Source: an uncultured Clostridia bacterium
GTDB lineage: Bacteria > Bacillota > Clostridia > UMGS1883
DNA: 64,000 bases
Assembly (NCBI GenBank): GCA_947626145.1
Contig: CANQRB010000004.1
Span: 93,250 to 157,249 of the forward strand
Direction: 5' to 3'
Below are positions 1 through 64,000 of this stretch, piece after piece. The notes under the pieces were generated by a model. It worked only from the letters and a program-made list of their open reading frames with translations. It was not told the origin of the DNA and did no database searches. Position 1 is the stretch's first letter, and every line of letters starts with the position of its first letter. A program made the position numbers and the translations under genes.

Positions 1-60
1 GCTGTAAAAAAGCAGCCGCTTTCATACTGTCGATAAAGCCGATTCCTTTGCCCGGATTTC

Positions 61-197
61 GTAGGGGCGCGCATTACGCGTCCGCTTACACAAATTTATA
101 ATAATATTTATACGATTTTGCGAATATATTTGTCGTAATAAAGTTCACAATTACAGCTGTAAACGTTTTATGGCGGACGGCCGATGGCCGCCCCTAC
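61..197. repeat. Inverted-repeat element with GTAGGGGCG ends
   Basis: The segment starts with GTAGGGGCG and ends with the exact reverse complement CGCCCCTAC. Inside these ends the arms continue imperfectly (GCGTCCGC on the left, GCGGAC on the right). The middle is AT-rich with no coding potential I can support. The same GTAGGG(G)CG motif recurs near 20655, 20923 and 32609, so it belongs to a dispersed repeat family. It lies upstream of the glutamine synthetase promoter. Confidence 0.55.
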
Positions 198-308
198 GGT
201 ACCAAGGCCGCATTTTTGTTTTTCTGCATCTGCGCCGTTTTTCCACAGCCCTATTTTTTTCCACAGACAGAAAAGCAAAATACAATAACATTTTGTATAA
301 CTTTAACA

Positions 309-337
309 TTGATTATTGTCGTTAATTAGATTATAAT
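309..337 (+). promoter_or_regulatory. Sigma-A type promoter of glutamine synthetase
   Basis: TTGATT at 309-314 and TATAAT at 332-337 are separated by 17 bp. The start codon at 396 leaves a leader of about 50 nt containing the AGGAGG ribosome site. No obvious GlnR-type operator was seen. Confidence 0.7.
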
Positions 338-395
338 TGTCTTGTAAAAAGTGTATGCAAGGGAGTGTACACTTAATAATAGGAGGCTATTTATA

Positions 396-2498
396 ATGGC
401 AGAAAACATTACTTCTATTTTTGGATGCAACGTATTCAATGACTCCGTAATGAGAAACAGACTTCCCGAAAAAGTGTACAAGGAATTCCGCAAGACCGTC
501 AGGACCGGCGCTCCCCTTCAGGAGGAGGTGGCCGACGTCATTGCCGAGTGCATGAAAAACTGGGCCATGGAGCACGGCGCTACCCACTACACCCACTGGT
601 TCCAGCCCCTCACCGGCGTAACGGCTGAAAAGCACGACGGATTTATCGAGCCGGACGGCAACTGCCGCGCTATCATGAGCTTTACCGGTTCTTCCCTCAT
701 CAAGGGCGAGCCCGACGCGTCCAGCTTCCCCTCCGGCGGCATCAGAGCCACCTTCGAGGCAAGAGGCTACACCGCCTGGGACTGCACCTCTCCCGCCTTC
801 CTTAAGATGGATCAGGGCACCACTGTTCTCTGCATACCCACCGCTTTCTGCTCCTACACGGGCGAGGCTCTGGACAAAAAGACCCCCCTCATCCGCAGCG
901 CCGAGGCCATCAGCAAGCAGGCCGTAAGAGTGCTTCGGGCTTTGGGCGACACCGAGACCAAGCGGGTCATCTCCACCGTGGGCGCCGAGCAGGAATACTT
1001 CCTTATTGACAAAAAATCCTATGCCAACCGCAAGGACCTCCTCATCACCGGACGGACCCTCTTCGGCGCAAAGCCTCCCAAGGGTCAGGAGATGGAGGAT
1101 CATTACTTCGGCATTATCCGTGAGCGCGTATCCAAGTTCATGCACGACGTGAACATGGAGCTCTATAAGCTGGGCGTTTTCGCCAAGACCGAGCACAACG
1201 AGGTGGCCCCCTGTCAGCATGAGCTGGCCTGCATTTACAGCGAGTCCAACATCGCCACCGACCACAATCAGCTTGTCATGGAGACCCTCAAGCGCGTGGC
1301 CCTTCGTCACGACCTTGTCTGCCTGCTCCACGAGAAGCCCTTCGCCGGCATCAACGGCAGCGGCAAGCACAACAACTGGGCCCTTTCCACCGACGGCGGC
1401 GAAAATCTGCTCAAGCCCGGCAAGGACCCCCAGAACAACATCCGCTTCATGCTGTTCCTGTCCGCCGTTATCGAGGCGGTCAACCTTCACGGCGATCTGC
1501 TCCGTGCCAGCGCGGCCAACGTGGGCAACGATCACCGTCTCGGCGGCAACGAGGCTCCTCCCAGCATAATTTCCGTATATCTCGGCGACGAGCTGGGCGA
1601 GGTTGTTGATTCCGTCGTAAACGGCAGAGAGGCTTCCGTAAAGGGTAAAGAGGAAATGACCTTCGACGTTGCGGCCATCACCAACATTGACCGCGACACC
1701 ACCGACCGCAACCGCACCTCCCCCTTCGCCTTCACCGGCAACAAGTTTGAGTTCAGAATGGTTGGCTCATCCGCTTCCATTGCGGGCCCCAACACCGTTA
1801 TAAATACCGTGGTAGCCGACAGCCTGCGCAAGATTGCCGACCGTCTTGAGGGCGCTCAGGACGTACAGGCCGAGGCCAGAGCGATAATCAAGGACCTGCT
1901 CACGGCCAACAACCGCATCATATTCAACGGCGACGGCTACAGCAAGGAGTGGGTGGAGGAAGCCGCCCGCCGCGGTCTGCCCAACCTGCCCCAGTCCATC
2001 GACGCCTATCCCGCATACATCACCGAAAAGGCCATCAGGCTCTTTGGCGAGAACAACGTTTACAGCGAGGTTGAGCTTCGCAGCCGCTATGAGATAAAGA
2101 TGGAGAAGTTTGTCAAGACTACCAACTACGAGGCCCTGACCATGCTGGATATGGCCCGTCAGGAGATAATCCCCGCCGTTGGCGACTACGCCGAGCATCT
2201 GGCCGAGGCCAAGGCTCTCATGGAGGACACCGGCGTTGAGGCCTTCGTTGAAAAGGCGCAGCTTGACAAGGTTATGCCCCTGTACAAGGAGCTGTACAAG
2301 GCCACCGAGGCTTTGGACGGCGCCATCAAGTCCGCCGCCGCCATCACGGACGACCTTGACAAGCAGGCCCGTGCCTACAAGGACAACGTTATCACCGAAA
2401 TGGACGCCGTGCGCGCCGCCGCCGACGCTCTTGAGCTCATCGTTCCCAAGGAATACTGGCCCATGGAGACCTATTCCGATATTCTGTTCTATCAATAA
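396..2498 (+). CDS. glnN: Glutamine synthetase type III
   Basis: The 700-residue product matches the type III glutamine synthetase family, which is about 700 residues long, roughly 1.5 times type I. It ligates ammonia to glutamate with ATP in the cytoplasm. The catalytic core includes the GSGKHNNW stretch near residue 320, and the N-terminal beta-grasp region and long C-terminal helical extension are both present. The open frame extends upstream to 351, but the ATG at 396 has a clean AGGAGG (381-386) nine bases before it and starts the protein at MAENITS, so I use it. A promoter lies at 309-337 and a terminator at 2518-2554, so the gene is probably monocistronic. Type III enzymes are common in Bacteroidetes and gut Clostridia and serve nitrogen assimilation. 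Confidence 0.95.
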   Translation: MAENITSIFGCNVFNDSVMRNRLPEKVYKEFRKTVRTGAPLQEEVADVIAECMKNWAMEHGATHYTHWFQPLTGVTAEKHDGFIEPDGNCRAIMSFTGSSLIKGEPDASSFPSGGIRATFEARGYTAWDCTSPAFLKMDQGTTVLCIPTAFCSYTGEALDKKTPLIRSAEAISKQAVRVLRALGDTETKRVISTVGAEQEYFLIDKKSYANRKDLLITGRTLFGAKPPKGQEMEDHYFGIIRERVSKFMHDVNMELYKLGVFAKTEHNEVAPCQHELACIYSESNIATDHNQLVMETLKRVALRHDLVCLLHEKPFAGINGSGKHNNWALSTDGGENLLKPGKDPQNNIRFMLFLSAVIEAVNLHGDLLRASAANVGNDHRLGGNEAPPSIISVYLGDELGEVVDSVVNGREASVKGKEEMTFDVAAITNIDRDTTDRNRTSPFAFTGNKFEFRMVGSSASIAGPNTVINTVVADSLRKIADRLEGAQDVQAEARAIIKDLLTANNRIIFNGDGYSKEWVEEAARRGLPNLPQSIDAYPAYITEKAIRLFGENNVYSEVELRSRYEIKMEKFVKTTNYEALTMLDMARQEIIPAVGDYAEHLAEAKALMEDTGVEAFVEKAQLDKVMPLYKELYKATEALDGAIKSAAAITDDLDKQARAYKDNVITEMDAVRAAADALELIVPKEYWPMETYSDILFYQ

Positions 2499-2517
2499 TA
2501 CAGCTTACACATAACCG

Positions 2518-2554
2518 TAAAGGCCCAAAGCGCATCCGACACTTTGGGCCTTTA
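2518..2554 (+). terminator. Rho-independent terminator after glnN
   Basis: A perfect stem (TAAAGGCCCAAAG pairing with CTTTGGGCCTTTA) with an 11-nt loop lies 20 bp after the glnN stop. The U-run is short. Confidence 0.75.
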
Positions 2555-2588
2555 TATGGGATAAATACCCAATGAAGGGGATATGACC

Positions 2589-4394
2589 ATGACTCTGACA
2601 GACATTATATTCAGCCTGCTGACCATGCTGGGGGGCGCGGCCCTGTTCCTGTACGGCATGAACGTCATGAGCGGCGGCCTCGAAAAGGTGGCCGGCGACA
2701 GTATGCAGCGCCTCATCGAAAATCTGACCAGCAACCTGTTCAAGGGCGTACTGGTGGGTGCGGCGGTTACGGCCCTGATCCAGTCCAGCGGCGCCACCAC
2801 CGTAATGGTGGTAGGCTTCGTCAACGCGGGCATGATGACCCTGCGTCAGGCCTCGGGCGTTATCATGGGCGCTAATATAGGCACGACCATCACCGCCCAG
2901 ATACTTTCGCTGGCCGGCATCGACGGCGACCAGTGGTATATCCGGCTGTTCAAGCCCTCCACCCTGGCCAACTTCCTGCTGCTGGCGGGCATCATTCTCA
3001 TCATGTTCATGGGCAAGCAGAACAAGACCCGTGTCTATGTGGGTGAGATAATCCTTGGACTGGGCGCCATCTTCATCGGCATGAGCATCATGACCGACTC
3101 GGTGTCTGCCATGAAGGATCTGCCCGCCATGAAGACCATCTTCACCGGCATAAGCAATCCCATTCTGGGTATCGTCGTGGGCGCGCTCATCACCGCCCTA
3201 ATTCAGTCCAGCTCCGCCTCGGTAGGTATATTACAGGCCTTCGCCTTCACCGGACTGGTGACATGGAGCAACGCCCTGCCTATGATAATGGGCGCCAACA
3301 TAGGCACCTGCGCCGTGACCATCATCTCCGGCGCCGGAGCCAATAAGGAGGCCCGCCGGGCGTCCATACTGAACCTCATTTTCAAAATCACCGGCGTAGT
3401 GCTGTGCTTCGTGGTGATGTACGGCCTTGATCTTATCTTCCACTTCGACTTCTGGGACAAGCAGCTCACCACCAACGGCGTGGCCAATATACACTCCGTG
3501 TTCAACATACTCAGCACCCTTGTGCTGCTGCCCTTCTGCAACCTGTTCATCAAAATTGCCTGCCTCATCATTCCGGACAACGAAAAGCAGAGCGAAAAGG
3601 GCGACAGGAAAAAGGGCGTGGATCTGGCCCTTATGGACGAGCGTTTCATGCGGGCTCCCGCCATCGCCCTGCGTCAGGCCATGAGCGAGGTCGTAAAAAT
3701 GGCCGAGACCGCCCTGAGCGGCTTCGATATGGCAATGGACGTTGTGGAGCATGACCGGTTGGAGCTCACCGACAAGGTCAAGAACATAGAGAACGACATC
3801 GACAAGATGGAGAGCGGCATCTCCCAGTACGTGACAAAGATCGTGGCCCAGCACCTGAACAATTCCGAAAAGCACACCGCCACCACCATCCTCCACGTGG
3901 TCACCGATCTGGAGCGCGTGGGCGACCATGTGCTGAACATCTGCTACTGCGTCCGTGATATGCACGGCAGCGAGGAGGGAGCCACCCTTTCCCGCGGGGC
4001 TCTGAACGAGCTCGGCACCATGGCCTCCGCCGTGAGGGAGTCGCTTACTCTGGCCGTGGACGGGCTCAAGTATTCCGACCTCGGACGGGCCATGCGCATC
4101 CAGCCCTGCGAGGCGGTAGTGGACGAGATAAGGGACGTGCTGAAGGACCGCCATGTGGAAAGGCTTGTGAACAACAGCTGCAGCGTACGGGCGGGCATAG
4201 CCTTCCTCGATATAATCAACAATCTGGAGCGCATATCCGACCATTGCAGCAACGTGGGCATATCCATTGAGCAGCTCGGCAACATTGACAGCGACATTGA
4301 CGCCCACAAGTACGTGCGCCACCTCCGCAGCCAGAACGCCGAACTTTACGACACCCTTTACAGCGAGTACCAATCAAGGTTCGCGCTGGAATAA
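2589..4394 (+). CDS. Na+/phosphate symporter family protein with PhoU domain
   Basis: The 601-residue protein has two inverted membrane repeats, each carrying the PNaS signature: QSSGATTV near residue 62 and QSSSASVG near residue 210. A cytoplasmic C-terminal half (about 340-600) has the helical PhoU-like repeat with LERVGDH and LERISDH motifs. This is the NptA/YjbB architecture of sodium-coupled phosphate transport or export. Two ATGs lie six bases apart, at 2583 and 2589. GAAGGGG at 2574-2580 is eight bases from the second but only two from the first, so I prefer 2589. A terminator follows at 4418. The fused PhoU domain usually couples transport to phosphate status; substrate direction cannot be read from sequence. 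Confidence 0.9.
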   Translation: MTLTDIIFSLLTMLGGAALFLYGMNVMSGGLEKVAGDSMQRLIENLTSNLFKGVLVGAAVTALIQSSGATTVMVVGFVNAGMMTLRQASGVIMGANIGTTITAQILSLAGIDGDQWYIRLFKPSTLANFLLLAGIILIMFMGKQNKTRVYVGEIILGLGAIFIGMSIMTDSVSAMKDLPAMKTIFTGISNPILGIVVGALITALIQSSSASVGILQAFAFTGLVTWSNALPMIMGANIGTCAVTIISGAGANKEARRASILNLIFKITGVVLCFVVMYGLDLIFHFDFWDKQLTTNGVANIHSVFNILSTLVLLPFCNLFIKIACLIIPDNEKQSEKGDRKKGVDLALMDERFMRAPAIALRQAMSEVVKMAETALSGFDMAMDVVEHDRLELTDKVKNIENDIDKMESGISQYVTKIVAQHLNNSEKHTATTILHVVTDLERVGDHVLNICYCVRDMHGSEEGATLSRGALNELGTMASAVRESLTLAVDGLKYSDLGRAMRIQPCEAVVDEIRDVLKDRHVERLVNNSCSVRAGIAFLDIINNLERISDHCSNVGISIEQLGNIDSDIDAHKYVRHLRSQNAELYDTLYSEYQSRFALE

Positions 4395-4417
4395 CGCATA
4401 AATAAGCCTTATATTGG

Positions 4418-4447
4418 AAAAGCTTCTCTTCGGGGAAGCTTTTTCTT
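4418..4447 (+). terminator. Rho-independent terminator after the phosphate symporter
   Basis: The stem AAAAGCTTC pairs with GAAGCTTTT around a TCTTCGGG loop and is followed by TTTCTTT. Confidence 0.8.
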
Positions 4448-4481
4448 TAATCGAAAACGAGAAAGGCGGCGTGAAAGGCCC

Positions 4482-4823
4482 ATGTCATTTTTATACGGCG
4501 CGCTCATCGGCGCAGTCAACGGATTTTTCGCCTCGGGCGGAGGCATAGCGGCGGTGCTGATTTTGGAAAAATTTGTGAAAATCGAAACGAAAAAGGCCCA
4601 CGCCACGGCCATAGCCATAATTCTGCCTCTGTCGCTGGCCTCGCTGGCGGTGTACGGGGTCAAGGGCTACATCGACTGGCCACTGATAATCAAGGCCTCC
4701 GTTGGAGGCACGGCCGGAGCCGCCGCCGGAGCGAGGCTGCTGGACAGACTCCCCAAGAAATATATCAAAATCGGCTTTGGGGCCGTCATGATCTTCGCGG
4801 GAGCGAGAATGATATTCGGTTAG
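4482..4823 (+). CDS. Half-size TSUP (TauE/SafE) permease, subunit 1
   Basis: The 113-residue membrane protein is only half of a typical TSUP transporter, which is about 250 residues with two four-helix halves. It opens with the family-typical glycine-rich helix (residues about 5-25, GAVNGFFASGGG) and ends in a second hydrophobic pair with GASVGGTAGAAAGARLLDRL-like features. GAAAGG precedes the ATG. A second half-size TSUP gene begins 29 bp after its stop, so the two probably form a heterodimeric anion or organosulfur permease. Substrates of this family include sulfite and sulfonates; none can be assigned here. Confidence 0.8.
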   Translation: MSFLYGALIGAVNGFFASGGGIAAVLILEKFVKIETKKAHATAIAIILPLSLASLAVYGVKGYIDWPLIIKASVGGTAGAAAGARLLDRLPKKYIKIGFGAVMIFAGARMIFG

Positions 4824-4852
4824 GCATATACAATACGAAAGGTCGTGAGTCA

Positions 4853-5227
4853 ATGTCAGTAATTCTCTTCGGTTTTCTCTCCGGCATACTCAGCGGCATG
4901 GGGGTGGGCGGCGGCATGATACTCATTCCGGCCCTGACGCTGCTGTGCGGAACGTCCCAGCACACGGCCCAGACCGTGAATCTGTTTTACTTCATTCCCA
5001 CGGCCCTAACGGCGCTGGTAATACACATCAGGCACAAAAACGTGGCCGTAAAGCCGGCCCTTAAGATGGCCGCCGCCGGACTGGTATTCGCCCTTGCGGG
5101 GGCGTGGCTGGCCTCGGCGGTCAGCGATCAGTGGCTGCGCCGGGCCTTCGGTATTTTCATCGTAATCTTCGGCATAAGGGAAATATATGGCGGTTTTCGT
5201 GATAAAAAAAACAACGAAAAATATTGA
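4853..5227 (+). CDS. Half-size TSUP (TauE/SafE) permease, subunit 2
   Basis: This 124-residue protein is the likely partner of the preceding half-size permease. It shows the same start, [15 protein letters not shown] (residues about 5-19), four hydrophobic segments, and the family-like end with [20 protein letters not shown] about ten bases upstream serves as ribosome site. The two halves are related in layout but not identical, which fits an obligate pair rather than a frameshifted single gene: each has its own start, ribosome site and stop, and 29 bp separate them. The serC promoter (-35 at 5224) overlaps its stop codon. Confidence 0.82.
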
Positions 5228-5252
5228 CAAAACAGGAAAAAGAACATATAAT
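5224..5252 (+). promoter_or_regulatory. Consensus promoter of serC-serA
   Basis: TTGACA at 5224-5229 and TATAAT at 5247-5252 match both hexamers exactly, with 17 bp between. The -35 overlaps the stop of the upstream TSUP gene. Confidence 0.85.
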
Positions 5253-5288
5253 AATTTATATGTAAATTTATATAGGAGGCAAAAAACT

Positions 5289-6371
5289 ATGTCCAGAGTT
5301 TATAACTTTTCCGCAGGCCCCAGCATGCTCCCCCTGCCCGTCCTTGAGAAAGCACAGGCCGAGCTTCTCGACCAGGGCGGCAGCGGCCAGAGCGTAATGG
5401 AGATGAGCCACCGCAGCAAGGAATTTGACGTTATCATCAAAGAGGCAGAGGCTCTCCTTCGCGAGCTTATGGAGATCCCCGACAATTACAAGGTAATGTT
5501 CCTTCAGGGCGGCGCGTCCACCCAGTTCGCCATGATCCCCCTCAACTTCCTGAACGGGAGCGGCAAGTGCGACTGCGTTATCACCGGCCAGTGGTCCAAA
5601 AAGGCCGCAAGCGAGTTTGAGAAGTACGGCAAAGTAAACCGTGTGGCTTCCAGCGCCGACAAGACCTTCTCCTACATCCCCGAGCTTGACCCCGCCACCT
5701 TCGACCCCGAGGCCGATTTCTTCCATATAACATACAACAACACCATCTACGGCACACGCTACACCGAGCTGCCCGACACCGGCAACGTGCCCCTGATCGC
5801 CGACATCTCCTCCTGCATCCTTTCTCAGAAGATAGATGTCTCCAGGTTCGGTATGCTCTACGCCGGAGCCCAGAAGAACGTGGCTCCCGCCGGCGTTACC
5901 ATCGTCATCGTCCGCGAGGATATGCTGGGCAAGCAGAGGGACATCACCCCCACCATGCTCAACTATCAGATAATGGCCGACAACGGCTCCCTTTACAACA
6001 CTCCTCCCTGCTGGTGCATCTACATCTGCAAGCTGGTTCTCGAGTGGCTCAAGGAAATGGGCGGCATCGAGGCCATGGAAAAGGTAAACGTTGAGAAGGC
6101 CAAGATACTCTATGACTTCCTTGACAGCTCCGAGCTTTTCAAGGGCACGGTCGTTCCCAAGGATCGCTCTCTCATGAACGTTCCCTTCGTTACCGGCAAC
6201 GAGGAGCTTGACGCCAAGTTCGTCAAGGAGGCCAAGGCCGCCGGTTTTGTGAACATAAAGGGTCACCGCACCGTGGGCGGTATGCGCGCCAGCATCTACA
6301 ACGCCATGCCTGTCGAGGGCGTAAAGGCTCTTGTGGAGTTCATGAAGAAATTTGAAGCCGAGAATAAGTAA
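5289..6371 (+). CDS. serC: Phosphoserine aminotransferase
   Basis: This 360-residue class V PLP aminotransferase converts 3-phosphohydroxypyruvate plus glutamate to phosphoserine, the second step of serine synthesis; the same enzyme can act in pyridoxine synthesis. The SerC N-terminus ([11 protein letters not shown]) and the PLP-lysine motif [10 protein letters not shown] near residue 195 are clear. The frame is open further upstream (from 5187), but AGGAGG at 5274-5279 and the family N-terminus fix the ATG at 5289. It sits 14 bp before serA and shares its consensus promoter, so the two form a serine operon. No serB-type phosphatase is seen nearby. Confidence 0.96.
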
Positions 6372-6385
6372 GGAGCAAAGCAACC

Positions 6386-7552
6386 ATGTATAATCTCTTA
6401 ACTCTCAATAAAATAGCCGCCTGCGGCCTTGACAACTTTGACAGGGCCAAGTACACCGTAAGCGGCGAGTGCGAAAACCCCGACTGCATAATCCTGCGCA
6501 GCTTTTCCATGCACGAGATGGAGCTGCCCGAGAGCCTTAAGGCCGTGGCCCGGGCCGGCGCGGGCGTGAACAATATCCCAATCGACAAGTGCACCGAAAA
6601 GGGCATCGTGGTGTTCAACACCCCCGGCGCCAATGCCAACGCCGTTAAGGAGCTGACCATCGCCGGTCTTCTGCTGGCATCCAGAAAGATAGTTGACGGC
6701 ATCAACTGGGCCCAGACCTTGAAGGGCGAGGGCGACGCCGTGGGCAAGCTGGTGGAAAAAGGCAAGAGCAACTTCGCCGGCTGCGAAATAAAGGGCAAGA
6801 CACTGGCCGTTATCGGTCTGGGCGCCATCGGCGTGCTGGTGGCCAACGCCGCCCACTCTCTGGGCATGAAGGTTGTGGGCTATGACCCCTATGTTTCCGT
6901 AAAGTCCGCCCTCAGCCTCAACAGCCATGTGACCATCGCCAAGGAGATCAAGGACGCCCTTTCCGAGGCCGATTACATCACCCTGCACCTGCCCCTTCTG
7001 CCCGACACCAAGGGCATGATGAACGCCGATATGTTCAAGACCGCCGTCAAGAAGGGCGCAAAGCTCCTGAACTTCTCCCGCGGCGGACTGGTGGACAATG
7101 CGGCTTTGAAGTCCGCTCTCGAGGTTGGTCTGCTGTCGGTTTATGTCACCGACTTCCCCGACGCCGAGGTGCTGGAGATGGAGAACGTTATCGCCATTCC
7201 CCACCTGGGAGCCTCCTCCGCCGAGAGCGAGGACAACTGCGCGGTAATGGCCGCTCAGCAGCTCATTGACTTCATGGAGAACGGCAACATCGTCAATTCC
7301 GTGAACTTCCCCGCCTGTGAACTGGCCCGCGGCGAGGGTGAGAGAGTGACCATCATGCACAAGAACGTGCCAAATATGCTCTCCCAGTTCAGCAACGCCT
7401 TTGCTTCCAAGGGCATCAACATTGAGAACATGGTGGACAAGAGCAAGGGCGACAACGCCTACGCCATCATGGACGTGTCCGGCAACGCCGACGCCGTGGC
7501 CGAGGAGCTCACCAAGCTGGACGGCGTTATCCGTGTCCGTGTTATAAAGTAA
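6386..7552 (+). CDS. serA: D-3-phosphoglycerate dehydrogenase
   Basis: The 388-residue enzyme oxidises 3-phosphoglycerate with NAD+, the first step of serine synthesis. The Rossmann fold carries GLGAIGVLVANAAHSLGM (about residues 147-164). The catalytic Arg lies in FSRGGLVDN, the Glu near LEMENV and the His in PHLGASSAES. A C-terminal ACT domain (about 315-388, starting at GERVTIMHKNVPNM) is expected to bind serine for feedback control. It lacks the long intervening domain of type 1 enzymes. AAGGAG overlaps the serC stop and serves the ATG at 6386. A strong hairpin at 7566 ends the operon. Confidence 0.95.
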   Translation: MYNLLTLNKIAACGLDNFDRAKYTVSGECENPDCIILRSFSMHEMELPESLKAVARAGAGVNNIPIDKCTEKGIVVFNTPGANANAVKELTIAGLLLASRKIVDGINWAQTLKGEGDAVGKLVEKGKSNFAGCEIKGKTLAVIGLGAIGVLVANAAHSLGMKVVGYDPYVSVKSALSLNSHVTIAKEIKDALSEADYITLHLPLLPDTKGMMNADMFKTAVKKGAKLLNFSRGGLVDNAALKSALEVGLLSVYVTDFPDAEVLEMENVIAIPHLGASSAESEDNCAVMAAQQLIDFMENGNIVNSVNFPACELARGEGERVTIMHKNVPNMLSQFSNAFASKGINIENMVDKSKGDNAYAIMDVSGNADAVAEELTKLDGVIRVRVIK

Positions 7553-7565
7553 ATCTTATGTAGCT

Positions 7566-7593
7566 AAAATGGGCTGTTTTTACAGCCCATTTT
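7566..7593 (+). terminator. Terminator after serA
   Basis: The perfect 12-bp stem AAAATGGGCTGT/ACAGCCCATTTT has a TTTT loop. Its own 3' arm supplies the short U-run. Confidence 0.8.
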
Positions 7594-7613
7594 AAATACC
7601 GAAAGGAAAACCG

Positions 7614-8096
7614 ATGAATAATCTTACAATCCGGCGGGCGGAGCCAAAGGACACTCCCCGCATAACGGACCTCTTAAATCAGGTGCTGACTGTCCACCAT
7701 AATGGCCGTCCCGACCTTTTCAAGGCCAACTGCCGCAAGTACACCGATCCGGAGCTGGCGGACATCATCGCCGACGACAGCCGACCCATATTTGTGGCCG
7801 AGGACGAAAAGGGCTTTGTGGCGGGCTATGCTTTCTGCGTATTAAAGCAGTATCTCAACGACAACATCCTCACCGACATAAAGACCCTGTACATAGACGA
7901 CCTCTGTGTGGACGAGAATGTCCGGGGCCGCCACGTGGGCAGCGCACTGTACGACTATGTTCTGGATTACGCCCGAAGCATAGGCTGTTACAACGTGACG
8001 CTCAACGTCTGGGCCTGTAATCCCGGCGCCATGGCCTTTTATCAGAGCAGGGGCCTTGTACCGCAAAAAATTGGTATGGAAAAGATATTAAACTAA
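7614..8096 (+). CDS. GNAT family N-acetyltransferase
   Basis: The 160-residue protein has a single GNAT fold: an N-terminal strand with RRAEPKDTPRI, a central beta strand with IDDLCVDE, the acetyl-CoA pyrophosphate loop in VRGRHVGSALYDY (about residues 104-116), and the late NPGAMAFYQSRG motif. The substrate is not predictable. GAAAGG precedes the ATG. Oddly, the stop codon TAA lies inside the terminal inverted repeat of the MITE-like element that begins at 8091, so the insertion supplied or shifted the 3' end of the gene. The final residues (KILN) fit the family length, so any loss is small. Confidence 0.9.
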   Translation: MNNLTIRRAEPKDTPRITDLLNQVLTVHHNGRPDLFKANCRKYTDPELADIIADDSRPIFVAEDEKGFVAGYAFCVLKQYLNDNILTDIKTLYIDDLCVDENVRGRHVGSALYDYVLDYARSIGCYNVTLNVWACNPGAMAFYQSRGLVPQKIGMEKILN

Positions 8097-8335
8097 TCCC
8101 AATTAAAAGCGTCTGATAAAGCCTTCCCCTTCGAGGGGAAGGTGGCACGAAGTGCCGGATGAGGTGTAGGATGCGAAGCATCCGTTATACGTATATGGTT
8201 ACACTAACGCCGCACAGCGGCTACACCTCATCAGTCGGCCTTCGCCGACAGCTTCCCCTCGAGGGGAAGCCTTTTTTATCTGTCATTGTTACCGTAATAA
8301 ACTCACATATTGGTGATTTTAATTTGGGATTAGTA
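8091..8335 (+). mobile_element. MITE-like palindromic element, copy 1
   Basis: This 245-bp element is bounded by terminal inverted repeats CTAATCCCAATTAAAA and TTTTAATTTGGGATTAG, with TA at the right edge (AA at the left). The inside is a series of hairpins: CTTCCCC..GGGGAAG, GGCACGAAGTGCC, GGATGCGAAGCATCC, GCCGCACAGCGGC, GTCGGCCTTCGCCGAC. A long-range pair (GATGAGGTGTA with TACACCTCATC) encloses them. It has no gene of its own. Full copies lie at 12457-12693 (inverted) and 16916-17160, and an end-less copy at 20711-20860. The last hairpin, GCTTCCCCTCGAGGGGAAGC followed by CTTTTTT, can act as terminator for the acetyltransferase. TA flanks suggest, but do not prove, movement by an IS630/Tc1-type transposase. 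Confidence 0.8.
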
Positions 8336-8339
8336 TTAT

Positions 8340-8381
8340 AAATCAAAAATGACAACCCTTTCAGGCTGTCATCTTTGATTT
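8340..8381 (-). terminator. Bidirectional hairpin terminator of the PepSY/stalk gene
   Basis: AAATCAAA-ATGACA-CC pairs with GGCTGTCATCTTTGATTT with one mismatch, 13 bp past the stop of the minus-strand gene. A/T runs on both sides make it usable in either direction. Confidence 0.65.
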
Positions 8382-8394
8382 GTTTATCCGTCAA

Positions 8395-9507
8395 TTAATC
8401 TCTTTCCACGTCAAATTCAGTGATTTCACCGGTGGCGGCGTTAACTTCGCACTCGTATTCATATCCGTTGCCCCGGAATTCAAGCTCATACTTCTGAATG
8501 CCGTCGTCCCACTCCAGCTTTGTCTTGGTGAAGTTGACCTGTCCGGCTGTCACTCCCGCCCGCTGAAGGGCCGCATTCTGGGCCTCCTCAAGGGTGATGG
8601 CGGCTCCGCTGCCCGCATTGGGATCAACGGCCGGCCCAACGCCGATGCCCTGCTGATAGCCCTTGAGCACCTCGGTCTTCCACTCGACGATCTCGCCGGT
8701 ATTGGCGTCCACTTCGCACTCATACTCGGTATTTCCGCTGATGAACTCAATGTCGTACCTGCTTCTGCCGTCGTCAATATCTCTCTTCTGCTTGGTGAAC
8801 ACGGCGTCCTCCGCGGCCACGCCCGCCCGGTCAAGAGCGATCTCCTTGGCCCGTTCGAGGGTTATGGCATAGGAAGCCTGATTGCCGCCGCCCAGATCAA
8901 TGGTTCCGCCGCCGGCAGCGCCGCCGCCGATAGCGTCCATCTCCCATTCAATAACGTTGCCGCTGGAGGCGTCGATCTCGGTCTCATACTCAATGGCTGA
9001 GGTACGGAAGTCCAGCTCGTACTTGACTATGCCGTCGTCCCGATCCAGCTTGGCCTTTGTAAAGGTAACGTCTCCCGCCGACAGTCCCGCTCTTGTGAGG
9101 ACGATATTCTTCGCCTCGTCAAGAGTTATGGCCGCCGTAACTCCGTTTGCCCCGCCGCCGGCAGGCGTCGTGTAATCACCGGTGACAATTATATCCGCGT
9201 CCGTGACCGTCGAAGAGCCGGCCTTGGAGGTCAGCTCGACCTTCTTCTCGTTCTCGTACCAGGCGACGTTCTTGTTCATAAGCTCGCCTATGGCCCGGAC
9301 GGGCAGGTATGTGGTACCGTTGTAAAGCACGGGATAAACCACGTTGCCGCTGGCGTCGCGGAAGGTCTGAACCTGTCCGTCGACCACGATGGTGAAATCC
9401 CGACGCAGCTGGGCCTGAATATCATCCACAAGCCCCGCTCCCATGGCTCCGATGGCTATGCCCGCACAGAGCACTCCCGCAGCGATAAACGCACATTTCT
9501 TTTTCAT
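8395..9507 (-). CDS. Exported protein with stalk (Cu-amine-oxidase-N-like) domain and three PepSY domains
   Basis: The 370-residue protein has a signal peptide (MKKK followed by a hydrophobic stretch to about residue 25). A stalk domain at about 35-105 carries NGTTYLPVRAIGELM, followed by a Gly/Ala linker. Three PepSY repeats start near residues 128, 213 and 302, with ITLDEAKNIVLTRAG, ITLERAKEIALDRAG and ITLEEAQNAALQRAG; each ends in a strand containing YE(C/T)E(V/I)(D/N)A. PepSY domains are often linked to peptidase inhibition or cell-surface regulation, and stalk domains to the cell envelope. AAAGGAGA precedes the ATG and a consensus promoter lies at 9548. Triple PepSY repeats joined to a stalk domain are seen in Clostridia; the exact role is unknown. 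Confidence 0.88.
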   Translation of the reverse strand: MKKKCAFIAAGVLCAGIAIGAMGAGLVDDIQAQLRRDFTIVVDGQVQTFRDASGNVVYPVLYNGTTYLPVRAIGELMNKNVAWYENEKKVELTSKAGSSTVTDADIIVTGDYTTPAGGGANGVTAAITLDEAKNIVLTRAGLSAGDVTFTKAKLDRDDGIVKYELDFRTSAIEYETEIDASSGNVIEWEMDAIGGGAAGGGTIDLGGGNQASYAITLERAKEIALDRAGVAAEDAVFTKQKRDIDDGRSRYDIEFISGNTEYECEVDANTGEIVEWKTEVLKGYQQGIGVGPAVDPNAGSGAAITLEEAQNAALQRAGVTAGQVNFTKTKLEWDDGIQKYELEFRGNGYEYECEVNAATGEITEFDVERD

Positions 9508-9547
9508 TGTTTAATTCTCCTTTCGTTTTCCTACTTTCTCTATCAAC

Positions 9548-9576
9548 ATTATATACGATTTATCCCGCTTTGTCAA
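9548..9576 (-). promoter_or_regulatory. Consensus promoter of the PepSY/stalk gene
   Basis: On the minus strand TTGACA (9576-9571) and TATAAT (9553-9548) are 17 bp apart, about 40 bp before the start codon. Confidence 0.85.
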
Positions 9577-9602
9577 CAGGTCTTTTATGAACATTCTATA
9601 AA

Positions 9603-10139
9603 TTATAGACAATTAATCACTTTTTTCAGTTCGTCTGCCCACTTTTCCGCCGAACCGGAGGAGGGAATGTGGATAAAGCCGCAGTTTACCCCGCTGCCGT
9701 CCAGAAAGTGCAGTGTCTTGTACATGACGCAGTTGCAGGCGTAGGTTCCGGCGGAGTTGCTCACCGCGCAGTCGGCCGCCTCACAGATGCGCTTTATGGG
9801 CAGAGTTGAAAAATAGGCCGCCGGGCCGTCCGGCACAAGCACATGATCGCAGTAAACCACGCCGTCATTGTCGGCCATGGCCTCGTCGCCGATGTTGATG
9901 GCGATGCGCTCCACGGTGAGCTTGCTCCTGCCCGCCTGACCGGTGAGGAGCACCGCGTCCACCCGATGCTCGCTGAGATAGCGGTGAAGCTCGTTAAAGG
10001 CCCGCTCGTAGGACGTGGGTATCAGCAGCTTCGATACGCGCTTGTCCCCTATCTCGTCAGGCAGAATATTCATCACCGCCGACGACATATTTTTTTCCAT
10101 CCCCCCGAAGGGGGTAAAGGCGGTCACAAGTATATCCAT
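9603..10139 (-). CDS. pcp: Pyroglutamyl-peptidase I (peptidase C15)
   Basis: The 178-residue cysteine peptidase removes N-terminal pyroglutamate from peptides in the cytoplasm. The family start LVTAFTPFGG is present. The catalytic triad can be traced: Glu in VERIAIN (about residue 77), Cys in GTYACNCVMY (about 135) and His in GFIHIP (about 158). It is shorter than the usual 200-215 residues, mainly through loss of loops and the C-terminal helix. It is the last gene of a minus-strand run and overlaps the end of the phosphopantetheinyl transferase gene by 16 bp, so it is translationally coupled to it. Confidence 0.85.
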   Translation of the reverse strand: MDILVTAFTPFGGMEKNMSSAVMNILPDEIGDKRVSKLLIPTSYERAFNELHRYLSEHRVDAVLLTGQAGRSKLTVERIAINIGDEAMADNDGVVYCDHVLVPDGPAAYFSTLPIKRICEAADCAVSNSAGTYACNCVMYKTLHFLDGSGVNCGFIHIPSSGSAEKWADELKKVINCL

Positions 10140-10615
10140 TTTATTTTTACATCCCTTTCCGTTTCCGAAGCGGCGGCACAGACAAGGCCGCCCTCGGAGA
10201 ATTTTATTATATTTACGTCCCCCACCCTGCCGCTCAGGGTGGAAAACAGTTCCATTCCGCTGAATATCCCCAGTCCGGTGAACTTCACATAAGCCTCCTT
10301 GGCCGTGAATATCTCGAAAAAGTTGTCTCTGTCGGCCGCCGCAAGCTCGTCCGGAGCGAAAAACCGCCGGGCGACGCCCATATATTTTTCGCCGTCCCGC
10401 CTGACCTCCAGATCCGCCCCAACCTCGCCGTGGCTGACGGCGCAGAGGACGTAGCCGTGACTGTCGGCAAAGGAGAAGCAGGGGCCGTCCACGGCGTAGG
10501 GCTTGCCGGTCGGACGGGTCTTTATCTCAAAAACCCGCTGCTGTCCGGTGAAATCCCGCAGCGCCATCTGGATGAACACGGCGCGGTCGTCGGTTTTGCT
10601 CAGATAGGCGATCAT
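10124..10615 (-). CDS. 4'-phosphopantetheinyl transferase, Sfp type
   Basis: The 163-residue protein transfers phosphopantetheine from CoA to carrier proteins. The Mg-binding motif appears as VGADLEV (about residue 73) and the second signature as FTAKEAYVKFTGLGI (about residue 105). It is shorter than Sfp (about 224), with a reduced N-terminal half, as in many Clostridial homologues. No polyketide or peptide synthetase is visible in this window, so the partner may be the fatty-acid acyl carrier protein or a remote cluster. Its start overlaps the rsmE stop by 4 bp (ATGA), and its end overlaps pcp. Confidence 0.85.
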   Translation of the reverse strand: MIAYLSKTDDRAVFIQMALRDFTGQQRVFEIKTRPTGKPYAVDGPCFSFADSHGYVLCAVSHGEVGADLEVRRDGEKYMGVARRFFAPDELAAADRDNFFEIFTAKEAYVKFTGLGIFSGMELFSTLSGRVGDVNIIKFSEGGLVCAAASETERDVKIKWIYL

Positions 10616-11340
10616 TCCATATCCCCCAATTCGTACAGGACCAGCGCCGCCGCCACAAGTCCGGCGGTTTCGGTCCTGAGTATCCGCGGGCCAAGGGTCA
10701 CCGGCGTTATGCCCGCCGACCGGGCCAGCGCCGCCTCGGACTCCTCAAATCCCCCCTCGGGGCCGATGAATATGCCTAAGGTTCCGGCGGTTTTGCCCCG
10801 GAGGAAGTCCCTGACGGGCAGACGGCGCTCCTCCTCATAGGGTATGAAGGCCAGATCCAGCCCACCGGCCATTTCCACCGCTTTGTCAAAGGGAACCGGA
10901 GCGCAGACCTCCGGAAGGATGCCCCGCCGGCTCTGCTTGGCGGCCTCGGCGGCGATTTTCCGCAGACGCTCCACCTTGCTCTCCTTATCCAGTCTTGCCA
11001 CTATTCTCGCGGTGTTCACAGGAACCACCCGAGCGACGCCGATTTCCGTGGCCTTCTGGACGATAAATTCCAGCTTGGGATTTTTGGGTATGGCCTGAAA
11101 GAGGGTTATTTTCACCTTCGGCTCGGTGGGGGCGGGATAGGCCCGGCTTATTTCCGCCGTCACCTCTCCGCCCTCAAGGGCGGTTATAACCCCGTCATAA
11201 AACATTCCCCCGCCGTCGCAGAGGGTCAGGCCGTCGCCGGGGCGCATACGCAGCACACGGCCTATGTGACCGGCCTCGTCGCCGGTTATGCGCGCCGTAT
11301 TCCCCGCAATCTGCGATCTGTCAACAAAAAAGTTCGCCAT
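10612..11340 (-). CDS. rsmE: 16S rRNA (uracil-1498-N3)-methyltransferase
   Basis: The 242-residue SPOUT-class enzyme methylates U1498 of 16S rRNA. The N-terminal PUA-like domain starts with FFVDRSQIAGN and has HIGRVLRMRPGD (about residue 26). The C-terminal trefoil-knot motifs FIGPEGGFEESE (about residue 190) and LGPRILRTETA (about 216) bind S-adenosylmethionine. It follows prmA by 16 bp on the minus strand; prmA-rsmE is a very common gene pair in Firmicutes. Confidence 0.95.
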   Translation of the reverse strand: MANFFVDRSQIAGNTARITGDEAGHIGRVLRMRPGDGLTLCDGGGMFYDGVITALEGGEVTAEISRAYPAPTEPKVKITLFQAIPKNPKLEFIVQKATEIGVARVVPVNTARIVARLDKESKVERLRKIAAEAAKQSRRGILPEVCAPVPFDKAVEMAGGLDLAFIPYEEERRLPVRDFLRGKTAGTLGIFIGPEGGFEESEAALARSAGITPVTLGPRILRTETAGLVAAALVLYELGDME

Positions 11341-11356
11341 ATAAACTGTCCCTTTT

Positions 11357-12325
11357 CTAAACCGATACTATACAGTACCAATCGTTTTCATTTTTCTGCT
11401 CAAGAATGGTGAAGCCGTTTTCCTCCAAAGCCCGAAGCACCTCGTCCAGCCGGGGCTCAATGATGCCGCAGCAGATGAACACCCCGCCCTTTTTCATATA
11501 ACGGCGGGCGTCGTCACAGAGGGGGATTATCACATCCGCCACAATGTTGGCGACCACTATGTCGAAGCCGCCCATGCCGGCAACCTCGTTCTTAAACTCC
11601 TCGTCCCGCAGTATATTGCCGGACTTCACGTCGTAAATATCCGGCCCTATGCCGTTGAGGGCGGCGTTGCCGTAGGCGATTTTCCGGCAGTTGGGGTCAA
11701 TGTCGATGGCGTAGGCGTACCCCGCCCCCAGCATCAGGGCGATGATTGAGAGTATGCCGCTGCCGCAGCCAAGGTCAAGCACGCTCATGCCCGGCTTTAC
11801 CCGCTTGTCCAGCTGCTCCACGCAGAGGCGGGTAGTCTCGTGCTGGCCGCTGCCGAAGGTCATGCCCGGGTCGATGTTGAACACGATCTTCCCCTCGGCG
11901 TTATCCAGAGTTTCCCACTCCGGCTTGATTATCAGCCGGTCGCCCACCGGTATGGGATGGAAATACTGCTTCCAGTTATTTTCCCAGTCCTCCTCGGAAA
12001 GGCTCTTTATCTCCAGCTCCAGCCGGCCGAAGCGGCCGTCGGGATCCAGACTTTTCAGGGCGTTCAGCTCGGAGCGCACCCGTGCAAGCTGGGCGGCGCC
12101 GTTCTCGTTGTCGCTGAGGTAGATCTTGACCTTGGTTTCCCCCTGCTTTTCGGCCATGAGCCCGTCGTCCACATAGTCCCAGTATTGATGATTATTTTCC
12201 AAAAAATCGTTAAAATCGTCCTTATCCTCTATTTCAAAGCCGCCGATATTCATATCCAGCAGCCGCCCGCAGACCGGATCTATTCCCTCCGCCGTGGTAA
12301 AAATGCTGACCTGTAGCCAGTTCAT
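11357..12325 (-). CDS. prmA: Ribosomal protein L11 methyltransferase
   Basis: The 322-residue enzyme trimethylates ribosomal protein L11. The N-terminal L11-recognition domain spans about 1-120. The class I methyltransferase core has the linker motif DPGMTFGSGQHETT (about residue 158) and the SAM-binding site LDLGCGSGILSI (about 182). A later VVANIVADVI motif corresponds to the NPP(Y/F)-like site of the family. The gene is first in the prmA-rsmE-PPTase-pcp run and has a consensus-like promoter at 12397. Confidence 0.95.
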   Translation of the reverse strand: MNWLQVSIFTTAEGIDPVCGRLLDMNIGGFEIEDKDDFNDFLENNHQYWDYVDDGLMAEKQGETKVKIYLSDNENGAAQLARVRSELNALKSLDPDGRFGRLELEIKSLSEEDWENNWKQYFHPIPVGDRLIIKPEWETLDNAEGKIVFNIDPGMTFGSGQHETTRLCVEQLDKRVKPGMSVLDLGCGSGILSIIALMLGAGYAYAIDIDPNCRKIAYGNAALNGIGPDIYDVKSGNILRDEEFKNEVAGMGGFDIVVANIVADVIIPLCDDARRYMKKGGVFICCGIIEPRLDEVLRALEENGFTILEQKNENDWYCIVSV

Positions 12326-12396
12326 CGCATCACCCTGTTTCTTTTCATTATTTAAGGCACAGTGGCCGCCGGCGGGCCATGTGCGGTATTATCTTA

Positions 12397-12425
12397 AGTA
12401 TAACACTAATGTATTTAATTGTCAA
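12397..12425 (-). promoter_or_regulatory. Promoter of the prmA operon
   Basis: On the minus strand TTGACA (12425-12420) and TATACT (12402-12397) are 17 bp apart, 72 bp before prmA. Confidence 0.8.
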
Positions 12426-12456
12426 GTAATACCGGGCCGGATTTGGTACGCTTTTA

Positions 12457-12693
12457 TACCAATTCTTAATAATTACGGTAACAAAGACAGATAAAAAAGG
12501 CTTCCCCTGGAGGGGAAGCTGTCGGCGTCAGCCGACTGATGAGGTGTAGCCGCTGTGCGGCGTTAAATATATGTGTATTTTATAACGGATGCTTCGCATC
12601 CTGCACCTCATCCGGCACTTCGTGCCACCGTCAGACAATGCCTGTCCCCTCAGAGGGGAAGGCTTTATCAGACGCTTTTAGTTGGGATTGGTA
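12457..12693 (-). mobile_element. MITE-like palindromic element, copy 2 (inverted)
   Basis: The same hairpin series as copy 1 is present in opposite orientation, 237 bp, flanked by TA on both sides. The right-hand terminal repeat is clear (CTAAAAGCGTCTG read inversely; TTGGGATTGGTA at the edge). The left one has decayed to TACCAATTCTTAATAATTA. It begins 5 bp beyond the stop of the hybrid kinase gene at 12699. In this orientation its GGCTTCCCC..GGGGAAGCC plus T-run hairpin (about 12494-12520) can terminate the kinase transcript. Confidence 0.78.
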
Positions 12694-12698
12694 TGCAC

Positions 12699-14921
12699 TT
12701 ATTTCTTCACTTTCTTCTTATTGAACAGCTCGTTCATCTTGGCCTGAACTGCGGCCGCCTCCAGCGGCTTGGAAATGTGGGCGTTCATGCCGGCCTCCCT
12801 GCTCTTGCGCTCGTCCTCGGCAAAGGCGTTGGCCGTCATGGCAAAGATCGGCACAGTACGGGCGTCGGGCCTGTCCATGGCGCGTATGGCTCTGGTGGCG
12901 TCGTATCCGTTCATGTTGGGCATCTGCACATCCATGAGGATAAGGTCATAATATCCCTGCGGAGAGGCTTCAAAGGCCGCCACGGCCTTCGCTCCGTCCT
13001 CCGCCGTGTCGATCTCGGCGCCGGTGGATTCGCCCAGGAGCTCGATGGCTATCTCACGGTTGAGCTCGTTATCCTCCGCCAGAAGTATGTGCTTGCCGCG
13101 GAAGTCGTACTCCGCCGCTCCGGCGGCGGCAGAGGCATCGCCGGAATGGCTGCCCCAGACTATGGGCTGGGCGCCGGCAATCGTCACAAAGGGCATTTCG
13201 ATAATGAAGCTGCTGCCCTCCCCGAGCACGCTCTCCACCTTTATGCTGCCGCCCATCATCTCGGTAAAGCTCTTTACGATGGAAAGTCCCAGACCGGTAC
13301 CGCCATATTTGCGCTCAACGCCGGTATGCTCCTGCTCGAAGGCCTCGAATATCTTGTCGAAGTTCTCCTCCTTGATGCCTATTCCGGTATCCCGAACCTC
13401 AAAGCGCAGCCAAAGCCTGCCCTCCCCGCGGGAAAGCTCGGTCACCGTCAGCGTCACGCTGCCGCCCTCCGGAGTAAACTTCATGGCGTTGGAAAGCAGG
13501 TTGTTCAGCACCTGATTTAACCGCAGGGAGTCGCCCATAAGGCTGTCGTCGATATTACCGTTTATGACGGTTTTGTACTCTATCTGCTTTGTCACCGCCT
13601 GAGCCGTCTGGACGGCGTCAAGATTTTCCATAAAGACGGCCATGTCAAAGGCCTCGTTCTTTATCTCGATTTTGCCGCTCTCAATCTTCGACATATCAAG
13701 CACGTCGTTTATGAGGGAGAGCAGGTGCTTGGAGGAAAGGGACTGCTTTCTCAGGCAGTCCTCCACCTTCTCCGGATCGTTCAGATTTTGACGGGCAATG
13801 GTGTTCATGCCGATTATGCCGTTCATGGGGGTGCGTATCTCGTGGCTCATGCGGCTGAGGAACTCGCTCTTGGCAAGGTTGGCCCTCTCGGCCCGCTCCT
13901 GAGCGGATACCGCAGCCTCGTTGGCCGCCATGAGCTGCTCCGCGTGACGGCGGGCGATGAGGACGTAAACGACAAACAGCAGGCTCAGCAGCAGGAACAC
14001 CACCGCCAGCACCAGCAGGGCGTTGGCGTTCAGCTTGGAGGTCAGGCCGCTTATCATCGTATCCAGCACATCGTAGGGTATCTCCACCAGCATGTACCAG
14101 TCGGTGCCGTCGATGGGGGTGTAGTACATACACTGCATATTGCCCGACGCCGAAAACACCGTCATACCGCTCTGCCCGTCGGCGAAGTCCTTCCTCATGC
14201 GCTCAAGGGAATAGTCGTCCTCAAACTCGGCATAGCTGTCCATCTTGGAGAAAATGTTGGTGCCCCGCGGCAGACCGTCGTTATAGGTGTTGTAAACGAC
14301 AAAGCTGCCGTTTCGGGTGACAATGCTGGAATAGGTCCGGCCCTCCACGTTCTGAAGGTCCAGCTGGGCGCTGAACTTGTCGCTGCTCAATCCGGCCAGC
14401 ACGGCCACAAAGGTCCGGCCCTGAAATTCAACGGGCTCCACGGTGGTGCCCATTATTATCATGTTTTCGTTGAGCAGAGCCTCGTTATATGAAATCTGAT
14501 TTGGAACGCCGTTCAGCAGATCGGAAAGAAAGCTGAGCCGGGAGGCCGCCGGACGCACGCCGTCACGGCTGTAATAATTGCCGTCCGTGTCCAGATAGGC
14601 CATAAAATCAAAATCGTTGTATTCCTCCATTTGGGCGAGGAAAGCGGCAAGGGTGTCCTGACTTGCCAGATCGTCGTTCTTAAGGCCGACCGACACGGTC
14701 TGTAAATTGGAGAACCGGGCCTCCAGCTCCGTGTCAAAGTGGCTGACCGTCTGAGCCGCTATGGACTGGAGGTACATACGGTTCATCTCAAGGCCGGAGG
14801 TCATGGTTTCGTTAGCCGACTTCCTTATGAACCAGTAAAAGCAGACGGCGCAAACGGTAAAGACCCCGATCACCACAAGGATCGACATTCTTTTTTTAAC
14901 CGAATTCAGTTTATCTCTCAT
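12699..14921 (-). CDS. Hybrid sensor histidine kinase/response regulator with extracellular Cache-like domain
   Basis: The 740-residue membrane kinase has TM1 at about residues 12-30, a periplasmic or extracellular Cache-like sensor at about 35-290, and TM2 at about 295-320. A HisKA domain carries the phospho-accepting His360 ([13 protein letters not shown]). The HATPase domain has [15 protein letters not shown] and GTGLGLS, and a C-terminal receiver has the acceptor Asp664 in [13 protein letters not shown]. There is no output or HTH domain, so phosphate must pass to another protein or the receiver must act allosterically. The start overlaps the end of the upstream solute-binding/nucleotidase-C fusion gene by 11 bp, a strong sign that the two form one sensing unit. 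A MITE-like element follows the stop. Confidence 0.92.
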
Positions 14922-16869
14922 CCGCGGACACCACCTTTATCCGGCCTTCCAACTTAGCTGTTATCGCCTCGTTCGCATGGTTTTCAAAATAAAGCTGCAG
15001 GGCGTCGGTAAAAGTGCGGCCGGTTTCGGCTATGAGTTCGACATTCTTTGCCGGCGGGGTGGTATCGCTGTAAATGTTGAACATGACATAGCCGTCGCCG
15101 TTGTTGTCGTTGTATCCGTTCTGACCGGCCATATAACCCGTCATCGCCACGGTGAACGTGTCATTGTCGTTCAGCGGCGAGCCGTCCGGCAGCGTCACGT
15201 CCAGCAGCTCCGCGGGACTGTCCTCCGTGGGGGCGCGGAAGGTGTAGCACAGGCCGGCCACATTGAGGAAGCGTCCGCCGGGGATGCCGCTGTCCTGGTT
15301 TATGAGGGTGATGCCGTTGGCAAGGGCGCTCTTAACGGTGGCCCCGTCGGTTTTCAGTACCACGACCTCGTTGGGATAGGGGCAGACCGCGTCAAGGTCA
15401 TAGCCAAACACGTTGCCCTTATACAGACTGCTGCGAACGGAGCCGCCGTTGACGAGGGCGATGTCGGCCCCGGTCATTTCCTTTACGGCGTCGGAAACCA
15501 GATTGCCGACAGCCGTTTCCTCACGGCGGGTGTTATAGTTTTCAAAAATCAGGTCATCGGCCATGACGCCCACAAGGGTGTGATCGTACTCGACCTCCTC
15601 GTCGCCGTTTACAAAATAATTATCCACATTGGCGAGGGCCTCATCGACGGTCATTTCCCCGTTAAGAGAGGCTATCATCTGATTGCCGAAATATTGGAGC
15701 AGCTTCGCGGGGAACTGGAGGTTATAAATATAGCCGTTTTCCACACAGTCCGCAAGGCCCGGGGGCACTTCGCCGGCGTCCGCCGTCATTCCGTTCAGAT
15801 AGGACTGGGCGGCTCCGCCGTCGGCAATGACGGCCTTCTGGCCCTCCTCCGAGGACAGCAGCGACAGTATCCTGTCCGCGGCGTCCAGCTTTTTCTCATT
15901 GCCCTTTTCGCCGAGATCAGCGTTGATCCCCAAAAAGGCGGCGGGTGTCACCATGGTCCAGGGGTGGTTGCCCTTATCGCTGAGGAACGGCAGCATGGCA
16001 AATTCATATTCGCCGCCGCCCCCGTTAAGGGTATTGAAGAAATCAATGGTTCCGTATGTTATAAACATCGTGCCGTTCAGCATACGCTCAAGCACGGGGG
16101 TGGCGTTGCCCTTCTGTCCGGTCAGCCGCGAGGGGTCAATATATCCCCGCTCCGCCATGGCGGAAACCACGTCGATGCTGTGGGACATACCGTCGGCAAA
16201 GCCGCTTTCACGGGTGGTGAGCTTCTGACGCCAGGTCACTCCGTCGGCCAGGCCGAGGAAGTCGGGTATCTGAGTCCCGATGAAATACGCGGAAACGGTG
16301 GGGAGATCCATGGAGCTGAAGGCGAACATTACGTTGTCCAGATCCTCTTTGCCAAGGCCCTGCCCGCTCACCTTATCCATCATGGCCAAAAGGGCCCCGT
16401 TGTCGGCGGGAGCAATGTCCGCCCCGGCCTGCTCCGCCATGGAGACGTTATATATATAGCCGGAATATTTGCCGGGCATGGGAATGAAGTGCGTCCTGCC
16501 GTCTATTTGCAGGCTTTTGGTTATGCCGGCCTGATATTTGGAGGCGTAGGTCATGGCGCTCAGGTCCATGACGTAATCCTTCGCGTTGCCGGTGGGCATA
16601 TTGGTGGTGACAATATCCGTGCCGTGGCCGCTGCGGAGACGGCGCTCGCTTTCGCCGTCGATGGTGGCCTCGGCGTTGATCTCAACCCGGAGGTCAATGT
16701 CGGGATAGGTGTCCTCCACCAGCTTTTCAAAATTCTTCAGCTCGCTGCTGTACATCATCGTGATCGGCAAACGCCCCACGGTCCCGGTCTTTTCCTCGGG
16801 AGCGGGTTCACTTCCGCATCCGGCCAGCAGCATAAGGGATACGGCGGCACACATAAGTCTCTTTTTCAT
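14911..16869 (-). CDS. Lipoprotein: extracellular solute-binding domain fused to 5'-nucleotidase C-terminal domain
   Basis: The 652-residue protein has a lipobox (LAGC, Cys18), so it is anchored on the outer face of the membrane. Residues about 35-400 look like a family 1 extracellular solute-binding protein ([16 protein letters not shown], then [13 protein letters not shown] and [15 protein letters not shown]). Residues about 445-625 match the 5'-nucleotidase C-terminal domain: [14 protein letters not shown] near 450, [12 protein letters not shown] near 473, and [13 protein letters not shown]. The metallophosphatase half that normally precedes this domain is absent, so nucleotide hydrolysis is not expected; the domain may only bind a nucleoside-like ligand. 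GGAGG precedes the ATG. The stop overlaps the start of the hybrid kinase. No ABC permease is adjacent, so a sensory role is more likely than transport (inference). Confidence 0.85.
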
Positions 16870-16915
16870 CTCGCAACCTCCGCCTCTATTGATTTTTGAT
16901 ATATTTTCGGGCTTA

Positions 16916-17160
16916 TACTAATCCCAATTAAAAGCGTCTAATAAAGCCTTCCCCTTCGAGGGGAAGGTGGCACGAAGTGCCGGATGAGGTGTAGGATGCG
17001 AAGCATCCGTTATACTTTTACGGTTACATTAACGCCGCATAGCGGCTACACCTCATCAGTCGGCTAACGCCGACAGCTTCCCCTCAAGGGGAAGCCTTTT
17101 TAATCTGTCATTGTTACCATAATAAACTCACATATTGGTGATTTTAATTTGGGATTAGTA
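16916..17160 (+). mobile_element. MITE-like palindromic element, copy 3
   Basis: This is a 245-bp copy, the same length as copy 1 and nearly identical to it. It has TACTAATCCCAATTAAAA and TTTTAATTTGGGATTAGTA ends, with TA on both sides. The right edge is the base just before the stop triplet (TTA, read as TAA) of the kinase gene at 17161. The left edge lies 46 bp upstream of the solute-binding fusion start, so the left terminal repeat may contribute a weak TATAAG -10 to that gene. Confidence 0.82.
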
Positions 17161-20100
17161 TTACTTTTCTTTTTTGATCATGCCGCGAAGCAGCTTGAAC
17201 ATCTTTTCAATGTCGATGGGCTTCGCCAGATAGCCGTCCATACCGACCTTGACGGTCTGCTGCTTATCCTCCTCAAAGGCGTTGGCGGTCATGGCTATGA
17301 CCGGTATGTGAGCCAAAGCGGGGTTGGGCAGACTGCGTATCTTCTCGGTGGCCTCATAGCCGTTCATCACGGGCATCTGAATATCCATGAGCACCATGTC
17401 ATAGTAGCCGGGCTCGGAATTGGCCACCATGTCATAGGCTATCTGGCCGTTTTCGGCGCTCTCCATTATGAAGCCGGCCTCGGACAGTATCTCGAGGGCT
17501 ATCTCACGGTTGAGCTCGTTGTCCTCCACCAGCAGCAGACGGCGGCCCTTGAAATCGCTGTTGTCGATCCTGACCGGAGGCTCCTCCTCCTCAACGGAGT
17601 GGCCAAGGGTCTTTTCCAGCACGTCATGCAGGTCGGAGGCGAACAGGGGCTTGCTGATGAAGTCGGAAACGCCGGCCTCCCTTGCCTCGCCCTCAATATC
17701 CGTCCAGTCATAGGCCGACAGCAGGATTATTGGGGCGTCGTCGCCCACGGTTCTGCGTATGCAGCGCACGGTCTCGATACCGCTCTGATCGGGCATGGAC
17801 CAGTCCACGATATATACCGCGTAGGGGTCGCGCATATCGTGGGCCTCGCCGGCGCGGATAACGGCCTCCTTGCCGTAGCAGGTCCACTCGGCCCTCATGC
17901 CTATCTCGCGGAGCATCTTGGCCACGCTCTGGCAGCAGACCATATCGTCGTCCGCCACAAGGGCGCGCAGGCCGTTGAGCTCCACAATGGGCTTGGGCTC
18001 GACCCGCTGGCCGCTGAACTCAAACTCCAGCTCCACCACGAACTCGGTGCCCACATTCTGCTTGCTTGTGACGCTGATGGTGCCGTTCATCATGTCAACG
18101 ATATTTTTGGTGATGGCCATTCCCAAGCCGGTGCCCTGTATACCGCTGACCGTGGAGGTGCGCTCACGGGTGAAGGGTTCAAAAATATGCTTGGAGAACT
18201 CCTCGCTCATGCCGATGCCGGTGTCCTTGACGCGGAACTCATAAACGCCGCTGTTTTCCTTAGAGCCGGGCTTCTGAGTCACACGGAGGCTGACGGTGCC
18301 GCCGGGCTTGGTAAACTTGATGGCGTTGGACAGCAGGTTGAGCAGCACCTGACTGAGCCGCAGCTTGTCACAGCTTATATCCTCATTGGCAATGTCAACG
18401 GTGTCGATATAGAACTCAAGGCGCTTGGAATGTATATCCGCCTGAACTATATTGCGCAGGCCGTGAAGTATGTCGGCCAGATTTTCGGGCCGGTTCTCCA
18501 CATGGACGTGACCGGACTCGATGCGGCTCATGTCCAGAATGTCGTTTATGAGCGAGAGCAGATGGTTGGAGGACTGGGCGATCTTCGACAGATAGTCCCG
18601 GGTCTGCTCCTTGTTGTCGATATGGGTTATGGCAAGGGCGGTGTAGCCGGTGATGGCGTTCATGGGGGTGCGTATGTCGTGGCTCATATTGTTCAGGAAG
18701 TTGGTCTTGGCCCTGTTGGCCTGATCCGCCATATTCAGCGCGTCGGCCAGATACTTCTTCTGCAGCTCGAACCTCCTGCTGACCTCGTCCACCTTTTTCT
18801 TAAGGTTGCGCTGGTTGCGTATGCGCAGGATAAGCACCACGCAGAGCACGATGAAGCAGCAGATAAACAGCGCCGCCAGCAAAAAGTACACCGGATGGGC
18901 GTAAAGGAAGGATATCAGGCTGGTATCCTGCCGTCCCCAGCTGAGTTCCGTCTCGTCAACGATGATCTCGCTGAGGGTGTTAGGGTCCAGTCCGGCCACC
19001 GCCTTGTGGAGGCAGGAGAGGAGAAGATGGCTCTGCTCCGCGTTGACGCCCATGGAATAGTGGGAGGTGGAATCGCCGAGAAGGGTAAAGGTCAGCAGCT
19101 TGTTCTTATCCTGCTGGATAGCCTGCTCGGCCGTATAGGAATACAGGATGGCGCTGTCAACCTCGCCGGAGATCACGGCCTTGACGCACTGGCTCACCGT
19201 GTCATAGCTGACGATGGTTCTGTCCGGATACCGGTTGTGCGCGTAGGTGTCGAGTATGTCGGAGGGGGCCACTATGGCGATGACCTTGGCCTTGCCGGAA
19301 AAGCCGTTCCGGGTCAGGCGGGCAAAGTTCATCTCCATATATGTCCCGGCCAGCTTGTAGCCTTCCTTTTCGGCCAGATAGTAGTCGTCGGTAAAGTCCA
19401 GAACTATATCCGCCCCGCCGCTGTTCCGCAAATCGTAGTAGTCGGCACGGCTTTCGATCACCAAAAACTCATAGGGGATGGAAAGCTGTTCGGCTATTCT
19501 TTCAAAAACATCGGGGAAAATACCCGCTACCTTGCCCTTGGAGACATAGGAATAGGGCGGCCTGTCGGGGTTTGCGATAACCTTCAGCTTTTGGCCCGAG
19601 GCGGCCAGGTTCTCAATGTAATCCCGCTCTTCGGCGTCCAGCATTACCTTTCCGCCGGAGTCGATGGCGTAATACTTGGCGTGGAGGGCGGTGCGCCAGT
19701 CCGGATCATGGAGGGTCATTTCCTCAATGGCGCTGTTTATGCTCTTCATCAGGTCGGGTCTGTCAAGGCGGGTAACTATGTAGAACTCGCTGGCGTCAAA
19801 GGACTCGATTATCCACTCGTTGTTCACGGCCCGCAGACTGCCGGACACGGCGGCGTCCACCGTATCCGCCTGAAGGGCGGCGGCAAGCTCGGCCTCGCCC
19901 TCGTACATTACGGGCTCATACTCAAAGCCGTGCTCGGCGGCAAAGTCCTCAAAGTTTTTGTTTTTGGAGTTCCCGTCCAGCATACCCACCTTGATGCCGT
20001 TATACGTGGAATAATCGCCGGGCTCTATGGAATGGTTGCCGGCCTTGACCGTCATCATCGTGGCGTTGGTGCCTATGGGCTGGTCGGAAAAGAGGAATTC

Positions 20101-20409
20101 CTTCTCCCTCTCCGGAGTTTTGGACACGGACGTGACAATATCGACCTCGCCCCGGCGCAGCATATCCAGAGCGTCGGAGTAGGACTTGTCATAGCCGATG
20201 TATTCATATACCCAGTCGGTATGAGTGGCCAGCTTTTGCAGGAACTCATAGCCGTAACCGCTGAGGCTGCCGTCCTCGGCCATCTCGTGATAGCCTGAAA
20301 AGGCAAAATATCCGACCCTCACCGTCTCCTTGGCCCGGGCCGCGCCGCACATGAGCATCATAAGCGTCATAAGCGTCAGTACAAATGCCGTAAATCTTTT
20401 TTTATTCAT
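17161..20409 (-). CDS. BvgS-like hybrid histidine kinase with two solute-binding sensor domains and two receivers
   Basis: The 1082-residue protein has a signal peptide (1-26) and two tandem family 3 solute-binding domains: about 28-255, starting VRVGYFAFSGYHEM, and about 275-490, starting LKVIANPDRPPYSY. One TM segment lies at about 505-530. A HisKA domain carries His577 (NMSHDIRTPMNAI), followed by HATPase (NLLSNAIKF, DTGIGM, GTGLGM) and two receivers with acceptor Asp869 (YIVDWSMPD) and Asp1009 (VLMDIQMPVMNG). There is no HPt or DNA-binding domain. The Venus-flytrap pair suggests direct sensing of an amino acid or similar ligand. It has its own promoter at 20470. Its stop abuts MITE copy 3, which separates it from the solute-binding fusion operon on the same strand. 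Confidence 0.93.
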   Translation of the reverse strand: MNKKRFTAFVLTLMTLMMLMCGAARAKETVRVGYFAFSGYHEMAEDGSLSGYGYEFLQKLATHTDWVYEYIGYDKSYSDALDMLRRGEVDIVTSVSKTPEREKEFLFSDQPIGTNATMMTVKAGNHSIEPGDYSTYNGIKVGMLDGNSKNKNFEDFAAEHGFEYEPVMYEGEAELAAALQADTVDAAVSGSLRAVNNEWIIESFDASEFYIVTRLDRPDLMKSINSAIEEMTLHDPDWRTALHAKYYAIDSGGKVMLDAEERDYIENLAASGQKLKVIANPDRPPYSYVSKGKVAGIFPDVFERIAEQLSIPYEFLVIESRADYYDLRNSGGADIVLDFTDDYYLAEKEGYKLAGTYMEMNFARLTRNGFSGKAKVIAIVAPSDILDTYAHNRYPDRTIVSYDTVSQCVKAVISGEVDSAILYSYTAEQAIQQDKNKLLTFTLLGDSTSHYSMGVNAEQSHLLLSCLHKAVAGLDPNTLSEIIVDETELSWGRQDTSLISFLYAHPVYFLLAALFICCFIVLCVVLILRIRNQRNLKKKVDEVSRRFELQKKYLADALNMADQANRAKTNFLNNMSHDIRTPMNAITGYTALAITHIDNKEQTRDYLSKIAQSSNHLLSLINDILDMSRIESGHVHVENRPENLADILHGLRNIVQADIHSKRLEFYIDTVDIANEDISCDKLRLSQVLLNLLSNAIKFTKPGGTVSLRVTQKPGSKENSGVYEFRVKDTGIGMSEEFSKHIFEPFTRERTSTVSGIQGTGLGMAITKNIVDMMNGTISVTSKQNVGTEFVVELEFEFSGQRVEPKPIVELNGLRALVADDDMVCCQSVAKMLREIGMRAEWTCYGKEAVIRAGEAHDMRDPYAVYIVDWSMPDQSGIETVRCIRRTVGDDAPIILLSAYDWTDIEGEAREAGVSDFISKPLFASDLHDVLEKTLGHSVEEEEPPVRIDNSDFKGRRLLLVEDNELNREIALEILSEAGFIMESAENGQIAYDMVANSEPGYYDMVLMDIQMPVMNGYEATEKIRSLPNPALAHIPVIAMTANAFEEDKQQTVKVGMDGYLAKPIDIEKMFKLLRGMIKKEK

Positions 20410-20469
20410 ACACGTACCCCTTTGTCTTTGTCAGGCTGTTTCAATCCCATTGCATAATAACACATTATA

Positions 20470-20498
20470 ACTATAACATACTTAAAGGTAAAAGTCAA
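20470..20498 (-). promoter_or_regulatory. Promoter of the BvgS-like kinase
   Basis: On the minus strand TTGACT (20498-20493) and TATAGT (20475-20470) are 17 bp apart, leaving a leader of about 55 nt. Confidence 0.75.
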
Positions 20499-20654
20499 TA
20501 GTTTGACGGAAATCTTTGTCCTTTATCGGGCAAAAAAATACCTGAACCAATGACGCCGTTTTGTGCAGAAAGCGCATTTGCGAATTGATGATTTTTTTCA
20601 CTTTGAAGAGAAGTCTATGCCGTGCGGCAGTTACTGACAGTGACAAACGCCACG

Positions 20655-20923
20655 GTAGGGCGCGACGACCTCGGCGCGCCGCTGTACCGCATTAAGTTAA
20701 CAATGACGACGCCTTCCACCTCAAGGGGACACGGTGGCACGCAGGGCCGGAGGAGGTGCAGGATGCGTCCGTTATGCGTTTACGTTCACACTTAACGCCG
20801 CACAGCGGCTACACCTCATCAGTCGGCCTTCGCCGACAGCTTCCCCTCAAGGGGAAGCCTTGACACTATTTGTAATTTATACTTTAACCGACACAGCGGC
20901 GCGCCGGGGTCGTCGCGCCCTAC
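20655..20923. repeat. Inverted-repeat element (GTAGGGCGCG arms) enclosing MITE copy 4
   Basis: The arms at 20655-20685 and 20893-20923 are 31 nt each and reverse-complementary with one mismatch (GTAGGGCGCGACGACC on the left side). They bracket the end-less copy of the MITE-like element. The 777-bp stretch 20410-21186 holds only the kinase promoter, these nested repeats, decayed fragments near 20949-21060 and the sigH promoter; no gene is supported there. Confidence 0.65.
20711..20860 (+). mobile_element. MITE-like palindromic element, copy 4 (ends missing, degenerate left half)
   Basis: The right half (GCCGCACAGCGGC, CTACACCTCATC, GTCGGCCTTCGCCGAC, GCTTCCCCTCAAGGGGAAGC) is intact. The left half is shortened, with GGATGCGTCC in place of the longer hairpin, and the CTAATCCC ends are absent. 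It is an old or truncated copy inside another inverted repeat. Confidence 0.65.
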
Positions 20924-21134
20924 GGGGTACTTTGTCATTGTCGGCGTAACTGACCTGATAAGCATAAATGACAGACAAGGCCAAAGCCCTCCACCTCACG
21001 GTGAAGCCTATACCGTGCAGCAAACTAACCCTCCTGACGGAGCATCAACCGTCCTCATCAATGGCCGTTTAGCGTGTTTCATAGAATTTTTTTTAAAAAA
21101 AATTAATTTTTTGTACATTTTTTCCAAAATCCTC

Positions 21135-21164
21135 TTGACAAACTCACCCAATATATGTTATAGT
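21135..21164 (+). promoter_or_regulatory. Promoter of sigH
   Basis: TTGACA at 21135-21140 and TATAGT at 21159-21164 are 18 bp apart, giving a very short leader to the ATG at 21187. Confidence 0.7.
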
Positions 21165-21186
21165 ATAAAAGAATAGAGGTGTAGGT

Positions 21187-21825
21187 ATGGACAAGGACGG
21201 AAGCCTCCGCCCGCACGACCATGCGAGCGACGAGGAACTGGCATCTCTGGCTCAGGGCGGCAGTGCCGCGGCTCAGGACAGGCTTTTGAATAAATTCTCC
21301 CCCACGGTTAAGAAAATCGCCGGGCGTTATTTTCTCATAGGCGGCGATCGGGAGGATTTAATTCAGGAAGGCATGATCGGCCTGTTTAAGGCGGTTCGGG
21401 ACTACTCCCCGGAGAAAAACGCGTCCTTCCGTTCCTTTGCGGAGCTGTGCGTCACAAGGCAGATTCTGACCGCCATAAAGAACGCCAACCGTCTTAAGCA
21501 CGTTCCGCTCAATTCATACGTCTCTCTTGACGGTCCCGTTTTCGACGACGACAGGGAGTTGACTTTACGGGATGTTATCGGACGCAGCGAGATGTCCGAC
21601 CCGGAGGAGATCGTCATAAACAGGGAAAAATTCAACACCATCGGTACAAGGATCGGCAAATTTCTTTCGAAGTTGGAATGTCAGGTGCTGCTTTGTTACT
21701 TAAAGGGCGAAAGCTATACGGATATCGCCGAAAGACTCGGCAGAGATCCCAAGTCCATTGACAACGCTATCCAGCGTATACGCCGCAAGTTCGAGAAAAT
21801 CGTTGATTATGACGCGCCGCTGTGA
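21187..21825 (+). CDS. sigH: RNA polymerase sigma-H factor (early sporulation/stationary phase)
   Basis: The 212-residue protein matches Bacillus SigH along its length. Region 2 has REDLIQEGMIGLFKAVRDY (about 58-76) and FRSFAELCVTRQILTAIK. The region 2.4-3 stretch HVPLNSYVSLDGPVF is characteristic. Region 4 has SYTDIAERLGRDPKSIDNAI (about residues 178-197). Sigma-H directs early sporulation genes in Firmicutes. GAGGTG lies before the ATG. The tRNA-Gly gene follows 12 bp after the stop. In other Firmicutes sigH lies near rlmB/yacP and rpmG/secE; those genes are not seen here. Confidence 0.93.
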   Translation: MDKDGSLRPHDHASDEELASLAQGGSAAAQDRLLNKFSPTVKKIAGRYFLIGGDREDLIQEGMIGLFKAVRDYSPEKNASFRSFAELCVTRQILTAIKNANRLKHVPLNSYVSLDGPVFDDDRELTLRDVIGRSEMSDPEEIVINREKFNTIGTRIGKFLSKLECQVLLCYLKGESYTDIAERLGRDPKSIDNAIQRIRRKFEKIVDYDAPL

Positions 21826-21836
21826 TTTTGTTTTTT

Positions 21837-21910
21837 GCGGGTGTAGCTCAATGGCAGAGTTCCTGCTTCCCAAGCAGGCTGTGCGGGTTCGATTCCCGTC
21901 ATCCGCTCCA
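21837..21910 (+). tRNA. tRNA-Gly (anticodon CCC)
   Basis: The cloverleaf is complete: acceptor GCGGGTG/CATCCGC (one G-T pair), anticodon stem CCTGC/GCAGG with loop TTCCCAA giving anticodon CCC, T arm with GGTTCGATTCC, and encoded CCA. It reads glycine GGG codons. Confidence 0.95.
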
Positions 21911-21989
21911 TTCGTTATGTGCCCGGAGCCAAGGTTATGTGCTTTGGAGGGGTGAAAATATTTTTAAAAAACTAAGCGAGGAGATTATC

Positions 21990-22259
21990 ATGTACGAAGA
22001 CAAGACTTTAGTCTGCAAGGATTGCGGACAGGAATTTGTGTTCACAGCCGGTGAACAGGAATTCTATGCAGAAAAGGGCTTTCAGAACGAGCCTCAGCGG
22101 TGCAAGGAATGCCGCGCCAAGAAAAAGGCGGCCATCAAGGAAGGCAGAGAGATGTACACCGCGATCTGCGCCGACTGCGGCAAGGAAGCCAAGGTTCCCT
22201 TTGTTCCCAAGAACGACAGACCCATTTACTGTAGTGAGTGCTTCGCGCGGCACAAGTAA
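21990..22259 (+). CDS. Small zinc-ribbon domain protein
   Basis: The 89-residue protein has two zinc-binding parts. An N-terminal probable zinc-ribbon has CKDCGQEFVFTAGEQEFY, with the second Cys pair in CKECR (residues about 9-39). A C-terminal CADCGK...CSECF pair (about 62-87) follows the pattern CxxC-x(n)-CxxC found in small Clostridial CxxC proteins. The frame is open upstream through the tRNA, but the ATG at 21990 with GAGGAG before it is the sensible start. The function of this family is unknown; nucleic-acid or ribosome association is often assumed. A terminator follows at 22304. Confidence 0.88.
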   Translation: MYEDKTLVCKDCGQEFVFTAGEQEFYAEKGFQNEPQRCKECRAKKKAAIKEGREMYTAICADCGKEAKVPFVPKNDRPIYCSECFARHK

Positions 22260-22303
22260 TAGATCTCCTTTCTTAGCGAGCGGCGTAATTTTTGAAGCAT
22301 TGA

Positions 22304-22335
22304 AAAACGGGGACTTTTTGCGCCCCGTTTTTTGT
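22304..22335 (+). terminator. Terminator after the zinc-ribbon gene
   Basis: The stem AAAACGGGG/CCCCGTTTT closes a 10-nt loop and is followed by TTTG. Confidence 0.8.
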
Positions 22336-22436
22336 GTGTATTTTAAAATCGTCCGATAAAGCCTGCCGCATACATCCGGAACAGGCCGCAAAGTAATTCG
22401 GGCGGGAAATGAACAGATTGAGAGAGGAATCAGGAT

Positions 22437-23486
22437 ATGGTAAAAGATATGATTATAAATCTGCGGATGATGAAAAAGTCAGGATACCGGTTCCTGCGGT
22501 ACCTGTCCGTATGTAAACGGGCCGCGGGAATTGCAGCCGCAGCTGTACTTTTTGCGGAAATATTGCCGGTCACATCTTTTGCAATGACAGACCCCATATA
22601 TTCTTATACCGTTGAAAACGGGTCAATAAATCTTTTCAGCGTAACCTTTCCGGAGGAAACCGAGGAATTGAACATACCGTCAGAATTGGCGGGCAGGCCC
22701 GTGGAATATGTAAACGAGAGCTTTGCGATGTGGCAGACGGGACGTTACCGTTATGTAACAGGGCCTACGGGCAACGTCAATTTAAAAAGAGTATTTTTTC
22801 CGGCATCAATAAAAGAAATGCCGGACAATATGATCGGGCATTTCAAAAAGTATTACATTAAGACGCCTTTAGATATTTTCACCGCAGAAGATACAGTGCT
22901 TTTTGAAACCCCGATAGACTATTATGCCGCCGACCTGGACAGCTACGGACGGTACAGTCTCAGAAAGCCCAAAATAACTGTTCCGGAAATTTCACTGGCT
23001 GAAGCGGGCAAAAAAATAGATGTATATGTTGACGGAGTAAAGTTCGAGGACTGCGTACTGTACAACGGAACGACATACATTTCCTTTCGCCAGTTCAAAG
23101 AAACGGAAGGAATGAGTTTTTTGCCTTTGCTTGAGTACGCTCAGCCAATCATGTACGATTCGTCAGTGATAAAGTATATGTACCAAGTCCGGTGTAATGA
23201 AAAATACCTTGACGCAAAAGGGGAATATTGCGAAAAAGAGTCTGGGGAGTATGTTGAAACTTCAAAACGAATTGTCGCAGACTTCTATACGGGCGAGCTC
23301 ATAATAACGGAGTGTTATACGGATAACAATTCAGATACCACGGCGGAAATCTGCGGGGGTGAGGTTAAAATAACCGAAGTGCCTGTTTATCCTGACTACT
23401 TGCCTTTGAGGGCGGCGTATGAAGGTCTGGGCTTCGACGTAAAATGGGACGAAGAAACAAATGCGGTTTATGTAACATCTCCATAA
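22437..23486 (+). CDS. Exported protein with C-terminal stalk (Cu-amine-oxidase-N-like) domain
   Basis: The 349-residue protein has a long N-terminus with a hydrophobic signal segment at about residues 22-45. A beta-rich middle of unknown fold follows: NIPSELAGRPVEYVNES resembles the BspA-type leucine-rich repeat phrasing, as does VFFPASIKEMPDN. Stalk-domain elements appear at about 185-225 (YNGTTYISFRQFKE) and at the C-terminus (PLRAAYEGLGFDVKWDEE). Base composition is visibly more AT-rich than the flanking genes, and codons such as ata, aaa and gaa are common. This suggests recent acquisition or relaxed selection. AGAGAGG precedes the ATG; an alternative ATG lies at 22449. Function unknown. 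Confidence 0.78.
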   Translation: MVKDMIINLRMMKKSGYRFLRYLSVCKRAAGIAAAAVLFAEILPVTSFAMTDPIYSYTVENGSINLFSVTFPEETEELNIPSELAGRPVEYVNESFAMWQTGRYRYVTGPTGNVNLKRVFFPASIKEMPDNMIGHFKKYYIKTPLDIFTAEDTVLFETPIDYYAADLDSYGRYSLRKPKITVPEISLAEAGKKIDVYVDGVKFEDCVLYNGTTYISFRQFKETEGMSFLPLLEYAQPIMYDSSVIKYMYQVRCNEKYLDAKGEYCEKESGEYVETSKRIVADFYTGELIITECYTDNNSDTTAEICGGEVKITEVPVYPDYLPLRAAYEGLGFDVKWDEETNAVYVTSP

Positions 23487-23525
23487 CCCGACAACAGGTG
23501 AGAGTGCGGCGCGCCCCGCGCGCAT

Positions 23526-23720
23526 CCCCCCTTTTAAGGGGGGTAAGGGGGGTTATTAATAATTAATATTAATAGTATTAGTATATGTATTAGTAACTGT
23601 ATATGTAACTGTATATGTATTAGTGCTTTTTTTGCTTTTTAAAAAAACCTTTGCTTTTCATAGCTTTTCTTTGCTTTTCAAAAAAACCGTTTGCTTTTTT
23701 TGCTTTTGCTTGGTTTTTTA
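23526..23720. repeat. Low-complexity intergenic repeats
   Basis: This 240-bp gap starts with the palindrome CCCCCCTTTTAAGGGGGG. Imperfect tandem units of GTATTAGTATAT / AACTGTATATGT type follow (about 23575-23622), then at least five repeats of TTTGCTTTT interrupted by AAAAAAACC. No gene is supported. It forms the 3' untranslated side of the minus-strand lytic transglycosylase. Confidence 0.6.
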
Positions 23721-23727
23721 TTCCCCA

Positions 23728-24255
23728 TTATTTGTACAACAAGCTGTACACTCTCTCGTACCACTTCACCTTATTGACGTACTTTTTCGTCTCGCCGAAG
23801 GGGATGTCCTTCATATCTCCGTCGGCGGCGATCCACTTATCCACGTTGCCCTCGCCCGCGTTGTAGGCGGCCGTGGCCCGACGCTGGTCACCCTCGTACT
23901 TCTGGAGAAGATAACGGAGGTACACGGCGGCGAGACTGATATTTTTCTCCGCGTCAAAGGAGTCGCCGCGGCCGTAATCCTCGCCGGCCAGCTCGGCGGC
24001 GTATCGGGCCGTGGCGTCGGTGAGCTGGGCCAGACCCTTGGCTCCGGCGCGGCTGACGGCGGCGGGGTCAAAGTTGCTCTCGGCCTTTATCACCGCGTAA
24101 ATCAGCGAGCTCTCAACTCCGTAGCGTATGGCGCAGTCCTCCACGGTGTCCCGATAGGGCGCGGGAAAAAGGCCGTAAAGCATGGCGGTGCACAGAGCCG
24201 CAATTAGCCCCGCGCATATCAGGGCAAAGCCCTGTCTGTTAATTTTTCTTGTCAT
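23728..24255 (-). CDS. Membrane-anchored lytic murein transglycosylase (SLT family)
   Basis: The 175-residue protein has an N-terminal signal anchor (about 10-32). A goose-type lysozyme-like domain has the catalytic Glu in KAESNFDP (about residue 58), then GAKGLAQLT and ATAAYNAGEGNVDKWI (about residue 129), the standard SLT motifs. It cleaves peptidoglycan glycan strands outside the cytoplasmic membrane. It overlaps the end of coaE by 17 bp. The order polA-coaE-transglycosylase is a conserved gene string in Clostridia. Confidence 0.93.
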   Translation of the reverse strand: MTRKINRQGFALICAGLIAALCTAMLYGLFPAPYRDTVEDCAIRYGVESSLIYAVIKAESNFDPAAVSRAGAKGLAQLTDATARYAAELAGEDYGRGDSFDAEKNISLAAVYLRYLLQKYEGDQRRATAAYNAGEGNVDKWIAADGDMKDIPFGETKKYVNKVKWYERVYSLLYK

Positions 24256-24829
24256 AAATACCTCTTATTTTGTTCAGAGCGTTATCCAGATTACGTTCCA
24301 GCGTCTGTATATCTCCGCCGTTGTCCACATCCGTCCAACCGTCCGGGTGGCAGGTCTGGGCGGAAATACGCCTTTCGGCCTCCTCTGCCGTGAGGCCGTC
24401 CCTCTCCATTATGCGGCGTTTGCGAAGCTCCGCCGGGGCGGTCACCCGCAGGACGGCGTCGCAGTGCTCCGTCAGGCCGCACTCCTTCAGCACAGCCCCG
24501 TCAATGACCACAGGGCCGTCAACGGCCTCCGCCTCCCGGAGAACAGCCTCCTTTATGGCCGGATGGGTAACGGAGTTCAGTATTTTCAGCTTTTCCGGAT
24601 CCGAAAACACGATATTCCCCAAAGCCCGGCGGTCAAGGCTGCCGTCCGGCCTTATCACGCCTCCGCCGAAGGCTTTTTTTATTTCTTCCAGTATCTCCGG
24701 CCTTGCGGTAACCCCGTGGCCCACCCCGTCCCCGTCTATGACGTGGAAGCCCTTATTCTTCAAAATCGACGCGGCAAGAGATTTTCCCGCCCCGGTCAGG
24801 CCCGTAAGGCCTATCGTAACTGTGGACAT
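24239..24829 (-). CDS. coaE: Dephospho-CoA kinase
   Basis: The 196-residue enzyme phosphorylates dephospho-CoA, the last step of CoA synthesis. The P-loop is GLTGLTGAGKS (residues 7-17). A DGDGVGH motif corresponds to the family's DAD site, and VIDGAVLKECGL follows. The lid has RIMERDGLTAEEAERRI. It sits 30 bp after polA on the minus strand and overlaps the transglycosylase gene. Confidence 0.95.
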   Translation of the reverse strand: MSTVTIGLTGLTGAGKSLAASILKNKGFHVIDGDGVGHGVTARPEILEEIKKAFGGGVIRPDGSLDRRALGNIVFSDPEKLKILNSVTHPAIKEAVLREAEAVDGPVVIDGAVLKECGLTEHCDAVLRVTAPAELRKRRIMERDGLTAEEAERRISAQTCHPDGWTDVDNGGDIQTLERNLDNALNKIRGIYDKKN

Positions 24830-24859
24830 ATACGCGTCACTTCCTGCCGAATTTTATTG

Positions 24860-27361
24860 TCACTTCGCCTCGTACCAGCTGTGGCCGCTCTTGACCTCGG
24901 CCACAAGAGGAACATTCAGCTTCGCCGCGTTCTCCATTTCCCGCCGGAGAACCTGTCCGGCCCTCTCCGCCTCATCAAAGGGCGCCTCGATGATCAGCTC
25001 GTCGTGTATCTGCAAAATCAGCCTTGAGTTGGGACATTCCTCCCTCAGGGCTCTGTACACCTTCACCATGGCGATCTTGATAATGTCGGCGGCGCTGCCC
25101 TGAATGGGGGTGTTCATGGCCACCCTCTCCCCGAAGGAGCGGAGGTTGAAATTGCGGGCCTTCAGCTCCGGCACATAGCGGCGGCGGCCGAAAATGGTGG
25201 ACACATAGCCCTTTTCCTTTGCCTCGGCGATGGTTTTGTCCATATAGGCCCTGACCCCGCTGTATTTTTCAAAATAGCTGTCGATGTAGCGTTTAGCCTC
25301 CTTGCGGCTTATCTTCAGCTCGCCGGCCAGCGAAAACTCGCTCTGGCCGTAGATTATGCCGAAGTTCACGGTCTTGGCCCGGGAGCGCATCTCCGGCGTC
25401 ACACAGAAATCCGGCACGCCGAAGACCTGCATGGCCGTCATGGTGTGTATGTCCTCGTTCTCACGGAAGGCGCGGCACATATTTTCGTCTCCGGAAATGT
25501 GGGCCAGAACCCGCAGCTCTATCTGGCTGTAGTCCGCGTCCACCAGCACATGGCCCTCCTTTGCCACAAACATCTTGCGTATTTCACGGCCCAGCTCGGT
25601 GCGGACGGGTATATTCTGGAGATTTGGCTCGGTGGAGCTGATGCGGCCCGTGGCGGTGACCGTCTGGTTCAGGCTGGAATGGACGCGGCTCTCGCCGTCC
25701 ACCAGCGGCAGAAGGGCGTCGGTGTAGGTGCTCTTGAGCTTGGCGGCGTGGCGGTACTCCATGATATAGTCTATTATCTCGTGGCGGCCCCGGAGCTTTT
25801 CCATGACGGCGCTGTCAGTGCTGTAGCCCCGTTTGCTCTTTTTTACCACGGGCAGCATAAGCTTCTCGAACAGCACCTCCCCCAGCTGCTTGGGAGAGTT
25901 GATGTTGAACTCCTCCCCGGCCATGAAGTAGATGGCCTGCTCCAGCTCGGCAATGCGGGCGCCCAGCACCTGACCGAAGGCGGCAAGCTGACCGGTGTCG
26001 ATCCTGCACCCCGCCTCCTCCATGGAGAAAAGCACTTCCTCAAGTGGCAGCTCTATATCGTCCAGCAGGCTCAGCTGTCCCCGGGCCTCTATCTCCCTAA
26101 GCTGGGCCTCCATGACCGCTTTCAGGGCCGAAGGGCCATAGGGCTTACCTTCCCGCCGGCACAGCTCCCGCAGGTCGTAGTCCGACTGCTGGGGGTCAAG
26201 AATATACTCCCCTATTTCCGTATCGTAATACGGGCCGCCGAGGGTAATGCCCTGCCTTGCCAGAGCGTGGCGGGCGGCCTTCCAGCGATGGGTTATCTTT
26301 TTGCCGCCGCTCTCAAGGGCGGCCTTCATCTTTTCAACGGGAGCGGAAAACGTCCTGCCCTCAAGGTCAAAAAGTATCTCATTTTCGTTTGTCAGGAAGG
26401 CCAGCTCCACGGCCTGAGCCGCAGCCCTGATCTCTTCCTCTCCGGCAACGCTTATCTCGGCCTTGATCTCGGGGGCTTCCTCCGCCGTTTCAGCGGGAAT
26501 ATCCAACCGTTCGGCGATGCGCCGAAGCTCGAGCTGCTCCAGCTTGCTTGTCAGAGCGGGGCCGTTGTACGGGCGAATTTTCGCCGCCTCGACGGTGAAG
26601 TCGATGGGAACGTCCCGCTTTATCCTGCACAGCTCATAACAGAAATAGGCCATGTCCCTGCCGTCAAGCAGCTTTTGCCTTTGACCCTTTTTGATGGACG
26701 GGTCGTCTATATTCTCATAAATCCCGTCAAGGGAATGGAAGTTTCTTATCAGCTCGTAGGCGGACTTCTCCCCTATTCCGGCCACGCCGGGGATGTTGTC
26801 GCTCGGGTCGCCCATCAGGGCCTTGACGGCGATAAATTCCTCTGGGGTGACGCCATACTTTTCCATAACCGTCCCGTCGTCGTAATCCTCGGTAGTGGTG
26901 CGGCCGTAGCCCGTGGTGGTCAGCAGCACGTGAGTTTCCGGCCCGGCCAGCTGAAGGTCGTCCCTGTCGCCGGTGGCAATTCCGCACCACACGCCGTTGT
27001 CAAGACAGATTTTGCTCACCGTGCCGATTATGTCGTCGGCCTCGTACCCTTCCATGGAGAGCTGAAGAATATTCATGGCGGAAAGCAGCTCCTTAAGGTG
27101 GGGCATCTGGGCGGCCAGATCGTCGGGCATTCCCTTCCTCTGGGCCTTGTAGTCCTTGTACATCCTGTGGCGGAAGGTGGGCGCCTTGAGGTCGAAGGCC
27201 ACGCAGAGGCAGTCGGGCTCGTAGTCCGCCATAAGCTTGAGCAGTATGTTCATAAAGCCCAATATGCCGTTGGTAGGTATGCCGTCGGCGGTGGACAGGG
27301 GCCGGATGCCGTAGTAGGCCCGGTTGACGATGCTGTTGCCGTCTATGATTATAAGCTTCAT
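24860..27361 (-). CDS. polA: DNA polymerase I
   Basis: The 833-residue enzyme has an N-terminal 5'-3' nuclease domain (1-290; IDGNSIVNRAYYGI, EGYEADDIIGT, GDPSDNIPGVAGIGEKSA). A central domain at about 310-480 follows. The polymerase domain has motif A DADYSQIELRV (about residue 610), motif B RSRAKTVNFGIIYGQ (about 660) and motif C LQIHDELI (about 785). In the central region the 3'-5' exonuclease carboxylates are not recognisable (only ILFDLEGRTF where an FDTET-type motif would be), so proofreading is probably lost, as in Bacillus Pol I. The promoter is at 27415. Confidence 0.96.
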   Translation of the reverse strand: MKLIIIDGNSIVNRAYYGIRPLSTADGIPTNGILGFMNILLKLMADYEPDCLCVAFDLKAPTFRHRMYKDYKAQRKGMPDDLAAQMPHLKELLSAMNILQLSMEGYEADDIIGTVSKICLDNGVWCGIATGDRDDLQLAGPETHVLLTTTGYGRTTTEDYDDGTVMEKYGVTPEEFIAVKALMGDPSDNIPGVAGIGEKSAYELIRNFHSLDGIYENIDDPSIKKGQRQKLLDGRDMAYFCYELCRIKRDVPIDFTVEAAKIRPYNGPALTSKLEQLELRRIAERLDIPAETAEEAPEIKAEISVAGEEEIRAAAQAVELAFLTNENEILFDLEGRTFSAPVEKMKAALESGGKKITHRWKAARHALARQGITLGGPYYDTEIGEYILDPQQSDYDLRELCRREGKPYGPSALKAVMEAQLREIEARGQLSLLDDIELPLEEVLFSMEEAGCRIDTGQLAAFGQVLGARIAELEQAIYFMAGEEFNINSPKQLGEVLFEKLMLPVVKKSKRGYSTDSAVMEKLRGRHEIIDYIMEYRHAAKLKSTYTDALLPLVDGESRVHSSLNQTVTATGRISSTEPNLQNIPVRTELGREIRKMFVAKEGHVLVDADYSQIELRVLAHISGDENMCRAFRENEDIHTMTAMQVFGVPDFCVTPEMRSRAKTVNFGIIYGQSEFSLAGELKISRKEAKRYIDSYFEKYSGVRAYMDKTIAEAKEKGYVSTIFGRRRYVPELKARNFNLRSFGERVAMNTPIQGSAADIIKIAMVKVYRALREECPNSRLILQIHDELIIEAPFDEAERAGQVLRREMENAAKLNVPLVAEVKSGHSWYEAK

Positions 27362-27414
27362 ATACTCACTCTCCTTGCGCGTAAACGCCGCTCATTCAGC
27401 GCTGCAATAAATTT

Positions 27415-27443
27415 ATTATACTCTATTGATATAAAAATTTCAA
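27415..27443 (-). promoter_or_regulatory. Promoter of polA
   Basis: On the minus strand TTGAAA (27443-27438) and TATAAT (27420-27415) are 17 bp apart. Confidence 0.75.
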
Positions 27444-27512
27444 TATATTTTTTATAAATTTATGGCAGTATTTTGTCCCGTCAAAAAAAATCAAAAAAAT
27501 TCAAAAAAGGTA

Positions 27513-27541
27513 TTGACAAACGCTGTTATTTATGTTATCAT
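27513..27541 (+). promoter_or_regulatory. Promoter of the tRNA-Thr/tRNA-Tyr unit
   Basis: TTGACA at 27513-27518 and TATCAT at 27536-27541 are 17 bp apart, about 25 bp before the tRNA-Thr 5' end. Confidence 0.8.
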
Positions 27542-27565
27542 ATCTAATGTTCGGGGTCAAAGCCT

Positions 27566-27641
27566 GCCGGCGTAGCTCAGTTGGTAGAGCAGCTGATTTG
27601 TAATCAGCAGGTCGTAGGTTCGAGTCCTATTGCCGGCTCCA
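27566..27641 (+). tRNA. tRNA-Thr (anticodon TGT)
   Basis: The acceptor GCCGGCG pairs with TGCCGGC, the D arm has GTAGCTCAGTTGGTAGAGC, and the anticodon stem GCTGA/TCAGC has loop TTTGTAA (anticodon TGT). The T arm has GGTTCGAGTCC and CCA is encoded. Confidence 0.96.
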
Positions 27642-27660
27642 CTTTACTTAAACTTAATAC

Positions 27661-27745
27661 GGAGGAGTTCCCGAGCGGCCAAAGGGGGCAGACTGTAAAT
27701 CTGTTGTCACTGACTTCGGTGGTCCGAATCCACCCTCCTCCACCA
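27661..27745 (+). tRNA. tRNA-Tyr (anticodon GTA)
   Basis: This is a class II tRNA with a long variable arm (TTGTCACTGACTTCGGTGG). The acceptor is GGAGGAG/CTCCTCC, the anticodon loop CTGTAAA gives GTA, and ACCA is encoded. It lies 19 bp after tRNA-Thr. Confidence 0.95.
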
Positions 27746-27746
27746 C

Positions 27747-27776
27747 AAAAGCGCCAGTTATGGCGCTTTTGTTATT
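27747..27776 (+). terminator. Terminator of the tRNA unit
   Basis: The perfect 10-bp stem AAAAGCGCCA/TGGCGCTTTT with loop GTTA is followed by GTTATT. Confidence 0.85.
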
Positions 27777-27797
27777 CGCCATAAGGATGTGTTTTTT

Positions 27798-28400
27798 ATG
27801 ATGACCGTGCTTTACGCCTATCAGGGCAACCTCTATGTAAATCTCACCAACCGCTGTCCCTGCCGATGCACCTTCTGCCTGCGTCAGACCAGGGACGAAA
27901 TGGACGGCAGCGGCAGTCTGTGGCTGGATCGGGAGCCCACAGTGGACGAGGTAAAGGCCGGGCTGGACAGGCACGACCTCTCCAAATACGGTGAGGTGGT
28001 CTTTTGCGGCTTCGGCGAGCCCACCGAAAGGCTGGACGCCATTGTCGAGATAACCAGATACATTAAGGAGAACGACCCCTCCGTTCCGGTGCGGGTCAAC
28101 ACCAACGGCCTCTCCGACCTGATAAACGGCCGTGACACGGCGGCGGACTTCGCCGGAATTGACGCCGTATCCATCAGCCTGAACACTCCCGATCCCGAGG
28201 AATATCTCCGCCTGACCCGCAGCAAATTCGGCCCCGGCTCCTTCAACGCCATGCTGACCTTCGCCGGTAATGTGAAAAACTATGTCCCCAAGGTCACGCT
28301 CAGCACCGTGAGCACCACGATCACCCCTCAGGAGGAAGAGCGCTGCGCCGAAATATGCCGCGGTCTTGGCGTCACCTATCGGATACGGCCCTTCGAGTGA
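27798..28400 (+). CDS. TatD-linked radical SAM protein
   Basis: The 200-residue protein has the radical SAM cluster motif CPCRCTFC (CxxxCxxC, near residues 21-28) preceded by LYVNLTNR. Then come GEVVFCGFGEPTERLD (about residue 77), a VRVNTNGLSDLI strand and a SISLNTPDPEEY stretch. This matches the small family usually encoded next to, or fused with, TatD nucleases, of unknown reaction. Here the only TatD gene in view lies 21 kb away. AAGGA at 27783-27787 fits an ATG at 27798 or 27801. A GTG at 27789 is also in frame but too close to the ribosome site. Confidence 0.85.
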   Translation: MMTVLYAYQGNLYVNLTNRCPCRCTFCLRQTRDEMDGSGSLWLDREPTVDEVKAGLDRHDLSKYGEVVFCGFGEPTERLDAIVEITRYIKENDPSVPVRVNTNGLSDLINGRDTAADFAGIDAVSISLNTPDPEEYLRLTRSKFGPGSFNAMLTFAGNVKNYVPKVTLSTVSTTITPQEEERCAEICRGLGVTYRIRPFE

Positions 28401-28420
28401 GGCGTTGGCAGCAAAAAACA

Positions 28421-28449
28421 TTGACAGTAATGCGGTTTTGTGATATAAT
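28421..28449 (+). promoter_or_regulatory. Consensus promoter of the multi-stalk protein gene
   Basis: TTGACA at 28421-28426 and TATAAT at 28444-28449 match both hexamers exactly with 17 bp between. Confidence 0.85.
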
Positions 28450-28482
28450 TTAAGCAAATAAAAACGTCCTGGAAGTGATGAT

Positions 28483-30936
28483 ATGAAAAAACTGACATCT
28501 CTTTTGTTGACGCTGACAATGATATTTGTCCTTTCCCCATGTTCGATGGCCGAGGACGCCGTTTCCGTCACCGTTGGCGGCGCGCAGGTTCTGTTCCCCG
28601 GCGCGCAGCCCTATATAACCGACGGATGCCTGATGGTTCCGGCGGAGGAAACGGCCCGCGCCATGGGGCTGGGCTACAGCTTTTACCCTGCCCGGGGCAG
28701 CGCCGTAATTTCCAACGGCGGTCAGAGCGTGGAGCTGGCGGAGGGTCAGCTTGCGGTCAGGCTGGTGGGCTCCACCTTTGTCGCCGACGAGCCCGCGGCC
28801 GTTGACGAAAACGGCACATTCTTCGCCAGCGCCGTCACCATGGCCCGTCTCGCCCAGTATTTCGGCCTTTCGGCGGAGGTGGACGGCAGGAGCCTTGCCG
28901 TCAGCTTCGACAGCGATTTTCCCGTGTTTGTCAACGGCGAGCGGCTGTCCTTTTCAAACGCTCTCCCCACATTTCGGGACGGTATACATTATATTCCGCT
29001 GGAGCCGGTCGCCAAAGCCCTCGGCCTTGAGTACACCTGGAACAGCGAATACCTTGTGGCCACCGTCAGCCAGCCCGAGGTGGGCGGCATTGTCACGGTA
29101 AGCGTACGCGAGGGCACGGTAAATATACCCGTCATCTCCTTTATGACCGGCGAAAATCACATACTTTATGAGGACTACAAGCTCTATCTGGACGCGGACA
29201 CGGTTATGAGCATCGCCGAATATTTCGGCGCGGCGGCCTCGTACAATTACTACCGCACCGGCATAGTCGTCTCCGCGGGCCGGGCCTTTAATGTGAAGGT
29301 CAACGGCACGGTGGTGAATTTCCCCGACGTTCAGCCCGAGAGCGACGGCGAGGGCCTTCTCATTCCGCTGCGCCCAATAGCCGAGGTTCTCGGCTGCGGG
29401 CTGTCCCGGGACGGCACGGAGGCACGGCTCTCCTACGGAGAAAAGACTCTTATTCTGACGGAGGGTCAGTCCACCGTCATAGACGCCTGGGATATGGTTG
29501 ACATCGACCGCGCACCGGTGCTGAAAGCGGACAGGCTGACCGTCAGCCCCGACACCCTGCTCAAAATAGCGGAGCGTCTGTCGCTGACCGCCGAAATTCA
29601 GGGCACGACACTAAGCCTGACCGACCCGTCGGCTCCCATCTACACCGCTCCGGAGCCCGTGGAGGAAAATACGGAGGAAAAGGCCGGGAATACCGTGAGC
29701 GTCAGCGTCAGTCTGGACGGAAGGCTCATCGACCTTTCCGACGCGGCGCCGCTGATAGTCAACGAACACACCCTGATACCCGTAAGAGTTGTGGCCGAGG
29801 AAATGGGGCTGAACGTGGAATGGGACGGCGGCACAGGCGTTCTCATAAGCGACGGCGCCGACAGCCTGAGCCTGACCATCGGGAGCGACCTCATGACCGG
29901 AATTAAGGACGGCGAGGCCGTCGATATTCCGCTGGACGTGCCGGTTATGGCCCCCGACGGCCACACCTGCGTACCCATCAGATCGGTTATGGAATTTTTC
30001 GGAGCCACAGTGGGCTGGGACGGACGGACGTCGACCATAACCATAACCTCCCCCCGTGACAAGCGGGAGACCTCGTTCCGCGACGCGGAGTCCGAGGAGG
30101 ACTTCGCCGTTGACCTAGGCTTCACCGTAAAGGCTCCTCTGGCCGCGGCCTATGTGAGCTTCGCGGTCGTAAACGAGAACACCGCCCGGGTAAATTACAG
30201 CATGAACGGCGCCGAATACCAGTTAAACGCCACTTTTGCAAAGGACGGCGCCACTCTCAACGAGGACGACTTTTACGGTGACTTTGTGAGCCGCAGGGCC
30301 ACCGTCAACGGGGTGCCGACCACAATATACACCGGAACCACCCTCTATTCAACCTCCGCCGCCATATGGACGGTGGGCGGCCTCAGCTTCAGCCTTGAGA
30401 CCTCGGCGGCCCTCTCCTCCACGGCCATGCTGGACGCTGCCGAGGCGGCGGCCCGCACCTTTGTGCTTGTGCGGGAGATCGAGCCGGAGGAGGACGCTGT
30501 CAGCTACCTTCCGGACATGGACGCCGCCAAGGTGGAAAGCTCCTCCTTCTTCACCGATCTGGGACTGATAATGGGCGCCCCCGAGGCCGCCGACGATGTG
30601 GAATTTTGGATATACGGCGGCAAAATTGCCGAAATACGCTTTTACCTCTACGGCAGCCGCTATACACTGCGGGCGGCCGAAAACGGCGGTGACCTTACGG
30701 GCCTTGAGCTGGAAACCGACGGCACGGTGGAGAGCTTTTCCCTGTCCGCCGCCGCGGAAAACACAGTCGCCTACGTCTATCAAACGGCGGACGGCAGAAG
30801 GGCAGGCCTGTGGAACTGGGGCGATGTGAGCTTCGCCCTGATCTGCGACGACCCCTATCTCCCATCCCTGAGCTTTGTTAACATATGTACCATGTGCGGC
30901 GAGTTAAGCTCGCGTACTCTTGAACTGAACCAATAA
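28483..30936 (+). CDS. Large exported protein with repeated stalk domains
   Basis: The 817-residue protein starts with a signal peptide (MKKLTSLLLTLTMIFVLSP). At least four stalk (Cu-amine-oxidase-N-like) units follow up to about residue 525: one near 28-140; a second with FVNGERLSF and GIHYIPLEPVAKALGL; a third with VKVNGTVVNF and LLIPLRPIAEVLG; and a fourth with LIVNEHTLIPVRVVAEEMGL and CVPIRSVMEFFGATVGWDG. The C-terminal part (about 540-810) holds two related beta-rich domains (FAVDLGFTVKAPL... and SFFTDLGLIMGAPEA...). They resemble DUF4367-like domains often seen in anti-sigma proteins, but I am not sure. No catalytic motif is visible; it is probably a cell-wall-associated binding or scaffold protein. 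A consensus promoter and a terminator frame the gene. The next genes are a sigma/anti-sigma pair. Confidence 0.83.
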   Translation: MKKLTSLLLTLTMIFVLSPCSMAEDAVSVTVGGAQVLFPGAQPYITDGCLMVPAEETARAMGLGYSFYPARGSAVISNGGQSVELAEGQLAVRLVGSTFVADEPAAVDENGTFFASAVTMARLAQYFGLSAEVDGRSLAVSFDSDFPVFVNGERLSFSNALPTFRDGIHYIPLEPVAKALGLEYTWNSEYLVATVSQPEVGGIVTVSVREGTVNIPVISFMTGENHILYEDYKLYLDADTVMSIAEYFGAAASYNYYRTGIVVSAGRAFNVKVNGTVVNFPDVQPESDGEGLLIPLRPIAEVLGCGLSRDGTEARLSYGEKTLILTEGQSTVIDAWDMVDIDRAPVLKADRLTVSPDTLLKIAERLSLTAEIQGTTLSLTDPSAPIYTAPEPVEENTEEKAGNTVSVSVSLDGRLIDLSDAAPLIVNEHTLIPVRVVAEEMGLNVEWDGGTGVLISDGADSLSLTIGSDLMTGIKDGEAVDIPLDVPVMAPDGHTCVPIRSVMEFFGATVGWDGRTSTITITSPRDKRETSFRDAESEEDFAVDLGFTVKAPLAAAYVSFAVVNENTARVNYSMNGAEYQLNATFAKDGATLNEDDFYGDFVSRRATVNGVPTTIYTGTTLYSTSAAIWTVGGLSFSLETSAALSSTAMLDAAEAAARTFVLVREIEPEEDAVSYLPDMDAAKVESSSFFTDLGLIMGAPEAADDVEFWIYGGKIAEIRFYLYGSRYTLRAAENGGDLTGLELETDGTVESFSLSAAAENTVAYVYQTADGRRAGLWNWGDVSFALICDDPYLPSLSFVNICTMCGELSSRTLELNQ

Positions 30937-30963
30937 CCCCGCAAAGCCATCCTTAAAAAATTT

Positions 30964-31005
30964 TTCAGCCCGGCGTGCAGCAAAACGCCGGGCTGAATCG
31001 TTTTA
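30964..31005 (+). terminator. Terminator after the multi-stalk gene
   Basis: The perfect 12-bp stem TTCAGCCCGGCG/CGCCGGGCTGAA is followed by TCGTTTTATT. Confidence 0.85.
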
Positions 31006-31044
31006 TTGGTGTATCGCGATACAGACGAAACGGAGGCGACCGAA

Positions 31045-31539
31045 TTGAACAGTGAGGACTACGATTATTTTTCCGCCGCTTACGAAAGGTATGCGGACAC
31101 GGTGTTCAGGCTCGGGCTGGTGTGGCTCAACAGCCGTGCCGACGCCGAGGATCTGACCTCGGACCTCTTTGTGAAGCTCATGACCGGCAAGCGTCCGGCC
31201 TTTAAAAGCGCTGAGCACGAAAAGGCCTTTATCCTCCGCTCGGCCATAAACCTTTGCAAGGACAGGCTGCGGCGGCGGAAGCTCCGGCGGGAAACGGATT
31301 ACGACGACGGCATCCTCGCCTATATGGAGGCTCCGGAGGAAATAGGCCTGATGAAGGAGATACTGGCCCTGCCCCCAAAGTATCGGGCGGTCATCTACCT
31401 CCACCACTGTCAGGGCTATTCCACTGGAGAGGTGGCTAAAATGCTGGGCCTGAGGGAAAGCACCGTCCGCAGCCAGCTGTCCCGGGGGCGGGAAAAGCTG
31501 CGGTCACAACTGAACGAGGGAGGTATACACTGTGTATAA
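31045..31539 (+). CDS. ECF-type RNA polymerase sigma factor
   Basis: The 164-residue sigma-70 family protein has region 2 at about residues 10-75 (YDYFSAAYERYADTVFRLGL, DAEDLTSDLFVKLM). Region 4 at about 105-155 has LPPKYRAVIYLHHCQGYS and GLRESTVRSQLSRGREKL, typical of ECF sigmas. The frame opens at a GTG (31006), but CGGAGG at 31031-31036 sits eight bases before a TTG at 31045, which I take as start; this choice is uncertain. The downstream membrane protein overlaps by 8 bp and is probably its anti-sigma partner. No clear autoregulated ECF promoter was found; a terminator hairpin lies just upstream. Confidence 0.85.
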   Translation: MNSEDYDYFSAAYERYADTVFRLGLVWLNSRADAEDLTSDLFVKLMTGKRPAFKSAEHEKAFILRSAINLCKDRLRRRKLRRETDYDDGILAYMEAPEEIGLMKEILALPPKYRAVIYLHHCQGYSTGEVAKMLGLRESTVRSQLSRGREKLRSQLNEGGIHCV

Positions 31540-32425
31540 CAAAATATTCGGCAAAATCACCGTTGACAGCGGTCTCAAACAAAAAATCGAAGAAAGGATA
31601 GACGGAAACATGAACAGTAAAAAGCGCTTTGCATTTAAAACAGCCGCTTTGGCGGCCTGCCTTGCCCTTGCCCTGTCCGCCGGAGCCTTTGCGGCCTATC
31701 GCTATCTCACGGCCGGACAGGCGGCCAGAGAGCTTGGGGACGAAAAGCTGGCCCTCACTCTGGACGGCGGAGAGGCCATGAACGTCACCGCCGAGGAGGT
31801 CCCCTATCGGGCAACCCTGCTGGGCACCTGCTCCGGCAAAGACCTCAGCGACTTCGGCGGCACGGACGGGGAGATCTCTCCCGAGCGCACATACGCGGTG
31901 CTGGCCATAGAGCGCACCGACGGTCGGGAAATGACCTACGACGACAATATAATGGTTTCGCCTCTCATTCAGGGGCTTGACCCAATGCGTTACAGCATTT
32001 TCTCTTTGGGCGGCGGCAGCTCGAGCACCATAATCGACGGCGTGATGTACCGCATTGTGGAGTGCGACAGCATAGAATGTCTGGCCGACAGGCAGCTCTA
32101 TCTGGCGGTTTACGAAGGGCTGGCCCCCAACTCGGCCTACGCCATGGACGCCGACACCGGAGACATCAGTCCAAAAGCGGACTATGACGGAGTAAATATG
32201 CTCCTTGAGCTCAGCCTCGACCCCGCCAAGGCCGACCCCGAAAAGGCACGGGCCCTCATGGAACGGGTTGACGACAGAACCGACGGAGAAGAGGATACCG
32301 CCGGGGACACCGCCGCCGAAGAGTACGACGGGGAGTACGAGGTCGTCGAAGATGACCTGCATCTCATCGAGACCGCAAGCGGAAAAGCGGCGGAAAAAGC
32401 CCTGATTGTCGAAAGGAAGCATTAG
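31532..32425 (+). CDS. Putative membrane anti-sigma factor
   Basis: The 297-residue protein has a short cytoplasmic N-terminus (KITVDSGLKQKIEERIDG), a TM segment at about 37-56 (FKTAALAACLALALSAGAF), and an extracellular domain ending in an acidic, low-complexity stretch (DGEEDTAGDTAAEEYDGEYE region, about 250-275). The layout and 8-bp overlap with the ECF sigma gene point to an anti-sigma factor of the DUF4179-like kind. GAGGGAGG at 31516-31523 supports the GTG start at 31532. Release of the sigma factor would be by envelope signals or proteolysis, but no sensor motif is recognisable. A strong hairpin follows. Confidence 0.7.
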   Translation: MYNKIFGKITVDSGLKQKIEERIDGNMNSKKRFAFKTAALAACLALALSAGAFAAYRYLTAGQAARELGDEKLALTLDGGEAMNVTAEEVPYRATLLGTCSGKDLSDFGGTDGEISPERTYAVLAIERTDGREMTYDDNIMVSPLIQGLDPMRYSIFSLGGGSSSTIIDGVMYRIVECDSIECLADRQLYLAVYEGLAPNSAYAMDADTGDISPKADYDGVNMLLELSLDPAKADPEKARALMERVDDRTDGEEDTAGDTAAEEYDGEYEVVEDDLHLIETASGKAAEKALIVERKH

Positions 32426-32444
32426 TCCGGTAAATATTCCCCCG

Positions 32445-32495
32445 CCACAAAAAACATGGCTGTCCGAATACGGGCAGCCCTGTTTTTGTGGAATT
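32445..32495 (+). terminator. Terminator of the sigma/anti-sigma operon
   Basis: A long stem (CCACAAAAA-CA-GGCTG-CCG with CGGGCAGCC-TGTTTTTGTGG) closes on the loop AATA. Confidence 0.75.
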
Positions 32496-32780
32496 AGGAA
32501 TTAGGAGTGAGGAATAAATAGTGAGTAGTGAGTAGTGATTAATGATTAGTGTGCAGTTATCTTATTCTGTGTGACTGTACAGTAAATATAAAAATGACAA
32601 AATACTCCGTAGGGGCGCTCATCGGGCGCCCGCAATCAAACGTTTACGGCAACAACGATAAACGAAATTAAAATCAAAATTCCCTGTGCCGTCTTACGGT
32701 AAAAACGGCAAATAGTGTAACTGCCACATTAATATTCCTCATTCCTCATTCCCCATTCCTAACTCCTGATTTCCCACTCT
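32492..32780. repeat. Decayed inverted-repeat element with an internal GTAGGGGCG motif
   Basis: The left side (GAATTAGGAATTAGGAGTGA, then GTGAGTAGTGAGTAGTG) is loosely complementary to the right side (CCTCATTCCTCATTCCCCAT, then TCCTAACTCC). Between them lies GTAGGGGCGCTCATCGGGCG (from 32609), related to the repeats at 61 and 20655. No gene is supported in this 360-bp gap. Confidence 0.45.
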
Positions 32781-32787
32781 CTCGCCC

Positions 32788-33846
32788 CTACTCCGCCATC
32801 ATCTGATTTATGGTGCGGATTATACCGGCGGTTATGCCCTCGGCGATGGCGCTCTGTCCCTCGGCGCTGACCAGATAGGCCCGGTCGCTGTCGTTGCTGA
32901 GATAGGCCGTTTCCACACGCACCGCAGGCTGGCGGGTCATGCGGACGACATAGAGGGTGGAGCCGTCATGCACCTGAGCCCCCTGAAGCGCGGAATGAGC
33001 CAGAATTTCGTTATATATGTTCTGAGCAAGGACTGTGCCGTACATGGAATCGGGGTCATAATAGACCTGGGTTCCGTTGGCGGAGGTGTCGTCAAACGAG
33101 TTGCAGTGTATGCTAACAAAAACCGCGGGAACGCCGCCGCCGTTCACGGGCCGGTTAGCCGTGTCCACACGCCCCTGAGAGGAGACCTGATAATCGGCGT
33201 CGCGGGTCAGTATCACATTATAGCCCGCCGCCGCCAGATTGTCCCTTATCCGCAGAGAAATGGCAAGGGATATCTCGTCCTCGGTGACTCCGGCATAGTT
33301 GGCGCCCGTACCGCCGCCGTTGCCCGGATCAATGACCACTGAGCCGTAATCGAAGGCCATGGTGTTGGTGGTGTCAACAGTGCCTGCGGTGTCCAGATGG
33401 ACCATGTCCTCGCCCATGTGGGGGTCGTTCATGGTAACGGTGCCCGTGGCCGCGTCCCAGCCGACCTCGTAGCCTATCAGCTCGGCCACCTGGCGGATGT
33501 GTACCACGGTTTTGCCGTCTATGAGCATGGGAGCGGGTTCGTCGTCCGGTATGACGTGCGGCTGACCGTTGACATACAGGTTCCTGCCGCCGAGAGTGAA
33601 GAGCAGCTCCTTGCCGTCGAAGAAAACTCTGGCCTGATTTGTCTCGGTGAGCCAGATTACCGTACCGCCTATGGCCTCGAAAAATTCCCTGATTGGCACC
33701 ATCGTCCGCTCGTTATAGAGGGCCAGAGGCTGTTCAAAATATATGGGCCAGCCGTTGACGCTGAGATTTACGTCGGCAAAGGCCGCCGGCGCGCTTAATG
33801 TCAGAGCCGCCGCCGTGACGGCAGCCAAAATTCTTTTATTTTTCAT
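32788..33846 (-). CDS. N-acetylmuramoyl-L-alanine amidase-like protein with stalk domain, zinc ligand altered
   Basis: The 352-residue exported protein has a signal peptide (about 1-25), a stalk domain at about 27-135 (LYNERTMVPIREFFEAIGG, MLIDGKTVVHIRQVAELIGY) and an Amidase_3 domain at about 165-350. The first zinc-binding His of the family motif DPGHGG is Asn here (IDPGNGGGTG, codon AAC near 33322). The other ligands are kept: Glu in GVTEDEIS, His in FVSIHCNSFDD and the catalytic Glu in RVETAYLSND. The enzyme may therefore be inactive or use zinc differently. It lies 23 bp after a paralogous amidase and is clearly its tandem relative (same final layout IAEGITAGIIRTINQMM). A cell-wall binding or regulatory role is possible. 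Confidence 0.88.
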   Translation of the reverse strand: MKNKRILAAVTAAALTLSAPAAFADVNLSVNGWPIYFEQPLALYNERTMVPIREFFEAIGGTVIWLTETNQARVFFDGKELLFTLGGRNLYVNGQPHVIPDDEPAPMLIDGKTVVHIRQVAELIGYEVGWDAATGTVTMNDPHMGEDMVHLDTAGTVDTTNTMAFDYGSVVIDPGNGGGTGANYAGVTEDEISLAISLRIRDNLAAAGYNVILTRDADYQVSSQGRVDTANRPVNGGGVPAVFVSIHCNSFDDTSANGTQVYYDPDSMYGTVLAQNIYNEILAHSALQGAQVHDGSTLYVVRMTRQPAVRVETAYLSNDSDRAYLVSAEGQSAIAEGITAGIIRTINQMMAE

Positions 33847-33869
33847 TTTGTATCCGAACCTTTCATCTG

Positions 33870-35378
33870 TCAGGCAAGTCCCCTGTCACTCATCATCTGA
33901 TGAATTGTCTTTATTATTCCGGCTGTTATGCCGTTGGCCAGTGCCTCCTGCCCTTCCTCGCTGGCCAGGTAGGCCCGGTCGCCGTCATTGGTGAGAAAGG
34001 CCGTCTCCACCAAAGCGGCGGGCTGTATGGTCTTGCGGATAACGTACAGGTCGGAGCCGTCCCTTATCCTCGAGCCCTTGAGGGTAGTGCCGGCCACATC
34101 AGCGTCATAAATGTTTTGGGCCAAAATCGTGCCGTAGTGGGACTCTGTGTGATAGTAGACCTGGGTCCCGTTGACTCCAAGATCCTCGTCGAAGGAATTG
34201 CAGTGTATGCTGACGAAAACCGCCGGTATGGCGCTGCCGTTGGTCGGAACGCTGGCAATATCCACGCGGCTTTGTAGAGATACGCTGACGTCGGCGGTGC
34301 GCGTCATGACCACGTTGTAGCCCGCCGCCGTAAGCTTGTCCCTGACCTTCAGGGCGATAGGCAGGGTGATTTTATCCTCCTGCACTCCCCCGAAGGAAGC
34401 GCCGGTATAGCCCCCGTGTCCCGCGTCAATGACAACGGAGCCAAAGTCGTACTCCGCATCCGCGACCGCGTTGACGCCGCCGCCCGCCGTGACGGCCGTC
34501 TGTTGGGGAATACTGTCAACAAAAGCCGTGGGGTCAAAGTAAACTCCGTTCCTCAAATCGTCCACGGACGCGGACGCGCTGCCCGTATCCGCCGGAGAAA
34601 CGGCGATCACTATGCCCGTCTCGGTGCGGCTCAGGAGCACATTTGGCTGACTTCTGACGTCAAGGACTATGCGGGCGGTGCTGTCATGGTTGGCGCAGCG
34701 GACGGAGATCACGTTTGCCCCGTTCACGCCGTACTCGCTGTACTCCTCCGTCAGTCTGGTGTTCGGGAAATCCAGCACCACTCTCTCGGGCGAGCCGTAA
34801 CGGTTCACCGAGGGTTCCTCGGGCCTGTCATAGGCCAGATAAATCATGTCCGCCCTGTCCACCGTGGCGGGTACAACCTTTGAGATATAACCGCCGTCAA
34901 AGGGGGCGGTCAGGGTCGCCGCGCCGGAATTTTCGTCCCAGCCGACGTCAAACCCGAGCCTTTCGGCTATGAGCCGCAGGGGAGCCATGAGCTCACCGTT
35001 GACCACCATAGGGGCGGGCTCGTCGGCGGGCAGACTGTCGGGCTCGCCGTTCACAAAAATGCTCCGGCTGTCCGCCGCAAGCTGAAGGGTCCTGCCGCCA
35101 TAGCTTATCACGGCGCCGTTAGAGCCGCTGACCCGGGTCACCGAGCAGCCGGCGGCCTCAAAAAACTCCTGAACGGGCACAAAGGTCTTTTCGTTCAGAA
35201 CTATGGCCGGCATTTTATTTGTAACAATTTTATTTCCGTTAACGATAATATTTATATCATCGGCACTGTAATGGTGCGTTTCTCCTCCGTAGACCAGATC
35301 CATCTCCCGCCCGAAGGCCGTCGCCGCCGTAAGCAGCATAGCGGCCGCAACAGCGAAAGCCACAGCAAAACGCCGCAT
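33870..35378 (-). CDS. N-acetylmuramoyl-L-alanine amidase with stalk and AMIN-like domains
   Basis: The 502-residue protein has a signal peptide, a stalk domain at about 38-170 (LNEKTFVPVQEFFEAAGC, LMAPLRLIAERLGF), and an AMIN-like beta domain at about 178-275 (PERVVLDFPNTRL, ARIVLDVRSQPNVLL). The Amidase_3 domain at about 315-500 has a full zinc site: DAGHGG, GVQEDKI and SIHCNSFDE, with the catalytic Glu in LVETAFLTND. It cleaves the amide between MurNAc and L-Ala of peptidoglycan. The frame is open upstream to 35453, but AGAGGTG precedes the ATG at 35378, which begins a proper signal peptide (MRRFAVAF). Confidence 0.93.
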   Translation of the reverse strand: MRRFAVAFAVAAAMLLTAATAFGREMDLVYGGETHHYSADDINIIVNGNKIVTNKMPAIVLNEKTFVPVQEFFEAAGCSVTRVSGSNGAVISYGGRTLQLAADSRSIFVNGEPDSLPADEPAPMVVNGELMAPLRLIAERLGFDVGWDENSGAATLTAPFDGGYISKVVPATVDRADMIYLAYDRPEEPSVNRYGSPERVVLDFPNTRLTEEYSEYGVNGANVISVRCANHDSTARIVLDVRSQPNVLLSRTETGIVIAVSPADTGSASASVDDLRNGVYFDPTAFVDSIPQQTAVTAGGGVNAVADAEYDFGSVVIDAGHGGYTGASFGGVQEDKITLPIALKVRDKLTAAGYNVVMTRTADVSVSLQSRVDIASVPTNGSAIPAVFVSIHCNSFDEDLGVNGTQVYYHTESHYGTILAQNIYDADVAGTTLKGSRIRDGSDLYVIRKTIQPAALVETAFLTNDGDRAYLASEEGQEALANGITAGIIKTIHQMMSDRGLA

Positions 35379-35474
35379 TTCCATCACCTCTTTTAAAAAA
35401 TCGACAATATTATAGCTCTTTCTCTTTACACATTCGTTAAACAAATGTAACATTTTTGTAAAACTTTTTGTTTG

Positions 35475-36503
35475 TCACTCAAGAGTGAGCTGACTGCCGC
35501 CCGCATCGAAGGGCACGCCGTAGTGCTCAAAGGCCGGCCTTGTGGCGCAGCGGCCCCTCGGCGTCCGGCTCAGGAAGCCAAGCTGCATAAGGTAGGGCTC
35601 GTAAACGTCCTCGATGGTGGAGGCGTCCTCGCCTATGGTGGCGGCGAGGGTGTCCAGTCCCACGGGGCCGCCGCCGAAGGTGGTAATAATTGACATCACC
35701 ATGCGCTTGTCCACGGCATCCAGACCGAGATTGTCGATCTCCAACATTCTCAGTGCCTTGTCGGCTATATCCTTTGTTATGTTCCCGTCGGCCATTATCT
35801 GGGCGAAATCCCGAACACGCCGGAGCAGACGGTTGGCGATACGGGGCGTCCCCCTGGAGCGGGAGGCTATCTCCGCCGCTCCGCTGTCCTCGATCTCTAT
35901 TCCAAGTATTCCGGCGCTGCGCTTGATTATGGTCATAAGGTCGTCGGTATTGTACAGCTCAAGACGGGATATGACCCCAAACCTGTCCCTCAGGGGCGCC
36001 GAAAGCAGTCCGGCCCTTGTGGTTGCGCCCACAAGGGTGAAGGGCTGGAGGCTGAGGCGGATCGACTGGGCGCTGGGGCCCTTACCCACGATTATGTCCA
36101 GCGAAAAATCCTCCATCGCCGGATAGAGTATCTCCTCAACGCTGCGGGACAGACGGTGTATCTCGTCAATGAAAAGCACGTCCTGGGGCCCCAGATTGGT
36201 GAGTATGGCCGCAAGATCCATGGGCTTTTCAATAGCCGGGCCGCTGGTGACGCGTATGTTGACCCCCATCTCGTTGGCGATTATTCCCGCCAGAGTGGTC
36301 TTGCCCAGGCCGGGGGGGCCGTAAAGCAGGCAGTGATCCAGGGCCTCTCCCCGCTCAAGGGCGGCCCTGATATAGATTTTGAGGCTCTCCTTCACCTTGT
36401 CCTGACCTATGTACTCGTCCATGGTCCGCGGCCTGATGGTGAAGTCCAGCTCGCTGTCGCCGCCGAGCTGGCGGCCGGAGATTATTCTGTCGTCAAATTC
36501 CAT
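35475..36503 (-). CDS. ruvB: Holliday junction branch migration helicase RuvB
   Basis: The 342-residue AAA+ ATPase has Walker [13 protein letters not shown] (about residue 60), Walker [10 protein letters not shown] (about 108), the sensor motif GATTRAG and a C-terminal winged helix with FLSRTPRGR. It drives branch migration with RuvA. Its start overlaps the ruvA end by 11 bp, so ruvC-ruvA-ruvB is one minus-strand operon. Confidence 0.97.
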
Positions 36504-37095
36504 TACTCATCCTCCTCAGGGCTTCCTTGATAATATCCTCGGTGCTCATGCCCTCCGCCGGTATCTGCATTACGGTCTTCTGGGCCTCGCTGGGAGAGCA
36601 GCCCAAAGCGATAAGGGCGTTGATGGCGCTGACATCCGCCGAGGGAGAGTAGGCCGCGGCCTCGCTTTTCTCCGGCGCGCCGACGGCGTCCTTTGTGTCC
36701 ACCCTGCCCTTGAGCTCAAGGATTATCCGCTGGGCGATTTTGGCGCCGACGCCCTGTGCCCGGGTGATGGCCTTGCTGTCGCCGCCGATTATGGCCATGG
36801 CAAGCTCCGCCGGCGGAAGGACGCTGAGGATGGCCAGCGCCGCCTTGCAGCCCACGCCGCTGACGGAGAGAAGCTTTGAGAAATACTCTATCCCGCTTTC
36901 TGAACGGAAGCCGTAGAGCTCCATCGCGTCCTCGCGCACATAAAAATATGTATGCAGCTTCGCCTCGCCCCCCGGGCCGGGGAGCCGGGCCACGTCCCCC
37001 GAGGGCACATATACGCGGAAGCCAATGCCGTTAACGTCCATTATCACAAAATTTTCGCCTTTTACGGCCACTTTTCCGTTAAGATATGCGATCAT
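36493..37095 (-). CDS. ruvA: Holliday junction binding protein RuvA
   Basis: The 200-residue protein has an N-terminal OB fold ([20 protein letters not shown]), the helix-hairpin-helix pairs in [11 protein letters not shown] and [17 protein letters not shown] (about 75-135), and a C-terminal RuvB-binding helical domain after a flexible linker (about 150-200). It overlaps ruvC by 4 bp and ruvB by 11 bp. Confidence 0.96.
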
Positions 37096-37619
37096 ACTTT
37101 ACCACCGCTTTTCATCAATGTACTCAGGGCGCTTTGGTTGAAGCGCACGCTGTTGCCGTGGCAGACGGCTATGGCCAGAGCGTCGGCCACGTCGTCGGGC
37201 TTTGGCACGGCCTCGAGGCCGAGCATGGCCTTCATCATCTGCTGTATCTGCTTTTTCTCCGCCCGTCCGTAGCCCGTCAGGGCCTGCTTGACCTGAAGGG
37301 GCGTGTATTCAAAGATGGGAACTCCAGCCTGCATGGCCGCCAAAAGTATGACCCCTCTGGCCTGTCCCACGGCGATGACGGTCTTGGCGTTGTTGTTGAA
37401 GAACAGCTCCTCCACGCTGACCGCGTCGGGCCGGTATTTGTCCAGCAGGGCGTTCAGCCCGCCGTAAATATCTATCAGCCGCCGCTCGATGGGAGTGTGG
37501 GCCGGAGTTGTGATCGCGCCGTGATAAATTTCCTTGTAGGCATTCCCCGCGCGCTCCACAACGCCCACGCCCACGATGGCTATTCCGGGATCTATCCCCA
37601 TAATTCTCAGTGTTTCCAT
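37092..37619 (-). CDS. ruvC: Holliday junction endonuclease RuvC
   Basis: The 175-residue resolvase has its acidic catalytic residues in GIDPGIAIVG (Asp about 8), SVEELFFNNN (Glu about 70) and the C-terminal PDDVADALAIA (Asp pair about 141-145). It is first in the ruvCAB operon. Upstream, TATAAT-like and TTGACT hexamers exist (37660-37686) but only 15 bp apart, so the promoter is tentative. Confidence 0.96.
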   Translation of the reverse strand: METLRIMGIDPGIAIVGVGVVERAGNAYKEIYHGAITTPAHTPIERRLIDIYGGLNALLDKYRPDAVSVEELFFNNNAKTVIAVGQARGVILLAAMQAGVPIFEYTPLQVKQALTGYGRAEKKQIQQMMKAMLGLEAVPKPDDVADALAIAVCHGNSVRFNQSALSTLMKSGGKV

Positions 37620-37740
37620 ATTTATCTCTCTTTTATTTCGTTTCTCTCTATAATTCCCTATTATATATTTTAGCGCAAAAAGTCAAAAAAATCAAGCCCC
37701 GCCGGGCAGAAATTTTTTCCCGTACAACTCCCCGCGCACA

Positions 37741-37770
37741 CAAAAACCGCCGCCGGATAACCGGCGGCGG
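37741..37770 (-). terminator. Strong terminator ending the candidate 6S-like RNA
   Basis: On the minus strand the perfect 10-bp stem CCGCCGCCGG/CCGGCGGCGG with loop TTAT is followed by TTTTTG. No annotated minus-strand coding gene ends just before it, which itself points to a non-coding transcript reading from about 37970. Confidence 0.85.
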
Positions 37771-37786
37771 CCTGTTTTCAGTTAGC

Positions 37787-37968
37787 CCCCGCAATGCCGT
37801 TTTACGATGGAGAATATTTAACCTGCTCATGCAGGTGGGTGAAATCAGAACTGCTCCTGGGCTTCCTACTACGGCGGCGGTAAACCGCCAGCGGTGCAGG
37901 CCTGCACGCCACAGCCCTATCAAACTCCCGTTAAATTTGTGTTGGTTAAATTAATTCCATCATTGCGC
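37787..37968 (-). ncRNA. Candidate 6S-like regulatory RNA
   Basis: The 477-bp gap between ruvC and the DUF1292 gene has no credible ORF but can fold into one long rod on the minus strand. The 5' side (GCAATG, GATGGA, ATTTAA) pairs in order with the 3' side (TTAAAT, TCCATC, CATTGC). A large internal bubble, a GGGCT/AGCCC stem, GC-rich apical hairpins and a 3' hairpin ACCTGCATGAGCAGGT follow. Size (about 180 nt), rod shape with bubble, and a strong terminator 17 nt downstream all fit 6S RNA, which mimics an open promoter and binds housekeeping RNA polymerase. I cannot show sequence homology, and no good promoter hexamers were found upstream, so the call is structural and tentative. Confidence 0.45.
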
Positions 37969-38096
37969 ACACCGCAGGGTGCCCGCACATCCGCATCATG
38001 CGGATGCAATAATGTTCAAAGTTAATTTTACGGCTTTGTCACCGCGGACTTCGGTAAACGGACGGTCGAGATCCCTACCTGCAAAACGCCGCGGTA

Positions 38097-38369
38097 CTAA
38101 TCCAGGAATTCAAACTCGTCTTTGTTGTTTTCCTTGAATATATTATAAACCGCATCGAAGATTTCGTCCTCCTCGACGGCCTCCAGCATTTCCTCGCCGC
38201 TTTCGTCCACCACGCGCTTCATGATGAACACCTCGCCGTCCACCTCGTCACCCTCGGTGGCGGGAACAAGCATAAAGTAAAGCTCGCCCTCGTATTCCAC
38301 AGTGTCAAGGAGCTCGAAATCTTCCTCGACCTCTTCCATAAGGTCCTTGGGTTCTTCACCGTTGTTCAT
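38097..38369 (-). CDS. DUF1292 family protein
   Basis: The 90-residue, highly acidic protein matches the DUF1292 (YrzB-like) family: DFELLDTVEYEGELYFMLVP, then EVFIMKRV and a C-terminal DEFEFLD tail. Function is unknown. It follows ruvX by 61 bp on the same strand. The pairing of ruvX with a DUF1292 gene is conserved in Firmicutes, often with alaS and ireB, which are not present here. Confidence 0.9.
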   Translation of the reverse strand: MNNGEEPKDLMEEVEEDFELLDTVEYEGELYFMLVPATEGDEVDGEVFIMKRVVDESGEEMLEAVEEDEIFDAVYNIFKENNKDEFEFLD

Positions 38370-38430
38370 CGGAATTACCTCCCTCGCGCGATTTCCACAC
38401 CGGTATTATGCCCCTGCTGTCTAAAATAAT

Positions 38431-38847
38431 TCATCCGCCGGGGTGCAGGTCCAGCCAGCCCTGCAAAATAAGGACCGCGGCAATTTTATCCACCTTTGTC
38501 TTACGCTTTTTCCCGCTGACGCCGCCCTCTTCCAGCACTCTGTGGGCCTCGGTGCTCGAAAACCGCTCGTCCCAGAGCTCATAGGGCAGACCGGTCAGCT
38601 CCGACAGGTCTCTGGCGAAAGCCTCGGTATACTCGGCCCTGTGACCGAGCGTGCCGTCCATCCGCTTAGGGTGGCCGACAACCAGCTTTTCGGCGCCCTT
38701 TTCACGGGCGACCCTCGCCACAGCCTCCAGCTGTTTTTTGCGGTCCTTTTCGGAAAGGGTCTCAAGCGGGGTTGCAACTACACCGAAGATGTCACTGACA
38801 GCCATGCCTATTCTCGTTTCACCGTAGTCAAGACCGAGAACTCTCAT
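38431..38847 (-). CDS. ruvX: Putative Holliday junction resolvase / pre-16S rRNA nuclease YqgF
   Basis: The 138-residue RNase H-fold protein begins with LGLDYGETRIGMAVSD, carries VVGHPKRMDGT (about residue 57), PYELWDERFSSTEA (about 93) and ends with DKIAAVLILQGWLD, the usual acidic sites of YqgF/RuvX. Members process 16S rRNA 5' ends or act on branched DNA. The promoter is at 38877. Confidence 0.94.
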   Translation of the reverse strand: MRVLGLDYGETRIGMAVSDIFGVVATPLETLSEKDRKKQLEAVARVAREKGAEKLVVGHPKRMDGTLGHRAEYTEAFARDLSELTGLPYELWDERFSSTEAHRVLEEGGVSGKKRKTKVDKIAAVLILQGWLDLHPGG

Positions 38848-38876
38848 TCCGCTTCGTCCTTTCCTTTGACAAATTC

Positions 38877-38905
38877 ATTATAGCACAAAAGCCGCCCGAT
38901 TGCAA
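38877..38905 (-). promoter_or_regulatory. Promoter of ruvX-DUF1292
   Basis: On the minus strand TTGCAA (38905-38900) and TATAAT (38882-38877) are 17 bp apart. Confidence 0.75.
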
Positions 38906-38910
38906 GCCCT

Positions 38911-38940
38911 TTTTTAAAAATATATAAATATATTTTTAAG
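38911..38940 (-). terminator. AT-rich hairpin after cardiolipin synthase
   Basis: The stem TTAAAAATATA/TATATTTTTAA is followed by an A/T run. It is weak in stability but well placed just after the cls stop. Confidence 0.4.
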
Positions 38941-38943
38941 CGG

Positions 38944-40488
38944 TCACATCAGCGGGGCAAAAAGCCGCAGCAGGGCGCTGACAAACCTCTTCCACAGGGG
39001 CCGCCCGTCCAGAATTTCCGTCGTGAGCAGGCGGCTCTCTTCGACAGTCTTGTCAAAATCCTCGGCTATGTCACTGACAGCCGCACATCTGTACATCCAG
39101 GCCGCGCACTCAAAGTGGAGGTAAAGGCTGCGGTAGTCCAGATTGATGCTGCCAACAACCGCCAGCTCGCCGTCGCAGACCACGTTTTTGGCGTGGATAA
39201 AGCCGGGACTGTACTCGTATATCTTCACTCCGCCGCGTATGAGCTCCCGGGCGTAGTCCAGCGCAACATAGTAGGCGTACCAGTGGTCGGCCACCGAGGG
39301 AATGACTATCTTCACGTCCACGCCGCTGCGGGCGGCGTTGATAAGGGCGACCATCATCTCGTTGTCCAGTATGAGATAAGGGGTGGTTATATGGATATAA
39401 TCCTTCGCCCTGTTTATCATATCCAGGTAGATAAATTCCCCCACCTGATAGTCGTCGTTGGGTGTGTCGGCGAAGGGCATGACATATCCTTCGCCGCCGG
39501 CATGGCTCCGTTCGGGCTTCAGGGCGCCGGGGTCGAAGGGCTCCCGCTCGGTTATGTCCCACATCTGCAAAAACATTAGGGCAAAGCTGAACGCCCCCTC
39601 CCCCGTCAGGCGCACGGCGGTGTCCTTCCAGTGGCCGTAAAGCTGCTTTTTGTTGATATATTCATCGGCCAGATTAACGCCGCCGGTGAAGGCCACCTTG
39701 CCGTCGATGGCCATTATCTTACGGTGGTCACGGTTGTTCTGCATTGTGGAGAGGATGGGTACCAGCGGCACAAAGGCCTTGCACTTTATGCCGTAGCGCA
39801 GGAGCTCACGGGGATACTTCCTCGGCATCTGCACCAGACTGCCAACTCCGTCGTACATCACCCGCACATCCAGACCGGCGGCGGCCTTGCGCTTCAGTAT
39901 CTCAAGGACGCTGTTCCACATCTCTCCCGGCTCGATTATGAAATACTCGAGAAATATATATTTTTCCGCCTTTTCCAGCTCGACGAGCATATCCCTCCAG
40001 CACAGCTCGCCCAAGGCGTAATACTTCACGTCGGTGTTTTTGTACACCGGATACCTGAAGCCCTCGCTGCGGCTGTTGTAGTTCACCGCGGCGCAGCGCA
40101 TGGGATCCAGCCCCTTTATCTCATCTATGACGTCCTGATTTTTTGGCAGGACGGCGGCAAAGCTCTTGTCTATATCCTTGACCCTCTGGAAAAAACGGCG
40201 GGTCAGGGTCTGGCTCTGGACAAAGAGATACATCAGGCCGCCGAAAAGGGGGAAAATCATCATGGGTATGAGCCATGACATCTTGTACGCCGGATTTTTG
40301 TTGCCGTTGACCACAAGTATCATGGCAAAAATGGTGATTGCAAGGAAAATCACGCTCACCAGCCGGAAATGTTCCTGAATTTTCAGCACGGAAAAGGCTA
40401 TCAGCGCCACCTGCACCAGCATCAGCAGTATGACCATAAAGGTCTGGCTGAAAAACACCTTAAGCAGCTTTCTCACTGACAACCTCAC
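38944..40488 (-). CDS. cls: Cardiolipin synthase
   Basis: The 514-residue membrane phospholipase D-type enzyme condenses two phosphatidylglycerols to cardiolipin. Two or three N-terminal TM segments lie at about 10-75. The two HKD motifs are HRKIMAID (about residue 256) and HAKNVVCD (about residue 432), each followed by the GG/GS-N signature (FTGGVNLADEY, VVGSINLDYRS). It is probably a single-gene unit. Confidence 0.95.
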   Translation of the reverse strand: MRLSVRKLLKVFFSQTFMVILLMLVQVALIAFSVLKIQEHFRLVSVIFLAITIFAMILVVNGNKNPAYKMSWLIPMMIFPLFGGLMYLFVQSQTLTRRFFQRVKDIDKSFAAVLPKNQDVIDEIKGLDPMRCAAVNYNSRSEGFRYPVYKNTDVKYYALGELCWRDMLVELEKAEKYIFLEYFIIEPGEMWNSVLEILKRKAAAGLDVRVMYDGVGSLVQMPRKYPRELLRYGIKCKAFVPLVPILSTMQNNRDHRKIMAIDGKVAFTGGVNLADEYINKKQLYGHWKDTAVRLTGEGAFSFALMFLQMWDITEREPFDPGALKPERSHAGGEGYVMPFADTPNDDYQVGEFIYLDMINRAKDYIHITTPYLILDNEMMVALINAARSGVDVKIVIPSVADHWYAYYVALDYARELIRGGVKIYEYSPGFIHAKNVVCDGELAVVGSINLDYRSLYLHFECAAWMYRCAAVSDIAEDFDKTVEESRLLTTEILDGRPLWKRFVSALLRLFAPLM

Positions 40489-40538
40489 CTTTCTTTAATG
40501 TATGGCGCTGCCTTAATAATTTAATGTATAGAACCGTC

Positions 40539-41888
40539 TTAATAATTTATAATGACGGTGTGGCTCGCGCCGTCCCACTGCACCGACGCGCCCAGCGCCT
40601 CTGAAAAGGCCCTGACCGGCAGCAGCACTCTTTCACTCATTACGACCGGAGCGGCGGCCATTTGGTACGTCCGTCCGTTGACGGTTATGACATTTGAATC
40701 CGTGTTGAGGCTGACGTCAACCCCGTCTCTGACGGCCGTCACCTGACCCGGGGTCCACCTCACCTCAAAGCCCATGGCTTCAAGGATAGCCCGCATCGGG
40801 GCGTAGGTGGTCTCGTCCACGGCCACAGGCGGAACATCGAAATATATCCACTGGCCGTTGACCGTCACCTGAATGTTGGGCGAAAAGCTCAGCCCATACA
40901 TGGAGGCATAATACTCCGCATACGAGCCCCCCTCTCCGTAAACGGTCGCCGCCTCGGAGCCAAAAAAGGCATAGTCCCCTATCCACTGGAGCGTAGAGGG
41001 AAGAACCACCGTCCGCAGGGAAAAGGCCTGACTGAAAGCCGCCTCGCCGATCGTCGTCACCGAGGACGGAACGACAACGGCCACAATCCGCTCGTTTGAC
41101 ATAAAGGCCCCGCTGCTTATGGAGGTTATATAATCGGGCACGCAGACATAGCCCCCGTCTCCGCGGTAGGCCAGCAGAACGCCGTTGGCGTCCACAAAAT
41201 CACGGTTCTGGTTCCTGAGCCACATGGTGTCGTCAAAGGCGCCTATACCCACATACGCCAGCGTGGAGGGGATAACTATGTCCGAAAGGCTGTAGCAGTG
41301 GAGGAAGGCGTTGTCGCCGATCTCCACAAGGCCCTCGGGGAGAGTGACCCGCTGGAGGCCGGCGTTGTAGGCAAAGGCGTAAGGCGCGATTCTGGTCACT
41401 CCCCAGGGCACGCCGGCCTCGGCCGCGCCGCCGTTGTATCGGATCAGTAAAGTGCCGCCGGCTATCACATACTCGTCGTATGTATTTTCACCCCAGGGAG
41501 TGCCGCTGAAAGCGTCGTCGGCCACATTGTCCACCCTTCCGGCGAAAAACACTTCCGTCAGGTTGGAGCAGTCGGCAAAGGCCTCCTGCCCTATGGTGAC
41601 CACGGTGTCGGGCACGGAAAGGGAGCGCAGCGTCTGACAGCCCATGAAGGCCCGTCCCCCGACGGCAACCACTCTGTAGCCGCCGATGGAGGCGGGAATG
41701 TTGAAATACGTCGGCTCTCCGGCGAAGCCGGTTATCTCGCCTGTGTCCTTATTAAAGAACAGCATGGCCCCGTCCACCTGATATACCGGTATGTTGGCAG
41801 CGGCAAGTGCCGCCGGCGCAAGCAGCATGACCGCGGCAAGCATCAGACAAAGCAGTTTTTCGGCTCTTACTATAATTTTATTCATCAA
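40539..41888 (-). CDS. Exported BspA-type leucine-rich repeat protein with stalk domain
   Basis: The 449-residue protein has a signal peptide (about 8-32). LRR_5 repeats of the BspA/Treponema type at about 50-310 carry VAVGGRAFMGCQTLRSLSVP, ITSISSGAFMSNERI and VTTIGEAAFSQAFSLRTVVL. A C-terminal stalk domain at about 330-449 has ITVNGQWIYFDV, YAPMRAILEAMGFEVRW and RVLLPVRAFSEALGASVQW. Such proteins sit on the cell surface and may bind host or cell-wall polymers. It lies 22 bp after rex on the same strand, but shared function is not implied. Confidence 0.9.
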   Translation of the reverse strand: MMNKIIVRAEKLLCLMLAAVMLLAPAALAAANIPVYQVDGAMLFFNKDTGEITGFAGEPTYFNIPASIGGYRVVAVGGRAFMGCQTLRSLSVPDTVVTIGQEAFADCSNLTEVFFAGRVDNVADDAFSGTPWGENTYDEYVIAGGTLLIRYNGGAAEAGVPWGVTRIAPYAFAYNAGLQRVTLPEGLVEIGDNAFLHCYSLSDIVIPSTLAYVGIGAFDDTMWLRNQNRDFVDANGVLLAYRGDGGYVCVPDYITSISSGAFMSNERIVAVVVPSSVTTIGEAAFSQAFSLRTVVLPSTLQWIGDYAFFGSEAATVYGEGGSYAEYYASMYGLSFSPNIQVTVNGQWIYFDVPPVAVDETTYAPMRAILEAMGFEVRWTPGQVTAVRDGVDVSLNTDSNVITVNGRTYQMAAAPVVMSERVLLPVRAFSEALGASVQWDGASHTVIINY

Positions 41889-41910
41889 ATCTTCCTTTTC
41901 TGCGAAATAT

Positions 41911-42534
41911 TTACTGTTCTTTATTTTTAATCCTGTAGCTCAAATTCATGAGGCTGTCGGACATATGTACGGTCTCCACCGGGACGCCGCAGTTCAGGTC
42001 GGTGTGGGAGAAATTCCATATTCCCTGTATGCCGCTCTCCTCCAGCTCCTCCACCACGGCCTCGGCCGCGTGGCTCGGCACGGCGATGGCGGCTATCTGA
42101 GGCTTGTTCTCCCGACAGTAGGCGCCGATACCGGCAGCGTCCAGAATGGGTATGCCGTTTATCCTGCCGCCGATAAGGCTGGGGTCGTTGTCGAAAAGGG
42201 CCTCAATGACAAAGCCGCGGCGGCGGAAGCCGGCATAATTGGCCACCGCCCGTCCCACATTCCCCGCCCCTATGACGATAATGCGGTAGCGGTCGTTGAG
42301 GCCCAATATTTCTCCTATCTTCTCATGGAGCTCATATACGTTATACCCGTAACCCTGCTGTCCGAAGCCGCCGAAGCAGTTCAGATCCTGCCTGATCTGC
42401 GAGGCGGTCACTCTCATTTTTTCGCTGAGGGCACGGGACGAGATCTTCGTCACGCCCTGCTCAAGCTGCTCGCCCAGATAACGGTAATATCTGGGCAGCC
42501 GGCGGGCCACCACCTCGGGGACATTTTTGGCCAT
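41911..42534 (-). CDS. rex: Redox-sensing transcriptional repressor Rex
   Basis: The 207-residue repressor senses the NADH/NAD+ ratio. A winged helix lies at about 1-80 (RYYRYLGEQLEQG, SRALSEKMRVTASQIRQDLN) with FGQQGYGYNV. A Rossmann domain has IGAGNVGRAVANYAGF (about 90-105). Rex normally represses fermentative genes at low NADH. It is transcribed divergently from ispE from a promoter at 42591 that overlaps an imperfect dyad (GTATTA..TAATAC). This does not match the usual TTGTTAA-type Rex box closely, so autoregulation is only possible. Confidence 0.95.
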   Translation of the reverse strand: MAKNVPEVVARRLPRYYRYLGEQLEQGVTKISSRALSEKMRVTASQIRQDLNCFGGFGQQGYGYNVYELHEKIGEILGLNDRYRIIVIGAGNVGRAVANYAGFRRRGFVIEALFDNDPSLIGGRINGIPILDAAGIGAYCRENKPQIAAIAVPSHAAEAVVEELEESGIQGIWNFSHTDLNCGVPVETVHMSDSLMNLSYRIKNKEQ

Positions 42535-42590
42535 AGGCTCACTCCTTCCGTTGCCGCGGGAACGATTTCCGCATAATAAGTATTACATAT

Positions 42591-42619
42591 ATTTTAATAC
42601 AATATTTACCCGTTGTCAA
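42591..42619 (-). promoter_or_regulatory. Promoter of rex
   Basis: On the minus strand TTGACA (42619-42614) and TAAAAT (42596-42591) are 17 bp apart. The -10 sits inside the imperfect dyad GTATTA-N9-TAATAC. Confidence 0.75.
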
Positions 42620-42669
42620 CATTTTTTCAAATTTATATTGCTTTTGGGCCAAAATATGTGGAAAAACTG

Positions 42670-42698
42670 TTGATTTTACGGCGGATTTATGTTATACT
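42670..42698 (+). promoter_or_regulatory. Promoter of ispE
   Basis: TTGATT at 42670-42675 and TATACT at 42693-42698 are 17 bp apart, divergent from the rex promoter. Confidence 0.7.
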
Positions 42699-42744
42699 TT
42701 CTATGTATAATCGATTTTTTCAGGCGAACGGCGGTGCATTTACA

Positions 42745-43596
42745 ATGAAGGCGACATACAAATCCTATGCGAAGATAAACCTCAGCCTCGACGTCCTTGG
42801 CAGGCTTGAAAACGGCTATCATCAGGTCAGGATGGTGATGCAGACCGTTTCACTGGCCGACACGGTCACGGTGGAAACTCTGCCGGACAAAGAGATACGG
42901 CTGAGCTCGAACCTGCCTTTCCTGCCGACGGGCCCGGACAATCTGGCCTACAAAGCGGCGGAGATGTTTTTTGAGCGTACCGGCATAGAGGGCGGCGCGG
43001 CCATACATCTGGCCAAACGCATACCGGTGGGCGCCGGTCTGGCGGGAGGCAGCAGCAACTGCGCCGTGGTGCTGCGGGCCCTTAACAGGCTGTACAACGC
43101 CGAGCTTTCCACACGGAAGCTCTGTCTGATGGGGGAAAAGCTCGGCGCCGACGTGCCCTACTGTATTCTCGGCGGCACAAGGCTGGCCGAGGGCATTGGT
43201 GAACAGCTCTCCCCTCTGCCGAGGATGCCGTTCTGCCATATTCTGCTGATCAAGCCCGCATTTTCCATCAGCACAAAGACAGTTTACGAAAAAATAGACA
43301 GTCACACGGACTTCCGCCGCCCCGACACCGAGCAGGTCATCCATGGCCTGAGAAGCCACAGCATCCGCTCCATCGCCCGAGGTATGGGCAACGTGCTGGA
43401 GGAGGTCAGCCTTGAGGACTATCCAATTCTGGTTCAACTCAAGGAAGAGCTCATGGAATACGGCGCAGCGGCGGCACAGATGAGCGGCAGCGGCCCCACG
43501 GTCTTTGGCATCTTCACCGAAAGAAAAAAGGCCGACCACGCCCGCCGGCGGCTCGCAGGACGCTTTAAGAGCGTATATCTTTGCAGCCCCGTATGA
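42745..43596 (+). CDS. ispE: 4-diphosphocytidyl-2-C-methyl-D-erythritol kinase
   Basis: The 283-residue GHMP kinase acts in the non-mevalonate isoprenoid pathway. The N-terminus YAKINLSLDVLGRLENGYH, the ATP loop PVGAGLAGGSSNCAVVLRAL (about residues 91-110) and the late SGSGPTVFGIF motif are all present. The frame is open upstream from 42613, but homology begins at the ATG at 42745, 47 bp after the -10. The ribosome site is weak (GGCGG). It is followed by spoIIR after 57 bp. Confidence 0.94.
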   Translation: MKATYKSYAKINLSLDVLGRLENGYHQVRMVMQTVSLADTVTVETLPDKEIRLSSNLPFLPTGPDNLAYKAAEMFFERTGIEGGAAIHLAKRIPVGAGLAGGSSNCAVVLRALNRLYNAELSTRKLCLMGEKLGADVPYCILGGTRLAEGIGEQLSPLPRMPFCHILLIKPAFSISTKTVYEKIDSHTDFRRPDTEQVIHGLRSHSIRSIARGMGNVLEEVSLEDYPILVQLKEELMEYGAAAAQMSGSGPTVFGIFTERKKADHARRRLAGRFKSVYLCSPV

Positions 43597-43624
43597 AACA
43601 CACTGTATAAAAAAGCATAATTTA

Positions 43625-43651
43625 GTCAACACTTCTTCCGGAGGTGTTGAC
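43625..43651 (+). promoter_or_regulatory. Hairpin enclosing the spoIIR ribosome site
   Basis: The perfect 8-bp stem GTCAACAC/GTGTTGAC closes an 11-nt loop whose 3' part (with the first stem base) is GGAGG, the ribosome site of spoIIR, three bases before the ATG at 43654. When folded it would limit ribosome access. Confidence 0.5.
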
Positions 43652-43653
43652 TT

Positions 43654-44250
43654 ATGAAGAAAAAACTCTATACATTGACAATATCACTGGCCTGCGCCGT
43701 AATGTGCGCCCTGACCTGCGCGTCGGAGACCGAGGCCCGGTTAAGCCGGGACATAGTGCGCCTGCACATAGTTGCCAACAGCGACAGCGAGGAGGATCAG
43801 GCCCTGAAGCTCAGGGTCAGGGACAGGCTGCTGGAGGCCACGTCCGCCTCCGTGAGCAAGGAGGACGCGGCCGGTCTGCTGGAGGAATACGAGGCCATAG
43901 CCCGCCGGGAAATAGCGGACAGCGGCTATGACTACGGCGTCAGGGCCGAATACGGCAGATTTTACTTCCCCACCAAGGATTACGGCGGACTGACTTATCC
44001 CGCCGGTGAATATGACGCCGTGCGGATCACCATAGGCGAAGGGGAAGGGCAGAACTGGTGGTGCGTCCTATTTCCACCGCTTTGCTATGTGAAGGGCAGC
44101 GTTGACAGCTCCGACGCCGGAAGGGCCCTCAGGACCATGCTGTCGCCGGAGGACTACGAGCTGATAACCTCGGGACGCTCGGGAAGGCTGCCGGTACGGA
44201 TAAAGTTTAAAGTCGTGGAGTTTATCAATTCACTTAAGGAGAAAAAATAA
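43654..44250 (+). CDS. spoIIR: Stage II sporulation protein R
   Basis: The 198-residue secreted signalling protein is made in the forespore and activates the SpoIIGA protease that processes pro-sigma-E in the mother cell. A signal peptide (about 1-25) precedes the family core LSRDIVRLHIVANSDSEEDQ (about residues 30-49) with LKLRVRDRLLE. Later come GRFYFPTKDYGGLTYPAGEY and NWWCVLFPPLCYV. No clear sigma-F promoter was found. The ribosome site is inside a hairpin. Its TAA overlaps the trmB ATG by one base. Confidence 0.94.
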   Translation: MKKKLYTLTISLACAVMCALTCASETEARLSRDIVRLHIVANSDSEEDQALKLRVRDRLLEATSASVSKEDAAGLLEEYEAIARREIADSGYDYGVRAEYGRFYFPTKDYGGLTYPAGEYDAVRITIGEGEGQNWWCVLFPPLCYVKGSVDSSDAGRALRTMLSPEDYELITSGRSGRLPVRIKFKVVEFINSLKEKK

Positions 44251-44870
44251 TGCGCATGAGAACAAGGGGCCACCTCAGCGAGCGTCTGGAGCGCTGCGGC
44301 GGCCTTGCCATAGATTACCGGGGAGGACGGCTGAACCTCCCCGCCCCGCTCCACCTGGAGATAGGCTGCGGGAAGGGTGACTTCATCACCGAGACTGCCC
44401 GGCTGAACCCCGAAATAAACTACATAGCCGTGGAGCGGGTGTCCAACGTGATAGTCCTGGCCATGGAAAAGGCCGCGAGGGCCGAGCTGACCAATCTCAA
44501 GTTCATTCTCGGCGACTTTGCCGAGGCGGCGGAGAGCTTTCCCGACGGAAGCGTTGACAGGATTTATCTGAATTTCAGCGACCCGTGGCCCAAAAACGGC
44601 AACGCCAAGCGCCGCCTGACCCACGGGCGGTTTTTGGAGCTGTACAAACGCATCCTGTCCGACGGGGGCGAGATCTTCTTCAAGACCGACAACCGGGAGC
44701 TTTTCGAGTTTTCGCTGGCCACCTTTCCGGAGAACGGCTTCGAGCTGAGCAGCGTCACCTTCGACCTGCACGGCAGCGGCTTCGAGGGGAACATAATGAC
44801 CGAATACGAGCGGCGCTTCACGGAGATGGGAGTGCCCATATGCCGCCTCGAGGCGAGGAAAAAACTGTAA
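44250..44870 (+). CDS. trmB: tRNA (guanine-46-N7)-methyltransferase
   Basis: The 206-residue Rossmann methyltransferase has the SAM site LEIGCGKGDFITE (about residues 34-46), YIAVERVSNVI, the catalytic-site region LNFSDPWPKNGNAKRRL (about 106-122) and FKTDNRELFE. The start shares one base with the spoIIR stop, so the two are translated together. Confidence 0.95.
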   Translation: MRMRTRGHLSERLERCGGLAIDYRGGRLNLPAPLHLEIGCGKGDFITETARLNPEINYIAVERVSNVIVLAMEKAARAELTNLKFILGDFAEAAESFPDGSVDRIYLNFSDPWPKNGNAKRRLTHGRFLELYKRILSDGGEIFFKTDNRELFEFSLATFPENGFELSSVTFDLHGSGFEGNIMTEYERRFTEMGVPICRLEARKKL

Positions 44871-44930
44871 AAAATTTCCATTCATATATCCCGCTCCCCG
44901 TGGCAAAATAACTGCGGAGGTGGAAACAAC

Positions 44931-45104
44931 ATGACGACAAAGGAACTGCTTTATATCGAGGACGCCCTCAGTCATGAAAAGTATTTTCAGACCCGCTGTC
45001 AGGAAGCCGTAAATCAGCTTCAGGATCAGGAGCTCAAAAGCTGCGTGCAGGATCTGGCAAAGAAACACGGCCAGATCTTCCAAAGCTTCTACGGCTTGTT
45101 GTAA
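44931..45104 (+). CDS. Small CotF-like spore coat associated protein (57 aa)
   Basis: The 57-residue, mostly helical protein begins MTTKELLYIEDALSHEKYF and contains LQDQELKSCVQDLAKKHGQI. The spacing of helix-forming residues and a conserved-looking ELK..V..LAKKHG resemble the first half of CotF/ferritin-like coat proteins. GCGGAGG lies before the ATG, and a second coat-type gene follows 13 bp after the stop. Together with spoIIR upstream this suggests a sporulation unit. Similarity is by eye only. Confidence 0.7.
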   Translation: MTTKELLYIEDALSHEKYFQTRCQEAVNQLQDQELKSCVQDLAKKHGQIFQSFYGLL

Positions 45105-45117
45105 AGGAGGCGGGATT

Positions 45118-45372
45118 ATGGACGACAAATGCCTTATGGAAGGACTTCTCCTTTTGGAGAAGGGCGGCTGTGACCTTTATATGCACGGCGCCATCGAATC
45201 CTCTACCGACAGCGTGCGCCGGGTTTTTGACGGCGCGCTGAAGGACTCTCTGTCCATGCAGGACAGCATCTATGCGGATATGGAGCAAAAGGGCTGGTAT
45301 ACCACGGACAACGCGGAGCGGCAGAAAATAGACTCCGTCAGGACCAGGTACAGCAGCACCGTCACCGCGTAA
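45118..45372 (+). CDS. CotF-family spore coat protein
   Basis: The 84-residue protein has the CotF-family ending ALKDSLSMQDSIYADMEQKG with the YTTDNAERQKID tail. Such short proteins are found on spores of Clostridia, usually as pairs like this. AAAGGAGG at 45103-45110 supports the ATG. A strong hairpin at 45381 terminates the unit and is duplicated at 46182. Confidence 0.8.
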   Translation: MDDKCLMEGLLLLEKGGCDLYMHGAIESSTDSVRRVFDGALKDSLSMQDSIYADMEQKGWYTTDNAERQKIDSVRTRYSSTVTA

Positions 45373-45380
45373 CGGAACAA

Positions 45381-45424
45381 TCAACAGCAAAAAATCCCCT
45401 TGCGAACGCAAGAGGATTTTTTTT
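45381..45424. terminator. Bidirectional terminator, direct-repeat copy A
   Basis: The stem AAAATCC-CTTGCG / CGCAAG-GGATTTT is flanked by A and T runs, so it works for the coat genes (+) and the JAB cassette (-). The 42 nt from 45381 recur at 46182 with one mismatch (TCAACAGCAAAAAATCCCC at the start). Confidence 0.85.
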
Positions 45425-45433
45425 GCTTACGCA

Positions 45434-45562
45434 TCATACCGCTTTCTTATTCCTGAGCGCAAGCTCAGCTTCCAAAGCCTTTATGGCAGCTTCAAGCTCT
45501 TCTTTTGTCATCTTTTTTATGTCATCCGGAATGATAACATTGTCATTTAATCTTTCTTCCAT
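45434..45562 (-). CDS. Small 42-residue protein coupled to the JAB gene
   Basis: The stop codon of the JAB-domain gene is followed immediately by this ATG (TAAATG), and GGGAGG at the end of the JAB gene is its ribosome site. The product starts MEERLNDNVIIPDDIKKMT and continues as one charged helix (KEELEAAIKALEAELAL), a likely short coiled coil. No family is recognised. The tight coupling suggests a partner, regulator or antitoxin-like role (inference). Codon use is AT-rich like its neighbour. Confidence 0.6.
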   Translation of the reverse strand: MEERLNDNVIIPDDIKKMTKEELEAAIKALEAELALRNKKAV

Positions 45563-46138
45563 TTATTTAACCTCCCAAAAATCAATTTTAAATCTACTTT
45601 TTAATTTTTCAAGGGCTGTTATCTGAGCCTCATATTCAGAAACTCCATCCTTAAGCGCGGATTCAATATACATATTGTACAATGTTACGTTTATTTGCTC
45701 TGAGGACGTGTATACAAACAACCTGCCGTCATGACAAACAACGCAGCCAAGCTTGTAACCGTTTATATAACAGGAGTTGAAATCCGCAGCACTTGGCGGC
45801 ATACTTCCGGGGTGGGTATGAACAGCTATCAGGCGATTTTTTTCATAAGATGAAATTGTTCGCTTCGTGACCGCGGAATATACAATTTCCCGCATTTCCG
45901 TCGAAGAGATTTCTTTCGCGACAATTTTACCTGTCTCCCCATCAATCCAATACATATCTTCGCAGGTCGTTCCGCTGCGATGTTTCAACATTTCCTTAGC
46001 CTTATTATATAATATCCTGTTTATTTTTTGATTATCCGTTATTCTGTCAAATTTTTTCCTATATTCTCCACTTTCTATATATGTATTATTAATCAATGTT
46101 TCCTTATTCCGACCATATCTTTGGTACTCTAATGACAT
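45563..46138 (-). CDS. JAB/MPN-domain putative metalloprotease
   Basis: The 191-residue protein carries the zinc signature HTHPGSMPPSAAD (about residues 106-118), an HxHP...SxxD site of the JAB family, preceded by DMYWIDGETGKIVAKE (about 62-77). The family includes RadC-like, phage-tail and polymorphic-toxin peptidases and deubiquitinases; the HPxSxPPSxxDF phrasing is closest to the toxin/effector-type group (by eye). The gene is clearly AT-rich against its surroundings and has its own promoter (46158). It is bracketed by two copies of the same terminator, all signs of insertion. AGGTGATA is its ribosome site. Confidence 0.8.
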   Translation of the reverse strand: MSLEYQRYGRNKETLINNTYIESGEYRKKFDRITDNQKINRILYNKAKEMLKHRSGTTCEDMYWIDGETGKIVAKEISSTEMREIVYSAVTKRTISSYEKNRLIAVHTHPGSMPPSAADFNSCYINGYKLGCVVCHDGRLFVYTSSEQINVTLYNMYIESALKDGVSEYEAQITALEKLKSRFKIDFWEVK

Positions 46139-46157
46139 ATTTGTATCACCTGTTTTT

Positions 46158-46185
46158 ATTATATCACTTTTTTCAAATTTGTCAA
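46158..46185 (-). promoter_or_regulatory. Promoter of the JAB cassette
   Basis: On the minus strand TTGACA (46185-46180) and TATAAT (46163-46158) are exact consensus hexamers with a 16-bp spacer. The -35 overlaps the first bases of terminator copy B. Confidence 0.8.
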
Positions 46186-46223
46186 CAGCAAAAAATCCCC
46201 CTGCGAACGCAAGAGGATTTTTT
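46182..46223. terminator. Bidirectional terminator, direct-repeat copy B
   Basis: This is the same 42-nt unit as copy A with one mismatch (C for T in the stem). It ends the minus-strand acetyltransferase gene, whose stop is 18 bp away. Confidence 0.8.
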
Positions 46224-46241
46224 ATTTCTAACCACTAACAA

Positions 46242-46730
46242 CTAATCACTAATTAGCTTCATTGTCATATCGTGCCAAACTATCCCGCCCAGCACGGACT
46301 CGGAAAGGCCCTTGTCCTCAAAGCCGAATTTGGCGTAATAGTGTACCAGCCGGGGCTTGCAGGTCAGCGCGGCGGTCTTTATTCCGTTCTTCCGAGCCCT
46401 TTCAAGCAGGGCCCTCATCATTGCGGCGGCTACCCCTCTGTTTCGGCAGTCCGGACGGGTGACGACGCCGAAAATCAGCAGATTTTCCCCATCGGGGTCG
46501 GCCCCGCCCGGGGTGTAGACCTCGTCCACAATAAGGGTTTTGTGTGAGAGTACCCCGTCGATGTGGCCGATAAGCTCCCCGCCTTCCCACGCGGTCAGGA
46601 AATATTCCGGAAAATTTTCCATCCGGTATTTCAGCGACTCCTGTCCGGCGGCCTCGCTGCCGGGGAAGCCGACTTTTTCCAGCCGGACAAGGGCGTCAAG
46701 ATCTTCCGGTTTGGCGTTGGTTATCGTCAT
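46242..46730 (-). CDS. GNAT family N-acetyltransferase
   Basis: The 162-residue GNAT protein starts TITNAKPEDLDALVRLEKVG, has the strand LLIFGVVTRPDCRNRGVAAA (about residues 90-109) with the acetyl-CoA loop, and ends with LVHYYAKFGFEDKGLS. The layout fits the YhbS-like group that acetylates small molecules or proteins. Substrate unknown. Confidence 0.88.
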   Translation of the reverse strand: MTITNAKPEDLDALVRLEKVGFPGSEAAGQESLKYRMENFPEYFLTAWEGGELIGHIDGVLSHKTLIVDEVYTPGGADPDGENLLIFGVVTRPDCRNRGVAAAMMRALLERARKNGIKTAALTCKPRLVHYYAKFGFEDKGLSESVLGGIVWHDMTMKLISD

Positions 46731-46825
46731 GTTTTTCTCCTTGATTGCACCTTTGAGCAGCGCCGGCGTATCGGGTATGCGTCAAGCTCCGATAAAGGGT
46801 GAAATGCGCCGCTTATTTTTCCCGA

Positions 46826-48274
46826 TCACTGGTCGGCGCCGAACTCGGCCTTGTATGCCTCGGCCAGCTTCCTGGGCCAGTCAGATACGGGCTCGAGGAT
46901 GCCGGTGAAGAAGCGGAGGGTGGCGGGCTCGTGAACGAAACGGAGGCCGCCGATGAGGTCGCGGTGGTCATAAAGCCACTTTACGCGGTCGATGACGTAT
47001 TCGGTCTGGGAGAGGGTGAATACACGTCTAGGGAAGGCCATGCGAACCAGCTCCATAGAAGCCAGACGCTCGCTGCCGTCGGCGTTGCGCTCCTCGGAGA
47101 GGGTGCCGCGCTCCATGCCGCGGATGCCGCCGCATATGTACAGGGCGCAGACAAGGGCGCCGGCGGGGTACTGAGTCTGGGGAATGTGATCCACAAACTG
47201 GCTGGCGTCAAGGTGGGCGCCGAGGCCGCCGCCGGGGGTTATAACGGGAATTCCGTAGGCGTCAAGCTGCTTTACGCAGTAGTCGATGAACTGGGGCCCC
47301 TGAGAAATTACGTCCATATCCATGCTCTCGTCGAAGCCCACGGTCATGGCCTCCATCTCCTTTACGGACATACCGCCGTAGGTCAGGAAGCCCTCGAACA
47401 TGGGGATGAGATCCTCCATGGAGTGGAACATAGCCTCGTCACGGACAAGGATGCCGCCGCCCCGGGCGAAGCCGAACTTGCGGCCGGAGAAGTAGATTAT
47501 ATCGTAAAGGTCGGCTATCATGCGGGTGATCTCACGGACGGACTTATCCTTCATGGCCTCCTCACGTGTCTTGATGAAGTAAAGATTGTCCTGAAGGAGA
47601 GAAGCGTCCAGCACGGTGAGGATGCCGTACTTTTTGGCGAGGTCGGTGACGGCCTTCATGTTGGCGTAGGAAATGGGCTGGCCGCCGATGAGGTTGGTAC
47701 CGGCCTCAATTCTGATAAAGGGCACGTTTTCGGGAGTTTCCTTCTTTATGCAGTCCTCAACCTTCTTAAGGTCAATATCGCCCTTAAAGGGAAGGTCGCT
47801 CCTGGACACAAGGCCCTCGTCCTTGACAAGCTCCTCCACGCGGCCGCCTACACGGGTGATGTGGGCCTTGGCGGTGGTGAAGTGGTAATTCATGATAACG
47901 CAGTTGTCCGGCTTTACAAAGCGGGTGGCAAGGATATTTTCACAGGCCCGTCCCTGATGGGCGGGGAGCAGGTACTTGATACCGAATATCTCCTCCAGCT
48001 TGTCCCTCATGCGGAAGAAGGTCTCGCTGCCGGCATAAGCGTCGTCGGCCTTCATCATGGCGGCAAGCATATTGTCGCTCATGGCGTTGACGCCGGAGTC
48101 GGTGAGCATATCCATGAATATGTCTCCGTTGTGGAGCTGGAAGGTATTGAAGCCCGCGGCCTCCATTTTCTCAAGGCGCTTGTCAACGGGCAGCAAAGTG
48201 AGCTTCTGCACGATTTTTACCTTGTGCATTTCCATAGGCATGGGCTCACGCTTATAAAATTTGATTTCAGGCAT
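46826..48274 (-). CDS. tnaA: Tryptophanase/tyrosine phenol-lyase family beta-eliminating lyase
   Basis: The 482-residue PLP enzyme of the beta-eliminating lyase family splits tryptophan (to indole) or tyrosine (to phenol) plus pyruvate and ammonia. Family marks include LHNGDIFMDMLTDSGVNAMS, the cofactor region YAGSETFFRM, LLPAHQGRACE and PGGGLGAHLDAS. The PLP lysine lies in YFSGRKFGFARGGGIL (about residue 256), where typical enzymes have SGKKD or SAKKD, so this is a divergent member and substrate choice is open. GGAGGAA before the ATG at 48274 supports that start over an ATG five codons upstream. No tnaC leader or tryptophan permease is seen. Confidence 0.85.
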   Translation of the reverse strand: MPEIKFYKREPMPMEMHKVKIVQKLTLLPVDKRLEKMEAAGFNTFQLHNGDIFMDMLTDSGVNAMSDNMLAAMMKADDAYAGSETFFRMRDKLEEIFGIKYLLPAHQGRACENILATRFVKPDNCVIMNYHFTTAKAHITRVGGRVEELVKDEGLVSRSDLPFKGDIDLKKVEDCIKKETPENVPFIRIEAGTNLIGGQPISYANMKAVTDLAKKYGILTVLDASLLQDNLYFIKTREEAMKDKSVREITRMIADLYDIIYFSGRKFGFARGGGILVRDEAMFHSMEDLIPMFEGFLTYGGMSVKEMEAMTVGFDESMDMDVISQGPQFIDYCVKQLDAYGIPVITPGGGLGAHLDASQFVDHIPQTQYPAGALVCALYICGGIRGMERGTLSEERNADGSERLASMELVRMAFPRRVFTLSQTEYVIDRVKWLYDHRDLIGGLRFVHEPATLRFFTGILEPVSDWPRKLAEAYKAEFGADQ

Positions 48275-48401
48275 TAATTTTTCCTCCATTTTCCTCTTTT
48301 CTTATTTGTGATTAAAACACAGAATTGATTATACCACATTTCCAAGGATTTCGACATGGCATTTTTTATCTTTTTCAACCGTTTTGGTGTATGAAAAAAA
48401 G

Positions 48402-48434
48402 CAAATTACCGGACGGCTCAGTGCGCCGTCCGGT
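48402..48434 (-). terminator. Terminator after the D-2-hydroxyacid dehydrogenase gene
   Basis: On the minus strand the perfect 10-bp stem ACCGGACGGC/GCCGTCCGGT is followed by AATTTGCTTTTTTT. Confidence 0.8.
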
Positions 48435-48441
48435 ATTTCAT

Positions 48442-49467
48442 CTAAAAGCACTTTTCCTTACGTTTCTTCTTGCAGTCCTCGATATTGCCGCAATGGTAGC
48501 AAAGCTCGTTGTCACAGGTGCCTGTCCCCGTGAAGGCCAGTATGTTGCTCACAGTGGTCTCGGCGATATTTTCGAGGGCTTCCTCGGTCAAAAAGGCCTG
48601 ATGGGAGGTAACGATCACGTTTGGCATGGAAATGAGCCGCGCCAGCGTGTCGTCCTCCACGATATGGCCGGAGAAATCCCGGAAAAAGATGTCCGACTCC
48701 TCCTCGTACACGTCCAGACAGGCGGCGCCCACCTTCCGCTCCTTGATACCCGTCAGCAGGGCCTCGGCGTCGATGAGGCCGCCACGGGAGGTGTTGACGA
48801 TTACGACGCCCTTTTTCATCTTTTCGATGGCCTCCGCGCTGACGAGGTGGTTAGTCTCGTTGGTCAGCGGACAGTGGAGCGAGATTATGTCGCTGCGGCG
48901 GAACAACTCGTCCAGCTCCACATAATTTATGCCGCTGTCCGCCGCCGGGAACTTGTCATAGGCGATGACCTCCATGCCGAAGCCCCGGCAGATGTCGATG
49001 AATATCCGCCCTATCTTGCCGGTGCCTACCACGCCCACGGTCTTGCCGTGGAGGTCGAAGCCCGTCAGGCCGCTGAGGCTGAAATTGAAGTCACGGGTGC
49101 GGATATAGGCCTTGTGTATCCGTCTTATGGAAGTGAGCAGCAGGGCCATGGCGTGCTCGGCCACGGCGTAGGGCGAGTAGGCCGGCACACGGAACACGTG
49201 TATCCTGCCGAATGCGTGCTCCACGTCCACATTGTTGTAGCCGGCGCAGCGCAGGGCGATGAAGCGGATGCCCATTTCGTACAGCCGGTCGATGACGGCG
49301 GCGGTCACCTCGTCGTTGACAAAGACGCAGACTCCATCGTGGCCCTGAGCCAGGCCCACGGTGCGCTCATCCAGCCGCGTCTCGTAAAACGTGAACTCCA
49401 TATCCCCGGCGAATTTTTCAAAGGACGATTTGTCATAGGGCTTTGTGTCAAAAAACGCTATTTTCAT
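48442..49467 (-). CDS. D-2-hydroxyacid dehydrogenase (D-lactate dehydrogenase-like) with Cys-rich tail
   Basis: The 341-residue NAD-dependent enzyme matches the D-lactate dehydrogenase branch. The Rossmann motif is VGVVGTGKIGRIFIDICRGF (about 146-165). Catalytic Arg lies in NTSRGGLID (about 235), Glu in DVYEEESD (about 263) and His in VIVTSHQAFL (about 295). The last 25 residues add a Cys-rich tail, CDNELCYHCGNIEDCKKK with a final KCF: five cysteines that could bind metal. This tail is not part of the catalytic fold. AGGAG precedes the ATG. Confidence 0.92.
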   Translation of the reverse strand: MKIAFFDTKPYDKSSFEKFAGDMEFTFYETRLDERTVGLAQGHDGVCVFVNDEVTAAVIDRLYEMGIRFIALRCAGYNNVDVEHAFGRIHVFRVPAYSPYAVAEHAMALLLTSIRRIHKAYIRTRDFNFSLSGLTGFDLHGKTVGVVGTGKIGRIFIDICRGFGMEVIAYDKFPAADSGINYVELDELFRRSDIISLHCPLTNETNHLVSAEAIEKMKKGVVIVNTSRGGLIDAEALLTGIKERKVGAACLDVYEEESDIFFRDFSGHIVEDDTLARLISMPNVIVTSHQAFLTEEALENIAETTVSNILAFTGTGTCDNELCYHCGNIEDCKKKRKEKCF

Positions 49468-49547
49468 AAGTACTCCTGCCTTTCTTCTGTTAGTTTATCC
49501 TCTGTTTCCATTATAATACGGCTTTCATCCTTTGTCAAAATATTTTT

Positions 49548-49754
49548 TTACTCTTCGTCCTCGGGGAACTTCTGATTGAAAAACCACTGGGGTTCAAAGC
49601 CCTGAGGGCCGGGAACGGCCGCCGCAGGGGCGGCGGGGCCGAGGGCGGCCGTCGCCTGACCGTCTTTGCGGGGCAGAGGCAGGGGCGGCATATCGTCCAC
49701 CGAAAACACGTATGTAAGATAGCACCAGCACTTTTTGCCGTTGGAATTTTCCAT
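49548..49754 (-). CDS. Small Pro/Ala-rich protein (68 aa), unknown
   Basis: The product begins MENSNGKKCWCYLTYVFSVD, then has a Pro/Ala/Gly-rich low-complexity middle (PPLPLPRKDGQ, APAAAVPGPQG) and an acidic end (FPEDEE). GAGGTGA lies eight bases before the ATG, supporting translation, but that site is the 3' arm of the tatD terminator. No family is recognised. A random open frame in GC-rich DNA cannot be excluded. Confidence 0.5.
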   Translation of the reverse strand: MENSNGKKCWCYLTYVFSVDDMPPLPLPRKDGQATAALGPAAPAAAVPGPQGFEPQWFFNQKFPEDEE

Positions 49755-49756
49755 AA

Positions 49757-49794
49757 AAAAATCACCTCGGGATATAATATGCCGAAGTGATTTT
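49757..49794 (-). terminator. Terminator after tatD, overlapping a ribosome site
   Basis: On the minus strand AAAATCAC-TCGG pairs with CCGAGGTGATTTT (one mismatch) and a T7 run follows. The 3' arm holds GAGGTGA, the ribosome site of the 68-residue ORF. Confidence 0.75.
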
Positions 49795-49799
49795 GTGTG

Positions 49800-50567
49800 T
49801 TACGCTATTCCGAAGAATTTTTTCGCGTTTTCCTTTGTGGCGGCGGCGACTTCCTCCACGGACAGACCCTTTATTTGGGCGATCTTTTCCGCCACGTGAA
49901 TTACGAGGGAACTGTCGTTTCGCTTGCCACGGTGCGGCACGGGGGGCATGTATGGGCTGTCCGTCTCGATGAACAGCCGGTCAAGGGGGACGTAGTCCAC
50001 CATGTCCACGGTTTTTACGTTGTTTTTGAATGTTACCGGCCCGCCAACCGAGATATACATACCCATATCCAGCAAAATTTTCGCCGTCTCCCTGCTGCCG
50101 CTGAAGCAGTGCATAACTCCGGCCCGCTCCCCCACGCCCTGAGCCTTTAAAATGTCGAGACAGTCCTTGCAGGCCTCACGCTCGTGTACGATAAAGGGCA
50201 GTCCGGCTTCCTTGGCCAGCTCAATTTGACGGGCGAAGGCCGAACGCTGGACGTCACGGGGGGACAGGTCGTAGTGATAGTCCAACCCTATCTCGCCGAT
50301 CGCCACAACCCTCGGGTGTCCCGAAAGCTCCAGGAGCCGGGCGCAGTCCCCTTCGGTGAGGGTCTTTGCGTCGTGGGGATGGACGCCCACGGCGGCGTAG
50401 ATGTAGGGGTATTTTTCGGCAAAGGCCACGCTGTTTTCCGAGGAGGGCATATCATAGCCCACGTTTATCACCAGATCGACGCCCTTCTCCGGCAGGGAGG
50501 CCAAAAGCTCCTCCCTGTCGGGGTCGAAGCGCTCATCGTCATAGTGGGCGTGAGTGTCGAAAAGCAT
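49800..50567 (-). CDS. TatD family metal-dependent hydrolase
   Basis: The 255-residue TIM-barrel nuclease has the metal ligands in FDTHAHYDDERFD (residues 3-15), VGVHPHD (about 60), GEIGLDYHYD (about 91), the HEREA and HCFSG sites, and IETDSPYMPPVP (about 200). TatD proteins act as 3'-5' DNases or D-aminoacyl-tRNA-type hydrolases. The frame continues upstream, but the ATG at 50567 shares one base with the metG stop (TGATG), so the pair is translationally coupled; metG-tatD is a classic Firmicute pair. The TatD-linked radical SAM gene lies elsewhere (27798). Confidence 0.94.
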   Translation of the reverse strand: MLFDTHAHYDDERFDPDREELLASLPEKGVDLVINVGYDMPSSENSVAFAEKYPYIYAAVGVHPHDAKTLTEGDCARLLELSGHPRVVAIGEIGLDYHYDLSPRDVQRSAFARQIELAKEAGLPFIVHEREACKDCLDILKAQGVGERAGVMHCFSGSRETAKILLDMGMYISVGGPVTFKNNVKTVDMVDYVPLDRLFIETDSPYMPPVPHRGKRNDSSLVIHVAEKIAQIKGLSVEEVAAATKENAKKFFGIA

Positions 50568-52498
50568 CACCGCACCTCGCTGCCAAGGGGAATATCCGCC
50601 TCGGGAGTGACAATAGTGAGCTGATCGCCCTCGCTGGCGCAGAGTATCATGCCCCGGCTCTCCTCGCCGCAGAGGACGGCGGTCTTGAGGTTGGCCACAA
50701 CGACGACCCGTTTGCCCACCAGCTCCTCGGGGGCGTACCACTGGGCGATGCCGCTGAGAACCTGACGCTTTTCGTAGCCCAGGTCTATCTGCATTTTCAG
50801 CAGCTTTTTGGCCCGTTTTACCTTTTCGCACTCAAGTACCTTGCCTACACGGAATTCCAGCTTGGCGAAGGTCTCGATGTCGATCTCGGGCTTGTGCTCG
50901 GGTTCGGGAACGGCGGGTTCCTCGGGGGCGGCCATGGAAGCCTCTATCTCCTTCATGGTCTTTTCGATGTCAATGCGGGCAAAGAGGGGCTCCCCGGCAG
51001 CCACTTTAACGCCCGCTTCAGTGGCGCCGAAGTTGCTCAGGCTGTCAAAATCCAGCGCCGAGGCGTTTATCTGGGCGGCGATCCTCGCCGAAGTATCGGG
51101 AATATAGGAGCTCAGCAGGGCGGCGATAATGCGGATGCACTCGATGAGGTTGTACAGCACCGTACCCAGTCGGCCCCTCTGTGCCTCGTCCTTGGCAAGT
51201 ACCCACGGGGTAGTTTCGTCGATATACTTGTTGGCCCGGTTGACAACGGTCCAGATGTGGTCAAGGCTGTCGGCCACGTGGAGGCTCTTCATGCTTTCGG
51301 CGACATTTTTGACGGCCGTAAGAGCGGTGTTTTTCAAATCCCCGTCAAAGTCGCCGCTTACATCTCCGGGCTGGATAACGCCGTCAAAGTACTTGTTCAC
51401 CATGGCCACGGTGCGGTTGACAAGGTTGCCAAGAGTGTTGGCGAGGTCGCTGTTATAGCGGCTCATGAACACGTCATAGGTGATGGTGCCGTCCTGAGCG
51501 AAGGGCATTTCGTGAAGCATATAGTAGCGCACCGCGTCCACGCCGAAGCGGCCCACAAGGTCGCTGGCATAGATAACGTTGCCCCGGCTCTTGCTCATTT
51601 TTTCCTCGCCGAAGAGCATCCACGGGTGGCCGAATACCTGCTTTGGCAGGGGCTCGCCCAGAGCCATGAGCATGATGGGCCAGTAAATGGTGTGGAAGCG
51701 GAGAATGTCCTTGCCGATGATGTGAACGTCGGCGGGCCAATATTTTTGATAAAGCTCGCCCTTCTCTCCGGTGGTGTAGCCCAGGGCGGTGATGTAGTTG
51801 GAAAGGGCGTCTATCCACACGTAAATCACGTGGCCGGGGTCGAACTCCACGGGTATGCCCCAGTTGAAGCTGGTTCGGCTGACGCAGAGGTCCTGAAGGC
51901 CGGGCTTGAGGAAGTTGTTGACCATTTCCTTTTTACGGGACTCGGGCTGGATAAAGTCTGGGTGCTCCTCGATATATTGGAGCAGCCTGTCCTGATACTT
52001 GCTGAGCTTGAGGAAATAGGCCTCCTCACGGGTGCGCTTGACCTCACGTCCGCAGTCGGGACACTTGCCGTCCTTGAGCTGAGTTTCCGTCCAGAAGCTT
52101 TCGCAGGGGGTGCAGTACCAGCCCTCGTACTCGCTTTTGTAAATATCGCCCTGATCGTAAAGTCGCTTAAATATGCCCTGAACAGCCTTCATGTGATAGT
52201 CGTCGGTGGTGCGGATGAACTTGTCGTTGCTGATGTTCAGCATTTTGGCGATGTCCTTTATTTCTCCCGCTATCCTGTCCACGTGCTGCTGGGGGGTTAT
52301 ACCGGCGGCTTCGGCGATCTCCTGAATTTTCTGGCCGTGCTCGTCTGTGCCGGTCAAAAAGAACACGTCTTTGCCGATAAAGCGGTTCCACCGGGCGATT
52401 GCGTCGGTGAGCACCAGCTCGTAGGTGTTGCCTATGTGGGGCGTCTTTGACGTATAGGCGATGGCTGTGGTGATGTAAAATTTATCCATGTCTATCAT
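50567..52498 (-). CDS. metG: Methionyl-tRNA synthetase with C-terminal tRNA-binding domain
   Basis: The 643-residue enzyme has a class I core with PHIGN (about residue 16), a zinc knuckle with CTPCESFW and CPDCGREV (about 127-150), and EEKMSKSRGNVI (about 298). The anticodon-binding helical domain is followed by a linker rich in Pro/Glu/Ala (about 512-530). A C-terminal EMAPII-like OB domain (about 540-643; KLEFRVGKVLECEKVKRAKK) aids dimerisation and tRNA binding. No T-box leader is seen; it starts 13 bp after an unknown gene in the pyr run. Confidence 0.96.
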   Translation of the reverse strand: MIDMDKFYITTAIAYTSKTPHIGNTYELVLTDAIARWNRFIGKDVFFLTGTDEHGQKIQEIAEAAGITPQQHVDRIAGEIKDIAKMLNISNDKFIRTTDDYHMKAVQGIFKRLYDQGDIYKSEYEGWYCTPCESFWTETQLKDGKCPDCGREVKRTREEAYFLKLSKYQDRLLQYIEEHPDFIQPESRKKEMVNNFLKPGLQDLCVSRTSFNWGIPVEFDPGHVIYVWIDALSNYITALGYTTGEKGELYQKYWPADVHIIGKDILRFHTIYWPIMLMALGEPLPKQVFGHPWMLFGEEKMSKSRGNVIYASDLVGRFGVDAVRYYMLHEMPFAQDGTITYDVFMSRYNSDLANTLGNLVNRTVAMVNKYFDGVIQPGDVSGDFDGDLKNTALTAVKNVAESMKSLHVADSLDHIWTVVNRANKYIDETTPWVLAKDEAQRGRLGTVLYNLIECIRIIAALLSSYIPDTSARIAAQINASALDFDSLSNFGATEAGVKVAAGEPLFARIDIEKTMKEIEASMAAPEEPAVPEPEHKPEIDIETFAKLEFRVGKVLECEKVKRAKKLLKMQIDLGYEKRQVLSGIAQWYAPEELVGKRVVVVANLKTAVLCGEESRGMILCASEGDQLTIVTPEADIPLGSEVR

Positions 52499-52511
52499 TC
52501 CTTATTTCTAA

Positions 52512-53108
52512 TCAATTTAATATGTCCTTTGCCGACAGTCTTATCGACGGCATTGTACCTATCAGTTTTGACAAAAACAATTTTTCTTTATTTATATCCC
52601 TTGCGTATACATGAATATTCATGTGGTGGTGCGGAATTAAAACCGTTTTGGATTCTTCAAAGAGAAAGGCCGCGTTGGACACATTTCTGTATGCTCCTTC
52701 GCACAGCGCGTCTATAAAGCTCCAATTATCATCGACGCTGAGGCGGAGGCCGGTCTCATATCTTTTATCGATCCCGTGCTCCTTTAAAAAGCCGTTTATC
52801 TCGTCATATATATCAAGGGCGCTGTCCGAAATCGGATTGAAGTAGTGAACCTGATGCAGCGGCGACACGATGAAATTCCTTATACCCTTAGCGCCGATAT
52901 ACGCTTTTAAAAATGATTTCATTTCAAAGAAATCGCGGTAAAACTCTCTCCTTGTGCCGCAAAAGCCGGTATAGCCGTCGTATCCGTGATCCCATTCGTG
53001 ACAGTGGTATATGTCTATACCAACCATATTTTCCAGATATTCAAGCGGTATTCCCGTGTAGGCCAAAATCTTTTTTATTTCTGTTTTCTTTAATTTTTCC
53101 GCAGCCAT
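52512..53108 (-). CDS. Hypothetical protein between pyrD and metG (198 aa)
   Basis: I do not recognise this protein. It is soluble, with no signal peptide, starting MAAEKLKKTEIKKILAY. It has conserved-looking polar clusters (DIYHCHEWDHGYDGYTGFCG at about 32-51, VLIPHHHMNIHVYARD at about 161-176) rich in His, Cys and Asp, which could bind metal, though no known motif fits. It starts one base after the pyrD stop and ends 13 bp before metG, so it is inside the operon. Yet its base composition is visibly more AT-rich than both neighbours, suggesting a later insertion. The ribosome site is weak, so it may depend on coupling to pyrD. Confidence 0.75.
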   Translation of the reverse strand: MAAEKLKKTEIKKILAYTGIPLEYLENMVGIDIYHCHEWDHGYDGYTGFCGTRREFYRDFFEMKSFLKAYIGAKGIRNFIVSPLHQVHYFNPISDSALDIYDEINGFLKEHGIDKRYETGLRLSVDDNWSFIDALCEGAYRNVSNAAFLFEESKTVLIPHHHMNIHVYARDINKEKLFLSKLIGTMPSIRLSAKDILN

Positions 53109-53109
53109 G

Positions 53110-54021
53110 TTAATTCGGTTTTACCGCTCCGATGAGCTCGTTAACGTCCTCTACTCCGCAGCGGCGCATATAGTCGGTTATGCCGTTTTTCACCTTAAGG
53201 GCGGCGAAGGGGTCGGTAAAGTTGGCGGTACCCACCATTACAAGGCTGGCCCCTGCCAGCATGAACTCCACCGCGTCCTCGCCGTTCATTATGCCGCCCA
53301 TGCCGATGATGGGTATCTTGACGGCCTTGGCGGCCTGATACACCATGCGGACGGCCACGGGCTTTACGCCGGGGCCGCTGTAGCCGCCCATGTTGTTGGC
53401 CAGTATGGGGCGGCGGGTGCGGACGTCGATCTTCATGCCTAAAAGGGTATTTATCAGTGAAAGTCCGTCGGCTCCGGCGCTTTCGGCGGCACGGGCCATC
53501 TCGGTAATGTCGGTGACGTTGGGGCTGAGCTTCATGACCACGGGCTGGGCGGCCTCGCTCTTGACGGCTTTGGTGATGGTTTCCACCATCTTCGGGTCGG
53601 TGCCGAAGGCCATGCCGCCGTTCTTCACGTTGGGACAGCTGATGTTGACCTCCAGCATATCAACCGCCGTATCCCGCAGGCTTCGGGCCATTTCGGCGTA
53701 GTCCTCCACGGTGGAGCCGGCGATGTTGGCGATGACCTTGCAGGTCTTTTCGGCCTTGAGCTTAGGCAGGTAAAAGCTTTTGAAGGTTTCGACGCCGGGA
53801 TTTTGAAGGCCGACGCTGTTCAGCATACCGCCATAGGTCTCGGCAATGCGGGGGGTAGGGTTGCCCTCGCGCTCTTTAAGGGTCAGGCCCTTGACGCTTA
53901 TGCCGCCAAGCTGGGAAATGTTGTAATATTGGTCGTATTCCAGACCGAAGCCGTAGGTTCCGGAGGCGGTGAGCACAGGGTTGTCGAACTCTATCCCGCA
54001 GAAATTTACTTTGGTGTTCAT
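53110..54021 (-). CDS. pyrD: Dihydroorotate dehydrogenase (NAD+), catalytic subunit
   Basis: The 303-residue class 1B FMN enzyme oxidises dihydroorotate together with PyrK. It shows [12 protein letters not shown] (about residue 16), [15 protein letters not shown] (about 133) with the class 1 catalytic Cys in the NISCPN loop, [12 protein letters not shown] and [20 protein letters not shown] (about 247). GAGGAGG and the ATG at 54021 give the start; an in-frame TTG five codons upstream overlaps the ribosome site and is rejected. It is the fifth gene of pyrBCFKD. Confidence 0.96.
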
Positions 54022-54032
54022 GCTCTCCCTCC

Positions 54033-54776
54033 TCAATCAAATATAACTTCGTCAGCGTCGAACACCGGCCCCTGAAGGCAGACCTGACGGTTGCCGGTGG
54101 TGGTTTTGCACACGCACACAAGGCAGGCCCCTATGCCGCAGCCCATCCGCTCTTCCATGGAGAGCTGGGCCTTTTTGCCGTACTTTTCGGCCAGAACCTT
54201 TACGGCCTTCAGCATGGGCCGGGGGCCGCAGGCGTATATAATGTCGCAGCCGTCTATCTTTTCCTCTGCCATGGTTATGGCGAAGCCGTTATAGCCGTAG
54301 CTGCCGTCGTCGGTGGCGATGTGGAGATTGCCGGCCATGGAGAACTCGTTTTCCATGACCACCATGTCCTTATTGCGGAAGCCCAGGAAAATTTCGGGCT
54401 TGTTCAGGGTCTTGCACAGCTTGTACAGTGGGAAGGTGCCGATGCCGCCGCCGATGACAAAGGCCCGCTTGCCGGGCTCCACGGTAAAGCCATTCCCCAG
54501 CGGCCCCATCAGGGTCAGGACGTCGCCCTCCCGCCTTTCGGCCAGCCAGCGGGTGCCCTCGCCCTTTATCTCAAAAATTATGCGGGTGTTTTCCATAAAG
54601 CTGTCGCAGATGCTGATGGGACGGCGTAGGATATTTACCCCGTTTTCGATGGCTATATGCACGAACTGTCCGGGCCGGGCCTCCTGGGCCAGACGGCGAT
54701 TTTTGAGTATAAGCTCTATCTGATTTGGCGCAATTTCACGCCGGAAGATTATCTCGCATTTCAGGTCTTCTCTCAT
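54033..54776 (-). CDS. pyrK: Dihydroorotate dehydrogenase electron transfer subunit
   Basis: The 247-residue flavoprotein has an FAD-binding beta barrel with [20 protein letters not shown] (about 37-56), a nucleotide-binding domain ([15 protein letters not shown]), and a C-terminal [2Fe-2S] site with four cysteines in [16 protein letters not shown] and VCLQGPVF. It passes electrons from PyrD to NAD+. The ATG overlaps the pyrF stop (ATGA). Confidence 0.96.
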
Positions 54777-55696
54777 TTTGTTCCCCCCAAAGCGGACAAA
54801 ATGTCGTCCCGCATACGTATGGCCTCGGCACGGGCCGCCTCGCCGAACTGCTCGGGCTTCCAGCCGCCCTTCTTATAGGCGCACATTATACCACGGCTGG
54901 AATTGACTATGGCACCAAGGCGGTTTTTGTCAAAGGCAAGGGCCACGTCCTGAGCCTTGCCCCCCTGCGCGCCGTAGCCCGGCACAAGGAAGAAGGTGTT
55001 TGGCATTTTGGCCCGCAGCTCCTTAATCTGCTGGGGATAGGTGGCGCCCACCACCGCGCCGACGCGGCTGTAGCCGTGCTTGCCCACGCTGGGCTCGCCC
55101 AAAGTCCGCACAAGGGCGGCGGTCTTTTCGTATATGTGTTCGCCGTCTATCACTAAGTCCTGAAGCTCGCCGCTGGAAGGGTTTGAGGTCTTTACAAGGA
55201 TGAACAGGGTCTTGTCGTTTTCCTCGGCGTCCTTAACAAAGGGCTTGAGGCCGTCGGTGCCAAGGTAAGGGTTCACCGTAAGGCTGTCGGGGCCGAAGGC
55301 CCGCAGCTCCCGCCCGCCGATGGCGGTTTTGCCGATATAGGCGTGGCTGTAAGCCTCGGCTGTGGCGCCGATGTCGCCCCGTTTTACGTCTAAAATAACG
55401 TACATACCCTTGCTCTTTGCATAGTCCATAGTCCTTTGCAGGCAGATAAGGCCCGGCACGCCGTACATTTCATAGTAGGCGGACTGGGGCTTCACCGCGG
55501 GAACGATGTCGCAAAGGCTGTCGATGAGGGTTTTGTTAAATTGGAACAGGGCCTCGGCCGCGCCCTCGAAGGGGTCGGCGGCGTTTTTGAGACATTCGTC
55601 CACGATGTACTCGGGCACGTAGTCCAGCTTGGGGTCAAGGCCCGCCACCGTGGGATTATAGTCCTTGGCGATTATGGCTTCGATAAGTTTATCCAT
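54773..55696 (-). CDS. pyrF: Orotidine 5'-phosphate decarboxylase (type 2)
   Basis: The 307-residue enzyme belongs to the longer type 2 subfamily. The catalytic motif is VILDVKRGDIGATA (about residue 98) and the N-terminus has VAGLDPKLDYVPEY. It makes UMP from OMP. Its ATG shares one base with the pyrC stop (TAATG). Confidence 0.95.
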   Translation of the reverse strand: MDKLIEAIIAKDYNPTVAGLDPKLDYVPEYIVDECLKNAADPFEGAAEALFQFNKTLIDSLCDIVPAVKPQSAYYEMYGVPGLICLQRTMDYAKSKGMYVILDVKRGDIGATAEAYSHAYIGKTAIGGRELRAFGPDSLTVNPYLGTDGLKPFVKDAEENDKTLFILVKTSNPSSGELQDLVIDGEHIYEKTAALVRTLGEPSVGKHGYSRVGAVVGATYPQQIKELRAKMPNTFFLVPGYGAQGGKAQDVALAFDKNRLGAIVNSSRGIMCAYKKGGWKPEQFGEAARAEAIRMRDDILSALGGTK

Positions 55697-56958
55697 TATT
55701 TCACAACTCCGTCCAATACAGTATTATAAACCTTTCCGTAAAGCTCCATTCCGTCGTAGGGGCAGTTTTTGCTCTTGCTCTGGAATTTGGAAACGTCCAC
55801 GGCGAACTTTTCGTCAGGGTCAAATATGGTCAGGTCGGCGGCGCGGCCAACCTTTATTTCTCCGGCCTCGAGGCCCAGTATCTTCGCCGGGCCGGCGCTC
55901 ATTTTGTAAATCAGGTCGCCGAGGGTGATGTGTCCGGGCCTCACCAGCTTTGTTATGCCAAGGGGCAGGCTGGTCTCAAGGCCGATTATGCCGTTCAGCG
56001 CCAGCTCAAACTCCAGCCGCTTTTCATCTATGTGGTGGGGTGCGTGGTCGGTGACGATGGCGTCCACGGTGCCGTCCTTGATGGCCTCGATTATGGCGTC
56101 CACGTCCTCCTGAGTGCGGAGTGGCGGGTTCATTTTGGCGTTGGTGTCGAAGTCGCCCACGGCCTCCTCGGTGAGGGTGAAGTAGTGGGGGCAGGTCTCG
56201 CAGGTGACCTTAACGCCCCGGCGCTTGCCCTGACGGACAAGCTCGGCGCTGCCCCTGGTGCTGATGTGGGCGATGTGTACGGGCAGACCCTCGTGCTCGG
56301 CGATGATTATGTCGCGGCTGACCATGACCTCCTCCACCGCCGGAGAGATGCCCCGCAGGCCCAGAGAAGTGGCGGTGAAGCCCTCGTTCATCACGCCCCC
56401 GTCCATGAGGCTCATTTCCTCACAGTGGCTGATGACCGGCAGGCCGAACATGGAGGCGTACTTTATGGCCCGCTGCATGACGCCGCCGCTCCTGACGGGC
56501 TTGCCGTCGTCGGAGACGGCCACCGCTCCGGCGGAGCGCAGGTCGGCCATCTCGGTGAGCTCCTCCCCCTTCATGCCCTTGGTGATGGCGGCGATGGGAT
56601 AGACCTTGCACATACCGACTTCCCTCGCCCGGTCGATGATGTACTTAATCACGGCCTTATTGTCGGCGACTGGATTGGTGTTAGGCATACAGGCCACGGC
56701 GGTGAAGCCGCCCTTCTGCGCGGCCCGGGTGCCGCTCTCGATGTCCTCCTTGTACTCGTAGCCGGGATCCCTGAGATGGACGTGCATATCAATAAGCCCG
56801 GGGGCCACGTATTTTCCGGCGGCGTCGTAAACCTCGGCCCCGTCGGCGGAGAGGCCCGCGCCTATTTCGGCAATTTTGCCGTCTTTTACGAGAATATCCA
56901 TAACGGCGTCAAGGCCGTTAAGCTTGTCTATAAGGTGTCCGTTTTTAATTAACAGCAT
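55696..56958 (-). CDS. pyrC: Dihydroorotase
   Basis: The 420-residue zinc amidohydrolase shows DMHVHLRDPGYEYKED (about 58-73), the ACMPNTNPV strand (about 93), further His ligands in VISHCEE (about 177) and HIAHISTRG (about 231), and VTDHAPHHIDEK (about 303). It cyclises carbamoyl aspartate. It overlaps the pyrB end by 14 bp. Confidence 0.96.
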   Translation of the reverse strand: MLLIKNGHLIDKLNGLDAVMDILVKDGKIAEIGAGLSADGAEVYDAAGKYVAPGLIDMHVHLRDPGYEYKEDIESGTRAAQKGGFTAVACMPNTNPVADNKAVIKYIIDRAREVGMCKVYPIAAITKGMKGEELTEMADLRSAGAVAVSDDGKPVRSGGVMQRAIKYASMFGLPVISHCEEMSLMDGGVMNEGFTATSLGLRGISPAVEEVMVSRDIIIAEHEGLPVHIAHISTRGSAELVRQGKRRGVKVTCETCPHYFTLTEEAVGDFDTNAKMNPPLRTQEDVDAIIEAIKDGTVDAIVTDHAPHHIDEKRLEFELALNGIIGLETSLPLGITKLVRPGHITLGDLIYKMSAGPAKILGLEAGEIKVGRAADLTIFDPDEKFAVDVSKFQSKSKNCPYDGMELYGKVYNTVLDGVVK

Positions 56959-57874
56959 TTCTCTTCCCCCTTGTCAGTAGATCGAGGACGGCCATACGCA
57001 CGGAAACGCCGTTGGTGACCTGCTCGTCGATAAAGGATTGGCCGCAGTCAATGACCGCCGAGTTCATTTCCACGCCCCGATTTACCGGGCCGGGGTGCAT
57101 GACGAGGGCGTCCGGGGCCGCAAGGGCCAGCCGCCGCTCGTTAAGGCCGAAAACGGAGCTGTACTCCCGCACCGTGGGGAACAGGGCGGACTTCTGCCGC
57201 TCAAGCTGGATGCGGAGGTTGATTATCACGTCCGCCCCCTCCACGGCCTTATCCACATTGTTATATGTTTTTACGCCGAAGCGTTCAATATCCTTTGGCA
57301 TCAGGGTCACCGGTCCGGCAAGACAGACCTCCGCCCCCATCTTTTGCAGGAGGTAGAGATTGCTCCTCGCCACCCGGCTGTGGAGCACGTCGCCGATTAT
57401 GGCCGCCTTAAGCCCTTTGAAACCGCCCTTGTGTTCCTTTATGGTCAAAGCGTCCAGCAGGGCCTGAGTGGGGTGTTCGTTCATTCCGTCGCCGGCGTTG
57501 ATAACGCTCGCCCTGACGTTTTTTGCCAGAAAAGCCGCCGCCCCGCTGCACTGGTGGCGCATGATTATCACATCGGTACCCATGCGGTCGATGGTGTGGC
57601 CCGTGTCCAGCAGGCTTTCGCCCTTCTGTACGCTGCTGCCGGAGGCGGTAATGTTGGCCGACGAGGACGACATATACTTGCTTGCCAGTTCAAAGCTGAG
57701 CCTTGTGCGGGTGCTGTTTTCGTAAAACAGAGTGACCACGCTGAGGCCCTTGAGGGTGTCCAGCTTTTTGTCCTCCGACAGCACCACCTTTTTCATTTCT
57801 CCCGCCAGATCCAAAATCCCGCTGATTTCTTCGGCGGTGAGCTGTTTTATACCTAAAAGGTCCTTGCCGAGCAT
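56945..57874 (-). CDS. pyrB: Aspartate carbamoyltransferase catalytic subunit
   Basis: The 309-residue enzyme has the carbamoyl phosphate motif ENSTRTRLSFE (about residue 53), the HQCSGAAAF and HPTQALLD (about 131) motifs, and a late MHPGPVNRGVEMNS. It is the first gene of the operon. No pyrI regulatory subunit is present, so it is probably an unregulated trimer. The promoter at 57906 lies inside the upstream gene and leaves a leader too short for a PyrR attenuator. Confidence 0.96.
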   Translation of the reverse strand: MLGKDLLGIKQLTAEEISGILDLAGEMKKVVLSEDKKLDTLKGLSVVTLFYENSTRTRLSFELASKYMSSSSANITASGSSVQKGESLLDTGHTIDRMGTDVIIMRHQCSGAAAFLAKNVRASVINAGDGMNEHPTQALLDALTIKEHKGGFKGLKAAIIGDVLHSRVARSNLYLLQKMGAEVCLAGPVTLMPKDIERFGVKTYNNVDKAVEGADVIINLRIQLERQKSALFPTVREYSSVFGLNERRLALAAPDALVMHPGPVNRGVEMNSAVIDCGQSFIDEQVTNGVSVRMAVLDLLTRGKRNAVN

Positions 57875-57905
57875 AAGCTTCCTCCTTTGTTGTCTTATTT
57901 AGTCA

Positions 57906-57934
57906 ATTATACCATTTTAACCCCGTAAAGTCAA
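57906..57934 (-). promoter_or_regulatory. Promoter of the pyr operon
   Basis: On the minus strand TTGACT (57934-57929) and TATAAT (57911-57906) are 17 bp apart. It overlaps the last codons of the upstream kinase gene; the start codon is only about 30 bp further on. Confidence 0.8.
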
Positions 57935-58420
57935 CAGAAACTTTCCGTATTCCCGTTTACTTCGGATGAAAATGACCTCTCCGTCCCAGCCGGACAGGGC
58001 GTCCAGCAGCTTTTGCCGGTTTTTCCGGCGGAAGTCGATGACGTAACGGAGAAACTCCCAATCCAGTCTTTCCGGACAGTCCTCGCCCATGTCGGGCCGT
58101 GTGCGGCCGTGGTTGGTAAGTATCCTTTTCAGCACACGAAATACGCAGACCGCCGTTGGGTAGTCCGGCATGATAACCGTGTCCGCCCGGGCCAGGCGTA
58201 TTTTCAGGGTGCGGCCGTAGTTGCCGTCGATTATCCACTTTTCGCCCTTCAGGGCCTCGGCGAGGGCGGCGTCGAACTCCTCCTTCGGGGCCTCCACCCA
58301 GCCGGGCCGCCAGAACAGCTTGTCCAGATGCACAACGGGCAGGCCCAGCTTTTCTGACATGAGCAGCGACAGGGTGGACTTTCCGCTGCCGGGACTTCCG
58401 ATTATAAGTATACGTTCCAC
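57917..58420 (-). CDS. Small P-loop kinase (FlaR/topology-modulation-like, adenylate kinase-related)
   Basis: The 167-residue NTPase has Walker A IIGSPGSGKSTLS (residues 5-17), LPVVHLDKLFWRPGW (about 27-41) and WIIDGNYGRTLKIRLARAD (about 63-81). This is the pattern of the DNA topology modulation (FlaR) family of adenylate-kinase-like proteins. The real substrate is unknown. It follows the LUD-domain gene by one base, so both come from the promoter at 59109. Confidence 0.88.
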   Translation of the reverse strand: MERILIIGSPGSGKSTLSLLMSEKLGLPVVHLDKLFWRPGWVEAPKEEFDAALAEALKGEKWIIDGNYGRTLKIRLARADTVIMPDYPTAVCVFRVLKRILTNHGRTRPDMGEDCPERLDWEFLRYVIDFRRKNRQKLLDALSGWDGEVIFIRSKREYGKFLLTLRG

Positions 58421-58421
58421 A

Positions 58422-59081
58422 TTAAAACCCCAGCGGCTCGGCCACGAGGATGACCTTAACCCTGTTTTTGTGGCGCTGAGGGCCGCTGATCAGGTAGTTG
58501 CAGCAGATGCGGGCGTCGCTGGCGCAGCCGTCGGTCATCTCCCCGTCCACACCCATGCAGACGCCGGTCTCCCGACAGTAGGTTGCGCAGGAAAGGCGCT
58601 TGGCGTTGGGCGGGGCGGCCTGCTCTTTGACCCGCACTATGGCTTCGTCAAGGTCGCGGACTATCTTATTGCAGCCCACTATCATTATAACGCTTTCGGG
58701 GCCGAAGGCTATGCAGGAAATTCGGTTGCTGTTGCCGTCCACGTTGTAGAGCTCGCCCTTTTCGGTGACGGCGTTGGAGGATGTCAGATACACGTCACAG
58801 CCGTAGGCGTCGATGTAGGCCTGCCTCTTATCCTCATACTTGTTGCGGTCGATAAAGTTGTACTCCGGACTCTGCATCAGCTCCAGCACTCCGCTTTCGG
58901 CCAGAGTTTCGCTGCCGCCGCAGGACAGGCTGTTCCCGGGCTTAAGCATGGACTTCACGAGGGGCGCGACCTCCTCCTTCGTCCTGACGATGTGGGCCTC
59001 CATACGGTTCTTTTCAAGTGCCTTGGCCGTGCGCTCCAACCGCTGGAGCACGGTTTCCTCCACAAACTTGTTCATTTCCAT
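58422..59081 (-). CDS. LUD domain (lactate utilisation-like) protein
   Basis: The 219-residue protein has a single LUD (DUF162/LutC-type) domain: SLSCGGSETLAESGVLELM (about 75-93), VYLTSSNAVTEKGELYNVDG (about 116-135) and VIMIVGCNKIVRDLDEAI. It ends with a Cys-rich patch (LSCATYCRETGVCMG and DARICCNYLIS). Stand-alone LUD proteins are common in Clostridia; lactate oxidation itself needs LutA/LutB, which are absent here. It has a clear promoter and is followed by the small kinase. Confidence 0.92.
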   Translation of the reverse strand: MEMNKFVEETVLQRLERTAKALEKNRMEAHIVRTKEEVAPLVKSMLKPGNSLSCGGSETLAESGVLELMQSPEYNFIDRNKYEDKRQAYIDAYGCDVYLTSSNAVTEKGELYNVDGNSNRISCIAFGPESVIMIVGCNKIVRDLDEAIVRVKEQAAPPNAKRLSCATYCRETGVCMGVDGEMTDGCASDARICCNYLISGPQRHKNRVKVILVAEPLGF

Positions 59082-59108
59082 CTCTCCCGTTTATTAATTA
59101 TCAACATA

Positions 59109-59137
59109 ATTATACCACCTCGGGCAAATAATTGCAA
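59109..59137 (-). promoter_or_regulatory. Promoter of the LUD/kinase operon
   Basis: On the minus strand TTGCAA (59137-59132) and TATAAT (59114-59109) are 17 bp apart. Confidence 0.75.
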
Positions 59138-59170
59138 CACAAAAAAAGAAAAAGCCGACTATTTTAATTC

Positions 59171-59199
59171 AAAAAAAATGACAGACTCTGCGGTCTGCC
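59171..59199 (-). terminator. Orphan terminator hairpin on the minus strand
   Basis: GGCAGAC pairs with GTCTGTC (one G-U) around CGCAGA, followed by ATTTTTTTT. No minus-strand gene lies between it and the terminator at 59437, so it may end a short antisense or non-coding transcript. Confidence 0.5.
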
Positions 59200-59246
59200 A
59201 ACAATGTATGCGCCATTCAAAACAGCGCCACTAAAAAGGAGGGAAA

Positions 59247-59333
59247 ATGAAAAAAGTTTTGGTACTCGTTGAGTACATTTATATTGTACTCATTTTTTTA
59301 TTATTTATCAATATAGTTTTTATACAATATTGA
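59247..59333 (+). CDS. Possible 28-residue hydrophobic peptide
   Basis: An excellent ribosome site (AAAGGAGGG at 59236-59243) precedes an ATG opening a 28-codon frame. The product has two Lys at its start, then one continuous hydrophobic segment (VLVLVEYIYIVLIFLLF), as in small membrane peptides and type I toxins. Repeated GTACTC/GAGTAC units inside the frame can form alternative hairpins, one followed by ATTTTTTTA. On the other strand an orphan terminator (59171) would end an antisense RNA. No promoter was firmly identified, so the call is tentative. The rest of the 415-bp gap 59082-59496 holds only promoter and terminator elements. Confidence 0.35.
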   Translation: MKKVLVLVEYIYIVLIFLLFINIVFIQY

Positions 59334-59436
59334 CAAAATCATTCTTCATTTTTTGTACAGTTTTAATATCAACCCTGCTATACGGCCCAAAACACACGGT
59401 GTTCGGTCTCCCTGTGCTCAATCCCCGCCAAACGTG

Positions 59437-59467
59437 AAAACAAGGGCAGTCCATTGGACTGCCCTTG
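59437..59467 (-). terminator. Terminator after the 605-residue secreted protein gene
   Basis: The perfect 12-bp stem CAAGGGCAGTCC/GGACTGCCCTTG has a 3-nt loop and TTTTC on the minus-strand 3' side. Confidence 0.85.
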
Positions 59468-59496
59468 CCATTCTCTAATTAATCAGTTCGCAGCGA

Positions 59497-61314
59497 TTAA
59501 TAACGATATGTGGGATCTACCAGACCGCCGGTCTTATCAGAAGCCGCTTCGGAACCGGACTTGGTGTCAGGATCATACTCACCGTCTATGACAGTACCAT
59601 GAACAGTACCGTTTATGGGAGTATTGTCAACCTTAAGTTCTTCCTTGTCGCCCTCGGTATCAACTATGTTATAAACTATAGAACCATTGACAACCTCGGC
59701 ATATACCATACCATAAGAACCGGTACGTCTTCTCTGATACTTAGGCCTGTCAGCCGCGCTATCAGTAATGCCATTCTCACCGTTCCTGGTGGGGCCTATC
59801 TTTCTGCCGTCGAGATACTTGTTCTCGATTACAGGATACTTAGCATTGAAGATATCATTAACAGGCATAGCGGGATCAAGAACCTCAACATTCTTCGTAT
59901 CGAAGCGCTCGAACTTCCACTCAACAACAGGATTGGCAATACCGCCGGTGTAACGATGAACATTAGTGTTAAATGTCATCTTTGTATTTCCGCCAAGATC
60001 TACAGTAAATTCTTTCTCTTCAGAATCAAGGGTACCATTATCATTGATGTCGCCATCCAAGGTAACGCCGTTAACGATAAGATACTGGAAGTATCTGTAA
60101 GGCTCAACATCCTCATAGACGGGCTCGCTCCAAGCGATATCAACCACAGCGGGAGTATAAGCTATTCTCTGATCAACGTGGTTAGTATTGTTAACTACAG
60201 GATATCTGAAATAGCCTTCTCTGGTGGGGAGCTGCTCATCTGCAGGTCTGCTATTATCAGCTATACGGCCGTAATCAAGCTCTACCTTAGCCTGAAGATC
60301 AGGATCATTCTGAAGAATATCAAGAATCGACAGCGACTGCTGAAGCTCTTCCTTGGTCATATCAAGACGATAGGCCTCACGAATCGCAAGCTGCTCCTCA
60401 AGCTCTTCCTCAGTATATTCGTTCTTAAGGAGAACAAGAGAATCCCTGTCCCAAGCCGTTTCCTTATTCCAAGAACTGCTGTAAACGCCATCATTCTCAA
60501 GATAAATAGCCGCAATATCCTTTGTCTCAAGGCCCTCATTGTCGTTGGGCTCGGGGTTAAACTTGGCGGTGATGAACTTGGAGTATACAACGGGGATAGC
60601 GGCAGCAATCATCTCGTCATCAACCTTATAGAGGTTAGTGGTCTGGTCACGCTCACTCAAAGAAGTCTCAGACAAAAGATTGTTTGTAAGATCATTCCAA
60701 TTCTTCCAAGCCTCAGTTGCTTTAAAGAAATCATACATTTTTCTTTCGTTATCGGTAAGAGGACTAACCTTATCACCTCTTGTATTGAAAGGACCGAAGC
60801 CGTATTCCTTCATCTCAATGTTTGTAACGGTAGCCTTTCTGGAGGTCTTGGTCATAAGATCGTCATCGCTGATTCCGAAGAGGGCATTGCCATAATCAAA
60901 AGCCCAAGTTTCGTTGTTGATCTTAGTCTGCTGCTGCTCATAAATTGAATAGGGATAAGCGGCTTCCCAAGTCTTATCCACACGGCGGGTCTCCCACTGG
61001 GGATAAAGGTTGTTGTAAACCACTACTTCCTGAGGCTGACCTTCGATGTACAGTCTGCTGTAGCCAGCATGGGGATATGCACCCTCATAGCCCTCGAATA
61101 CCCACTCGATATCCTCGGGGTCAACCTCTTCTCTTACCTGTCTGCCGGTATACTTACCGTCAATCATCTCGTTCTCTACCCTGGTCGGATTCTTGGGGTC
61201 AGAAGTATCATAACCCGCAAAAACCATTTCTGTCTGCGCAAAAGCCGTGCTCATGGAAGTAACCATGGCAAGCGAGGTAGCGCTGACAACCAACTTTTTG
61301 AAAAGTCCTTTCAT
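59497..61314 (-). CDS. Large secreted protein of unknown function (605 aa)
   Basis: The protein has a clean signal peptide (MKGLFKKLVVSATSLAM and on to STAFAQ, about residue 27). The rest is hydrophilic and rich in Tyr, Asn, Asp and Glu, with no membrane anchor, LPXTG or stalk/SLH motif. A short motif recurs: VFAGYDTSDPKN near 31 and WVFEGYEGAYPHAGY near 71. A DGDINDNGTLDSEEK stretch (about 424-438) looks like a dockerin/EF-hand calcium loop. Codon use is less GC-rich and more selective than in the neighbours, which with a perfect promoter, a strong GGGAGGAG site, a 150-nt leader and a strong terminator suggests high expression. I cannot assign a family. Confidence 0.85.
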   Translation of the reverse strand: MKGLFKKLVVSATSLAMVTSMSTAFAQTEMVFAGYDTSDPKNPTRVENEMIDGKYTGRQVREEVDPEDIEWVFEGYEGAYPHAGYSRLYIEGQPQEVVVYNNLYPQWETRRVDKTWEAAYPYSIYEQQQTKINNETWAFDYGNALFGISDDDLMTKTSRKATVTNIEMKEYGFGPFNTRGDKVSPLTDNERKMYDFFKATEAWKNWNDLTNNLLSETSLSERDQTTNLYKVDDEMIAAAIPVVYSKFITAKFNPEPNDNEGLETKDIAAIYLENDGVYSSSWNKETAWDRDSLVLLKNEYTEEELEEQLAIREAYRLDMTKEELQQSLSILDILQNDPDLQAKVELDYGRIADNSRPADEQLPTREGYFRYPVVNNTNHVDQRIAYTPAVVDIAWSEPVYEDVEPYRYFQYLIVNGVTLDGDINDNGTLDSEEKEFTVDLGGNTKMTFNTNVHRYTGGIANPVVEWKFERFDTKNVEVLDPAMPVNDIFNAKYPVIENKYLDGRKIGPTRNGENGITDSAADRPKYQRRRTGSYGMVYAEVVNGSIVYNIVDTEGDKEELKVDNTPINGTVHGTVIDGEYDPDTKSGSEAASDKTGGLVDPTYRY

Positions 61315-61469
61315 CGTAAGACTCCTCCCTTTTCTAAAAAATTTTAACTGCTTTTATTCTACACTGTCCCGCCTCAAGCGCAAATTTCTGCGAACTAAAA
61401 AAACTTACGTTCAAATGCAAGGGCAAAATGTATACGTAAATGAGAGTCCCAAAAACTCTGTACAAGCTA

Positions 61470-61498
61470 ATTATACTTAACTTTTCCTAAGATGTCAA
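61470..61498 (-). promoter_or_regulatory. Perfect consensus promoter of the 605-residue secreted protein
   Basis: On the minus strand TTGACA (61498-61493) and TATAAT (61475-61470) are exact and 17 bp apart, giving a leader of about 150 nt. Confidence 0.85.
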
Positions 61499-61773
61499 TA
61501 TTTTTTTTTAAGAAATCACGAGAAAAAGTTATTTTCGTCATTTTGCACAAAAAACAATTATGTTTTTTTGAAAAAACGCCATAATCTTAGCCATTCGATC
61601 CAAACCGAACTCACAAATTCCCTTTTTTACGGTCTGCCGTCCACCTTGGCAGCGCAGGTCTCTTTTAACCTTATGCCGGAAAAATTAAAATAGTACCGGC
61701 TTTCTTCATATTAATATTCATGAGCGGATAATTTTTCCGGTTTTTGAGGGCCGCTGATCCACTCCAAAACAAA

Positions 61774-61790
61774 GGTCAAAAAAAGTCAAA
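61774..61790 (+). promoter_or_regulatory. CtsR operator 1
   Basis: The heptad direct repeat GGTCAAA-AAA-AGTCAAA matches the CtsR consensus exactly and lies 19 bp upstream of the -35. Confidence 0.88.
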
Positions 61791-61809
61791 AAAATTTTTA
61801 AAAAACCTC

Positions 61810-61838
61810 TTGACAAATCCTCCGGAGTGTGCTATACT
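61810..61838 (+). promoter_or_regulatory. Promoter of the ctsR operon
   Basis: TTGACA at 61810-61815 and TATACT at 61833-61838 are 17 bp apart. Confidence 0.85.
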
Positions 61839-61848
61839 ATGTTCACAA

Positions 61849-61865
61849 GGTCAAAGAAAGTCAAA
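61849..61865 (+). promoter_or_regulatory. CtsR operator 2
   Basis: GGTCAAA-GAA-AGTCAAA, an exact CtsR box, covers the transcription start region. A further weaker pair (AGTCAAA..AAGTCAA) follows to about 61884. Confidence 0.9.
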
Positions 61866-61950
61866 GTCAAATTCCAAAGTCAATCTGAAGGGACTGATAG
61901 GAAAATGAAACGAAACAGTTCATATTATATTATAAAGGAGGCGACCCCTG

Positions 61951-62397
61951 ATGGCATCCATGACGGACGTAATTGAAAAGATGCTGATGGATCTGCTGGC
62001 TGAGGGCGGCGGCATGGCCCAGATACAGCGCAACACCCTTGCAAGCCGGCTGAACTGCGTTCCCAGCCAGATCAATTACGTTATCCAGACCCGCTTCACC
62101 CCCGAGAGAGGCTACCTCATCGAGAGCCGGCGGGGCGGCGGCGGCGGAGTGAAGATCGTCCGCGTGGCTCCGGAGAGCAATTATCTGATGCACGTGCTGA
62201 ACTCGGTGGGCAGCGAGCTGGATTTCGACACAGCCAGAATTTTCACCCAAAATCTTCTGGACTATGAATTTATCACACCAAGAGAGGCAAAGCTTATTGT
62301 GGGGACCCTTCGGGACAGCGCTCTTCCCCTTCAGTCTCCCGAAAGAAATCAGCTCAGAGCGAACATTTTCAAGAATATGCTTTTAGCGCTTCAATAA
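61951..62397 (+). CDS. ctsR: Transcriptional repressor of heat-shock/Clp genes
   Basis: The 148-residue repressor has an N-terminal winged helix (SMTDVIEKMLMDLL, RNTLASRLNCVPSQINYVIQ), the glycine-rich wing SRRGGGGGVKIVRV (about 68-81) that senses heat, and a C-terminal dimerisation domain. It represses its own operon through the two boxes at 61774 and 61849. AAAGGAGG precedes the ATG. Confidence 0.96.
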   Translation: MASMTDVIEKMLMDLLAEGGGMAQIQRNTLASRLNCVPSQINYVIQTRFTPERGYLIESRRGGGGGVKIVRVAPESNYLMHVLNSVGSELDFDTARIFTQNLLDYEFITPREAKLIVGTLRDSALPLQSPERNQLRANIFKNMLLALQ

Positions 62398-62416
62398 TTT
62401 TAAGGAGGTTTTTACT

Positions 62417-62920
62417 ATGAAATGTCAAAAATGCAATAAAAACGAGGCCAACATCCAGTACAGAGAGTCCATCAACGGCAGCGAGCGGGAAATTTTCCTC
62501 TGCTCCGACTGCGCCAGGGAGAGCGGACTTCTCAACCACACCTCGGAGCTCTTCCGCAATATGGAGCGTGAGATGATGCGCTCCTTCACCTTCCCCTTCG
62601 GCGGAGGACAGTCGCTGCTCGGGGACACCTTCGGTTCGCTTTTCGGCGGCACGCCTCTGAGCCTTTCACTTCTGGGCGGCGTGAGTCCCTTCGCCGACAC
62701 AGCCGAGGCGGGCGGCTTCTTCGAGACCGATCCCGTGGAGGGTCTTGAATCCGTGGCCCCCGAAAAAAAGGAAAAGCACACCAAAAAGGAGACAAAGGCC
62801 GAAAAGAAGGCCGAAACAGAGGACGAACTTAAGGCCAGACTTCTGGACGCCATAGCCGAAGAGCGTTACGAGGAGGCGGCCAGGCTCCGCGACAAAATCA
62901 AAAAGATAAAAGGAGAGTGA
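62417..62920 (+). CDS. mcsA: McsA-like zinc-finger protein with UVR motif
   Basis: The 167-residue protein has two N-terminal CxxC pairs (CQKCNK and CSDCAR, residues 3-36). A Gly/Phe-rich middle follows, then a Lys/Glu-rich linker (KKEKHTKKETKAEKK region) and a C-terminal UVR motif ARLLDAIAEERYEEAARLRD (about 141-160). In Bacillus McsA activates the arginine kinase McsB and aids CtsR inactivation. Only one pair-of-CxxC module is present here, against two in Bacillus McsA. AAGGAGG precedes the ATG. No mcsB gene follows; clpC starts six bases later. Confidence 0.9.
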   Translation: MKCQKCNKNEANIQYRESINGSEREIFLCSDCARESGLLNHTSELFRNMEREMMRSFTFPFGGGQSLLGDTFGSLFGGTPLSLSLLGGVSPFADTAEAGGFFETDPVEGLESVAPEKKEKHTKKETKAEKKAETEDELKARLLDAIAEERYEEAARLRDKIKKIKGE

Positions 62921-62926
62921 TTTCTC

Positions 62927-64000
62927 ATGATGGAGAACAACAGATACAACTTTACCGAAAAAGCCCAGACCGCCATCTCTCTCGCCCAGTCAGAGGCAGA
63001 GAAGATGGGGGCCGGATACGTGGGCACCGAGCATCTGCTCTGCGGCCTGATCATGGAGGGCAGCGGCCTGACACAGCAGTTTTTCAAAAAATGGGGCGTC
63101 ACTCTTGAGGCGGTGGAGCACCGCATCGAGCAATACGGCTCCACCTATTACACTCAGAACCGTTTCGCCGGCTTCACGCCCCGAACCAAGCAGTGCCTCC
63201 AGCTCAGCGCGGACATAGCCTACAGCTTCCGCTCCCGCCTCATCGGCACCGAGCATATACTGCTGGCCATCGCCAAGAACAGCGACTGCTCCGCCAACCG
63301 TATCCTGCGCTCGCTGGGCGTAAACGCCGACAAGCTGTCCCAGATGGAGGAGGACATCGCCCGGGCATACCGGAGCGTCCGCGGCCAGGAGGGCGGCGGA
63401 GAAAGCAAGACCCCCACTCTGGACAAGTACGGCCGCGACCTGACCGCCATGGCCCGCGAAGGCAAATTTGACCCCGTTATCGGGCGCGAGGAGGAAATCG
63501 CCCGCGTCACCCAGATACTCTCCCGCCGCACCAAGAACAATCCCGTTTTGCTTGGCGAGCCCGGCGTGGGCAAGACCGCCGTGGTCGAGGGTCTGGCGCA
63601 GGAGATAGCCGCCGGCAACGTGCCGGAGCTCCTCCGTGACAAGCGGATAGTTTCGCTGGACATGGGCGGCCTTCTGGCGGGCAGCAAGTACCGGGGCGAA
63701 TTTGAGGAAAGGCTGGAAAAGGCCATGGACGAGGTCGTAAAGAGCGGCAACGTCATACTCTTTATCGACGAGCTCCACACCATAATCGGCGCCGGAGCCG
63801 CCGAAGGCGCCGTGGACGCCGCCAATATACTTAAACCCAACCTGGCCCGTGGAGAAATGCAGATAATCGGCGCCACAACCCTCAACGAGTACCGCAAATA
63901 CGTGGAAAAGGACGCCGCTCTGGAACGCCGCTTCCAGCCCGTCACCGTGGGCGAGCCCTCACAGGAGGACACCGAAAGGATACTTAAAGGCATCCGTGAG
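62927..64000 (+). CDS. clpC: ATP-dependent Clp protease ATP-binding subunit ClpC (partial, runs off window)
   Basis: The first 358 codons are present and the frame is open to the window end. The N domain has two Clp repeats ([20 protein letters not shown] and [11 protein letters not shown]; then [19 protein letters not shown] and [11 protein letters not shown]). The first AAA+ module starts with [18 protein letters not shown] (about residue 209), followed by the pore loop [13 protein letters not shown] and Walker [10 protein letters not shown]. An AGGAG site lies before the ATG; two adjacent ATGs exist (62927 and 62930). ClpC unfolds proteins for ClpP and is controlled by CtsR here. Confidence 0.96.

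Follow-up and report, generated by a model that had tools for sequence, protein, structure and literature searches.

We analysed a 64,000-nt stretch of DNA (the window) from contig 4 of a 2.44-Mb Clostridia genome, in which a two-gene cassette lies between convergent flanks, with Coat_F genes on the left (one of them a weak Pfam match to Coat_F) and a GNAT acetyltransferase gene on the right (Table 1). An earlier note on this DNA had proposed that two 42-nt terminators bracket a JAB-domain gene and a 42-residue partner between these flanks, and the arrangement is real. The two repeats are identical at 41 of 42 positions and are the only strong copies of this sequence in the whole genome; comparing one flank with the other gave a score of 40, whereas mismatched flank pairs have a 99th percentile of 16 and reach 36 at most. 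Because each repeat consists of a 16-bp inverted repeat with a 5′ A-run and a 3′ T-run, the terminators are bidirectional; the right copy has one additional mismatch in its stem. The consensus promoter and the foreign-looking base composition that had been ascribed to the cassette were likewise confirmed. TTGACA (46185-46180) and TATAAT (46163-46158) match the full consensus across a 16-nt spacer, AGGTG and an ATG follow downstream, and the right repeat overlaps the −35 hexamer by 4 nt. GC content is 0.35-0.40 inside the cassette versus 0.52-0.61 outside.

The partner ORF begins immediately past the JAB stop codon, and the final JAB codons (TGGGAGGTT) contain GGGAGG, a Shine-Dalgarno sequence for the partner; a Shine-Dalgarno-like sequence stands at this position in 67 of 92 relatives. 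The cassette is built as a two-protein operon with its own promoter and coupled translation, a likeness to type II toxin-antitoxin systems in architecture only. Further, the 48 nt upstream of the JAB ATG translate in frame to a linker peptide of MuF phage proteins (VDKFEKSDIIKTGDTN).

Table 1. Features of the cassette and its flanks, in window coordinates
Feature	Position	Strand	Basis
JAB/JAMM-fold protein, 191 aa	45563..46138	-	ORF list; invariant columns in 56 relatives; model pLDDT 94; fold matches
42-aa partner, translationally coupled; motif IIPDDIKKMTKEELEAAIKALEAEL; presumed immunity protein or antitoxin	45434..45562	-	ORF list; homologous ORF after JAB in relatives
Sigma-A promoter TTGACA-16-TGATATAAT; homolog of the promoter nested at MuF/cargo junctions	46158..46185	-	sequence
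Shine-Dalgarno AGGTG of JAB gene	46147..46151	-	sequence
MuF linker vestige VDKFEKSDIIKTGDTN, in frame, now 5′ untranslated	46139..46186	-	cf. MuF junctions [VIL]DKSxxSGII
Right 42-nt repeat, hairpin terminator lying upstream of cassette and overlapping its -35	46182..46223	.	
Left 42-nt repeat, terminator downstream of partner and of convergent coat genes	45381..45422	.	
Flanking gene, Coat_F domain, outside cassette	45118..45372	+	PF07875 E 2.7e-16
Flanking gene, GNAT acetyltransferase, outside cassette	46242..46730	-	PF00583 E 1.1e-14

Pfam gave a sub-threshold match of the larger protein to the Prok-JAB motif (E 0.14), but an AlphaFold2 model built with 56 relatives (pLDDT 94) matches JAMM/JAB structures and upholds the JAB assignment. 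The best rows of a VIA-align search are JAMM proteins, headed by P. furiosus JAMM1 (Z 8.6, 118 residues, 3.4 Å) and including a bacterial Ubl-deubiquitinase complex (8tyx, Z 7.1) and BubCD (9ea4, Z 7.1). Foldseek against the PDB returned weak E-values (best 0.042, for RadC 2qlc); among viral proteins, the top structural matches are minor capsid proteins, with E 2e-22. The JAMM metal-site pattern (Glu + H-x-H ... S-x2-D) is present as E60, H107-x-H109, S116 and D119. E60, H107, H109 and D119, together with H53, R54 and H136, are invariant in 56 sequences, and S116 is conserved in at least 90%; these residues would fit an active JAMM metal site. The spacing from H109 to S116 is one residue shorter than in AMSH and RadC. 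Elsewhere in the genome, the protein that does score above the Prok-JAB cut-off (427 aa; L001, G000:C8) adjoins a ThiF-like protein of 247 aa, a pair that we take to resemble a PRTRC-type plasmid or integrative-element locus.

The homologs of the window JAB protein form the C-terminal cargo of MuF proteins, the minor capsid proteins of phages, for example in the annotated Streptococcus phage MissF, and this agrees with the foreign appearance of the cassette. The domain is encoded at 51 viral-contig loci and at the best 80 genome loci. About 15 of these 80 are MuF fusions; in the other ~65, most of them stand-alone, the JAB frame gives no MuF match, although some of these loci lie at contig ends and distant MuF forms may have escaped the MuF profile. 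The window protein is itself stand-alone, with no N-terminal MuF domain of the PF04233 type. We found no plasmid relatives, and a PHROGs search gave no usable match.

The partner is a recurrent feature of these loci. Within a few tens of bases of the JAB stop, nearly all viral loci have an ORF of 43-69 aa; with a minimum length of 30 aa, 47 of the 51 loci yield one. Partners of the clade that includes the window copy have the motif DDRxIIPDxIKKM[ST]xEExxxEIxRLE, and in other clades the sequence varies with the JAB subtype; the proteins are short, mostly acidic (charge variable, +3 to −10) and belong to no known family. In the MuF polymorphic toxins of temperate phages, a small ORF lies directly downstream of 89.4% of the toxin genes and is regarded as a presumed immunity protein (Jamet 2017, PMC5576092). 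The same position is occupied in the window, with no gap, and is kept in relatives; the 42-aa protein is accordingly placed with the presumed immunity or antitoxin proteins.

Sequence comparison shows the window promoter to be the same block as one that lies at the MuF/JAB junction of the phage genes. There, inside the MuF frame and just 5′ of the JAB domain, stand a near-consensus promoter (TTGACA-16/17-TGNTATAAT), a Shine-Dalgarno sequence and ATG, GTG or TTG. At least 10 of the 12 hexamer bases are matched at 27 of 28 distinct MuF/JAB junctions; background MuF windows reach this level in 4 of 496 cases and never score 11 or more. The junctions are related by descent and so are not independent counts. 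One of the three start codons is found at the JAB start in 24 of 28 junctions, compared with 5% of codons. Of the 29 fused units, 15 have a terminator after the partner, as do 31 of the 58 stand-alone ones. Among distant MuF-JAB genes, the nested promoter was found in 3 of 35, which indicates that the block is specific to one junction type and not to MuF-JAB genes in general. When 30 MuF genes were picked by PF04233 alone, about one third had promoter matches of at least 11 in the C-terminal part and none in the N-terminal control; some of these matches come from a different junction type, and Tyr-Asn codons may account for them. Same-strand strong promoters around the cassettes show no global excess (19, compared with 15 on the other strand). 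From the junction sequences, we infer that the nested block drives transcription. A second MuF junction type, with the peptide DKFxxxKYND (L339, L352, L356 and L357), spells TTGACAAAT...GAAGTATAATGAT, either as a promoter or through mere codon choice.

A search of the genus for the block recovered MuF genes with other cargos in a prophage of the window genome (G000:C5) and in the sister species G007 (C1, C124 and C138, with three different cargos behind the junction block); the block also occurs with another cargo in G291. The prophage of the window genome (G000:C5:48000-67000, L318) carries the same nested block in a MuF gene (PF04233 E 2.3e-12) with an HEYYGH metallopeptidase-like cargo. A tandem arrangement on G007:C1 (L319, minus strand, 5929-8161) comprises MuF with a metallopeptidase-like cargo, a 70-aa ORF, and a copied MuF tail with the block, leading to a PBECR2 nuclease cargo. 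Orphan arrays with repeated blocks, called solely where the linker peptide is present or the flanks are repeated, were found at L118, L126, L133 and L139. In the chromosomal array L126 (3954-6650), four near-identical promoter blocks each precede a different small gene set.

These arrays bear on how the window terminators came to be duplicated. The repeats had been read in the earlier note as an insertion-site duplication, a proposal that does not hold up. The JAB gene is present in two of the eight genomes of the genus, the window genome and G007, and is therefore not core; the case of a core housekeeping family did not arise. The G007 cassette sits at the same locus and is 92% identical, but a palindromic MITE-like element of ~330 nt takes the place of the right terminator, leaving a single copy, and the coat-side terminator lacks the TCAACA that the window repeat includes. 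In other species of the genus, the coat gene or the GNAT gene has different neighbours and terminators (in G003, another gene adjoins the GNAT gene). Consequently, none of the eight genomes offers a clean empty site, in which a single terminator would stand without the cassette, and target-site duplication by insertion was rejected on this ground and on the unlike borders in G007. Border direct repeats in other genomes (L118, L126 and L133) are unit-boundary repeats of tandem arrays. Most likely, the window repeats are a copied unit boundary of the kind seen in L126, made up of a terminator and the start of the next promoter. The MITE-like element lies at about 2114-2458 of L004 (G007:C104) and has the ends AAAAGGRGCYGTAAAAAAA; a similar sequence occurs 3′ of the coat gene in G004 (L010).

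Between the window species and G007, dS is 0.32 for the JAB gene, 0.30 and 0.32 for its neighbours, and 0.50 for the partner (126 nt). Because the JAB value equals that of the neighbours, the cassette is older than the species split and was shared vertically with the sister species. The dN/dS ratios of 0.13 (JAB) and 0.04 (partner) indicate that both genes are under purifying selection.

We consider it probable that the cassette represents an orphan MuF polymorphic-toxin/partner module, expressed by itself from a portable nested promoter and kept by purifying selection. It combines the features of such a module: cargo homology, no delivery part, a retained partner, the junction block and a linker vestige (VDKFEKSDIIKTGDT). 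Temperate phages of gut Clostridia carry the JAB domain as the C-terminal cargo of their MuF minor capsid protein; as MuF biology suggests, it is probably packaged in the phage head and delivered with the DNA. Because the junction also holds a promoter, a Shine-Dalgarno sequence and a start codon, the cargo could be made with its partner and without MuF. The block precedes other cargos and recurs in tandem arrays, so cassettes can probably be swapped there or left behind by recombination, still expressed. The window copy would be one such detached cassette, with its own promoter and with translation coupled to the partner. Its JAB protein is most likely a zinc JAMM protease or isopeptidase restrained by the 42-aa helical partner; the pair would behave like a toxin and antitoxin and may also give immunity against phages with the same cargo. 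A wider proposal, to which we give a little less than even weight, is that the junction is a portable promoter-start block of one large clade of Clostridia prophages. Its cargos would then be dual-use, as virion effectors and as intracellular toxin-antitoxin-like or superinfection-immunity pairs, the block would also supply homology for swapping cassettes and storing them in self-expressing orphan arrays, and the window cassette would be a fixed, selected survivor.

Other explanations were weighed for both the DNA and the proteins. The promoter-like block could simply reflect conservation of the linker peptide DK-x4-SGII, with no role in transcription: it is coding sequence in the MuF genes, and a Tyr-Asn peptide elsewhere likewise yields TATAAT through codon choice. 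The codons themselves make this improbable. At peptide-defined sites, the junction Ile codon is ATA in 16 of 16 cases (background 0.38) and the Asp codon GAC in 14 of 15, a synonymous bias of the kind that a promoter would require. Further, the −35 hexamer falls in two different reading frames, encoding [VL]DK at junctions with a 16-nt spacer (n = 18) and LT at those with a 17-nt spacer (n = 10), with its position kept, so the conserved peptide alone is no explanation; and the block persists where it is non-coding, 44 of 61 stand-alone copies scoring at least 10. We regard as similarly doubtful the idea of a small mobile element that brought both genes to a terminator, duplicating its target site as it inserted. 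Near-identical direct repeats at both borders and an AT-rich insert are what such an element would leave, but the ORF list includes no transposase or recombinase in the cassette, the genus provides no empty site, in the sister species the border differs and a single terminator accompanies the cassette, and what relatives have in common is the promoter block and not the terminator.

For the proteins, the main rival to a toxin/partner module is a counter-defence JAMM isopeptidase, which would be injected by the phage or made in the lysogen to strip ubiquitin-like tags of host anti-phage systems, with the small ORF as adaptor or chaperone. The deubiquitinases among the best solved-structure matches and the invariance of the catalytic-type residues are in its favour; the fold, however, is common to RadC-type JAB proteins without such activity, and a tightly placed, co-varying small ORF suits immunity better, leaving this reading unlikely but the most serious of the alternatives. 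The earlier note had suggested a defence or toxin-partner module. Its toxin-partner half is supported by the MuF cargo homology and a small ORF of the cognate type, but its defence half is not, as a PADLOC search gave no defence-protein match at E ≤ 1. JAB proteins do occur in defence systems and as RadC, and RadC 2qlc is among the Foldseek matches; Pfam RadC, however, matches 3 of 61 members weakly (best E 0.0021) and the window protein not at all. An anti-phage defence module, or a RadC-like host housekeeping JAB with a small ORF beside it by chance, is the least credible of the explanations that we considered.

An orphan MuF module can be set against several known systems. Like the MuF toxins of temperate phages (PMC5576092), the cassette has relatives in which MuF is joined to a variable C-terminal cargo, a small downstream ORF, and an occurrence in Firmicutes and the gut; unlike them, the window copy has lost MuF and stands alone in the chromosome. 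The words JAB and orphan are absent from the main text of that study, in which we also found no mention of an internal promoter. Nor did a literature search, whose reach excluded most subscription-journal papers, turn up a report of an internal promoter for phage MuF toxins. JAB-superfamily domains are known as polymorphic-toxin cargo in Tox-JAB-1 and Tox-JAB-2/DUF4329, for which the table rows list T2SS, T6SS, T7SS and TcdB/TcaC delivery and not MuF (PMC3482391). The present family differs from Tox-JAB-2: of its 61 members, a single one matches DUF4329, weakly, and the window protein does not.

Phage morons have their own promoter, often their own terminator, and deviating base composition. 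The window cassette shares its own promoter, its own terminator and its deviating GC content with them; unlike morons, this type of cassette also occurs fused in frame to a structural gene.

The closest precedent is the internal promoter of Salmonella Rhs toxins, in which a conserved promoter, P2, lies upstream of more than 50 cargos of main and orphan genes and expresses them as toxin-antitoxin modules (PMC7043789). Both systems place a conserved promoter and start within the delivery gene near the cargo junction, ahead of many toxins, with toxin-antitoxin-like expression from main and orphan copies. The delivery gene of the Rhs system is, however, of T6SS type and unrelated in sequence, whereas here it encodes a phage head protein; and promoter activity was measured for Rhs (PMC7043789), whereas we infer it for the MuF junction. 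The Rhs study raised the question of whether other toxin families do likewise (PMC7043789), and with the MuF junctions, the class of polymorphic toxins that have an internal promoter would reach beyond Rhs genes to include phage head proteins. In a lysogen, a nested promoter would supply a partner otherwise encoded in a late operon, outside the lytic programme. The DNA tag TTGACAAAT-N10-TGRTATAATA could be used to find new MuF toxin/partner pairs in gut bacteria.
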